A stretch of 35,628 bases of DNA from the NCBI GenBank assembly GCA_947588745.1, contig CANPYW010000021.1, positions 1-35,628 on the forward strand. Reading direction: 5' to 3'. This DNA comes from Candidatus Gastranaerophilales bacterium (lineage in GTDB: Bacteria > Cyanobacteriota > Vampirovibrionia > Gastranaerophilales > Gastranaerophilaceae). A model generated the notes under the pieces. The model was not told where the DNA came from and ran no database searches. It saw only the letters and a list, made by a program, of their open reading frames with translations. A program made the position numbers and the translations under genes. Below, in pieces: positions 1 through 35,628 of the stretch; positions within the stretch are counted from its first letter, which is position 1; every line of letters begins with the position of its first letter.

Positions 1-560
1 TAAGGAACAATCTTTTGTGCATAAATTTGTGCTTGGTAAATATCACGAGGTCTCTGTGAACTTGTTGTTGATCTGTTCGGTTTTCTATCACCGTTAACAT
101 CTATCCATAATTGAGGAGAAGATGTTTCACCGCAAGGAACTGTATTATATGTGTTACATTTACTTGATTGTGTATCAGCTGCTATATCAGCACTAAACCC
201 TGTTACACAGAATTTAATACCGTCGTTTGTAGTAAATGTTGCATTATCACTGCAGGTCGCTCCTGTACGAGTAACGCTACCCCAAGTATTTGCATCTGAA
301 GTTTCAATAACTGCCATTCTTTTTCTGAATACATTATTTACAATATCTTGGCTGTTTGAAAAATCGCCAGCTGATAAACCCTCTAATGCATATTCCAATG
401 TTAATGCCTGGTTAGCACCAGAAATAGCTTTTTTCAATGCTGAACGGAACTCTTGAGAGTTTGTATTCTGCATTAAAGAAGGAACTGTCATAGCTGCGAT
501 TACACCGATAATAACCAAAGTAATTAAAACTTCGGCAAGAGTGAAACCTAATTTTCTCAT
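1..560 (-). CDS. Type IV pilin-like prepilin (3' end beyond window)
   Basis: The gene reads leftward from ATG at 560 and stays open to the window edge, giving 186 codons without a stop, so the C-terminus is missing. The N-terminus is a classic class III prepilin signal: a short basic leader (MRKLG), then FTLAEVLITLVIIGVIAAMT. Prepilin peptidase should cut after Gly5 and methylate Phe6; Glu10 (the mature Glu5) is present. The hydrophobic helix covers about residues 6-26. The rest is a soluble domain with cysteines near residues 102, 117, 135 and 142, and a 'Q-x-W-I-D-V-N-G' stretch typical of type II pseudopilin or minor pilin folds. An AAAGG ribosome binding site lies about 9 nt upstream. It is probably a surface pilin or pseudopilin assembled by a type IV pilus or type II secretion machine encoded elsewhere. 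The exact subclass cannot be told. Confidence 0.88.
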   Translation of the reverse strand, partial: MRKLGFTLAEVLITLVIIGVIAAMTVPSLMQNTNSQEFRSALKKAISGANQALTLEYALEGLSAGDFSNSQDIVNNVFRKRMAVIETSDANTWGSVTRTGATCSDNATFTTNDGIKFCVTGFSADIAADTQSSKCNTYNTVPCGETSSPQLWIDVNGDRKPNRSTTSSQRPRDIYQAQIYAQKIVP

Positions 561-610
561 ATTGTTTTTACCTTTCGTCTTTTTTAGAAAATTCATCTAA
601 ATACCAAACA

Positions 611-639
611 ATTATATACATTTTTTAACATTTCGTCAA
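611..639 (-). promoter_or_regulatory. Sigma70-type promoter of the pilin-like gene
   Basis: On the minus strand TTGACG (634-639) and TATAAT (611-616) are separated by exactly 17 nt, an almost consensus vegetative promoter. The direct repeat TTTTTAACATTTC (plus-strand sense) occurs at 622-634 and 641-653, 19 nt apart. It straddles the -35 box and could be a regulator site. The promoter lies about 50 nt upstream of the ATG. Confidence 0.75.
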
Positions 640-1022
640 CTTTTTAACATTTCATAAGCTCATCTGAAGCTGTATGAACCACACAGCCCAATTTTGGCAT
701 ATTAAAATGTTTAATATAATCGTTTTTTGTTGTATTCGATGTTGTTATTTACTTTTTATTACTTGTATTTATCTGATTGTAAACTTTTAAAACAAATAAA
801 TTAGAAAATAAATGACTATAACTTTTTCAACCTTTTTTCAATTACTTCAATCTCTTTATTAATTAACAGAGCCACTTTTCAAGAATTGTGCAGTTATTAA
901 TCAATTTTTTCTTTTTCAATTTACATGTTTTATTTTACAATAAGATTATACTTATATATTATTCCCATTTTTATGATTTTCAAACAAAATATTAAAAAAA
1001 ATCATACAAATATATGAAAATA

Positions 1023-1050
1023 TTGACAATTAATATTTTATAATTATATA
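1023..1050 (+). promoter_or_regulatory. Promoter of the 76-residue hypothetical gene
   Basis: TTGACA (1023-1028) is a perfect -35 box. A TATATA -10-like box (1045-1050) follows after 16 nt. The ribosome binding site AAAAAGG (1064-1070) sits 7 nt before the ATG, so the leader is short. Confidence 0.6.
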
Positions 1051-1077
1051 TGATATATACAAGAAAAAGGATTAAAT

Positions 1078-1308
1078 ATGATTAATGCATTAAAAAATAT
1101 GGTTTCGCAGGTATTATACGTACCCGGTTCCGTTAATACACCGGCAATTAAAGAGAACACTGAATACAATCCTTTTGAAAATCCGTTCGTACAAACACCT
1201 AAAAGAAATAATTATGCCGTCAACAGACCCGTTAAAGGAGGCTACTTTGCAGGCTACTACAACGGACAGCCCAATATCGTCGGACGAAAATTATTCATTG
1301 AAGCTTAA
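1078..1308 (+). CDS. Small hypothetical protein, 76 aa
   Basis: I do not recognise this protein. It is supported as a real gene by a near-consensus promoter, an AAAAAGG ribosome binding site 7 nt before ATG, and codon usage like its neighbours. It has no signal peptide, membrane segment or cysteine. The first 30 residues are unremarkable. The middle is rich in Asn and Pro. The C-terminal third is rich in Gly and aromatic residues (GGYFAGYYNGQPN) and ends in a basic-hydrophobic tail. It has its own promoter and the next plus-strand gene starts 260 bp away, so it is probably monocistronic. No function can be assigned. Confidence 0.6.
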   Translation: MINALKNMVSQVLYVPGSVNTPAIKENTEYNPFENPFVQTPKRNNYAVNRPVKGGYFAGYYNGQPNIVGRKLFIEA

Positions 1309-1318
1309 TTACAACACT

Positions 1319-1486
1319 CTATTTATCCATAAGCTCGGATAAACGCATTTCGTGCTTTTCTTTTTTCCTCTTTATTACGGATTTACGTGTATCTTTTTTA
1401 CTTTCAAACGCACATAAACCTACGGGCGTTTTCTCCGGTGCACCTATCATTAACATCTCTTTTATAAAACTTACTAATTCATTCAT
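1319..1486 (-). CDS. Small hypothetical basic protein, 55 aa
   Basis: This short minus-strand frame starts at ATG 1486, 8-9 nt after a strong AGAGAGG ribosome binding site, and ends at TAG 1321-1319. The protein has an amphipathic N-terminus (MNELVSFIKEMLMIG), a central PVGLCAF segment with the single Cys, and a strongly basic C-terminal half (KRKKEKHEMR). No family is recognised. It converges with the 76-residue gene, with only 10 bp between the two stop codons. A 10-codon mini-ORF lies just upstream and its stop precedes this gene's ribosome binding site, so the two are probably translated from one transcript. Evidence rests on the ribosome binding site and the clean frame; it is too short for composition statistics. 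Confidence 0.55.
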   Translation of the reverse strand: MNELVSFIKEMLMIGAPEKTPVGLCAFESKKDTRKSVIKRKKEKHEMRLSELMDK

Positions 1487-1504
1487 ATATTCCGACCTCT
1501 CTTT

Positions 1505-1537
1505 TTATATAACTACTCTATAACCATTATAGTTCAT
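1505..1537 (-). CDS. Possible 10-codon leader ORF
   Basis: ATG at 1537 is preceded by a GGAGG Shine-Dalgarno (plus-strand cctcc at 1544-1548) with good spacing. The frame codes MNYNGYRVVI and stops at TAA 1507-1505. The next gene's AGAGAGG follows immediately and its ATG lies 18 nt downstream. This is the layout of a leader peptide or of translational coupling. It could be chance, since the sequence is only 33 nt. Confidence 0.3.
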   Translation of the reverse strand: MNYNGYRVVI

Positions 1538-1569
1538 TTTTAACCTCCACTTATGCTATATTTATTTCT

Positions 1570-2286
1570 ATGGAAAATTTTTATGAAATCAACTTTGAAA
1601 AAAATATGAATATGCTTTCACAAGCCGTAAAATATTGTGAAACCGATTTTTTGCACGAAGATTTAATTAATGAATTATATCTTAACAATGATTTAAAAAA
1701 ACAATTATGTATCATTCTTTTATCGAAATTGAGCTCACAAAATGAAGCCGATGCCCTGGTTCATAATCTTACAAAACAACCCGGCCCCATTAGAGAAACC
1801 GTCGCTTTTAAAATCCTTGAACTGATTAAAAATCCCGAATTTCAAATATATTTTCAAACAAGAGGCATTTCAGATACCTTTGCGGAGGCAATTACCGATA
1901 TTAACCCTTCCGTTTCAAGATATATGATTGAATGTATTAAATATCTTAACAATCCGCAACATCTTTTTAACAACATTATTAATAAAATAAAAATTACGCT
2001 TAACGAACTTCCCGAAACAAAAAAAATTAAATCCTATGATTTAAACAAAAAAAATTTTAATCTTTATTGGAATTTGGAAGCCGTTATCGCTTTATCCGAT
2101 AAAATATCTCCAAATGACGAATTACTCGATATTCTTAAAATTACCGCACTCTCAAATGATTATACAATCAGAGAAAAAACGGCAAAAGCCGCAAAATACT
2201 TCTCTGTTCAAAACCCGAAATTCACTATTGTTAAAGATTTATTAAAAAATGATAACAATATATATGTCAAAAAATATATTGATTAA
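1570..2286 (+). CDS. Alpha-helical HEAT-like repeat protein, hypothetical (238 aa)
   Basis: The protein has no signal peptide or membrane segment and is built of amphipathic helices separated by short loops. Segments such as 'GPIRETVAFKILELI', 'PSVSRYMIECIKYL' and 'YTIREKTAKAAKYF' have the Arg/Leu spacing of HEAT or armadillo-like helices. It is therefore probably a soluble protein-protein interaction scaffold, though no named family is recognised. There is no visible ribosome binding site before ATG 1570. TATGCT/TATATT boxes at 1552-1562 would place the transcript start at about 1569-1570, so leaderless translation is possible. The ABC flippase gene follows with its own promoter, which overlaps the end of this gene. 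Confidence 0.65.
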   Translation: MENFYEINFEKNMNMLSQAVKYCETDFLHEDLINELYLNNDLKKQLCIILLSKLSSQNEADALVHNLTKQPGPIRETVAFKILELIKNPEFQIYFQTRGISDTFAEAITDINPSVSRYMIECIKYLNNPQHLFNNIINKIKITLNELPETKKIKSYDLNKKNFNLYWNLEAVIALSDKISPNDELLDILKITALSNDYTIREKTAKAAKYFSVQNPKFTIVKDLLKNDNNIYVKKYID

Positions 2287-2291
2287 CCTTA

Positions 2292-2300
2292 TGATATAAT
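2292..2300 (+). promoter_or_regulatory. Extended -10 promoter of the ABC transporter gene
   Basis: TGA followed by a perfect TATAAT (2295-2300) is an extended -10 element. No good -35 is visible 17 nt upstream, as is common for this class. Transcription would begin near 2307. That argues against GTG 2307 as the start codon and for ATG 2325, which follows AGAGAGG. Confidence 0.6.
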
Positions 2301-2324
2301 TTTTGTGTGAGAGAGGTTAGTTAT

Positions 2325-4154
2325 ATGTTTGTTTTTCAATTTTTTAAATTTTTAAGATATTTTGGTAAAGGACACGAATTTATGTTCGTTTATATTCTTT
2401 TTATGTCCTTTATGTCCAGTTTAATGGAGTTCATAAGTGTTGTTCTTACTTTTCCGTTTATTATGATACTCGTTAACCCAGGCAGAGTGGTTAACAACCC
2501 AGTTGCAGCTTTCTTTCACAAACAATTCGGCATTACCGGCGTAAGAGAAATGATTATGTGTATAGGCGGTCTAATTGCCGGTATCATAATACTTAAAAAC
2601 ATCTACTGCATATTTATTACCTACTGGCAAAACAAGTTTATGAGCCAATGGGGGCTTGAAATTAAAGAAAAATTAATGGAATATTTACTTTATTCACCTT
2701 ATGAAGCAGATTTGAAAAACGGAAACAGCAATGTAATAGAGCAAATAAAACAAAATGTTGATGAAGTTATGCTCTATTATGTGTCTAAAGTTATTTCTCT
2801 GATTTCTAATACCTTTGTAATTGTACTTGTTTTCTCCATACTAATCTTTATGCTGCCTCTTTTCACTATTTTGGCTATCCTTTTCTTCTCGGTTACAGGT
2901 TGTATTCAAAGTGAAATATTCAGAAATTGGAGCTACAAATTATCATCAAAAAAATACAATCTCACTAACGGCCCTTATATGAAAGTTTTGAAAAGTTTAA
3001 ATTGTATAAAAGATATTAAAATTAACGGCTGCGAAAATTTCTTCTTCAATTTATTCAAAAATATCTCGGAAAAAATTATTCCGTTTAATGAAAAAATAAA
3101 TCTTATACCGTTAATCCCGCAATATATTCTTGAAATAATCTTTATTTTTACAATGATTATTCTTTGTTTGGGTATTCTCTCCAAATACGGGCAAAACCCT
3201 TCAAATATCTTAATAAGCTTCGGTATTGTTGCTATCGCTATCTACAGAATCGTTCCGCAAGTTTACAAAAATCAGGTATATTTGAATTACATACACATTT
3301 ATACAAAACCACTTAATGAACTTTTTAAAATTTTTGACAATTACAGTATCTATGAAATACCTAAAAATAAAGTTTCAAAAGAAAAAATTAAGTTCGAAAA
3401 CACAATTAAAATATCTGACCTCAACTACTCCTACGATAAAATTAACAACGTTCTTTACGATATTAATTTGGAAATCAAAAAAGGTGAATTCATTGGCATT
3501 GTAGGACTATCCGGCTCAGGGAAAAGCACGTTGGTTGATTGTATTTTGGGGCTTCTTACCTATACCGGCAACATTTACGTTGATGATGTAAGGTTGAATA
3601 GAGATAATTACAGGACTTTCAGAAATATTGTAGGTTACGTTCCTCAAAAAATATCTACAATTGAAGGTGATATCTATTCTAATATTGCATGGGGCGTTGA
3701 AAGACAAGACATTGACAAAGAAAAAGTTGATAACATTTTAAAAACCGTTCAGTTATATAATCAGCTCACTCAAACTGAAAACGGTATTGAAATAGAACTT
3801 AAACAAGATGGTATCGGACTCTCCGGCGGTCAAATCCAAAGAATTGGTATTGCAAGAGCTTTATACAGAGATCCTGAAATTATTATTCTCGATGAAGCAA
3901 CCGCTAACCTTGACGTTAAAGTTGAAAACAAGTTAACCACCATTATTGAAAAAATAAAAGGACAAAAAACCATCATTGCCATTGCTCACAGGTTAAGCAC
4001 CCTGCTAAACTGCGACAGAATTGCCTACATCGATAACGGAATTCTCATTGACGTTGGTACGTTTAAAGAACTATCCGATAAATATCCTAACTTCAAAGAA
4101 ATTATTCAATTATCCAGAATAAAACTTGACAAAGATAATAATGATGAAACCTAA
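2325..4154 (+). CDS. PglK-like ABC exporter/flippase (TMD-NBD fusion)
   Basis: This is a half-transporter with an N-terminal membrane domain of about six helices (residues 15-310) and a C-terminal nucleotide-binding domain. The latter carries Walker A GLSGSGKST (about residue 395), a Q-loop YVPQ, the signature LSGGQ (about 499), Walker B IIILDEA and the H-loop AIAHRLST. The membrane domain resembles the lipid-linked oligosaccharide flippase PglK and the MsbA group: 'FMSSLMEFISVVLTFPFIMIL' near the start and 'FGIVAIAIYRIVPQ' before the linker. It should act as a homodimer moving a lipid-linked glycan or lipid across the inner membrane. The start is set at ATG 2325 because AGAGAGG precedes it and the transcript probably begins at about 2307. 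No glycosyltransferase operon adjoins it, so the substrate is unknown. Confidence 0.85.
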   Translation: MFVFQFFKFLRYFGKGHEFMFVYILFMSFMSSLMEFISVVLTFPFIMILVNPGRVVNNPVAAFFHKQFGITGVREMIMCIGGLIAGIIILKNIYCIFITYWQNKFMSQWGLEIKEKLMEYLLYSPYEADLKNGNSNVIEQIKQNVDEVMLYYVSKVISLISNTFVIVLVFSILIFMLPLFTILAILFFSVTGCIQSEIFRNWSYKLSSKKYNLTNGPYMKVLKSLNCIKDIKINGCENFFFNLFKNISEKIIPFNEKINLIPLIPQYILEIIFIFTMIILCLGILSKYGQNPSNILISFGIVAIAIYRIVPQVYKNQVYLNYIHIYTKPLNELFKIFDNYSIYEIPKNKVSKEKIKFENTIKISDLNYSYDKINNVLYDINLEIKKGEFIGIVGLSGSGKSTLVDCILGLLTYTGNIYVDDVRLNRDNYRTFRNIVGYVPQKISTIEGDIYSNIAWGVERQDIDKEKVDNILKTVQLYNQLTQTENGIEIELKQDGIGLSGGQIQRIGIARALYRDPEIIILDEATANLDVKVENKLTTIIEKIKGQKTIIAIAHRLSTLLNCDRIAYIDNGILIDVGTFKELSDKYPNFKEIIQLSRIKLDKDNNDET

Positions 4155-4182
4155 GTTCACTTAAGTAACAAAAACTAAAGAA

Positions 4183-4216
4183 CAAAAAAGCGGGGCGGAT
4201 AAATATCCGCCCCGCT
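4183..4216 (-). terminator. Rho-independent terminator of the PBP gene (probably bidirectional)
   Basis: A perfect, very GC-rich inverted repeat (4189-4200 with 4205-4216, tight loop) stands out in AT-rich DNA. Read on the minus strand it is followed by TTTTTT (4188-4183), so it primarily ends the penicillin-binding protein transcript. On the plus strand it lies 35 bp after the ABC gene's stop but is followed only by a weaker AT tract. Confidence 0.9.
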
Positions 4217-4234
4217 AAATTATATTTAGAATTA

Positions 4235-6337
4235 CTAGTTAACCTGCTTTTTCGTTTGATTTGCGTTTTGAGAAGTATTTGCCTGTGCAGGAATTGCTCT
4301 AAAACTTTCTATATCAGGCTTTATCGGAAGCTTTATCACTTGCGGAGCTTTGTACTGAACCTTTTTTACTTCTTCTTTAACTGTTTCAGGTTTTTCTTCC
4401 AATTGACTATTTTCTTTCTTAGGAAGGGGAATAACAGGCGGCCTTGGTGCTGAAGTATTACTTTCTTCATCCTCAACCGAGTCATCATAAACTATATTGT
4501 CTATACCGTAATCAGGATAATCAAATTCTGTATCACCGTATGATTCGGTTGCTTTAATCATCATATCATGCCATATCTTAGCGGGAAGTGTACCACCCGT
4601 TAAACCTACACTTGAGTTATTATCATTACCTACAAATACCCCCGTTACAATATCAGGAGTATAACCTATAAACCAGGCATCTTTATTACGGTTTGTAGTA
4701 CCTGTTTTACCACCCATAGCCTTGCCTATATCGGCTCTTTTACCCGTTCCGGATGTAATAACCTTCTTTAACATAGCAGTCATCATGCCCGCAGTATCTG
4801 TATCCAAAACCTTCGAAATTTGCGTACGTTTAGCCTGATAAATAACTTTACCACGCTGTGTTTCAATACGTTCAATGGCATAAGGTTTAACCCTGTAGCC
4901 GCCGTTTGCGAAACATCCATATACAATAACCATATCATATAGTTTTACCCCGTTAGAGCCTAAAGATATTGTAAAATCGTGTGTTAAAGGAGTTGTAATA
5001 CCCAGATTTTTTGCCATTTGGATTACGGAATCTATACCAACATCCTGAATTAATCTTACGGCAGCAACGTTTGAAGATTTTGCAAGTGCCTTGTACAAAG
5101 GTATTCTTCCGCTATATCTGCTTCCGTAGTTATGCGGACTCCAATTACCTATTGTAACAGGTTCATCTTCTATAATATCGGCAGGCATCCAGCCTTTTTG
5201 CAATGCAGCAGCATATACTATAGGTTTAAATGATGAACCGGGAGGTCTTACAGCTTGTGTAACTCTATCATATTGGCTTTGAGTATAGTCTTTACCTCCA
5301 CTATATGCTATAATTGCACCCGTCATTGGAGAAAAACTGAACAAAGCAGCTTGATTTTTTGCTTTGTTTAATCTCCAAGCTGCCATATCTTTAACAATAG
5401 CTTCATTAGCAGCCACCTGGGCATCATAATCCAACGTAGTGGTTATTTTATAGCCGCCATGAGATATTTCTGTTTCATCGAAGCCTAATTCATCAAGTTC
5501 TTTTAAAACGTAATCTATAAAATACGGTGCCACGTTTGTTCTTGAAAGTCCGGCTCTTTTATTCAGTTTAATCGGCTCTTTTAAAGCACTGTCATACTGT
5601 TCTTTTGTAATGGTTTTCATTATAAGCATTCTTCTGAGAACTTTGTTTCTTCTCTTTTCTGCAAGTTTGATATTTTTAAACGGAGAATATACGGAAGGTG
5701 CTTGAGGAAGCCCCGCTATTAATGCACACTCAGCCAACGTTAATTCCGACAAATCCTTATTGAAATATGTGGATGCCGCCGCCCCGACACCATAAGAGCC
5801 CGAACCCAAATAAACATTATTTAAGTACATTTCTAAAATTTTATCTTTTGATATAGTTTTTTCAATTCTTGCAGCTATTTGAATTTCTTTTATTTTTCTC
5901 GTCAATGTCTTTTCATTTGATAAAAATAAAATTCTTGCAAGCTGCTGGGTTATTGTACTTGCCCCCTGACTTGCACGTTTGTTTATTATGTTTACAATTA
6001 TTGAACGTGCAATACCAAATATATCATAACCCTCATGAGTATAAAAATTCTTATCCTCAGTAGATATAATTGCATCTTTAAGATATTGCGGAATTTCTTT
6101 TATCGAAACCTGCTCATAATGGAATGTTTGAAAGGTTTTTATAACATGCCCGTCTGAAGAATATACTTGTGTAACTACATTCCTGTTATAATTATCCAGC
6201 TGCGGAATTGGATCTAAATCGTGCAAATACATCTTCACCGCAACATAAAATGCCAGAACCAATGCCATAAAAACGATAAATAATCCTTTAATTAAGGATA
6301 TTATCGGATTAGTTCTTCTTTTCTTTTTTGAACTCAT
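4235..6337 (-). CDS. Class A penicillin-binding protein 1A (glycosyltransferase/transpeptidase)
   Basis: This bifunctional peptidoglycan synthase is anchored by one N-terminal membrane helix (about residues 11-36, after a KKKRR stretch). The family GT51 glycosyltransferase domain polymerises lipid II; it shows the catalytic Glu94 motif EDKNFYTHEG, then QGASTITQQLAR and KEIQIAARIEK. The transpeptidase domain cross-links stem peptides and has all three motifs: SSFK (368-371), SSN (421-423) and KTG (544-546). The C-terminal ~70 residues are a Pro/Lys/Gln-rich tail, as in PBP1A of many bacteria. GAGGG precedes the ATG at normal spacing. The gene has its own promoter and a strong terminator, so it is monocistronic. 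At 700 residues it is of normal length. Confidence 0.95.
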   Translation of the reverse strand: MSSKKKRRTNPIISLIKGLFIVFMALVLAFYVAVKMYLHDLDPIPQLDNYNRNVVTQVYSSDGHVIKTFQTFHYEQVSIKEIPQYLKDAIISTEDKNFYTHEGYDIFGIARSIIVNIINKRASQGASTITQQLARILFLSNEKTLTRKIKEIQIAARIEKTISKDKILEMYLNNVYLGSGSYGVGAAASTYFNKDLSELTLAECALIAGLPQAPSVYSPFKNIKLAEKRRNKVLRRMLIMKTITKEQYDSALKEPIKLNKRAGLSRTNVAPYFIDYVLKELDELGFDETEISHGGYKITTTLDYDAQVAANEAIVKDMAAWRLNKAKNQAALFSFSPMTGAIIAYSGGKDYTQSQYDRVTQAVRPPGSSFKPIVYAAALQKGWMPADIIEDEPVTIGNWSPHNYGSRYSGRIPLYKALAKSSNVAAVRLIQDVGIDSVIQMAKNLGITTPLTHDFTISLGSNGVKLYDMVIVYGCFANGGYRVKPYAIERIETQRGKVIYQAKRTQISKVLDTDTAGMMTAMLKKVITSGTGKRADIGKAMGGKTGTTNRNKDAWFIGYTPDIVTGVFVGNDNNSSVGLTGGTLPAKIWHDMMIKATESYGDTEFDYPDYGIDNIVYDDSVEDEESNTSAPRPPVIPLPKKENSQLEEKPETVKEEVKKVQYKAPQVIKLPIKPDIESFRAIPAQANTSQNANQTKKQVN

Positions 6338-6382
6338 TTATTCCCTCGAATTTTTATATAATAATATTAGATGATATTTAAT

Positions 6383-6412
6383 TTGACTTATATTTTACCA
6401 AATAAATATATT
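6383..6412 (+). promoter_or_regulatory. Promoter of the YkgJ-like gene
   Basis: TTGACT (6383-6388) and TATATT (6407-6412) are 18 nt apart. The predicted start near 6419 leaves a leader of about 14 nt before ATG 6433. Confidence 0.5.
6392..6400 (-). promoter_or_regulatory. Extended -10 element upstream of the PBP1A gene
   Basis: On the minus strand TGG is followed directly by TAAAAT, an extended -10. Transcription would start about 48 nt before the ATG at 6337. The element lies inside the spacer of the divergent promoter at 6383-6412, so the two promoters overlap face to face. Confidence 0.45.
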
Positions 6413-6432
6413 TAAAACGAGTTTGTTAACAA

Positions 6433-6822
6433 ATGTCTATTGATTTTTTAAAATCTTTATATTATGAAGTTTTATCTTATTTTGTTCCCCAAAAACAAAA
6501 TTACAAGATTACAGGCAAATGCAGAAAGTGCGGAAAATGCTGCAAAGAAATAAGAGCTTACGGCTTGAAAAATGAAAAAAATTTACAAATTATGCGGTTT
6601 ATTTTCCCCTGGTATCGAATGTTCTATATTACGGGACGTGACAATAATAACGAAATTATTCTTAGCTGCAAGTTCCTCAGCAGCAATGGAAAATGCAAAA
6701 TATATCCTTTTAGACCGCTTCTTTGCAGAAATTATCCCGCAAAATCGATTAATTTTAATACAGAAATGATTGACGGATGCGGTTTTGAAGTCGTAAAGAA
6801 ACAGTTTAAGGACTATTTATAA
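6433..6822 (+). CDS. YkgJ-family cysteine-cluster protein
   Basis: The protein contains the CxxCxxCC signature of the YkgJ (zinc- or iron-chelating, PF03692) family at residues 30-37 (CRKCGKCC). It also has the paired downstream cysteines expected there: CKFLSSNGKCKIYPFRPLLCRNYP, positions about 76-95 (first and middle Cys ten residues apart), and a final Cys in the 'DGCGF' segment. Members bind a metal and are thought to act in oxidative or redox maturation steps; the exact role is unsettled. At 129 residues it is of normal length. No clear Shine-Dalgarno precedes the ATG; only a weak ACGAG is seen 10 nt away. Its last 17 bp overlap the end of the convergent glycosyltransferase gene. Confidence 0.82.
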   Translation: MSIDFLKSLYYEVLSYFVPQKQNYKITGKCRKCGKCCKEIRAYGLKNEKNLQIMRFIFPWYRMFYITGRDNNNEIILSCKFLSSNGKCKIYPFRPLLCRNYPAKSINFNTEMIDGCGFEVVKKQFKDYL

Positions 6823-8395
6823 ATTCTTCCCATGCCTGTTTATATTTACTCTCCAAATTACGCACAAAATCAATATGGTTTGCACACAATGGTGAATTTA
6901 ACATCCTGCTTCTCAATGATTTTCTAAGCTCTTGCAATTTATTTTTATCATCTGCCAATTTGAGTGCAATATCAACATACTCATCTCCGTTTATAGCATT
7001 GAGTTCGGATAAACCTAATACATTATTTATATTTCCTGCTCCACGTGATTGCATGGCTTCTCCCGCCAATGTTACGGTAGGAACACCCATCAATGCATTC
7101 TCTATGGTTATAGACATTCCGCTGAAAGGATATGTATCAAGATTTATATCACTCAAAGAATACGCTTTATAATGAGGAGTAAATGTTTGTGTCATATAAA
7201 AAATTCTATCAGGTGCTATTTCATATTTATTAAATTTATTCTTCAAATACCTTATTATACTCTTTGTCATCTGGGTTCTATAGATAAGAAGCTTTGAATT
7301 TGCACAATTTCTTAATATTTTTACCCACATATAAAACACCGATTCATTGAGCTTTGATGTGCAATTGTAACTTCCAAAAGTTATATAATTGTTCTTCTTA
7401 AACGGACATTCTTCCACCGGAACAAAATTATTAGGATTAAAAATTTGATATCCGTTATCTAAATATAAAGGCTTTTCGGTATATAAATCGGCCTTATCTT
7501 CGGGAATTGTATACCTGTCCGTTATTATATAATCTACTTCTTTCATGCCAAGTGTATTAAGATATCCTAAATAAGACATAATTATCGGGGCAGGCTTATA
7601 ATATGCAACATAAGAACGTATATGAGTGTATCCGCCTAAATCCACCAGAATATCAATATTTTCATCATATATCGTTTTTGCAAGCTCTTGTATATCCATT
7701 TTGGAACACGAAATAAACTTAACACCCGTATTCTTAATTCTCTCAGTTTTTTTATCATTCTTATCTTTACAGCTGAATATAGTTATATTAAACTCATCTT
7801 TATTGTGATTTTCCCATATTGGTATCATATAATTCATCATTGTGTGAGAATAACAATCAGAAGATAAATAACCAATATTTAACTTTCTGTTATTGTCTTT
7901 TTTCTTTGCATCATGGTTATATTTTACGATATCGGGAAATAACGCATTTTTTACCTGAGCGGATTCATATTCCGCTTCCTCTTTCAAATCCTTTTGGTCA
8001 TAAAATGCCGACTTTGTCATAGCAAATATCTTACACGCCGAATCATATTTATTTATTTCTAGATTTAATCCTTTATTGTGATAATCTATACTTTTATCCG
8101 TATCAAAATAATAATACGAGTGGGCTAATCTCGAAAATACACTCGCCTGACCCTCCGGATACCCCTGCAAATACAATTCATAGTAATAAGTGGATTTATC
8201 TCTGTCATTCAGCTTGTAATATGCATTAGCAAGCTTTATATATAAACTGTTCAGCTTAAGTTTATCAAGGTTTTTATTCATTATGAGTATTGTTTTATAA
8301 GCCTTAATTTCTTCCTTGTATAAGCCTTTATCATAAAACTTTTGTGCTTCATTCATTAATTCTTGAAATGATGTCAAATTTTCATTATTTTCCAC
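6806..8395 (-). CDS. TPR protein with GT41 (O-GlcNAc transferase-like) catalytic domain
   Basis: Residues 1-150 form TPR-like helical hairpins. Residues about 170-520 match the SPINDLY/OGT catalytic region (glycosyltransferase family 41): GYLSSDCYSH (His184 aligns with the active-site region His of OGT), VDLGGYT, PAPIIMSYLGY, DYIITD, and the UDP-sugar-binding stretch LDTYPFSGMSITIENALMGV followed by PTVTLAGE. Bacterial members transfer a sugar from a UDP- or other nucleotide sugar to Ser/Thr of proteins, or act in glycan assembly. The start is a GTG at 8395, chosen because TTGAGG lies 7 nt upstream; the next ATG is 12 codons in. It is the last gene of the murE-gpsA run, 18 nt after gpsA. The acceptor is unknown. 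Confidence 0.85.
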   Translation of the reverse strand: MENNENLTSFQELMNEAQKFYDKGLYKEEIKAYKTILIMNKNLDKLKLNSLYIKLANAYYKLNDRDKSTYYYELYLQGYPEGQASVFSRLAHSYYYFDTDKSIDYHNKGLNLEINKYDSACKIFAMTKSAFYDQKDLKEEAEYESAQVKNALFPDIVKYNHDAKKKDNNRKLNIGYLSSDCYSHTMMNYMIPIWENHNKDEFNITIFSCKDKNDKKTERIKNTGVKFISCSKMDIQELAKTIYDENIDILVDLGGYTHIRSYVAYYKPAPIIMSYLGYLNTLGMKEVDYIITDRYTIPEDKADLYTEKPLYLDNGYQIFNPNNFVPVEECPFKKNNYITFGSYNCTSKLNESVFYMWVKILRNCANSKLLIYRTQMTKSIIRYLKNKFNKYEIAPDRIFYMTQTFTPHYKAYSLSDINLDTYPFSGMSITIENALMGVPTVTLAGEAMQSRGAGNINNVLGLSELNAINGDEYVDIALKLADDKNKLQELRKSLRSRMLNSPLCANHIDFVRNLESKYKQAWEEFINSP

Positions 8396-8413
8396 TTCTA
8401 TACCTCAAGCCAA

Positions 8414-9412
8414 TTAATACATATCTTCTTGTTTTAATTTTCTGTTCATAAGTTTATCCAAAATTTCTTTTGGAGTAATATCCGTATATACAGCTTCATA
8501 AATGGCATTTGATACAGGAACTTCAAGCCCCAGTTTATATGCAAGCTCACATAATGCCTTAGATGTTTTAACACCTTCTGCTACAGACCCTAATTCATTT
8601 AATATATCATCAATTTTTTTGCCTTTGCCAAGCATTGAACCAACCGTATAATTGCGGCTGAAAGGACTTGAACAGGTAGCAATCAAATCGCCCATGCCTG
8701 ATAATCCGTATAATGTGGAAGGACTTGCACCCAATGCCACACTCACACGCACAATTTCAGCCATCCCTCTTGTAAGCAAAGTACCACGACAATTATCACC
8801 AAGCTGCATGGCATCCGCAAACCCCGAAGCAATCGCTATTACATTTTTTAAACTACCGCCAAGTTCAACCCCTATTATGTCGGCATTAGTATATAATCTG
8901 AATTTAGATGGCACATTCAAATGCTTTTGAACAAATTCAGCAACCTTTATATCATCACTTGCAACAGAAGCGGCTGTAGGACATCCGTTTAAAATTTCTT
9001 TAGCAAGAGTAGGCCCTGATAAAACAGCCAATTTAGAATTTGGAAGCTCATCTTTTATAACCTCGGACATTCTTTTTAACGACGGCAATTCAAGCCCTTT
9101 GGAAAGATTTACAAGGATTTGTTCCTCTTTAACTCCAACTTCTTTCAGCTGCTTGCATACCGGTCTTATGCCTGATGTTGCAACTACTAACAAAATTATT
9201 GAAGAATTATTAACAGCTTTTTTTAAATCGTCCGTAATTTCGACTTTATTATCCAATTGAACCGTTAAAGGCTTTGTTGTGCGTTTATACTGCTTAAGCT
9301 CGTCGGAAATATCCTGCGTTCTACCCCAAACGCATATTTCATCAAAATTATCATTTAATAGCCAAGCAAGTGTTAACCCCCAGCACCCCGGCCCTAAAAC
9401 TGTTAATTTCAT
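8414..9412 (-). CDS. gpsA: Glycerol-3-phosphate dehydrogenase [NAD(P)+]
   Basis: This enzyme reduces dihydroxyacetone phosphate to sn-glycerol 3-phosphate for phospholipid synthesis. The N-terminal Rossmann motif is GPGCWG (residues 7-12), followed by the family motifs NLSKGLE, LSGPTLAKEI, and the C-terminal helical segment ELGGSLKNVIAIASGFADAM with the catalytic Lys. 'GLSGMGDLIATC' and 'SRNYTVG' are also typical. Length (332 aa) is normal. A near-perfect ribosome binding site, AAGGAGG, lies 7 nt before the ATG. The gene begins 12 nt after the murE stop and is followed after 18 nt by the GT41 gene, so all three are co-transcribed. Confidence 0.96.
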   Translation of the reverse strand: MKLTVLGPGCWGLTLAWLLNDNFDEICVWGRTQDISDELKQYKRTTKPLTVQLDNKVEITDDLKKAVNNSSIILLVVATSGIRPVCKQLKEVGVKEEQILVNLSKGLELPSLKRMSEVIKDELPNSKLAVLSGPTLAKEILNGCPTAASVASDDIKVAEFVQKHLNVPSKFRLYTNADIIGVELGGSLKNVIAIASGFADAMQLGDNCRGTLLTRGMAEIVRVSVALGASPSTLYGLSGMGDLIATCSSPFSRNYTVGSMLGKGKKIDDILNELGSVAEGVKTSKALCELAYKLGLEVPVSNAIYEAVYTDITPKEILDKLMNRKLKQEDMY

Positions 9413-9424
9413 AATTTTTCCTCC

Positions 9425-10900
9425 TTAATTGAGCGGTTCTACAGTGCAAAAGACTTCTCTTGCTTCTTCTCTATCATCAAAATGTATTGTTTTTGTTTTA
9501 AGAATTTGATAATTTTCATGCCCCTTACCTGCTATTAAAATTACATCTTCAGGCTTTGATATTGTTTTTAAGAACTTAATAGCGGTTCTTCTATCGGGTT
9601 CTACAAATATTCGCCCCGTATCAACCGTTCTTATACCTGTCATTATATCAGAAATAATTAATTGCGGGTCTTCACTTCTTGGATTATCAGATGTAACCAC
9701 AACTTTATCTGCCAGTTCATCGGCAATTTTTCCCATTTTAGGACGTTTTGTCGTATCTCTGTCACCTCCGCAACCGAATAAACATATCAGATTGGATGTT
9801 TTAGGAGTCAATTCTCTTGCCGCTTTAAGAACATTTTCCAACCCGTCGGGAGTATGTGCATAATCTACAATCACAAGAGGCTTTTTATTGACTATTTCAA
9901 ATCTTCCCGCAACACTTTTAGTATTTTCTAATGCTTTTATTATAGTTTTGTAATCAATATCCATTGCAAGTGCAGCCGTAAACGCTGCTAATGCATTATA
10001 TACACTGAACATTCCGTTTAAATGAAGCTGCATACTTACCTTTTCATCTTTAAATTTAACGTCAAATGCAGCACCGTTTATTGAAAACTCGATATTCTCC
10101 GCTTCTACGTCAGCAGCATTTTTAATTCCGTACGTTAATACCTTGACTCCTTCTGGTACAACAGACAAAAAGTCTTTTGAATACTCATCATCCGCATTTA
10201 TAACGGCAAATGCACCTCGTTCTAAATTCTCAAACAATATTGCTTTTGCTTTAAAATAATTCCGCATTGTAATATGATAGTCAAGATGGTCCTGAGTTAA
10301 ATTCGTGAATACCGCACCGTTGAAATCACAACAGCCTACACGCCTTTGCTCCAGAGAATGCGAGCTTACCTCCATGACAACATTTTTTATGCCTTTATCA
10401 CACATTAATCTTAAATCTTTTTGAAGTTCCGGAGGCTGCGGAGTTGTATGCTTAGCCTCTTTATATTCATCACTGCTTGAAAGTTTATAACCTAAAGTAC
10501 CAATTAATGCACATTTTTCACTATTTTCTTCAAGTATTCGCTGAATTAAATGAGTAACCGTCGTTTTTCCGTTTGTTCCCGTAACACCGATTAAATTAAG
10601 CTCTTTTGACGGCTCTTTATAAAATGCGGCAGCAATATTTGCCATTGTACGCTTCGTATCTTTCACTATTATTTGCGGCACGTCTATATCCAGCTCATCT
10701 TCACAAAACAATGCTTTTGCACCTTTTTCAACGGCAGATTGTGCATACTCATGCCCGTCAAGAGCTTCACCTTTGATGCATATAAAAATATCATTTTCTT
10801 TTGTAAGCTGAGAATTATACGAAATCCCGGTTATATCAACGTCTTTATAATTTTTTGTTTTATATTCGCTTAGAGATTTAACTAAATCACTTAACAACAT
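9425..10900 (-). CDS. murE: UDP-N-acetylmuramyl-tripeptide synthetase, meso-DAP type
   Basis: This Mur ligase adds the third residue of the peptidoglycan stem peptide. The P-loop is GTNGKTT (residues 108-114), followed by the carbamylated-Lys region, HTTPQPPEL and MEVSSHSLEQ. The specificity motif is DNPRSE (starting at residue 405); DNPR is the signature of enzymes using meso-diaminopimelate rather than lysine. An ATG at 10918 overlaps the ftsI stop, but I prefer ATG 10900. It follows GAGGG at good spacing, and MLLSDLV aligns with the usual family N-terminus. The protein then has 491 residues, normal for MurE. It belongs to a reduced division and cell-wall cluster. Confidence 0.96.
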   Translation of the reverse strand: MLLSDLVKSLSEYKTKNYKDVDITGISYNSQLTKENDIFICIKGEALDGHEYAQSAVEKGAKALFCEDELDIDVPQIIVKDTKRTMANIAAAFYKEPSKELNLIGVTGTNGKTTVTHLIQRILEENSEKCALIGTLGYKLSSSDEYKEAKHTTPQPPELQKDLRLMCDKGIKNVVMEVSSHSLEQRRVGCCDFNGAVFTNLTQDHLDYHITMRNYFKAKAILFENLERGAFAVINADDEYSKDFLSVVPEGVKVLTYGIKNAADVEAENIEFSINGAAFDVKFKDEKVSMQLHLNGMFSVYNALAAFTAALAMDIDYKTIIKALENTKSVAGRFEIVNKKPLVIVDYAHTPDGLENVLKAARELTPKTSNLICLFGCGGDRDTTKRPKMGKIADELADKVVVTSDNPRSEDPQLIISDIMTGIRTVDTGRIFVEPDRRTAIKFLKTISKPEDVILIAGKGHENYQILKTKTIHFDDREEAREVFCTVEPLN

Positions 10901-10917
10901 TTTATTTCCCTCTTCCA

Positions 10918-12633
10918 TTAATTTTTTACACTTTTATCAGGTGGAATATTTAATATTCTGGCACATTGCATGGCAACTTTTCTAAATACCGGGCCAGCGA
11001 CAGTGTTCCCCCATACAGGCCCTACCGAAGCCGAATCAATAACAACATATATTAATATTTGCGGATTTGAAGCCGGTAAATATCCAATAACAGAAGTATA
11101 CAACGCATTTGTATATCCCTTTTTATGCTCCATGGGTTTTTTAGAAGTACCTGTTTTACCTGCAATACTATAATTTTCCAGATTAATTACAGATTTTGAA
11201 TTTTCAACACTATCTGCCAAAAGTTTAGTAACGGCTTTTGCCGTTTTAGGACTCAATGCCTGAATACGTTTAATCTTAACTGCTTCCTCCTCAGGTGAAT
11301 ATTTTATGACATGAGGAGTAACTCTTACCCCTTCATTAGCAAGAGCACTAACTGCACTAACCATTTGCATGGCATTAACAGAAGCACCATAACCGTATCC
11401 CATAGTAGCTTGCCTCGATTTATCCCATTGAAAAGGTTTCGGAAGCAATCCTGATGATTCCCCCGGCAAATCTATTCCGCTTTTTTTGCCTATTCCGAGT
11501 TTTGAAAGTATATCATAAAATTCCGTAGGCTGCATCATTAAGGCAATATTGGCACTTCCAACATTACTCGAATGTTCAAGCAAATATATAAGGTTAATCA
11601 TGCCCGGATAAGGATGTTTATTATAATCATAGTTTTGAATAGTCCAATTTCCAAGCTTCATTTTACCTGTGTCTAAAACCCTTGAATTTGCATTGATTTT
11701 TCCTGACTCAATCCCCGCAGCAACCGTTAATGTTTTAAACGTCGAACCCGGAGGATACACATCCGTTAACGTCCAATTTTTTAAATTTATAGCAGATGTT
11801 TCTTTATATTTATTCGGATTATATCTCGGATAAACGGCATAACCCAATATTTCTCCGTTTTTAGGATTCATAACAATTACAGCACCTCTTGCCGCCTGCT
11901 TTTCATTAATCATACTTAACAGTTCACGTTCGCAAACATGCTGAATAGCTGAATCAATTGTTAATGTAACAGTCTTACCCACTTGAGGTGTTGAAACCAG
12001 CATAGGATCAGTAGTCGTATCATAAATTATATCGCCTCTTGGGGTTCTTGATACACTTATATTATCTTTTGTAACTTCTAACACATTTTTTGCAGTATAT
12101 TCTACCCCTGATGAAGTATCGGCATCCGGATTATAATATCCAATAATATGAGCTGCCAGTTCATCTTGCGGATAAACTCTTTCATTCTTTTTATCTAAAG
12201 AAATTTCTCTAAGACCTAATTTTTTAATCTTGTCCGCAGTTCCTCTGTCAACATCTTTTTTTAATAATATTACAGTCGCCGTTTTATTAAGATTTTTTTC
12301 AAGAACACTTTTACTTATACCTAAATAAGGAGATAATATTTGAGCCAACTCTGCGGGGTCATGGTCAAAATACTCACGATGTGCATACAAATTGTATGAC
12401 ATAGTATCAGTTGCAAGCCTTAAACCGTTTCTATCCACAATAGGGCCACGCATTACAAAATTTCTCATGCTTCTTTGGCTCTTAGCTTTTGGTCTATAAT
12501 GCCTTATATCCACAATTTGAAGCAAAAACAAATAACCTGCAAGAAAAAGAAAGAATACCAAAAGAAATATTTGTGCGATTTTTATTCGCATTTCTATACT
12601 CTTTATTTTATCTTTTCCGCTTTCTTCCCTCAT
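10918..12633 (-). CDS. ftsI: Class B penicillin-binding protein, septal transpeptidase FtsI
   Basis: This monofunctional transpeptidase cross-links septal peptidoglycan. It has a short cytoplasmic N-terminus, one membrane helix (about residues 18-40), a class B dimerisation domain containing the RGPIVDRNG motif (62-70), and a transpeptidase domain with STFK (297-300), SSN (355-357) and KTG (493-495). Length is normal (571 aa). AAGGA lies 9 nt before the ATG. Its place right after an FtsL-like gene and before murE is the classical dcw order, which supports FtsI over the elongation-specific PBP2. It could be mislabelled only between these class B paralogues. Confidence 0.93.
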   Translation of the reverse strand: MREESGKDKIKSIEMRIKIAQIFLLVFFLFLAGYLFLLQIVDIRHYRPKAKSQRSMRNFVMRGPIVDRNGLRLATDTMSYNLYAHREYFDHDPAELAQILSPYLGISKSVLEKNLNKTATVILLKKDVDRGTADKIKKLGLREISLDKKNERVYPQDELAAHIIGYYNPDADTSSGVEYTAKNVLEVTKDNISVSRTPRGDIIYDTTTDPMLVSTPQVGKTVTLTIDSAIQHVCERELLSMINEKQAARGAVIVMNPKNGEILGYAVYPRYNPNKYKETSAINLKNWTLTDVYPPGSTFKTLTVAAGIESGKINANSRVLDTGKMKLGNWTIQNYDYNKHPYPGMINLIYLLEHSSNVGSANIALMMQPTEFYDILSKLGIGKKSGIDLPGESSGLLPKPFQWDKSRQATMGYGYGASVNAMQMVSAVSALANEGVRVTPHVIKYSPEEEAVKIKRIQALSPKTAKAVTKLLADSVENSKSVINLENYSIAGKTGTSKKPMEHKKGYTNALYTSVIGYLPASNPQILIYVVIDSASVGPVWGNTVAGPVFRKVAMQCARILNIPPDKSVKN

Positions 12634-12666
12634 CCGATGATTTCCTTGAAAAGGAGATAAATTTTA

Positions 12667-13119
12667 TTAATACCCTATATTCCACTTATAATTTACAGGA
12701 ACAGTCATAAGCTTATTAGATGGAACAATAGTATTATTTGCAGCCGGAATTTCTATAACCTTCTTTGCTGTATCGAGCATCATGTTCCCTTGAATAATTG
12801 AATCTATTCTGTTAAATGAATTCAAATTATCAAGCTTGTTTTGAAGTTCTATGTTTTCATTATTTAATGCAACAATTTCACGCCCTAATTTATTCATTGT
12901 TCTTTCACAATCAGAAACACAATAATAACTTACAAGTGCTAACACAACTAAACATAACAAAATCGAAACTAAAAACCTGTTAATCTTATCATTTGTGGAC
13001 AAAGCCTGTGAATGAATAGGAAATCTGCCATATATAACAGGATTTGTAACTGGCTTTGCTTTTACCGGTGTACCGTATAAATATGCCGCATCTATATATC
13101 TTATTGAACTTCTGCCCAA
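12667..13119 (-). CDS. FtsL-like bitopic division protein
   Basis: The 150-residue protein has a cytoplasmic N-terminus of about 47 residues, one hydrophobic segment (about 48-68, NRFLVSILLCLVVLALVSYY), then a heptad-like coiled coil (about 74-100, 'MNKLGREIVALNNENIELQNK'). This is the architecture of FtsL/DivIC. Sequence similarity in FtsL is always low, so the assignment rests on topology and on position between rsmH and ftsI, exactly where ftsL normally sits. It would form the FtsB-FtsL-FtsQ bridge that activates septal synthesis. The C-terminal 40 residues, periplasmic and not coiled, are longer than in E. coli FtsL. It starts 23 nt after rsmH and ends 33 nt before ftsI. Confidence 0.75.
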   Translation of the reverse strand: MGRSSIRYIDAAYLYGTPVKAKPVTNPVIYGRFPIHSQALSTNDKINRFLVSILLCLVVLALVSYYCVSDCERTMNKLGREIVALNNENIELQNKLDNLNSFNRIDSIIQGNMMLDTAKKVIEIPAANNTIVPSNKLMTVPVNYKWNIGY

Positions 13120-13142
13120 TTAATGTCTCCCCTGAAGTATTC

Positions 13143-14069
13143 TTAGTTTATTCTCTTTGCAATCCTTAATTTTGCCGATCTTGACGGTGGATTTTCTTTA
13201 ATTTCTGCTTCGCCGGCGCTATACGGTTTTTTATTTATAAGCTCCAGTATTGGCTTATTATAGACTATTCCGTCTTGGTCATCAATCCATTCCCTCGAAT
13301 AGTTTTTAAAAATTTGTTTAACTATTCTATCCTCCAAAGAATGAAATGTTACTATTGATAGTATAGCATTATTAGATAATAATGTAAGCACATCATTTAA
13401 AGTATTTTTAATATTATTAAGCTCATCATTTACCTCTATTCTTATTGCTTGAAAAATTCTTGTTGCAGGATGTATTTTTGACTTTATTCTGGGAGTAGCC
13501 TCAAACACAATATCTACAAGCTCTTTTGTAGTTTCTATCTTCTTATTTTTTCTCTTTTCTACTATCTTCTTAGCAATTCTTTTTGAAAATCTTTCCTCAC
13601 CATATTCACTGAATACTCTTACCAATTCAGCTTCTTTATAATCATTAACCACATCATAAGCCGAAAAATCACCGCACTGATTAAACCGCATGTCTAATTT
13701 AGCATCACTTAAAAAGCTGAAACCTCTTGTTTTAGAAGTAAGTTGAGGCGTTGAAGCACCCAGGTCAAATACTATTCCACCATCTATCTCTTTTATATTA
13801 TTTTCTTCTAAATATTTCTTAATGTTAGTATAAGAATCGTTTACAATAGTTAAATTTTTGTAATCTTTTAAACGTTCACTTGAAAAATTCACTGCATCAA
13901 TATCTACATCAAACGCAATTAACCTTCCGTCAGGAGAAATTCTTTTAAGTATAAGTTCGCTATAACCGCCGCCGCCTAAAGTTGCATCAATGTATAACTT
14001 TCCGGGAGTGCAATTTAAAGCATCTACAGCTTCACGTAACATTACGGGATAATGTCTGAATTCTCGCAT
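13143..14069 (-). CDS. rsmH: 16S rRNA (cytosine1402-N4)-methyltransferase
   Basis: RsmH (MraW) methylates C1402 in the 30S decoding centre using S-adenosylmethionine. The N-terminus (HYPVMLREAVDAL) and the SAM loop DATLGGGGYSELIL (about residues 28-41) are diagnostic. So are 'FDLGASTPQL', 'GFSFLSDAKLDMRFNQ' and the C-terminal 'SFHSLEDRIVKQIFK'. The length, 308 residues, is standard. AAGGAAG precedes the ATG. It is the first gene of the reduced dcw cluster; mraZ, normally upstream, is absent and a 200-nt gap with AT-rich promoter-like sequence separates it from prfA. Confidence 0.96.
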   Translation of the reverse strand: MREFRHYPVMLREAVDALNCTPGKLYIDATLGGGGYSELILKRISPDGRLIAFDVDIDAVNFSSERLKDYKNLTIVNDSYTNIKKYLEENNIKEIDGGIVFDLGASTPQLTSKTRGFSFLSDAKLDMRFNQCGDFSAYDVVNDYKEAELVRVFSEYGEERFSKRIAKKIVEKRKNKKIETTKELVDIVFEATPRIKSKIHPATRIFQAIRIEVNDELNNIKNTLNDVLTLLSNNAILSIVTFHSLEDRIVKQIFKNYSREWIDDQDGIVYNKPILELINKKPYSAGEAEIKENPPSRSAKLRIAKRIN

Positions 14070-14269
14070 ATTCTTCCTTTTTGCTTATAATTTATCATAT
14101 AAAAATTTTATATAAACAAAATATTTACATATTTTTATTGTTATTAACACATTTTTTACAAACCGATTTAAAAAATTGCACACATAAAAACATGCCTGAA
14201 ATCCGCAGTAAAATAACCTTATTAAGACATAAGCCATTTCACGCAAAACCTTAATAATTATCTTTTAAA

Positions 14270-15352
14270 TCAGTTTATTTCTGCAAGTTTTTCAAGTTTA
14301 AGTTTTTGGTCATGAGCCATTAATAAACCTATAAGTTCATCGAGGTCACCGTCTATAACCGTCCAAACATTCAAATTCTGACCTATTCTATGGTCGGTTA
14401 AACGTCCCTGCGGAAAATTATACGTTCTTATTCTTTCTGACCTGTCGCCCGTTCCGACTTGAGAACGTCTTAAATCCGTAACCTCTTTCATTTGTTTTTG
14501 AACCTCCAAATCATAAAGCTTTGCTTTTAATATTTGAAGGGCACGTTCCTTATTTTGAAGCTGTGAACGTTCTTCCGTACAGAATATCATAATTCCGGTA
14601 GGTTTATGAAAAACTCTGGCTGCGGTTTCAACCTTATTTACATTCTGACCGCCGGCTCCACCCGAACGTGCCGTCGTTATTTCTATATCATTCATATTTA
14701 ATTCTATTTCAACATCATCGACCTCGGGCATAACGGCAACCGTAGCGGTTGATGTATGCACTCTGCCTTGCGATTCGGTAGCCGGAACTCTTTGCACTCT
14801 ATGCACACCGGATTCGTATTTCAATTTAGAATATATGCTGTCACCTTTTATCGAAATAATAACTTCTGAAACTCCGCCCGCTTCACAATCCGTTTTGCTT
14901 AAAATTTGAGTCTGCCAGCCCTGTTTATCCGCATATCGCATATACATCCTCATCAAATCGCCCGCAAATATGTTTGCTTCATCTCCGCCTGCGGAACCTC
15001 TTATTTCAAGCATAATATCTTTATCATCCATAGGGTCACGAGGGAGGAGAAGAACTCTCATTCTTTCTTCAAGCTCATCCATTTTCTTTTTATTTTCGGA
15101 TATTTCATTATGCAGAAATTCACGCATGGTTTCATCCGTTTCGTTTTTCAGCATATCTTCCGCATCTTTAATTGCATCTTCCGAGGTTTTCCAGCTGTGA
15201 TAAACCTCAACGGTTTCTTCCATGGCCTTTCTTTGTTTTGAAAGTGTTTTAAACCTGTTATAATCCTGAATAACTTCGGGGTCGGAAAGTATTTTACCGA
15301 GTTCTTCGTACTTATTTTCTATTTGTAATATTTTATCAAGCATTTCCTTCAT
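14270..15352 (-). CDS. prfA: Peptide chain release factor 1
   Basis: RF1 recognises UAA and UAG and triggers peptide release. It shows the GGQ catalytic motif in '[20 protein letters not shown]' and the codon-recognition tripeptide PAT in '[12 protein letters not shown]', which distinguishes it from RF2 (SPF). The frame is open further upstream, but ATG 15352 is the likely start. AGAGGA lies at correct spacing (overlapping the thyX stop), and the resulting 360 residues match the family length exactly. The start lies 5 nt after thyX, so the two are translationally close and co-transcribed. Confidence 0.96.
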
Positions 15353-15357
15353 AATTA

Positions 15358-16056
15358 TTATCCTCTGACGGGCTTTCTTCCGCACGATTTATCTTCATCA
15401 CAAAAACCCAGTGTTTCGCACTTGGGTACCAAATATGCTTTTAGCCAGGGTTCTTCTTTTATAAGTTCGTCACACATGGATTTTACAAGCATTCTTATTT
15501 CTTTTTGTGCTCTCGAACATAATCTTAAATTAGCTAAATGAATCATTTCTCTTAAATTCAAGCTTGCAACCATTGATGTCGAAGCCGCATTCGGTAATAC
15601 CGCACGAGCATCTTCGGCGGGTATTCCCGCTTCGGTCATTTCCAAATAAAAATTCGATATTTCTTTCATAAAATTATCAAATTTATTTTTTAATTCCGCA
15701 TTTTTTTCAACGGTTTCAGGCACTATATAGTCAAACTGACCCTTTTCTTTTACGTATCTTTGCGATTTTTGAGAAAAAGACATGTGTCTGTGCCTTACCA
15801 ATTGGTGAGAGCAGGCTCTTGATATATTGCTGATTGCAAAACTTATCTGAACATGTTCTATTGTACTGTAATGTCCCGATGAAATAACTCTTGTAATGAG
15901 TTTCAACATTTTTTCTTCATCATTTGCAGAGTCACCGGCATATATATTAACGGGTGACTCGGAGCTGTAACATGTTCTGCAAGCCGTATAAACCGTTTTT
16001 AATATATTATCGGGCTTAGATATCAATTTTACTTCAGCATATTTTTCTTTTTCCAT
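15358..16056 (-). CDS. thyX: Flavin-dependent thymidylate synthase ThyX
   Basis: ThyX makes dTMP from dUMP with FAD and methylenetetrahydrofolate, independently of ThyA. The signature RHRx7S is present as [11 protein letters not shown] (residues 88-98), and the flanking '[16 protein letters not shown]' and '[10 protein letters not shown]' are typical. The length is normal (232 aa). The start has only a weak GGCGG-type ribosome binding site. Two hairpin terminators lie between rpmE and this gene and no good promoter fits in the remaining 28 nt. Expression may therefore rely on read-through or on a weak promoter (TAAAAT, 16077-16082) embedded in the second terminator. Confidence 0.95.
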
Positions 16057-16084
16057 AACCGCACCGTCCGCCTTTTATTTTAAT

Positions 16085-16109
16085 AAAAATACCCACATAA
16101 TGCGGGTAT
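16085..16109 (-). terminator. Second hairpin terminator downstream of rpmE
   Basis: The stem ATACCC (16089-16094) pairs with GGGTAT (16104-16109), with one mismatch and two further pairs inside. On the minus strand TTTTATTA follows. It lies directly after the stronger hairpin at 16116-16144. Confidence 0.6.
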
Positions 16110-16144
16110 AAAAAAGCTGTGCTTTAAATATCCGAAAGCACAGC
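16110..16144 (-). terminator. Rho-independent terminator of rpmE
   Basis: A perfect 10-bp stem, GCTGTGCTTT (16116-16125) with AAAGCACAGC (16135-16144), has a 9-nt loop. Read on the minus strand it is followed by TTTTTT (16115-16110). It starts 6 nt after the rpmE stop. Confidence 0.88.
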
Positions 16145-16150
16145 ATAAAG

Positions 16151-16357
16151 CTATTTTTGATTTTGTTGATAACGTTTTTTGAATTTTTCAATACGACCTT
16201 CCGTATCAACAACTTTTTGGTTTCCGGTATAGAACGGATGACAATTGTTACAAATTTCAACCGTTATATCATCCAATACCGACCCTGTTTCTATTTCATT
16301 ACCGCATACACATTTTATTACTGTTTTTTTGTATTCGGGATGTATTCCTTTTTTCAT
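16151..16357 (-). CDS. rpmE: 50S ribosomal protein L31 (zinc type)
   Basis: This 68-residue protein matches L31: [12 protein letters not shown] at the N-terminus, and [20 protein letters not shown] in the C-terminal half. The zinc-binding cysteines are present (C16, C18, C36, C39), so it is the Zn-containing C+ form. AGAGG precedes the ATG. It has its own strong promoter and terminator, so it is an independent unit between deoB and thyX. Confidence 0.96.
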
Positions 16358-16419
16358 CGTTATTACCTCTATTATGATTAATTATGTCTTCCACTCTCTT
16401 TTTAAAAAAGTTTCACAAC

Positions 16420-16448
16420 ATTATATACAGCTAAAAAATTTATATCAA
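16420..16448 (-). promoter_or_regulatory. Sigma70-type promoter of rpmE
   Basis: On the minus strand TTGATA (16443-16448) and TATAAT (16420-16425) are 17 nt apart. The -10 sits in the same TGTATATAAT context as the pilin promoter at 611-639. The leader is about 55 nt. Confidence 0.75.
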
Positions 16449-16490
16449 GTATGATTAAATTATTAATTTAGAATTGTTACATTTCACATT

Positions 16491-17669
16491 TTATATTTTC
16501 AGCCAATCAAGCACTCTTTGAGAAATATATTCGAATGAATTTATATCATCAAGACGTTTTGGCGTTATGTTTTTTGAATACACCAACACAGGAACCCGTT
16601 CACGAGTGTGATCCGTACCTTTTACGGTAGGGTCACAGCCATGGTCTGCAGTTATTATAAGCAAATCATCTTCCGTCATTGCCTCCGTTATTTTGGGCAA
16701 ATAAGTATCAATCTCTTCTATTGCCGAGGCATAGCCCTTATAATCGTTGCGGTGTCCGTATAGCATATCGGTATCCACAAGATTTGTAAAGATAAACTGT
16801 TTATCAAAATCTTTTACATCATACCTTTTTGTTTTAATTTCATTCAAATTCAATTCGTTTTTAATTGCTTTTAATGTTATATTTAACCCCTCGGTATTTC
16901 CGGAAGTATGTATGGAGTGCGAAATACCTCTGCCTACAAAGATATCTTCAATTTTACCTATACCAAGTACACATCCGCCGTTTTTTAAAATTTTATCGCA
17001 GGTTGAGTCTTTAAAGGGTTCAACTGAATAATCACGTCTTAAACCGCCTATTCTTTGAGGTTTTCCGTCAATTTTGCGATAAGGTCTTGCTATTACTCTT
17101 GATACGTTATATTCGTCGGTCAATATTTCTCTTGCGATTTCGCAGTATTTATACAATGTTTCAAGCGGAATAATATCAATATCGACAGCTATTTGAAATA
17201 CGCTGTCCGCACTCGTATAAACTATGGGGAACTTTGTTTTTTCGTGTTCCGAATGCAATTCTTCAATAATTTTTGTGCCCGAAGCGGGATAATTGGCAAG
17301 TATTCCTTTACAATTAGTTCTTTTGATAAACTCATCCGTTATCTCTTTGGGAAATCCTTTCGGATATACTTTAAACGGTTTTTCCAAAATTAAGCCCATC
17401 ATCTCCCAATGCCCCGTTGTGGTATCTTTTCCTTTGGATTTTTCTTTCATAATTCCGTATTGGGCAATCGGATTTTCATTCTTTTGTATACCTTTTACAT
17501 CACCTAAATTTCCCAATCCCAATTTGAAAAAATTCGGTGCATTAAGTCCGCCTGCCTCTCTTGCGACATTACACAAAGTATTACACTCTTTTACATCACC
17601 GTATTCAAAGCAATCTTCCATTGCTCCTATTCCCATTGAGTCTATAACCAATACAATTGCTCTTTTCAT
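16491..17669 (-). CDS. deoB: Phosphopentomutase
   Basis: DeoB interconverts ribose (deoxyribose) 1- and 5-phosphate in nucleoside salvage. It belongs to the alkaline phosphatase/metalloenzyme superfamily. The N-terminal metal motif is '[10 protein letters not shown]', and the C-terminal one is '[21 protein letters not shown]'; '[13 protein letters not shown]' contains the phosphorylated Thr region. A GTG start 9 nt upstream is possible, but that codon is part of the AGAGGTG ribosome binding site, so ATG 17669 is used. The protein then has 392 residues, as usual. A TATAAT box (17689-17694) lies upstream. Confidence 0.95.
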
Positions 17670-17688
17670 ATAATTCACCTCTTTGTTA

Positions 17689-17694
17689 ATTATA
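17689..17694 (-). promoter_or_regulatory. -10 box of deoB
   Basis: A perfect TATAAT on the minus strand lies 19 nt before the deoB ATG, which would give a very short leader. The expected -35 position (17712-17717) reads ATGCTT and is not consensus. It abuts the terminator of an upstream minus-strand transcript. Confidence 0.45.
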
Positions 17695-17715
17695 AACTAA
17701 ATTACAAATTCAAGC

Positions 17716-17742
17716 ATAAAAAAAGTTCCGCAAACGGAACTT
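17716..17742 (-). terminator. Orphan rho-independent terminator upstream of deoB
   Basis: The perfect 8-bp stem AAGTTCCG/CGGAACTT (17723-17730 and 17735-17742) has a 4-nt loop. On the minus strand it is followed by TTTTTTTATG. No annotated minus-strand gene lies upstream of it, so it implies an unrecognised transcript from 17743-18212. Confidence 0.75.
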
Positions 17743-17885
17743 CTATCTTTTTTCCCCAATCTCGCATGATTAAATCAAATCTCTTTTTATTAATAATCTA
17801 ACTAACCTTTAAAATTATATTCTCTCCCCCTCAAGGAAATCCGCCATCACTCCTTCCTCTGCCCTCGTATTCTCCTCTTGTATAA
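17716..17885 (-). ncRNA. Candidate small RNA or mini-ORF transcript
   Basis: This is a guess based on the orphan terminator and on a compositional island. Positions 17821-17880 are about 53 % GC (my count) in a region otherwise near 25 %, and are purine-rich on the minus strand. The island contains a 10-codon mini-ORF (17815-17847 minus, MADFLEGERI) with AGAGG and AAGGAG just upstream. No Rfam family is recognised; it does not look like RNase P RNA, SRP RNA or tmRNA. A relic of a dispersed repeat is an alternative. Confidence 0.3.
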
Positions 17886-18031
17886 TTATGGTAAATCGCT
17901 CGGTTTTACCCTACAACTAAATATTTTTTTACTTTTTTTTACATTCCCTTTTCGGCTAATATTCATTTATAAAAAACAGCTTTTACAATTATTAATATTC
18001 ATTTATTTATCATTTTTCCTTTTCTGCTACT

Positions 18032-18042
18032 TGACAGTGTCA
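18032..18042. repeat. Short perfect palindrome TGACAGTGTCA
   Basis: An 11-nt palindrome (TGACA-G-TGTCA) lies about 140 bp before the aroC promoter. It could be an operator for a dimeric repressor, but a single short palindrome may be chance. Confidence 0.25.
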
Positions 18043-18176
18043 TGTCCTATTATTCGGGTATTAAACGCTATTTACTATTTATATAGCAGTTTTCGGATTG
18101 TTACGGGCATGCATAAAATAAAAAATCAGACCTTGTTTTTAAAATAATTTGTGCTTTACCATAAACCTTATTTCTT

Positions 18177-18185
18177 TGATATAAT
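18177..18185 (+). promoter_or_regulatory. Extended -10 promoter of the aro operon
   Basis: TGA followed by TATAAT (18180-18185) is identical to the element before the ABC flippase at 2292-2300. No consensus -35 is visible. Transcription would begin near 18192, about 20 nt before the aroC ATG. Confidence 0.6.
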
Positions 18186-18212
18186 AAACAAAAGGGAGAT
18201 ATAATAACGTAT

Positions 18213-19391
18213 ATGATATTCAGATTTTTAACATCGGGTGAATCCCACGGGAAATGTTTAAATGCCATTATTGAAGGAGTTCCTTCGGGAGTTACCGTTG
18301 ACATCGAATTTATAAACAGTGAACTCGCCCGCCGCCAAACGGGTTACGGCAGAGGCGGAAGAATGAAAATCGAAACGGATAAAGCACAAATTTTATCCGG
18401 TGTCAGGTTTGGTAAATCCACAGGTGCTCCCATTTGTTTGGAAATAGAAAATAAAGACTGGGAAAATTGGAAAATACCGATGTCAAACACTCCCGTTGAA
18501 CAGACGGAAGAAAATACGGAATTAATAAATTCAAAAAAAATTATAAATGTACGCCCCGGACACGCCGATTTTGCCGGTGCACTTAAATACAATCACCATG
18601 ACGTAAGAAACGTTTTGGAACGCTCAAGTGCAAGAGAAACCGCTGCAAGAGTCGCCGTAGGTGCAATTGCCAAATGTATTTTAAAAGAATTTAATATGGA
18701 TTTAATTTCTTATGTTACTCAAATCGGCAATATTAAAGCGGAATGCAATGAAAATCCGTTTGATATCAAGTCGGAAATTGAAAATTCTCCCTTGAGAACA
18801 TTTGATAAATCGCTCTGTGAGAAAATGAAAGCCGAAATTGATTTGGCAAAATCAAACGGAGATACAATAGGCGGAAGTTTTAAAGTTATTATACGCAACG
18901 TTCCCGTAGGGCTGGGTTCTCACGTTCAATGGGACAGAAAGATTGACGGACTTTTAGCCGGTGCAATCATGAGTATTCAAGCGGTTAAATCGGTGGAAAT
19001 AGGATTGGGTAAAAATTCGGCATCTTTACCGGGGTCAAAAACCCACGACGAAATATTTATCAAAGACGGTAAATATTACAGAAAAACCAATAATGCAGGC
19101 GGAATTGAAGCCGGCATAACAAACGGGGAAGATATTATTATTACGGCTTCCATGAAAGCAATTCCGACTATGGTAAAACCTTTAAATTCAATTGCACTGG
19201 ATAAAAAAGAAGCCGTTCAGGCACATTTTGAACGTTCGGATACCTGTGCCGTTCCCGCTTGTGCCGTTGTAGCAGAAGCAATGGCTTCAATAATTATGGC
19301 AGATGCTTTACTCGAAAAGTTTTCACACGACAGTACGGAAGAAATGAAATCCAACTATAACGGTTATATGAATATGATTTCGGAAAGATAG
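18213..19391 (+). CDS. aroC: Chorismate synthase
   Basis: AroC makes chorismate from EPSP with reduced FMN, the last shikimate step. The N-terminus RFLTSGESHG, 'RRQTGYGRGGRMKIE', 'RPGHADFAGALKYNHHDVRNVLERSSARETAARVA' (first and third signature regions), and 'NAGGIEAGITNGEDI' are diagnostic. At 392 residues it is of normal length. The ATG is fixed by the family N-terminus. However, the only Shine-Dalgarno (AAGGGAG, 18192-18198) lies 14 nt away, longer than usual and almost at the predicted 5' end. It is first in the aroC-aroK-aroB operon. Confidence 0.96.
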   Translation: MIFRFLTSGESHGKCLNAIIEGVPSGVTVDIEFINSELARRQTGYGRGGRMKIETDKAQILSGVRFGKSTGAPICLEIENKDWENWKIPMSNTPVEQTEENTELINSKKIINVRPGHADFAGALKYNHHDVRNVLERSSARETAARVAVGAIAKCILKEFNMDLISYVTQIGNIKAECNENPFDIKSEIENSPLRTFDKSLCEKMKAEIDLAKSNGDTIGGSFKVIIRNVPVGLGSHVQWDRKIDGLLAGAIMSIQAVKSVEIGLGKNSASLPGSKTHDEIFIKDGKYYRKTNNAGGIEAGITNGEDIIITASMKAIPTMVKPLNSIALDKKEAVQAHFERSDTCAVPACAVVAEAMASIIMADALLEKFSHDSTEEMKSNYNGYMNMISER

Positions 19392-19393
19392 TT

Positions 19394-19921
19394 ATGAATA
19401 TTGCGTTAACAGGCATGATGGGGGCGGGAAAATCCGCTGTGGGAAACAGATTATCCAAAATCTTAACAAATTATACTTTTATTGATACGGATGAAGAAAT
19501 AGTTAAATCCGAAAACAAGTCAATTAATGAAATATTCAGCCGATTTGGCGAAGAATATTTCAGAAAAACAGAAACAAAAATTCTTAAAAATATATTAAAT
19601 TCAAATAATCAAATTATATCAACAGGCGGCGGAATTGTAATATCGGAAGAAAACATCAGGGAGTTAAGGCAAAAATCCTATGTAATTTATCTTAAAGCGG
19701 ATTTCAAAACTCTTTTTGAACGGGTAAAAAACAATAAAGAACGTCCGCTTTTAAATGTCGATAACATGGAAGAAAAAATCAATTTGCTGCTTTGCGAGCG
19801 GGAATTAAAATATCAAAAATGTGCAAATAAAATAATTAACACGAAAAACAAGACAATTGATGAAATATCATTGGAAATTGCGAAAATTGCGGGAATTACG
19901 GATGATTACGACGGAAGTTAA
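19394..19921 (+). CDS. aroK: Shikimate kinase
   Basis: AroK phosphorylates shikimate at the 3-hydroxyl using ATP. The 175-residue protein starts with the P-loop GMMGAGKSAVG, then shows the shikimate-binding 'FIDTDEEI', 'FRKTETKIL' and 'STGGGI', and the lid 'NNKERPLL'. It starts 2 nt after the aroC stop and its last 20 bp overlap aroB, so translation of the three is coupled. Confidence 0.95.
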   Translation: MNIALTGMMGAGKSAVGNRLSKILTNYTFIDTDEEIVKSENKSINEIFSRFGEEYFRKTETKILKNILNSNNQIISTGGGIVISEENIRELRQKSYVIYLKADFKTLFERVKNNKERPLLNVDNMEEKINLLLCERELKYQKCANKIINTKNKTIDEISLEIAKIAGITDDYDGS

Positions 19922-20987
19922 AATAAAAGAAAAAAAAGCAAGCTCATACCCTATTATTATAGGCGAAGGGGTTTTAAATAACGCTTATGATTATATAAAA
20001 CAATATACAAAAGCAAACAGATATCTGCTTGTTACAAATACCACCGTATTTAAGCTGTATGGAGATAAGCTGAAATCGGATAATACGGAATTTATAATCC
20101 TGCCTGACGGTGAAAAATATAAGAATATGGAAACTCTGCTTAAAATTACGGATAAAGCACTTCAAATACAGCTTGAACGAAAAGATGCCGTAATTGCACT
20201 CGGAGGAGGCGTAATCGGTGATATGGCAGGTTTTGCTGCCTCAATATATCAAAGAGGGATTGATTTTATTCAAATTCCGACAACTCTTTTGGCACAGGTC
20301 GATTCATCCGTAGGAGGTAAAGTGGCTGTAAACTGCACTTTCGGCAAAAACATGCTTGGGGCATTCCATCAGCCAAAATTGGTATTAGCCGACACAAATA
20401 CACTTGATACGCTTGATTTAAGACAGTTTAAAACCGGATTAAGCGAAGTTTTAAAATATGCCTTTATCGAAAAAACATGTGCTCCAGACAAAGATTATCA
20501 TTTATTTGAGTTTTTACAAAAAAATCGTAATGAAATATTTAATAAAGACCGCAACACGCTTGAAAAATTAATTAAAATCTGCTGCGAACTGAAAAGCAGT
20601 GTGGTAAATAAAGATGAAACCGAAAAAGGCATTAGAGCAATACTTAATTTCGGGCATACTTATGCTCATGCCATTGAAAAAATAACAAATTACGAAAAAT
20701 ATACGCATGGTGAAGCCGTTTCAATAGGGATGAAATTTATTTTTGACCTTGCACTCGGTCTGAACAAAATTTCAAAAGATTATTACAATGAAGCAATAAA
20801 ACTTTTAAACGATTATGAACTTATTACAACGCTTGATTTTAAGCCGAATAAAGAAGAATTTTATGAAACAATGAAATCGGATAAAAAAGTTAAAGATAAA
20901 AATATGGTATTTATTATGCCAAAAAGTAAAAAAGAAGCGGAAATTTTAAATAATTGTGATAAAAATCATGTTCTGCGTGGAATTTAA
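19902..20987 (+). CDS. aroB: 3-dehydroquinate synthase
   Basis: AroB cyclises DAHP to 3-dehydroquinate, using NAD+ and Zn2+ (or Co2+). It shows 'DGEKYKNMETL', the glycine-rich NAD site 'ALGGGVIGDMAGFAAS', 'PTTLLAQVDSSVGGKVAVN' and the metal-ligand segments 'NFGHTYAHAIE' and 'THGEAVSIGM'. An earlier ATG (19857) would overlap aroK deeply. ATG 19902 gives the usual N-terminus and 361 residues, overlapping aroK by 20 bp with GGGA upstream. It is the last gene of the operon; 34 bp separate it from surE, which has its own strong ribosome binding site. Confidence 0.95.
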   Translation: MITTEVKIKEKKASSYPIIIGEGVLNNAYDYIKQYTKANRYLLVTNTTVFKLYGDKLKSDNTEFIILPDGEKYKNMETLLKITDKALQIQLERKDAVIALGGGVIGDMAGFAASIYQRGIDFIQIPTTLLAQVDSSVGGKVAVNCTFGKNMLGAFHQPKLVLADTNTLDTLDLRQFKTGLSEVLKYAFIEKTCAPDKDYHLFEFLQKNRNEIFNKDRNTLEKLIKICCELKSSVVNKDETEKGIRAILNFGHTYAHAIEKITNYEKYTHGEAVSIGMKFIFDLALGLNKISKDYYNEAIKLLNDYELITTLDFKPNKEEFYETMKSDKKVKDKNMVFIMPKSKKEAEILNNCDKNHVLRGI

Positions 20988-21021
20988 TTAATATAACATC
21001 GGCATATCAAAGGAGTTATTT

Positions 21022-21813
21022 ATGAAAATTTTACTTTCTAATGATGACGGCATAATGGCAGAAGGCATTAAAGCACTTGCCGAAGAATTAAGTAAAGAAC
21101 ACGATATTTATATTATAGCTCCCGACAGAGAACGAAGTGCGGCGGGGCATTCTTTAACGCTTCATACACCCATAAGAGTTGAAGAATTGGAACAAAAATT
21201 CGGAGCAAAAAAGATATGGGTTACAAGCGGAACACCAGGGGACTGCGTTAAAATAGGAATTAATGCAATATTAAACTATGACGAAAAACCCGATTTAATA
21301 ATATCAGGTATAAATCACGGGCCGAATTTAGGCTCCGATATATTATACTCCGGTACGGTGAGCTGTGCCATGGAAGGTGCAATGATGGGCTACCCGAGCA
21401 TTGCCGTTTCACTTGCAAGCATGTCGTCAGAGCCTGAATTATTTAAAAATGTTGCACGTTTTATGGCAAAATTTGTCCATAAGGTAAAAGAATATAATTT
21501 TCCCCCAAAAACAATATTAAACGTCAATGTACCCGGATTAATGCCCGAAGATTTATCGGGAATTGCAATTACAAGACTCGGCGGAAAAATGTTCACCGAT
21601 GAATACGATAAACGTACAGACCCGAGAGGTAAAGTATATTATTGGATGGCAGGCGAACTTATCAGGCAATGCGAAAATGATGATTCCGATATTAATGCAT
21701 TAAGGTGGAATAAAGTTTCCGTTACCCCCATTACTTTTGAAATGACTCTTGATAAAGTCATGCCCGAACTTGAAAATGTTTTTTGCAAAGATGAGATATG
21801 CAAATGGATTTAA
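21022..21813 (+). CDS. surE: 5'/3'-nucleotidase SurE
   Basis: SurE is a divalent-metal survival-protein phosphatase that dephosphorylates nucleoside monophosphates. The N-terminal 'ILLSNDDGIMAEGI' holds the metal-binding Asp pair. It is followed by 'APDRERSAAGHSLTL', 'TPGDCVKIGINAIL' and 'SGINHGPNLGSDILYSGTVS' with the metal-binding Ser and Asn. The length of 263 residues is normal. AAAGGAG lies 7 nt before the ATG. It may be co-transcribed with the aro genes, since no terminator is seen in the 34-bp gap. Confidence 0.95.
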   Translation: MKILLSNDDGIMAEGIKALAEELSKEHDIYIIAPDRERSAAGHSLTLHTPIRVEELEQKFGAKKIWVTSGTPGDCVKIGINAILNYDEKPDLIISGINHGPNLGSDILYSGTVSCAMEGAMMGYPSIAVSLASMSSEPELFKNVARFMAKFVHKVKEYNFPPKTILNVNVPGLMPEDLSGIAITRLGGKMFTDEYDKRTDPRGKVYYWMAGELIRQCENDDSDINALRWNKVSVTPITFEMTLDKVMPELENVFCKDEICKWI

Positions 21814-21833
21814 AAAGTAGAAATATTATTTAA

Positions 21834-21874
21834 TAAAAAAATAACAGACAGTTTTTAAAGATAAACTGTCTGTT
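21834..21874 (-). terminator. Terminator of the radical SAM gene (convergent with surE)
   Basis: A perfect 12-bp stem, AACAGACAGTTT (21843-21854) with AAACTGTCTGTT (21863-21874), has an 8-nt loop. On the minus strand it is followed by ATTTTTTTATT. It starts 10 nt after the radical SAM stop. For surE transcripts on the plus strand the downstream side is A-rich, so termination there would be weaker. Confidence 0.85.
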
Positions 21875-21884
21875 AAAAGAAAAA

Positions 21885-23291
21885 TTATTTTAATGCTTTT
21901 TTTGCTTCATTTTCAAGATTTACTTTATAAATAATTTTTGCCCGTTCGCATAAATATTCTGATTTACCAAAATTTTCACCGGCAAATCCTGGACAGCTAA
22001 AGCAGTATTCGCAATATTTTTCTTTATAGCAATCTTTCATATCTTTAAGTTTTAATTTTCTATAATTTGTTAATTCCTGACAATCACATGTACGCTCATG
22101 CCAAATATCCATTATAGAATTAGTTTTCAAATTACCAAGCTTTTTTTCATAAAAATGGCATATTACCACATCAAGATTAGGATTTACGGTAATTTTGCTT
22201 TGCCCCGCAATACAAATAGGATTTTCAAACACAGCTTTATCTGATAAATCAAACTGTTTGGGGAAATTATTACCTGTTATTTCAGTATAACTTCTATATA
22301 TTTTTTCTAACTGTTCACTCTTAACAGCAACATGAGAATTATTATTCTCCGGATTATTATAAAACTTATCATCAAACAAGAAAAAGTTTACATTATTTTC
22401 TCTTATCCATTTTTCAAGCTGAGAAAATTCATTACAATTATATTGCGTTATAAAATGTTTAATTTCCGTATGGATTTTTAGAGCTGACAATTTTTGGATT
22501 ACAGATAAAGTTTTATGTAAAGAACCTTTCATACCTGTTATCTTATCATGTATTTCCGGATTCAAACTGAATACGGTAAAACTGACTTTTTCCGGATACA
22601 AATTTACCACTTCATTAAATAATTCTTCATTATCATATAAATTTATTCCGTTTGTAAGTATAATAAGATTTATCCGTTTTTCTCTGACATATTTTGCTAT
22701 TTTTAGAAAATCTTTAGCAGTAGTGCATTCTCCACCTGTTAAGGAAACGGAAAATAAACCGTTATCATAAGCTTCATCAATAACAGGTTTTATATCTTCA
22801 AATGATATTTCATAATCCATCATATTTTTATGGTTATAGCAGTGCAGACAGTTTTGATTACATTTATATGTTAAAGCCAAATTCAAATTTGAAAGCACCT
22901 TGTGCTGTTCCTGCCAGGTCTGCATTTTTCTTTCTATAGTACCATTTATGCAGTTTACTTCATCATCATTAACGGCACAACCTTTATTTGTAATTTCTTT
23001 TAAGGACATTTTTTGATTCATTTTATCCGTTATTAATAATTCTTCTTGTAATTCAGATAAGAAATTATCTAAATCCGCTTGAGACTCTCCGTTTTTATTT
23101 GCAAATTCAAGAATTTTATCATAAGTTTCATTATTTATTATCATTTTCCAAATTAAAGCGGAAATATCTTTCAGCAAATAATATCTTGTATTAAGTTCAT
23201 TTCTAATAAATGCCGTGAGTTCACCATCCATATCATATATGTTGGTAGCACACCATTTTGCTATTTCATAATTTTTTTCTTTTAAATTCAT
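21885..23291 (-). CDS. Radical SAM/SPASM peptide-modifying enzyme with N-terminal PqqD-like (RRE) domain
   Basis: Counting from ATG 23291, residues about 18-90 look like a PqqD-type RiPP recognition element: short strands, then 'YYLLKDISALIWKMI' and a helical 'LDNFLSELQEELLI'. The radical SAM core carries CNQNCLHC (Cys144, Cys148, Cys151) for the catalytic 4Fe-4S cluster and the SAM motif TGGE. A C-terminal SPASM domain supplies ligands for auxiliary clusters: a Cys in 'ICIAGQ', one in 'VVICHF', then CDC and 'CEYCFSCPGF' and a final Cys. Such enzymes install thioether, C-C or epimer modifications on ribosomal peptides. The 52-residue Cys-rich peptide gene lies immediately upstream, its presumed substrate. 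A GTG at 23297 is inside the AAGGAG ribosome binding site, so ATG 23291 is used. A terminator follows. Confidence 0.88.
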   Translation of the reverse strand: MNLKEKNYEIAKWCATNIYDMDGELTAFIRNELNTRYYLLKDISALIWKMIINNETYDKILEFANKNGESQADLDNFLSELQEELLITDKMNQKMSLKEITNKGCAVNDDEVNCINGTIERKMQTWQEQHKVLSNLNLALTYKCNQNCLHCYNHKNMMDYEISFEDIKPVIDEAYDNGLFSVSLTGGECTTAKDFLKIAKYVREKRINLIILTNGINLYDNEELFNEVVNLYPEKVSFTVFSLNPEIHDKITGMKGSLHKTLSVIQKLSALKIHTEIKHFITQYNCNEFSQLEKWIRENNVNFFLFDDKFYNNPENNNSHVAVKSEQLEKIYRSYTEITGNNFPKQFDLSDKAVFENPICIAGQSKITVNPNLDVVICHFYEKKLGNLKTNSIMDIWHERTCDCQELTNYRKLKLKDMKDCYKEKYCEYCFSCPGFAGENFGKSEYLCERAKIIYKVNLENEAKKALK

Positions 23292-23302
23292 ATACACTCC
23301 TT

Positions 23303-23347
23303 ATATAATACGTAATGTTTCTTAATAACAAACATTACGTATTATAT
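23303..23347 (-). promoter_or_regulatory. Perfect 18-bp intercistronic hairpin before the radical SAM gene
   Basis: Arms 23303-23320 and 23330-23347 are perfectly complementary around a 9-nt loop. On the minus strand the stem base is followed at once by AAGGAG, the ribosome binding site of the radical SAM gene. There is no T-tract, so it is not a standard terminator. It could protect the precursor mRNA, lower expression of the enzyme relative to the peptide, or limit ribosome access. Confidence 0.7.
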
Positions 23348-23361
23348 GAATATTAAGTTTA

Positions 23362-23520
23362 TTATTGTGAAGCACCTCCGCAGCAACATGATCCACCCAT
23401 ACCATATTTTGAACAGCCACCGGCATATGTAGATACTCCGCCTTGGATGACTAGACGTGAAGCTTGATTTGATTTTAAATAAATTTTTAACTTACTGTTA
23501 ACATTTTTTTGTTGATTCAT
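23362..23520 (-). CDS. Putative RiPP precursor peptide, 52 aa, Gly/Cys-rich core
   Basis: ATG 23520 follows AAAGGA at 7-nt spacing, and TAA is at 23364-23362. The N-terminal ~28 residues are hydrophilic and helical-looking (MNQQKNVNSKLKIYLKSNQA, then SRLVIQGG), as expected of a leader. The C-terminal half (residues about 29-52) is Gly-rich and holds all four cysteines: Cys36 and a Cys45-Cys46-Cys47 triplet, in 'GGCSKYGMGGSCCCGGASQ'. The gene starts 13 nt after the ATP-grasp gene and precedes the RRE-radical SAM enzyme, which strongly suggests a modified peptide such as a sactipeptide or ranthipeptide. No known precursor family is recognised. A small metal-binding peptide is the alternative. 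Confidence 0.8.
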   Translation of the reverse strand: MNQQKNVNSKLKIYLKSNQASRLVIQGGVSTYAGGCSKYGMGGSCCCGGASQ

Positions 23521-23533
23521 TTTAATATCCTTT

Positions 23534-24451
23534 CTATTTAAGCTTTAGTTTATTACCGTAATATAAATCTTGATTTTCACCATAAAACGTTAGAAATCCC
23601 GAATATGGAGTAAATGTCATTTCACTTAAATATAGATTATTATATTTATTTATAGCAAAATCACACCTGACAAATTTAAAATTTGCCGAAAGTTTTTTTG
23701 AATATTCAAGCATTTCTGAGAGCCTATCCGGTTTTTTCATTACCAATGACCTGTAATTCCAATAAAAGGATAACCCAAAATCTAACGAATTCCAATCCGT
23801 ATCAAATGTATACTCTTCAAAAAATATTCCTTTGTTAACATGCAGATTATGTAGTCCGGCAATTATAAACTCCGGTATTCCGTTAAAACAATAGATTTGA
23901 TATATTTCCGTATCAAATCTGTCACCGTAATATTCTTCCGCAAAGACTTTCGGTACAATATTTTTATAATGAAGTTCATAATAACTCCAATATGCATAAT
24001 TAATTTTTAATGCTTGTCTAAAATAATCTTTATATTCGTTTAATTTTGGTAAAGTTATATTATTTTTATCCTCAACTAATATATTGGTACACCACGAATG
24101 ATTAGTTTTAATAACAAATGTATCGGGTAAATCAGAAAAATCTATATCATCAGCGGAATCAAATATTTTATACAGCTTTGCTGTTTTTAATTCCGGTATT
24201 CTTTCTTCTACATAAGATTTTAATAAAATTTTATCGGCTAATTTCGTCTTTTCCGGATTTGAATCGTATAATTTCAACCATTGCAATTTTTCCGATAATT
24301 TGTTCATACGTGAAAAATTCCAATTCAAATTTAGTTTATATACCTTTTTATATTTATATGACAAAACATATTTATAAAACCATAAAGGGCAAAGTTCGAA
24401 GAACTTATATCTTAGAAGATATTTTTTATCACTGTAGCTGCATTGAAGCAT
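23534..24451 (-). CDS. TupA-like ATP-grasp protein
   Basis: The 305-residue protein matches the ATPgrasp_TupA family (teichuronopeptide synthesis TupA-like). It has the N-terminal 'MNKLSEKLQWLKLYDSNPEKTKLADK', the ATP-binding 'LPDTFVIKTNHSW', 'PKVFAEEYYGD', 'YQIYCFNGIPEFI', and the Mg/ATP carboxylate region 'FVRCDFAINKYNNLYLSEMTFTPYSGF' with its Asp and Glu. Members ligate carboxylates to amines and are usually found in surface-glycan clusters. Here the gene directly precedes the Cys-rich peptide, whose ribosome binding site starts at its stop codon, so the two are co-transcribed. It may add an amino acid or other group to the peptide, or may be an unrelated glycan enzyme sharing the operon. 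GGAAAG precedes the ATG. Confidence 0.85.
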   Translation of the reverse strand: MLQCSYSDKKYLLRYKFFELCPLWFYKYVLSYKYKKVYKLNLNWNFSRMNKLSEKLQWLKLYDSNPEKTKLADKILLKSYVEERIPELKTAKLYKIFDSADDIDFSDLPDTFVIKTNHSWCTNILVEDKNNITLPKLNEYKDYFRQALKINYAYWSYYELHYKNIVPKVFAEEYYGDRFDTEIYQIYCFNGIPEFIIAGLHNLHVNKGIFFEEYTFDTDWNSLDFGLSFYWNYRSLVMKKPDRLSEMLEYSKKLSANFKFVRCDFAINKYNNLYLSEMTFTPYSGFLTFYGENQDLYYGNKLKLK

Positions 24452-24466
24452 GAATTATCTTTCCAC

Positions 24467-24509
24467 AATTTATGTTTCATTTATAAACAAATAATATATA
24501 ACATAAATT
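24467..24509. repeat. 10-bp inverted repeat flanking the putative promoter of the ATP-grasp/peptide operon
   Basis: AATTTATGTT (24467-24476) and AACATAAATT (24500-24509) are perfectly complementary, 23 nt apart, between the 1180-residue gene and the ATP-grasp start. The spacer contains TATATT/TATTAT -10-like sequence and a TTGATA lies further upstream on the minus strand (near 24513). It may be an operator; in AT-rich DNA it may also be chance. Confidence 0.35.
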
Positions 24510-24546
24510 ATTATCAAGGTAAAGTACTACATTTATTATTATAAAT

Positions 24547-27500
24547 TTAAAGTTCTATTGAATTTAGTTGACAGAAAGTTTTAAAATTATTACGCTCCTT
24601 CACTGCTGTTTCAACCATATTTGTCAACTCCAGCTCTTTTGCTATAGAAAGTGCTTTATTATACATTTCTGTCGTTGTATTTACATTCTCGTTTGAATAT
24701 ATACGTTTTGATTCCATAAGTGCTTCTAAATATTTACCGTATGCAATATAAAGTTCAATAAGCTGATATCTTAAATTATATTGCTTTGCCAGCATTATAG
24801 ATTGTTCCAAATACATCTTTACCGAAGTTAAATCATTCTTTTTCATATAAATTTCGGCTATTGCTTTCTGGAAATATATGGCAAAGAAATAATTATTTAT
24901 TTTTACGCTCTTTGCAATATCAAGCGACTTCATAGCCGTATCAAGTGCCTTATCATCATCGCCCATTTCCATAGTTATTTGAACTATCAAGAACCACGAT
25001 AATAATGCCCCGGTTGCCACCTTTTCTTTTGCAAAATATGTAATTTCTTCATTAAAAATTTCAAGTGCTTTTGTAGTATTACCTTCCTGCTTTATTACAT
25101 AACCCAATATCAATTTAATTATATGTTTTACAAAATGCTCGTTTATGTTGTTTGCAAAAGCAGCAAGCTCAAATAAATCAGACTTTAAATCCTGATTTTG
25201 ACCTAAAAATACTCTGTTTACAATACTTACTAAATTCCATTCAGCCAATTGTTCTGTATTCAGGTTCTTTTCTTTATATTCATTTGCAACTCTATTCAAA
25301 ATTTCATTTGATTTATTTATTTCTCCGGTTATTGTTATTGCAAATGCTTCTACTATATCTATCTGAGTACTGTAATATTCCGTATCGCAATCATAAAGCT
25401 CTAAAAACTTTCTTAAATCGGCTATGACAATTAATGCATTATCATTACCCTGCAATGAATACGCCTTTGCAAGAATTATTTTGGACATAAGCCACCCGTC
25501 TATTATTAACGACTTATATCCGCTGTCAAAAGACCTTGCATTCATACACTCCTCAAATTGCGGAATAATTTCATCATTTATTATATTTATAACCTGTGCA
25601 CTATTACCTATATTAAATAACGCTTTCAATTTTCTTGTTTTTATTAATGCTATATCTATTGCAGATACATCCGTACCTGTAGAACTGATTAATTTTATGA
25701 TTGCATCTATAGATTCATTTGCACCAAAATAATTACCTGATAAATAACAACTCTTTATAAAATATCCGGATAAATCAATTACCTTGTTTACATTCAAATC
25801 CCTTATTTCGCTATCTAACACATTCGCTAAATATGTAACAGCCTCTGTCGGCGATTTTTCATATAGCAATTTCCCGATTTCTTCATATATTTCGGTCTTT
25901 ATATAATCCCCATTATCTAAATTTAACTCATCCAGTAATTTTAAAGACTGCTTTTGAGCTATTACATATAAATTGGTATCACCTAATTTTGCGGATAATT
26001 TAGCCGTATCCTGCCATATACTATATGCTTCATTTTTAGTTAACGCCTCGGTACAGGATATAAGTTTCTGCAAACTGCTCGATAAAATTAAAGATTGAAG
26101 TGTATTATATAAATTTTCGGAATTCTCTTTATACAGTAAATCCGCTTTTGCTTCCTGATATATAAGCTTCCACAACTCAAGACACTTAAACTCGCAAGTA
26201 TAATTATCAACCTGATTAATAAATAATTCCTGCTTTAAGAAATTAATTATTTCTTCTGCTTTTTCAACACTCATTGCAACCGACACTGTTAATATGCTTG
26301 TCGCAAATCTGTATCCCATTATCGCAGCCATGAATAAAACATTTTTAGCACTCGGTGTTAATGCATTTAACCTTAATTTTATAAGTTCTTCCATACTATA
26401 AGACGAACTTTCAGGCTTCAACTGCTCGTTTAAGATAATATTATTATCTTTGACACTAACATAACCGACATCAAATAATAAAGCTATTTCCTGCTCTAAT
26501 CTCATTGCATTTCCGCCGGAATTATTAATTAATTCATCCAAATGCTTTATTGGCAACACTTTTTCTATGGGAAATCCTATTGAATGATTAACAGCCTTAA
26601 TAAGCGTACTCTTATCAAAATCTTCTGTAACTATTGTTTCAAAAATACTGTCATCTATTTCTTCAATATCAAAATAGCTCTGCAATGACTTCTTTTCTTT
26701 ATATGCCACAAGTAATTTTAATCTGTTATTAAAATATCCCTTCTTTAACATATAAAGAATAAAATCGTAAGAAGCACCATCTAACAATTCAAAATTATCT
26801 ATTGCAATAATTATGTTGTTATCCAGCAAAAATGATTTTATAACTTTTTCCAAAATACCAAAAATTATTTTTTTATTTTCTAATATATTTTTAAAACTAT
26901 CCTTTTTTGCTGGATAAAAAATATTCAAAAATAAACTTAATTCTTTTTTTGATAAAAAACTAAACTCGTTTTCAAGATTATTCTTCTTAAAATCAGTCTT
27001 AAAAGCCTCTATACTGTTTGCATAGGGTGGAAAACCCAATATTCTTAAAAAAGCATCCTGAAAAAATCCAAAACTTGTTATCTGTAACAACGGAGTGCAG
27101 CTGCCATATAACACTACATATTTATCCGAAATAAAATAATTTTTTACCTGTCTTAATACTGCCGATTTTCCGCTGCCTTCATTTCCGTTTATTGCAATCA
27201 CATGCTTAGTTATAGACTTTTTAATAAGTTCAACGGCTTTTTTTACAGCCTCCTGCTGTATTTCTATACTATCTAAATTAACAGGATCAACAACAACATC
27301 GTTTAATTCTTCCTCTTGCTGTGATACCTCTGTATGCTCATTATTATCTGAAACCGTATCTTCATCAAGTACATTAATAGGAATATTTTCATCTATTAAA
27401 TCATCGATTTTCTGAACTTCAACTTCATCTGTATCATTTTGTTCCGTCGTTTGCGATTCAATAAATGATTCAAAATCTTGCTCTTCTTTTACTGCAATTG

Positions 27501-28089
27501 GATTATTATCTTCTTCTAAATTAAATATTTTTTGTTCTTCAAACTGCTGTTTATAATCATCTTCACCAAGTTTTTCCAATTTTTCAGATATATCCTTTTT
27601 ATCTTTTACTTTGGATAAAGGACTATCTACCTGTGTAAAGGAACTTTGCACACAGCTAAAAGGCAGTACAACCTCCATATCTGAAATAGTTGGAGTTTCC
27701 TGCTTTTCAGGCGGTACTGCTTTTTCTTTCTGTATATATACATTTTCAAAAACACTATTTGCTTTTTCCTGAATTTCATCCGCAGTTTGAATAACATCTT
27801 GCGACACCTTTTCACTTGCAGAATTTTTTATAATTTCTTCTTTTAAATTTTCTTTTTCATTATTATTAAATTCAGCATGACACTTCCTGCATTCAAGTGC
27901 CGAATATATATTCGAACTTCCGCATTTATCACATTTTTTTATTAATTCAAAACCGCAATTATAACAAGTATGAGAACCAAATCTATTTAAGGTCTTACAT
28001 TCCGGACAGACCATATTTACTTTTATACCGCATTTATTACATCTGATTGCATTATCCGGTAATTTCGCACCGCATTTATGACAAATCAT
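24547..28089 (-). CDS. Zinc-ribbon, P-loop (AAA_16/STAND-like) ATPase with TPR-like C-terminus
   Basis: The 1180-residue protein begins with three consecutive zinc ribbons (residues 3-70, seven CxxC-type pairs including CHKC, CNKC, CPEC, CYNC, CDKC and CRKC). An acidic low-complexity linker (about 75-280) follows. A P-loop NTPase domain then shows Walker A GNEGSGKSA (302-310) and Walker B IIIAIDNFE (426-434). The remaining ~650 residues are helical and TPR-like ('DNDKALDTAMKSLDIAKSVK'-type repeats near the end). This is the architecture of signal-transducing STAND or AAA_16 ATPases that sense a ligand or partner through repeats. It has no membrane segment. It lies 8 nt after the sigma-factor gene in the same operon, so a role in the same signalling unit is inferred. 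Its precise function is unknown. Confidence 0.75.
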   Translation of the reverse strand: MICHKCGAKLPDNAIRCNKCGIKVNMVCPECKTLNRFGSHTCYNCGFELIKKCDKCGSSNIYSALECRKCHAEFNNNEKENLKEEIIKNSASEKVSQDVIQTADEIQEKANSVFENVYIQKEKAVPPEKQETPTISDMEVVLPFSCVQSSFTQVDSPLSKVKDKKDISEKLEKLGEDDYKQQFEEQKIFNLEEDNNPIAVKEEQDFESFIESQTTEQNDTDEVEVQKIDDLIDENIPINVLDEDTVSDNNEHTEVSQQEEELNDVVVDPVNLDSIEIQQEAVKKAVELIKKSITKHVIAINGNEGSGKSAVLRQVKNYFISDKYVVLYGSCTPLLQITSFGFFQDAFLRILGFPPYANSIEAFKTDFKKNNLENEFSFLSKKELSLFLNIFYPAKKDSFKNILENKKIIFGILEKVIKSFLLDNNIIIAIDNFELLDGASYDFILYMLKKGYFNNRLKLLVAYKEKKSLQSYFDIEEIDDSIFETIVTEDFDKSTLIKAVNHSIGFPIEKVLPIKHLDELINNSGGNAMRLEQEIALLFDVGYVSVKDNNIILNEQLKPESSSYSMEELIKLRLNALTPSAKNVLFMAAIMGYRFATSILTVSVAMSVEKAEEIINFLKQELFINQVDNYTCEFKCLELWKLIYQEAKADLLYKENSENLYNTLQSLILSSSLQKLISCTEALTKNEAYSIWQDTAKLSAKLGDTNLYVIAQKQSLKLLDELNLDNGDYIKTEIYEEIGKLLYEKSPTEAVTYLANVLDSEIRDLNVNKVIDLSGYFIKSCYLSGNYFGANESIDAIIKLISSTGTDVSAIDIALIKTRKLKALFNIGNSAQVINIINDEIIPQFEECMNARSFDSGYKSLIIDGWLMSKIILAKAYSLQGNDNALIVIADLRKFLELYDCDTEYYSTQIDIVEAFAITITGEINKSNEILNRVANEYKEKNLNTEQLAEWNLVSIVNRVFLGQNQDLKSDLFELAAFANNINEHFVKHIIKLILGYVIKQEGNTTKALEIFNEEITYFAKEKVATGALLSWFLIVQITMEMGDDDKALDTAMKSLDIAKSVKINNYFFAIYFQKAIAEIYMKKNDLTSVKMYLEQSIMLAKQYNLRYQLIELYIAYGKYLEALMESKRIYSNENVNTTTEMYNKALSIAKELELTNMVETAVKERNNFKTFCQLNSIEL

Positions 28090-28097
28090 AACAAAAC

Positions 28098-28691
28098 CTA
28101 ACTATTACTGCTGTCCAAGAAATTACTTATTAACTTTGAAAGCTGCATCAACCTCTTACTTACTTCTGATTGCGATAAATTAGTTTTCTCCGCTATTTCA
28201 GACTGTTTATAACCTTGTACATATCTTAAATAAAATATATCCAAAAATTGTTTTGACGGAAGTTCTTTATGTACAATACAAACCGCATCCGCAATTTTCT
28301 GCAAACAATCCTTAGTTATAAGAACTTCTTCCACACTGCTTTTAGGATCAGGAAAATCAAAAATAAACTCCGGTCCTTGTATATCCTTCGGTTCAGATAC
28401 GGGTTCCGCAGCTTTAATCTCTGATATTTTTACTTCTTTGGTACTTACATAACCGGAAGCTGAACGTCTTATTCGACCTGAATTTTTTAATACGCTTAAT
28501 ATAGACGTATGAACTACTTTTGAAACATAACTTTCTATTTTTTGTATATTGGCTGATGAATTAAACATCATATACGATTTTTGAAATGCTTCACTGCAAA
28601 AATCCTCAAACAAATCTTCATTACCGGAGTAATTTTTGTTTGATTTTACCATTTTTTCTATTAAAGCTCTTTGTTCTTCTACTAAAAGCAC
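28098..28691 (-). CDS. Sigma-70 family (ECF-like) RNA polymerase sigma factor
   Basis: The 197-residue protein has a divergent sigma region 2-like segment (about 20-76, 'EDFCSEAFQKSYMMF...IESYVSKVVHTSILSVLKNSGRIRR'; first and last parts). A linker is followed by a clear region 4 helix-turn-helix (about 150-190, 'LRYVQGYKQSEIAEKTNLSQ' then SEVSKRLMQL). It should direct RNA polymerase to a dedicated promoter set. The start is a GTG at 28691 with a weak AGAG upstream; ATG at codon 14 is an alternative that would cut into region 2. It sits 45 nt after the membrane protein with an anti-sigma-type zinc motif and 8 nt before the ATPase gene. Confidence 0.78.
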   Translation of the reverse strand: MLLVEEQRALIEKMVKSNKNYSGNEDLFEDFCSEAFQKSYMMFNSSANIQKIESYVSKVVHTSILSVLKNSGRIRRSASGYVSTKEVKISEIKAAEPVSEPKDIQGPEFIFDFPDPKSSVEEVLITKDCLQKIADAVCIVHKELPSKQFLDIFYLRYVQGYKQSEIAEKTNLSQSEVSKRLMQLSKLISNFLDSSNS

Positions 28692-28736
28692 ACTCTTATC
28701 TCTAATTATAAATTCCTAAAAACATAATATCATAAA

Positions 28737-31508
28737 TTACAATTTTATTACTACTTTTAAGTAATATCTATCTTGTTTTAGTGCGTTATTCTCCAAAATT
28801 GGGCTTTTTTCACCCATAAACATTTCATTAATACTTTGTAACACAATATCATCTATTTGTGCCGAACCGGATGATTCTGATATCATGACTTTTTCTAAAT
28901 TACCGTCATTATTTATGGATAATTTTACCACAACATTTCTATTTTGAGGAATTTCAGTAACATTTAATATATTATTTTTTAAATTTTGTTTGAGTAAATT
29001 ATCTAAATTTTGTAAATAATTTTTAAATGTCTTATCGGTAAACAATGCAGCAGTGCAGTTCCAATTTATACCGTTGACACTTACAGGAGCGGCACCACCG
29101 TTCGCAAATGCATTAGTTATTGCCTTATTCGGGTCTGATACCGGTGGATTATTTTCAACTATTAAATCATTCTCAGTTAATTGAGGTATATTTATCTCCT
29201 CTGCTTGTGTACTGTTTCCGGAATTTTCATCTTGAGCATTATTCATATTCTGCCCTTGATTTCCGTTATCATCAGAAGGAATTTCTATTATGTCAGTATT
29301 TTGAGGCAGTTCTTGCGGTATTTCAAGATTATTTTCAGTAGAACCTTGAACAATTTCATTTTTAGAATTTAAGTTTTTAACAAATAACATAATTCCACCG
29401 CCAATAAGCCCCAGCAATAAAAGTATTGAACAAATTAAAACTACGGCTTTTTTAGCACTGCCACGCTTTTGTGTTCCTTCTTCATCATCTTCATATTCTT
29501 CTTCATCTTCATCATATTCTTCTTCGTCGTCATCGTCACCGTCTTCTTCTTCAGAATTATCATCATCGGCATCTTCAGACTCACTGTCATCTTCTGATGT
29601 TTCATCATCTGCTTCTTCAATTTCCGAGCCGGAATTATCATCATCTATAGAAGAACTGTCATCAGAATCATCATTATCATTCAAATTAGTGTTATCCTCT
29701 TCTTTTTCTTCTTGAGTATCATCACCACCATTAACCATATTATCGTACATAATATATGCTTGAGAATAATCATCACTTCCCGATTGTTCGCCTTCATCGG
29801 TTTCCTCGGTAATTTGAAGTTCTTCCGATTTTGCTTCTTCAACGGTATCTTCTGATGTTTCTTCCGTTATTTCAGAAATCGTTTCTTCAGTATCTTGCGG
29901 AATATCTTCTACAATATCCGTATTTTTATTATTTTCACTATTTTCATTAATTGTCTGAATTTCATCTATTTTTTCAGATTGAACACTTTCATCATCTGAA
30001 TTTTCTACAGGAGTGACATAGGAATAAACAGGTTCACCGGTTTCATCATAATCAATAATAACCTTTTGCATATTTCCATTCTCATTTACATTTTCTTTAT
30101 CATTATCATCTTCTATATTCGATATAAAATCTTCTCCCTCAATAGGTTCTATACGAGATTCTTCCGATTCCCCGCTAAAATCTATAAGTTCATCTTTATC
30201 ATACCCAATAGGATTATCACTGATAGTTTCTATTTCACTGTCATTTGCATCCGTTATTGTTTCAAGCTCCGAATGTCTTTCATCTCCAAACAAATCAACA
30301 GGTTCATTAAGCACACTTAAATCATCTGATACATTATTAAATTCCAATTCCGATTTTTCAAGTTCCTTTTCTTCAGCTTCTTTATGTGCTAAATAATCCT
30401 CTTCAACATTAAATAATTCATCTAATATATCAGATACCGTTTCGCCTTGAGTTTCACTTGATACTTCATCAGGCTGCATATCCGGAACTAAATCAACATC
30501 AGATACCGGAAATTCTTTATTATCTGATATCTGTGTTTCATCTTCTTCAATCCCAAATTCATCTAAAACAGATAAGTCATTCACTGTATCATCCGCTACG
30601 TCATGTATTTCAGAAGCTGTTTCAATCGTTTGTTCTGGCGTTGCTTCGGTATTTTTTTCAAAAGGCACTTTTGCTGCTGTTTCCGAACTTTTTACCGTAT
30701 TATTATTTTTATTATCTTTGATTTCATCCTTTCCTATATATATAGTTTCTTCTTTGCCTTTGTATTTTTCATCATCAACTTTTTGTGCTCCGACTATATT
30801 AAGAGTTTCATCATGCATTAATTCGGGATACTTGCTCGTATTTGAACTTACCATTTCAAATCCGGTGAAACAGCAAAACTCAGTTCTGCATTCATTACAT
30901 TCAAATACATGCTTTAACACTCTGTTTATTGTATCTTTATCCGCACTGCCATCCGTTATACTTAAATAGGATTTTCTAAAGAATTCATGGTCTTCTTCCT
31001 CAAATTTAACCTTCTTATCTCTTTGGATTTTTAAAAGGAAATCATCATAAGAAATCAAATTAGAAAATGATACTGTATTATAATGATAATCAAACGGCTC
31101 ACTTTTCATGACCGTTGTATCTGCTATTCCGATTAACTCTGCATTTTCAAGAGTTTTATCAACTCTTACCACAATATAGAAATCAGGCAACAGACCATTA
31201 TCAAGATGAGATTTAGGCACTAAAAATGCATTCCCGCCAACTACTATTCTTACATCTAAATGCCAATTATTTACATATATATCCGATAATTCAAATTTTT
31301 CATTCAACAATGGGTTTCGAAATAATGTCATTGCCTTTTGGATATTAAACGGAGTCCTCTCAATTAAATTCAAAAACGCATATAATGCCACCAATGAAGC
31401 ATAAGCTCTTTTCCTTTGAAACTCATCCTTTATTAATGAAGCATATATTTTTGCATAACCATACGATTTCTTTTCTAAATCCAATTTGATAGTACTCAAT
31501 GACATCAT
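28737..31508 (-). CDS. Membrane-spanning DUF1822-like / anti-sigma zinc motif / TonB-C-like protein
   Basis: Counting from ATG 31508 (GGAG 8 nt upstream; a GTG at 31529 is less likely) the protein has 923 residues. Residues about 33-158 resemble cyanobacterial DUF1822 ('KRAYASLVALYAFLNL', 'DIYVNNWHLDVRI', 'FLVPKSHLDNGLLPDFYIVV'). HVFECNEC (His200, Cys204, Cys207) is the HxxxCxxC motif of zinc-binding anti-sigma domains, with CC at 212-213. Residues about 260-680 are Asp/Glu-rich low complexity, ending in an almost unbroken acidic run and a basic KRGSAKK stop. One membrane helix follows (about 688-711). The outer part ends in a TonB/TolA-C-like domain (about 828-923, 'VVVKLSINNDGNLEKVMISE' then SSG). 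It is probably a sensor anti-sigma factor for the downstream sigma factor. Confidence 0.72.
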   Translation of the reverse strand: MMSLSTIKLDLEKKSYGYAKIYASLIKDEFQRKRAYASLVALYAFLNLIERTPFNIQKAMTLFRNPLLNEKFELSDIYVNNWHLDVRIVVGGNAFLVPKSHLDNGLLPDFYIVVRVDKTLENAELIGIADTTVMKSEPFDYHYNTVSFSNLISYDDFLLKIQRDKKVKFEEEDHEFFRKSYLSITDGSADKDTINRVLKHVFECNECRTEFCCFTGFEMVSSNTSKYPELMHDETLNIVGAQKVDDEKYKGKEETIYIGKDEIKDNKNNNTVKSSETAAKVPFEKNTEATPEQTIETASEIHDVADDTVNDLSVLDEFGIEEDETQISDNKEFPVSDVDLVPDMQPDEVSSETQGETVSDILDELFNVEEDYLAHKEAEEKELEKSELEFNNVSDDLSVLNEPVDLFGDERHSELETITDANDSEIETISDNPIGYDKDELIDFSGESEESRIEPIEGEDFISNIEDDNDKENVNENGNMQKVIIDYDETGEPVYSYVTPVENSDDESVQSEKIDEIQTINENSENNKNTDIVEDIPQDTEETISEITEETSEDTVEEAKSEELQITEETDEGEQSGSDDYSQAYIMYDNMVNGGDDTQEEKEEDNTNLNDNDDSDDSSSIDDDNSGSEIEEADDETSEDDSESEDADDDNSEEEDGDDDDEEEYDEDEEEYEDDEEGTQKRGSAKKAVVLICSILLLLGLIGGGIMLFVKNLNSKNEIVQGSTENNLEIPQELPQNTDIIEIPSDDNGNQGQNMNNAQDENSGNSTQAEEINIPQLTENDLIVENNPPVSDPNKAITNAFANGGAAPVSVNGINWNCTAALFTDKTFKNYLQNLDNLLKQNLKNNILNVTEIPQNRNVVVKLSINNDGNLEKVMISESSGSAQIDDIVLQSINEMFMGEKSPILENNALKQDRYYLKVVIKL

Positions 31509-31575
31509 GTCCTTTTCTCCTAAAATCACCTTTCTATTTATATAGATAGCAGTTCTTATTTTTTTATTCCAATTT

Positions 31576-32418
31576 TTATAAAATTTTTTTCAAAACCGTT
31601 AATTGTTCAGTATTAATATCGTAATTTTCCGCATTCAATTTCGCAATTGGTATGTCTTTATTCTTGCCATGATAATCACTTCCTCCGGAAATTAATATAT
31701 TATTTTTTTGGGCAAAATTAACAAGAAAATCTATTTCAGCCTGCGAATATCTTGAATAAAAACATTCAAGCCCCTCAATTCCCACCGACTTTAATATTTT
31801 ATACCTCCTTTTAAATTCCTTTTCATTCAAATGTGTTTCGCCCTCTCCGCCCAATGGATGTGCCCATATAGGAATTCCACCGGATAATTTGATTGCCCTT
31901 ATCGCCTCATTACCAGAAAATCTTGTATCGCCTGTTTTACATCCGTCTAAAAATTTCTTCATGGCACTAATACTATCTTCTGCCAGATTTCTTTTTACTA
32001 AAATCTGTGCAATATGCGTTTTTACAACACTATTTCGTGTATAAAGCCATTTTAGTTCATTCGGCGTTAGTTCAATACCATGTCTTGCCCTTAAATACTC
32101 AACTCTTTTATCCAGCTTTATTCGGCGTAAAAATTTTCCTTTTTTTACCAATTCAATTATATTCTCATCTTCCGAATTGCAATTAATTCCTAAAATATGG
32201 CATTTAACATCTTTTTCTTTACATGTAAGCTCAATTGACGGAATAAATTTGATTTTGCCATCAATATACTTTTTTATTTCTTTACATCCAATCATTGTAT
32301 CGTGATCCGTCAATGCAAATATACTAATATTATTTTGCTTTATTATTTCGGCTAATTCCTCTGCATTATCGCTTCCGTCAGAAAAACTGCTATGTAAATG
32401 TAAATCAATTTTCGACAT
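31576..32418 (-). CDS. PHP-domain metal-dependent phosphoesterase
   Basis: The protein has the PHP fold used by YciV/RNase AM-type nucleases and nucleotide phosphatases. Motif 1 is DLHLHSSFSDG (His7, His9, Asp14), motif 2 is ALTDHDT (Asp38-His39-Asp40), followed by 'PSIELTC' (Glu63), 'IWAHPLGG' and the final 'SGGSDYHG'. These provide a di- or trinuclear metal site. The insert at about residues 85-180 is usual for the 280-residue stand-alone family. GAGGA precedes the ATG. It lies 67 nt before the DUF1822/TonB-C gene on the same strand and may be first in that operon, but a functional tie is not evident. Confidence 0.9.
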   Translation of the reverse strand: MSKIDLHLHSSFSDGSDNAEELAEIIKQNNISIFALTDHDTMIGCKEIKKYIDGKIKFIPSIELTCKEKDVKCHILGINCNSEDENIIELVKKGKFLRRIKLDKRVEYLRARHGIELTPNELKWLYTRNSVVKTHIAQILVKRNLAEDSISAMKKFLDGCKTGDTRFSGNEAIRAIKLSGGIPIWAHPLGGEGETHLNEKEFKRRYKILKSVGIEGLECFYSRYSQAEIDFLVNFAQKNNILISGGSDYHGKNKDIPIAKLNAENYDINTEQLTVLKKIL

Positions 32419-32451
32419 TTTTATCCTCGTGCAATATTCACACTTTTACAA

Positions 32452-32457
32452 TATAAT
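32452..32457 (+). promoter_or_regulatory. -10 box of the carbonic anhydrase gene
   Basis: A perfect TATAAT lies 37 nt before the ATG in the divergent intergenic region. No consensus -35 is visible 16-18 nt upstream. Confidence 0.4.
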
Positions 32458-32494
32458 AACCTTAATATAAACTGTTGTCAGCAAAGGAGCTAAA

Positions 32495-33115
32495 ATGAAT
32501 ATTCCACTTGATGCAAAACAAGTTCTGATTAAGCTTTTAAAGGGTAATGAACAATTTGTAAACGGTAAATACGAAGCAAAAAATATTACAATAGAAACTT
32601 TAAAACAGCTTGCCAATCATCAAAATCCCCATGCATGCGTTTTAAGCTGTTCCGATTCAAGAGTCGTCCCCGAACTTATTTTTGAAGCCGGAATAGGCGA
32701 GCTCTTTGTGGTGCGTGTTGCAGGCATTACCGTAGGCCCTAATGTTCTTGAAAGTATTGAATATGCCGTAAAAAAACTGCACGTTCCACTGCTTATACTT
32801 TTGGGACACGACAATTGCGGAGTAATGGAATATGCTCAAGACTGCTATCCCGAAATATCCGAAAATTTCCAATCCATTCTAAAATGCGTATACCCCGCCG
32901 TCGAAAAAGATAAAACAGCTCTCGACTCCGAAGATAAGCTTGCAAAACAACACACTCTTTGGGTCGAAGAATTTCTGTTAAATCATTCAAAAATTATTAA
33001 AAATGCCGTTGACGATAAAAAATTATATATAGCTAAATGCCATTTATCACATCTGACAGGACGTATAAGTTTATTAAACTCGGATTTTGACAGAATTGAA
33101 ATAAATGATATATAA
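32495..33115 (+). CDS. Beta-class carbonic anhydrase
   Basis: The enzyme interconverts CO2 and bicarbonate with an active-site zinc. Ligands are seen as CSDSR (Cys52, Asp54-Arg56 dyad) and HDNC (His105, Cys108). 'FVVRVAGITVGPNVLESIEYAV' and 'LLILLGHDNCGV' are the usual flanks. At 206 residues it is a normal bacterial beta-CA. CAAAGGAG lies 6 nt before the ATG. The enzyme likely supplies bicarbonate to carboxylases. It is followed 24 bp later by a small exported protein gene with its own strong ribosome binding site. Confidence 0.95.
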   Translation: MNIPLDAKQVLIKLLKGNEQFVNGKYEAKNITIETLKQLANHQNPHACVLSCSDSRVVPELIFEAGIGELFVVRVAGITVGPNVLESIEYAVKKLHVPLLILLGHDNCGVMEYAQDCYPEISENFQSILKCVYPAVEKDKTALDSEDKLAKQHTLWVEEFLLNHSKIIKNAVDDKKLYIAKCHLSHLTGRISLLNSDFDRIEINDI

Positions 33116-33139
33116 TTATCTTTTACGAAGGAGGTTGCT

Positions 33140-33430
33140 ATGTATAAAAAAATTATTTCCATTGCTTTGTTTCTTTCATTCCTTGCCGTCTCAACTCCCG
33201 CTTTTGCAGAAAGCACCCACGGTAAAGACGGTGAAGTTTCGGGTAAAAGTGTAGGTGCTGCCCTATGCTCGCTCCTTATTTGGCCCGGTATCGGTCAAGC
33301 AATTAACAAACAACAAAAAGAAAAAAATATTACCCACGCTGTTCTCGGTTTAACGGGTGTATTCAGAATTTGGTCGTTCTATGATGCATTAGTTGACCGT
33401 GACGGCGGCGTTTGGCACAACAGAATTTAG
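33140..33430 (+). CDS. Small exported protein, 96 aa
   Basis: The N-terminus is a clear Sec signal peptide (residues 1-23, KK then a hydrophobic core, cleavage after PAFA). The mature part has a hydrophobic stretch (about 37-56, 'SVGAALCSLLIWPGIGQAIN') and a second weaker one ('THAVLGLTGVFRIWSFYDAL'). This resembles the two-helix hairpins of small membrane or cell-envelope proteins, but no named family is recognised. One Cys is present in the first stretch. AAGGAGG gives a very strong ribosome binding site. It probably forms an operon with carbonic anhydrase and is closed by the terminator at 33481-33513. Confidence 0.75.
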   Translation: MYKKIISIALFLSFLAVSTPAFAESTHGKDGEVSGKSVGAALCSLLIWPGIGQAINKQQKEKNITHAVLGLTGVFRIWSFYDALVDRDGGVWHNRI

Positions 33431-33434
33431 TTGC

Positions 33435-33472
33435 TAAGCGGAAAAGTATTAAAATAAAATACCTTTCGCTTA
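33435..33472 (+). repeat. Imperfect hairpin after the small exported protein gene
   Basis: TAAGCGGAAAAGTATT (33435-33450) pairs imperfectly, with one bulge and one mismatch, with AATACCTTTCGCTTA (33458-33472). It lies between the stop codon and the terminator and may stabilise the mRNA end. Confidence 0.4.
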
Positions 33473-33480
33473 ACTTAAAC

Positions 33481-33513
33481 AAAAAGACACATATTGATTA
33501 TGTGTCTTTTTTT
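33481..33513. terminator. Bidirectional rho-independent terminator
   Basis: AAAAAGACACATA (33481-33493) pairs perfectly with TATGTGTCTTTTT (33499-33511) around a 5-nt loop, with a T7 tract on the plus strand. On the minus strand TTTTTGTTT follows the stem. It ends both the carbonic anhydrase/exported protein unit and the convergent R3H ATPase gene. Confidence 0.9.
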
Positions 33514-33522
33514 AGTTCCGTA

Positions 33523-35121
33523 TTAACCGGCATGCTTAAATTCACTGCCGCCCACTATTCTTAATCGGCGTTCCGAACCTTCACCAATACTTTCACTTGA
33601 AAGATTATGCTGTTCCACAAGCTCATGCTGTAATTTACGTATCTGCTGATTTTGCGGTTTAAGCTCGACATTATCTGCACCGGATAAGATTTTTTGTATT
33701 GCCGCCTTAACTTCATCCAATGCACGCTCCGCATCATCATAATAGCCTTGAAGTGTTTCACTATCCTGTATATGTAAAGCTTCTTTAACCACTTTTTGAA
33801 CCTGTGCCATTGAATTTGAACGTACATAATATATCGGAAGTTTGTAATCGTTTGCTATGCTTAATATTTTTGTTCCACCCTTCGCAAATGCTTTATGAAC
33901 AATCACAATATCCGCTTCTTCAATATTTCTCGTAATTTCTGCCTGCAAATTTAAACGTTCAAGAACTTTATCCAAAACAGTTCTGCTGACGGCATAAATA
34001 TATATTTTTTTATAATCTTTTACCTGTTTGACATAGTCCTGCCTTGAAAAACTAAACTTTAATTTTCTGCTGGCAAGTTCATCTTCTGTTTTTTCCTGTT
34101 CTTCTTTTACCACGGCAGTTTCATTTTGAATTGTTTTATCATAAACCTGATCAACTTTCCTTATTTCGGGTCTTATAGGCCAGCCTCTTAAAATATAATC
34201 AACCGCTTCAGCTGTATTTTTATATACGGCAAGCGTGTTTCTGTCTATAATTTCTATTACGATATCAAAAGTAGGCTGTTTCTCCCTTTCAAGAACAGTC
34301 TTTTGAGAACCTCGTCTTTTTGCTTCATCATCACCCAATGTAACAGAGCTTACTCCACCCACTAAATCCGATAATACAGGATTTTTTATGAGATTATCAA
34401 GTGTATTACCATGTGCCGTAGCAATCAACATTACACCACGCTCGGCAATGGTTCTTGCAGCCTGTGCTTCTTCTTCTGTACCTATTTCATCAACAACAAT
34501 AACCTCGGGTGTATGATTTTCAACAGCTTCAATCATAACATCTTTTTGATAAATCGGCTGCATAACCTGCATTCTTCTTGCTCTGCCAATTGCAGGATGC
34601 GGAGTATCACCATCACCCGCTATTTCATTGGATGTATCAACAACAACAACTCTTTTCCCCAAATCATCGGCAACCAGCCTTGATATTTCTCTTAATTTTG
34701 TTGTTTTACCGACACCGGGTCTGCCTAAAAATAATATGCTTTTATTCTGCAATACAAAATCTTTTATACAAGCAATTGTCCCTGTTACAACACGCCCTAT
34801 TCTGCACGTAAGTCCTACTACTTTCCCCTGTCTGTTTCTTATTGCACTTATTCTATGCAGCGTTGACGGTATTCCTGAACGGTTATCACTGGTAAACGGC
34901 TGTATTCTTGAGGTAATATATACAATATCATCTTCCGTTATAAGAGTTTTACCAAGAAAATCCGTCCTGCCGTCCGAATATCGGACTTCTCCCACTCTGC
35001 CCAAATCAAGCACTAATTCTATTGCATCATCTAAATTATAAGGTTTCAGCTCATCGACAATGTTTGGCGGTAAAATCTCAATTAACCTTTTTAGGTCATT
35101 GTGAAATTGTATCTTATCCAT
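33523..35121 (-). CDS. Ycf45/SpoIIIAA-like P-loop ATPase with C-terminal R3H domain
   Basis: The 532-residue protein has a conserved N-terminal region of 120 residues, then an AAA-type ATPase core close to SpoIIIAA and plastid Ycf45. It shows Walker A GRPGVGKTT (133-141), 'VVVVDTSNEIAGDGDTPHPA', Walker B VIVVDEIG (207-214) and 'TAHGNTLDNLIKNPVL'. After a charged linker (about 330-370) comes a Toprim-like or Rossmann-like segment. The C-terminus is an R3H single-stranded nucleic acid-binding motif (RKLQH, about residue 495). This domain order is characteristic of cyanobacteria and their relatives, which is part of the taxonomic argument here. Its role is not established; single-stranded nucleic acid remodelling is likely. 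AAAGGGG precedes the ATG. Confidence 0.85.
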   Translation of the reverse strand: MDKIQFHNDLKRLIEILPPNIVDELKPYNLDDAIELVLDLGRVGEVRYSDGRTDFLGKTLITEDDIVYITSRIQPFTSDNRSGIPSTLHRISAIRNRQGKVVGLTCRIGRVVTGTIACIKDFVLQNKSILFLGRPGVGKTTKLREISRLVADDLGKRVVVVDTSNEIAGDGDTPHPAIGRARRMQVMQPIYQKDVMIEAVENHTPEVIVVDEIGTEEEAQAARTIAERGVMLIATAHGNTLDNLIKNPVLSDLVGGVSSVTLGDDEAKRRGSQKTVLEREKQPTFDIVIEIIDRNTLAVYKNTAEAVDYILRGWPIRPEIRKVDQVYDKTIQNETAVVKEEQEKTEDELASRKLKFSFSRQDYVKQVKDYKKIYIYAVSRTVLDKVLERLNLQAEITRNIEEADIVIVHKAFAKGGTKILSIANDYKLPIYYVRSNSMAQVQKVVKEALHIQDSETLQGYYDDAERALDEVKAAIQKILSGADNVELKPQNQQIRKLQHELVEQHNLSSESIGEGSERRLRIVGGSEFKHAG

Positions 35122-35125
35122 TTTT

Positions 35126-35215
35126 GCCCCTTTCGCTGCACGTTAATATGCATAAGGCATCTTCTTGTACCCGCTTATAGGACTTTGTATTTTCACCGCC
35201 CTAATAACGGGGGCT
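35126..35215 (-). promoter_or_regulatory. Structured 5' leader that can mask the R3H ATPase ribosome binding site
   Basis: In the minus-strand mRNA, AGCCCC near the 5' end (35215-35210) can pair with GGGGC (35130-35126), which is the core of the Shine-Dalgarno just before the ATG. Inside lies a second stem (35198-35207 with 35175-35183, about 9 bp with one bulge) and a small GCAU/GUGC hairpin. I could not match it to a known riboswitch class. The layout suggests translational control. Confidence 0.5.
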
Positions 35216-35233
35216 ATTTTCTCTTACACTTTT

Positions 35234-35262
35234 ATTATACCACTTTTTCATTCATCTTTCAC
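35234..35262 (-). promoter_or_regulatory. Extended -10 promoter of the R3H ATPase gene
   Basis: On the minus strand TGG precedes a perfect TATAAT (35239-35234). GTGAAA (35262-35257) stands 17 nt upstream as a partial -35. The start near 35227 gives a leader of about 105 nt, long for this window. Confidence 0.65.
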
Positions 35263-35328
35263 GTTTATTTTACTATATTTGTAGTAATGTTACATAAATT
35301 TATATAAACAATTAAAATGAAAAAAATT

Positions 35329-35388
35329 GGAATGAAAAAATAATAAAAATTTTATTTGAACGGAATGATTTTTTATTATTTTTTATTC
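35329..35388. repeat. AT-only near-perfect inverted repeat
   Basis: GGAATGAAAAAATAATAAAA (from 35329) and the arm ending TTATTTTTTATTCC (to 35388) are complementary over about 20 bp with one bulge. On the minus strand a T-rich stretch follows, so it could be a weak terminator. Its composition makes chance pairing plausible. Confidence 0.4.
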
Positions 35389-35400
35389 CCAAATTTTTAA

Positions 35401-35549
35401 GAATAACAAAAGAAATTGAAATCAATTGCGGAGTATAGTTAAAATTGTTTAGCGAAACGACAATGAAGCGTGCGTTTTTTAGCACGCTTTGGGTTGAGGT
35501 TAACAATTTACTATACGCAGCTTCTTGATTGAAATTTATTTTGTTATTC
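35401..35549. repeat. 149-bp palindromic MITE-like element
   Basis: The two ends are imperfect inverted repeats of about 50 bp. Both read GAATAACAAAA at the outer boundary, with 22 of the first 25 positions identical by my alignment. Further in, both carry GTATAGT and AAATTGTT with small gaps. The centre contains a perfect 8-bp hairpin AAGCGTGC/GCACGCTT (35466-35473 and 35482-35489). There is no transposase or credible ORF. No target-site duplication is evident. Confidence 0.55.
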
Positions 35550-35628
35550 GTTTTATTTAAATAATATACACAATTAAATTCAAATAAAAATTAAATTTCA
35601 ATCCGGATATTCCGCACAATAAATTTCT

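Follow-up and report, generated by a model that had tools for sequence, protein, structure and literature searches.

The prochlorosins are lineage-expanded RiPP precursors, and one enzyme serves many of them. The Bacteroidetes graspetides of branch 5, which have a SPASM maturase, go by the name 'grasp-with-spasm'. Going by the accessible parts of the two sources, loci with an ATP-grasp enzyme, a SPASM enzyme and Cys-containing precursors have already been described (branch 5 in PMC8939145; group 14 in PMC13097080). For the TupA-like ATP-grasp domain of Cj1438C, the available part of the source reports an amide ligase by experiment, acting on glucuronate (PMC11800379). Literature searches returned no paper in which TupA-like ATP-grasps modify peptides. 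The first-pass annotation of the DNA analysed here was aware of no described class pairing a SPASM enzyme with a TupA-like ATP-grasp. According to the literature searches, this holds for the TupA-like partner, whereas the set of ATP-grasp, SPASM enzyme and Cys precursor as such is known from the accessible part of PMC8939145.

Gene content and layout

The window is the whole stretch of DNA that was analysed (35,628 nt, from a Candidatus Gastranaerophilales bacterium). An ORF check confirmed the three annotated minus-strand genes, encoding an ATP-grasp enzyme, a 52-residue peptide and a radical SAM enzyme (Table 1). The gaps were also as annotated, with 13 nt from the ATP-grasp to the peptide gene and 70 nt from the peptide to the radical SAM gene.

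Table 1. Features of the cassette and its flanking sequence (window coordinates)
Feature	Position	Strand	Details
TupA-like ATP-grasp ligase	23534..24451	-	305 aa, ATG start; PF14305
Candidate precursor peptide	23362..23520	-	52 aa, MNQQKNVNSKLKIYLKSNQASRLVIQGGVSTYAGGCSKYGMGGSCCCGGASQ; ORF with ribosome-binding site
Inverted repeat between peptide and radical SAM genes	23303..23347	-	22 nt (95%); repeat search
Radical SAM/SPASM enzyme	21885..23291	-	468 aa; Radical_SAM and SPASM profile matches
Intrinsic terminator-like hairpin 3' of radical SAM gene	21842..21875	-	13 pairs, then T run

The ribosome-binding site of the peptide gene is AAAGGA at 23533-23528. The radical SAM gene starts with ATG at 23291, has GGAG at 23300-23297 and ends at 21885; a 470-aa form of it corresponds to a GTG start two codons before this ATG. 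The inverted repeat folded with -23.6 kcal/mol (z -5.9). Its longest perfect stem was 18, compared with 6-9 in six stretches of other loci, and it is a possible attenuator or mRNA-processing hairpin.

At the surE site, 30 loci with 0.7-1.5 kb of sequence past surE were compared. Within that sequence, a radical SAM or TupA gene was seen in the window and one other genome only, and the 1180-aa gene in 0 of the 30. A sister copy in the same genome carries a stop within the radical SAM gene (one copy). Neighbour clustering of the loci of radical SAM relatives gave no transporter or protease as a recurrent neighbour.

Characterization of the two enzymes

The ATP-grasp enzyme matched ATPgrasp_TupA (PF14305) with 106.3 bits (cut-off 25). 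This was the only Pfam family matched, and no NCBIfam model matched. Among 26 aligned relatives, K115 and D264 were invariant and E277 was conserved in at least 90%; these three are candidate catalytic residues, by analogy with ATP-grasp enzymes. A search of solved structures with the ATP-grasp profile gave none under E 0.5. In a quick tree, eight class B rows, the window TupA among them, grouped as a clade (SH-aLRT 98).

The radical SAM enzyme matched Radical_SAM with 71.4 bits (cut-off 29.5) and SPASM with 29.6 bits (cut-off 21.5) in Pfam. Its CxxxCxxC motif is C144/C148/C151, and the SPASM region has seven Cys (C360, C378, C421, C427, C430, C433 and C448). All ten were invariant in 46 of 46 aligned relatives, 38 of which had a SPASM match in Pfam. 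The closest solved structures were SkfB 6efn (3e-26) and 5wgg (7.6e-13), the latter being a ranthipeptide maturase. Scores against NCBIfam equivalogs stayed far under their cut-offs (AlbA, for example, 64.3 against 850). The only PADLOC matches were to viperin, by way of the radical SAM domain.

The annotated PqqD-like N-terminus was recovered only as a weak likeness. Pfam PqqD scored 15.1 bits (cut-off 23.4), and the NCBIfam lasso PqqD model NF033536 scored 20.5 bits (E 3.8e-4; cut-off 80). NF033536 matched 1 of 33 radical SAM N-termini, which was the window's own, and Pfam PqqD was found in 4 of 46 family members with a best E of 0.001. TbiB1 5v1u matched the N-terminus at E 0.33, ranked under unrelated matches. 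A PqqD search across the window's own whole genome gave 0 matches.

A scan of genome contigs with the single radical SAM protein yielded 20 pattern stretches and 0 confirmed relatives; the relatives were then found with an alignment query. In a quick tree, the 40 TupA-linked radical SAM rows were inside one clade of 46 (SH-aLRT 98). The window row formed a long branch and its placement is unsure.

Recurrence of the cassette in related genomes

The three-gene set is a member of a cassette family. Many radical SAM homologues adjoin a small Cys-containing peptide gene, as expected from the RiPP operon that the first-pass annotation had proposed. Moreover, for 31 of 49 distinct homologues a TupA-like gene lies on the same strand no more than 1.5 kb away. 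In neighbour clustering, TupA was the main recurrent partner (30 of 48 loci), and each of its 31 copies was same-strand. The cassette is more than chance, because the gene pair and the position of the peptide recur in related genomes.

The TupA-like family was found in 34 of 41 genus genomes, with 50 and 57 matches, gene pieces among them, in two of these. A larger pattern lies outside the annotated coordinates: pairs of a TupA-like ATP-grasp and a hypervariable peptide, with many copies per genome. By HMM, 73 of 98 distinct TupA ORFs were immediately followed by an ORF with an acidic leader. The 98 comprise best-match loci and 59 regions chosen from match lists, with fragments down to 100 aa included, so this is not the rate of a random sample. 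Of some 3,009 other small ORFs, the same HMM matched 4. As a control, 32 TupA ORFs were taken from other genera and from viral contigs, and 0 of these 32 had such an ORF downstream. A profile trained on just 24 peptides of radical SAM cassettes recovered 37 untrained ORFs downstream of TupA and 3 elsewhere. A strict regular expression caught 16 of the 98 only and was dropped in favour of the HMM counts.

Radical SAM genes were located within 600 nt, in the stretch examined, of 26 of the 73 TupA/acidic-leader pairs and of none of the other 47. The acidic leader thus occurs beside TupA both with and without radical SAM. By profile, 25 of the 98 TupA ORFs lacked the acidic-leader ORF; eight are class B, two are near contig ends and the remaining ones may be polysaccharide enzymes. 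Class C relatives have a peptide and a radical SAM gene without TupA. Twelve further acidic-leader ORFs, mostly picked because no TupA match was listed beside them and kept outside all other counts, included seven with more than 1 kb upstream and no adjacent TupA.

Leaders, cores and cysteine content

Class A precursors have conserved leaders, and no two of their Cys-rich cores are the same (the best-scoring pair reached 0.54 and the second 0.33). In 24 precursors, Cys made up 0 of 682 leader residues and 53 of 596 core residues. Cys parity was counted for the 73 pairs (sets of 26 and 47) on whole peptides, because the iterated HMM extends into the core of some peptides. Without a radical SAM neighbour, the Cys count was even in 44 and odd in 3 peptides (n=47); with one, it was even in 11 and odd in 14 (Fisher p 5.6e-6). 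Cutting at the iterated HMM would give 36 even and 11 odd without radical SAM, and 10 and 14 with it. The contrast hints at disulfides in the peptides without radical SAM and at radical SAM chemistry in those with it. Asp and Glu were absent from the first Cys on in 8 of 24 class A peptides with radical SAM and in 6 of 47 with TupA only.

The window cassette belongs to a deeper branch with basic putative leaders (class B). Its peptide has a basic N-terminal half (KLKIYLK), a Gly/Cys-rich C-terminal half, four Cys and 0 Asp/Glu, and it is located directly 3' of TupA, like the precursors of 26 radical SAM cassettes. Pfam and NCBIfam gave no match to it, and no convincing homologue was found in the 41 genus genomes. 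Matches at E 0.19-0.24 (three genomes) and 0.004-0.06 (two genomes) were rejected as chance-like; three of these five contain stops. The loci examined contain 8,936 ORFs with a length of 30-80 aa, of which 41 reach its Gly+Cys content of 25%, the window peptide probably being among the 41.

Leave-one-out profiles recovered two of the eight class B peptides well and missed three, including the window peptide, which the profile of the other seven did not recover. A class B motif, picked after seeing the peptides, was present in all eight and in 71 of the 8,936 background ORFs. Six of the eight have no Asp/Glu from the first Cys on.

Interpretation of the cassette

The three genes probably form a RiPP-type cassette, in which the 52-residue peptide would be the substrate and the radical SAM/SPASM enzyme and the TupA-like ligase would both modify it. 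The basic N-terminal half of the peptide would be the leader that recruits the enzymes. The radical SAM/SPASM enzyme would act on the GGC...CCC region, where its nearest solved relatives and the Cys enrichment make thioether cross-links from Cys the most likely modification. The TupA-like ligase would use ATP to form an amide bond on this peptide as well. Since the peptide has no Asp/Glu, the carboxylate would have to be that of the peptide C-terminus or of another molecule, e.g. an amino acid, joined to a peptide amine. The product would most likely be exported and serve in contact with other microbes or with the host. The cassette would be one member of a wider repertoire, specific to the lineage, in which TupA-like ATP-grasps are paired with hypervariable Cys-rich peptides.

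Two alternatives assign the ATP-grasp enzyme another chemistry. In a graspetide-type (grasp-with-spasm) cassette, it would form lactones or lactams from Asp/Glu to Ser/Thr/Lys and the SPASM enzyme would add thioethers. The precedents named at the outset speak for this, but the exclusive match to PF14305 and the lack of any NCBIfam match speak against it, and the composition of the window peptide rules out graspetide chemistry for that peptide. Most class B peptides agree with this; the argument does not reach class A, in which only 8 of 24 and 6 of 47 peptides lack Asp/Glu from the first Cys on. We regard this alternative as highly improbable. The TupA-like enzyme could instead activate the uronic acid carboxylate of a surface polysaccharide, with the peptide giving the amine, resulting in a peptide-decorated capsule. 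Amide formation on glucuronate is the family precedent (accessible part of PMC11800379), amines are available in the window peptide at Lys and at the N-terminus, and some TupA homologues in other genera lie in long open frames of up to 763 aa, like multidomain polysaccharide enzymes. However, neighbour clustering gave no recurrent sugar gene family, and one enzyme per unique peptide exceeds the need of a general conjugating enzyme. This alternative, which overlaps partly with the RiPP-type cassette and is not exclusive of it, appears unlikely.

The other two alternatives dispense with one of the partners. The radical SAM enzyme alone could make a product of sactipeptide or ranthipeptide type, with the ATP-grasp as an unrelated or helper gene. 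SkfB (a sactipeptide maturase) and 5wgg as closest structures, the class C loci and the acidic-leader peptides away from TupA fit this; the close, same-strand TupA genes and the acidic leader shared by TupA loci with and without radical SAM do not, which makes it quite unlikely. Finally, the 52-residue ORF could be a chance frame, with the true substrate encoded elsewhere. Its sequence is a singleton that the leave-one-out profile misses, and the genus does contain acidic-leader peptides away from TupA. As the ORF has a ribosome-binding site, the 13-nt spacing, the position right after TupA known from the 26 class A cassettes and a rare Gly/Cys composition, we consider a chance frame very unlikely.

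Beyond the RiPP-type reading of the three genes, relatives appear to carry many comparable gene sets; the peptide differs from set to set, and the sets centre on a type of enzyme that we do not know to act on peptides. Tentatively, TupA-like ATP-grasps may be a new kind of RiPP-modifying enzyme. This gut Melainabacteria genus may run dozens of enzyme-substrate pairs, given the TupA numbers in the two richest genomes, to make modified, Cys-rich peptides as an arsenal of its own. These would be disulfide-knotted where the ATP-grasp acts alone and cross-linked where radical SAM has joined, and the window would be a relic from before the acidic leader took over. The acidic-leader peptides without adjacent TupA somewhat lower the case for TupA as a RiPP enzyme. 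If true, a large enzyme family acquires a role in peptide modification, and a gut lineage for which we found little natural-product literature is densely equipped with hypervariable peptide genes paired to enzyme genes. What each enzyme does could be tested directly and cheaply from this pairing, from the leader that occurs whether or not a cassette includes radical SAM, and from the difference in Cys parity.

Comparison with described systems

Bacteroidetes graspetides of branch 5 resemble the window in having an ATP-grasp and a SPASM enzyme in one locus and, in the part of PMC8939145 available, diverse Cys-containing precursors. They differ in the ATP-grasp, which in branch 5 is a graspetide synthetase (Asp/Glu to Ser/Thr/Lys) and in the window is TupA-like. 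The sactipeptide and ranthipeptide maturases (SkfB, AlbA, 5wgg) share radical SAM and SPASM by profile and a Cys-rich substrate (putative in the window); the N-terminal region has a weak likeness to PqqD. The recurrent TupA-like partner and equivalog scores far below the cut-offs separate the window enzyme from them. The capsule-cluster ligase Cj1438C shares the TupA-like ATP-grasp, its amide bond formation having been demonstrated (PMC11800379, accessible part), but it is fused to a glycosyltransferase, whereas the partner of the TupA-like gene in the window is a small, variable peptide gene. Like the prochlorosins, the precursors of the genus combine a conserved leader with hypervariable cores, many of them within a single genome; the difference is that here most of the precursors found, with exceptions, have an ATP-grasp of their own.

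Genes of the window cassette

The first-pass annotation had described three minus-strand genes separated by gaps of 13 nt (ATP-grasp/peptide) and 70 nt (peptide/radical SAM), and the ORFs and gaps were found as described. Its radical SAM, SPASM and TupA-like ATP-grasp domains held over the Pfam cut-offs, but the proposed PqqD-like N-terminus of the radical SAM protein fell below (15.1 bits vs a cut-off of 23.4). The closest solved structures to this enzyme were SkfB (3e-26) and 5wgg (7.6e-13). The CxxxCxxC motif and seven C-terminal Cys were invariant in 46 aligned members of the radical SAM family.

Features of the window cassette
Feature	Coordinates	Strand	Evidence
ATP-grasp ORF	23534-24451	-	Pfam ATPgrasp_TupA 106.3 bits, over cut-off
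Peptide ORF	23362-23520	-	ORF; no match in Pfam or NCBIfam
Radical SAM ORF	21885-23291	-	Pfam Radical_SAM 71.4 bits, SPASM 29.6 bits, both over cut-off

A terminator-like hairpin lies 3' of the radical SAM gene. Much of the 70-nt gap 5' of it is taken up by a strong hairpin with arms of 22 nt (-23.6 kcal/mol, z -5.9); in six stretches from other loci, perfect stems reach just 6-9. This hairpin could hold the enzyme level under the peptide level.

Distribution in related genomes

The coordinates of the first-pass annotation were right but cover only a fraction of a larger whole. The window, contig C21, comes from a genome of 2.0 Mb. Among relatives found by name, most were MAGs of Candidatus Gastranaerophilales, many of whose isolate names start with Lapin; Candidatus Avigastranaerophilus faecigallinarum was also among them. 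We infer that the window belongs to the genus holding Avigastranaerophilus because rows L033 and L162 were near-identical in the radical SAM tree.

At E 1e-60 or better, the radical SAM family was found in 19 of the 41 genus genomes (no more than five matches per genome, some only pieces), and at E 1e-40 in 13 of the 382 class genomes. Three copies lie in the window's own genome. A same-strand TupA-like gene lay within 1.5 kb of 31 of the 49 distinct radical SAM genes (48 loci). The other 18 were one gene at a contig end and 17 of class C, the radical SAM relatives without TupA. In neighbour clustering, TupA appeared in 30 loci and on the same strand in 31/31 copies. The next recurrent neighbour was an unnamed protein (10 loci, all without TupA), and no recurrent transporter or protease family was found by this clustering.

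TupA-like genes were more widespread: 34 of 41 genus genomes had matches at E 1e-20 or better, with 10 in the own genome and 50 and 57 in G142 and G408, two TupA-rich genomes of the genus. These are counts of matches, which include gene pieces at contig ends, and the candidates of G142 and G408 were partly scored, so the true gene number may be lower or higher.

Several side observations concern these neighbourhoods. Several matches of G142 and G408 (regions L193-L205, L219-L244) lay at contig ends, as if repeats break the assembly. One gene family was close to TupA at 12 of 52 loci, on the same strand in 10 (L191, L199, L201, L202, L204, L205, L226, L230, L231, L234, L235, L236); its L199 member matched peptidase U32 in Pfam, the L191 member below cut-off. 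HTH regulator genes adjoined TupA/peptide pairs at L194-L199, L203, L219 and L222, and Pfam found HTH in all six regulators tried, one also with an S24 peptidase domain. At L192:3375-6488, a TupA-like gene precedes genes for a GARS-type ATP-grasp and for another radical SAM protein, possibly a different pathway. Distant TupA-like genes occurred on 12 viral contigs (L263-L274) with no leader peptide. Ten class C loci (L016, L032, L044, L049, L050, L053, L054, L056, L057, L059) shared a protein of ~300 aa with a KGGG motif, for which three members tried gave nothing over curated cut-offs; peptides there include the type MLKITK...GCG......CGI.A..G.

Acidic-leader precursors

At many TupA-linked radical SAM loci, TupA was directly followed by a small ORF with an acidic leader (xxIENLSxxEIxELYxDIIE) and a core differing each time. 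Among the 24 precursors of the initial set, Cys made up 0 of 682 leader residues and 53 of 596 core residues; 23 precursors had a Cys-containing core, and the remaining one has its core out of frame. At L046, where both enzymes are present, no precursor was detected. In the 59 regions inspected, many TupA copies lacking a radical SAM gene had a peptide gene downstream, usually no more than 30 nt away, that combines this acidic leader with a longer core rich in Cys and Tyr.

The leader profile was trained solely on peptides of radical SAM cassettes and then iterated once. Uniterated, it matched 37 untrained ORFs directly 3' of TupA vs 3 among 3,011 other small ORFs. After the iteration, a leader ORF lay directly 3' of 73 of the 98 distinct TupA ORFs; radical SAM was present within 600 nt at 26 of the 73 and absent at 47. 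The ~3,009 other ORFs gave four further matches, which resembled extra precursors. The share was 36/39 for TupA ORFs from G142 and G408 and 0/32 in the control of TupA ORFs from other genera or viral contigs (30 loci). Over the 382 class genomes, 39 had matches at E 0.01: 12 in the genus, with E down to 1e-13, and 27 others with a best E of 1.6e-5, mostly within long frames. At L055:7433-7815 (also L126), two tandem precursors had a C-rich run at each leader/core junction and the Cys core in another frame, perhaps through slippage, decay or assembly error.

Twelve extra leader-match regions were picked mostly for the absence of a listed TupA match alongside. Two of their leader ORFs came after a TupA piece, three lay 61-174 nt from a contig end, where TupA may be cut off, and seven had more than 1 kb upstream with no adjacent TupA. 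These seven were at L335, L341, L342, L343 and L344, some in tandem, and three of them were in regions where a radical SAM homologue is present but TupA is absent. The acidic leader is thus typical of TupA partners but not exclusive to them.

Cysteine parity

The number of Cys was even in 44 and odd in 3 of the TupA-only peptides (n=47; p 1.2e-10 vs a coin toss), and even in 11, odd in 14 and zero in 1 of those beside radical SAM (n=26; Fisher p 5.6e-6 for the contrast), p-values that common ancestry could inflate, though the cores differ strongly from one another (highest pair score 0.54, second highest 0.33). In our reading, TupA-only peptides would end up disulfide-bonded, and radical-SAM-associated ones would put a single Cys into other links.

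Trees and evolution

The window fell among eight rows of class B, the deeper branch with basic leaders, in the TupA tree (SH-aLRT 98), next to the C2 copy of its own genome (86). That sister cassette (G000:C2, L012:7079-9565) has a stop inside its radical SAM gene; its ATP-grasp and Cys-rich peptide frames look intact. At L014:85-1890 (G103), the class B TupA gene was followed by a radical SAM protein whose B12-binding match is below cut-off.

The radical SAM tree contained a 46-row clade (98) with all 40 TupA-linked rows plus six for which the available sequence shows no TupA within 1 kb. Within it, these six and class A, the TupA-linked cassettes with acidic leaders, formed a group of 39 rows (97). 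Class B was not one group, and the window formed a long basal branch of unsure placement. Class C relatives fell outside the TupA-linked clade; their hosts were Clostridia, a spirochaete, an Erysipelotrichaceae MAG, a Christensenella MAG and other Gastranaerophilaceae. The class A cassettes L024 and L043 come from short contigs that carry the labels Bacilli and Clostridia, which may reflect misbinning or transfer.

Leaders of class B and C peptides were short and basic. The motif KL.[IF].{0,2}K, picked after inspection, occurred in 8/8 class B peptides vs 71 of 8,936 background ORFs; leave-one-out profiles did not recover the window peptide. In our reading, a radical SAM and basic-leader system came first, would then have gained a TupA-like partner (class B) and later adopted the acidic leader that is frequent next to TupA (class A).

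Proposed mechanism and known systems

Judged from sequence, the RiPP reading of the first-pass annotation has good support for the family and reasonable support for the window cassette. The same acidic leader stands beside TupA both with and without radical SAM, which points to the ATP-grasp as the enzyme that reads it. The window peptide has no Asp or Glu, which makes a graspetide link inside it impossible, and the TupA-like ligase would have to act on the C-terminal carboxylate of the peptide or on a carboxylate from outside. This argument applies to the window and most of class B; class A cores often contain Asp or Glu. The radical SAM enzyme probably forms Cys thioethers.

Searched by title and abstract (subscription papers mostly outside reach), the literature gave no paper that connects peptide modification with TupA-like ATP-grasp enzymes or that covers the cassette family, and none holding TupA, ATP-grasp and radical SAM together. 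Automatic annotation of one Melainabacteria genome is reported to have yielded a single natural product cluster (PMC8600333). For the TupA-like domain Cj1438C, amide ligase activity on a glucuronate carboxylate has been demonstrated (PMC11800379). Among described systems, the nearest are graspetides with SPASM maturases (PMC8939145, PMC13097080).
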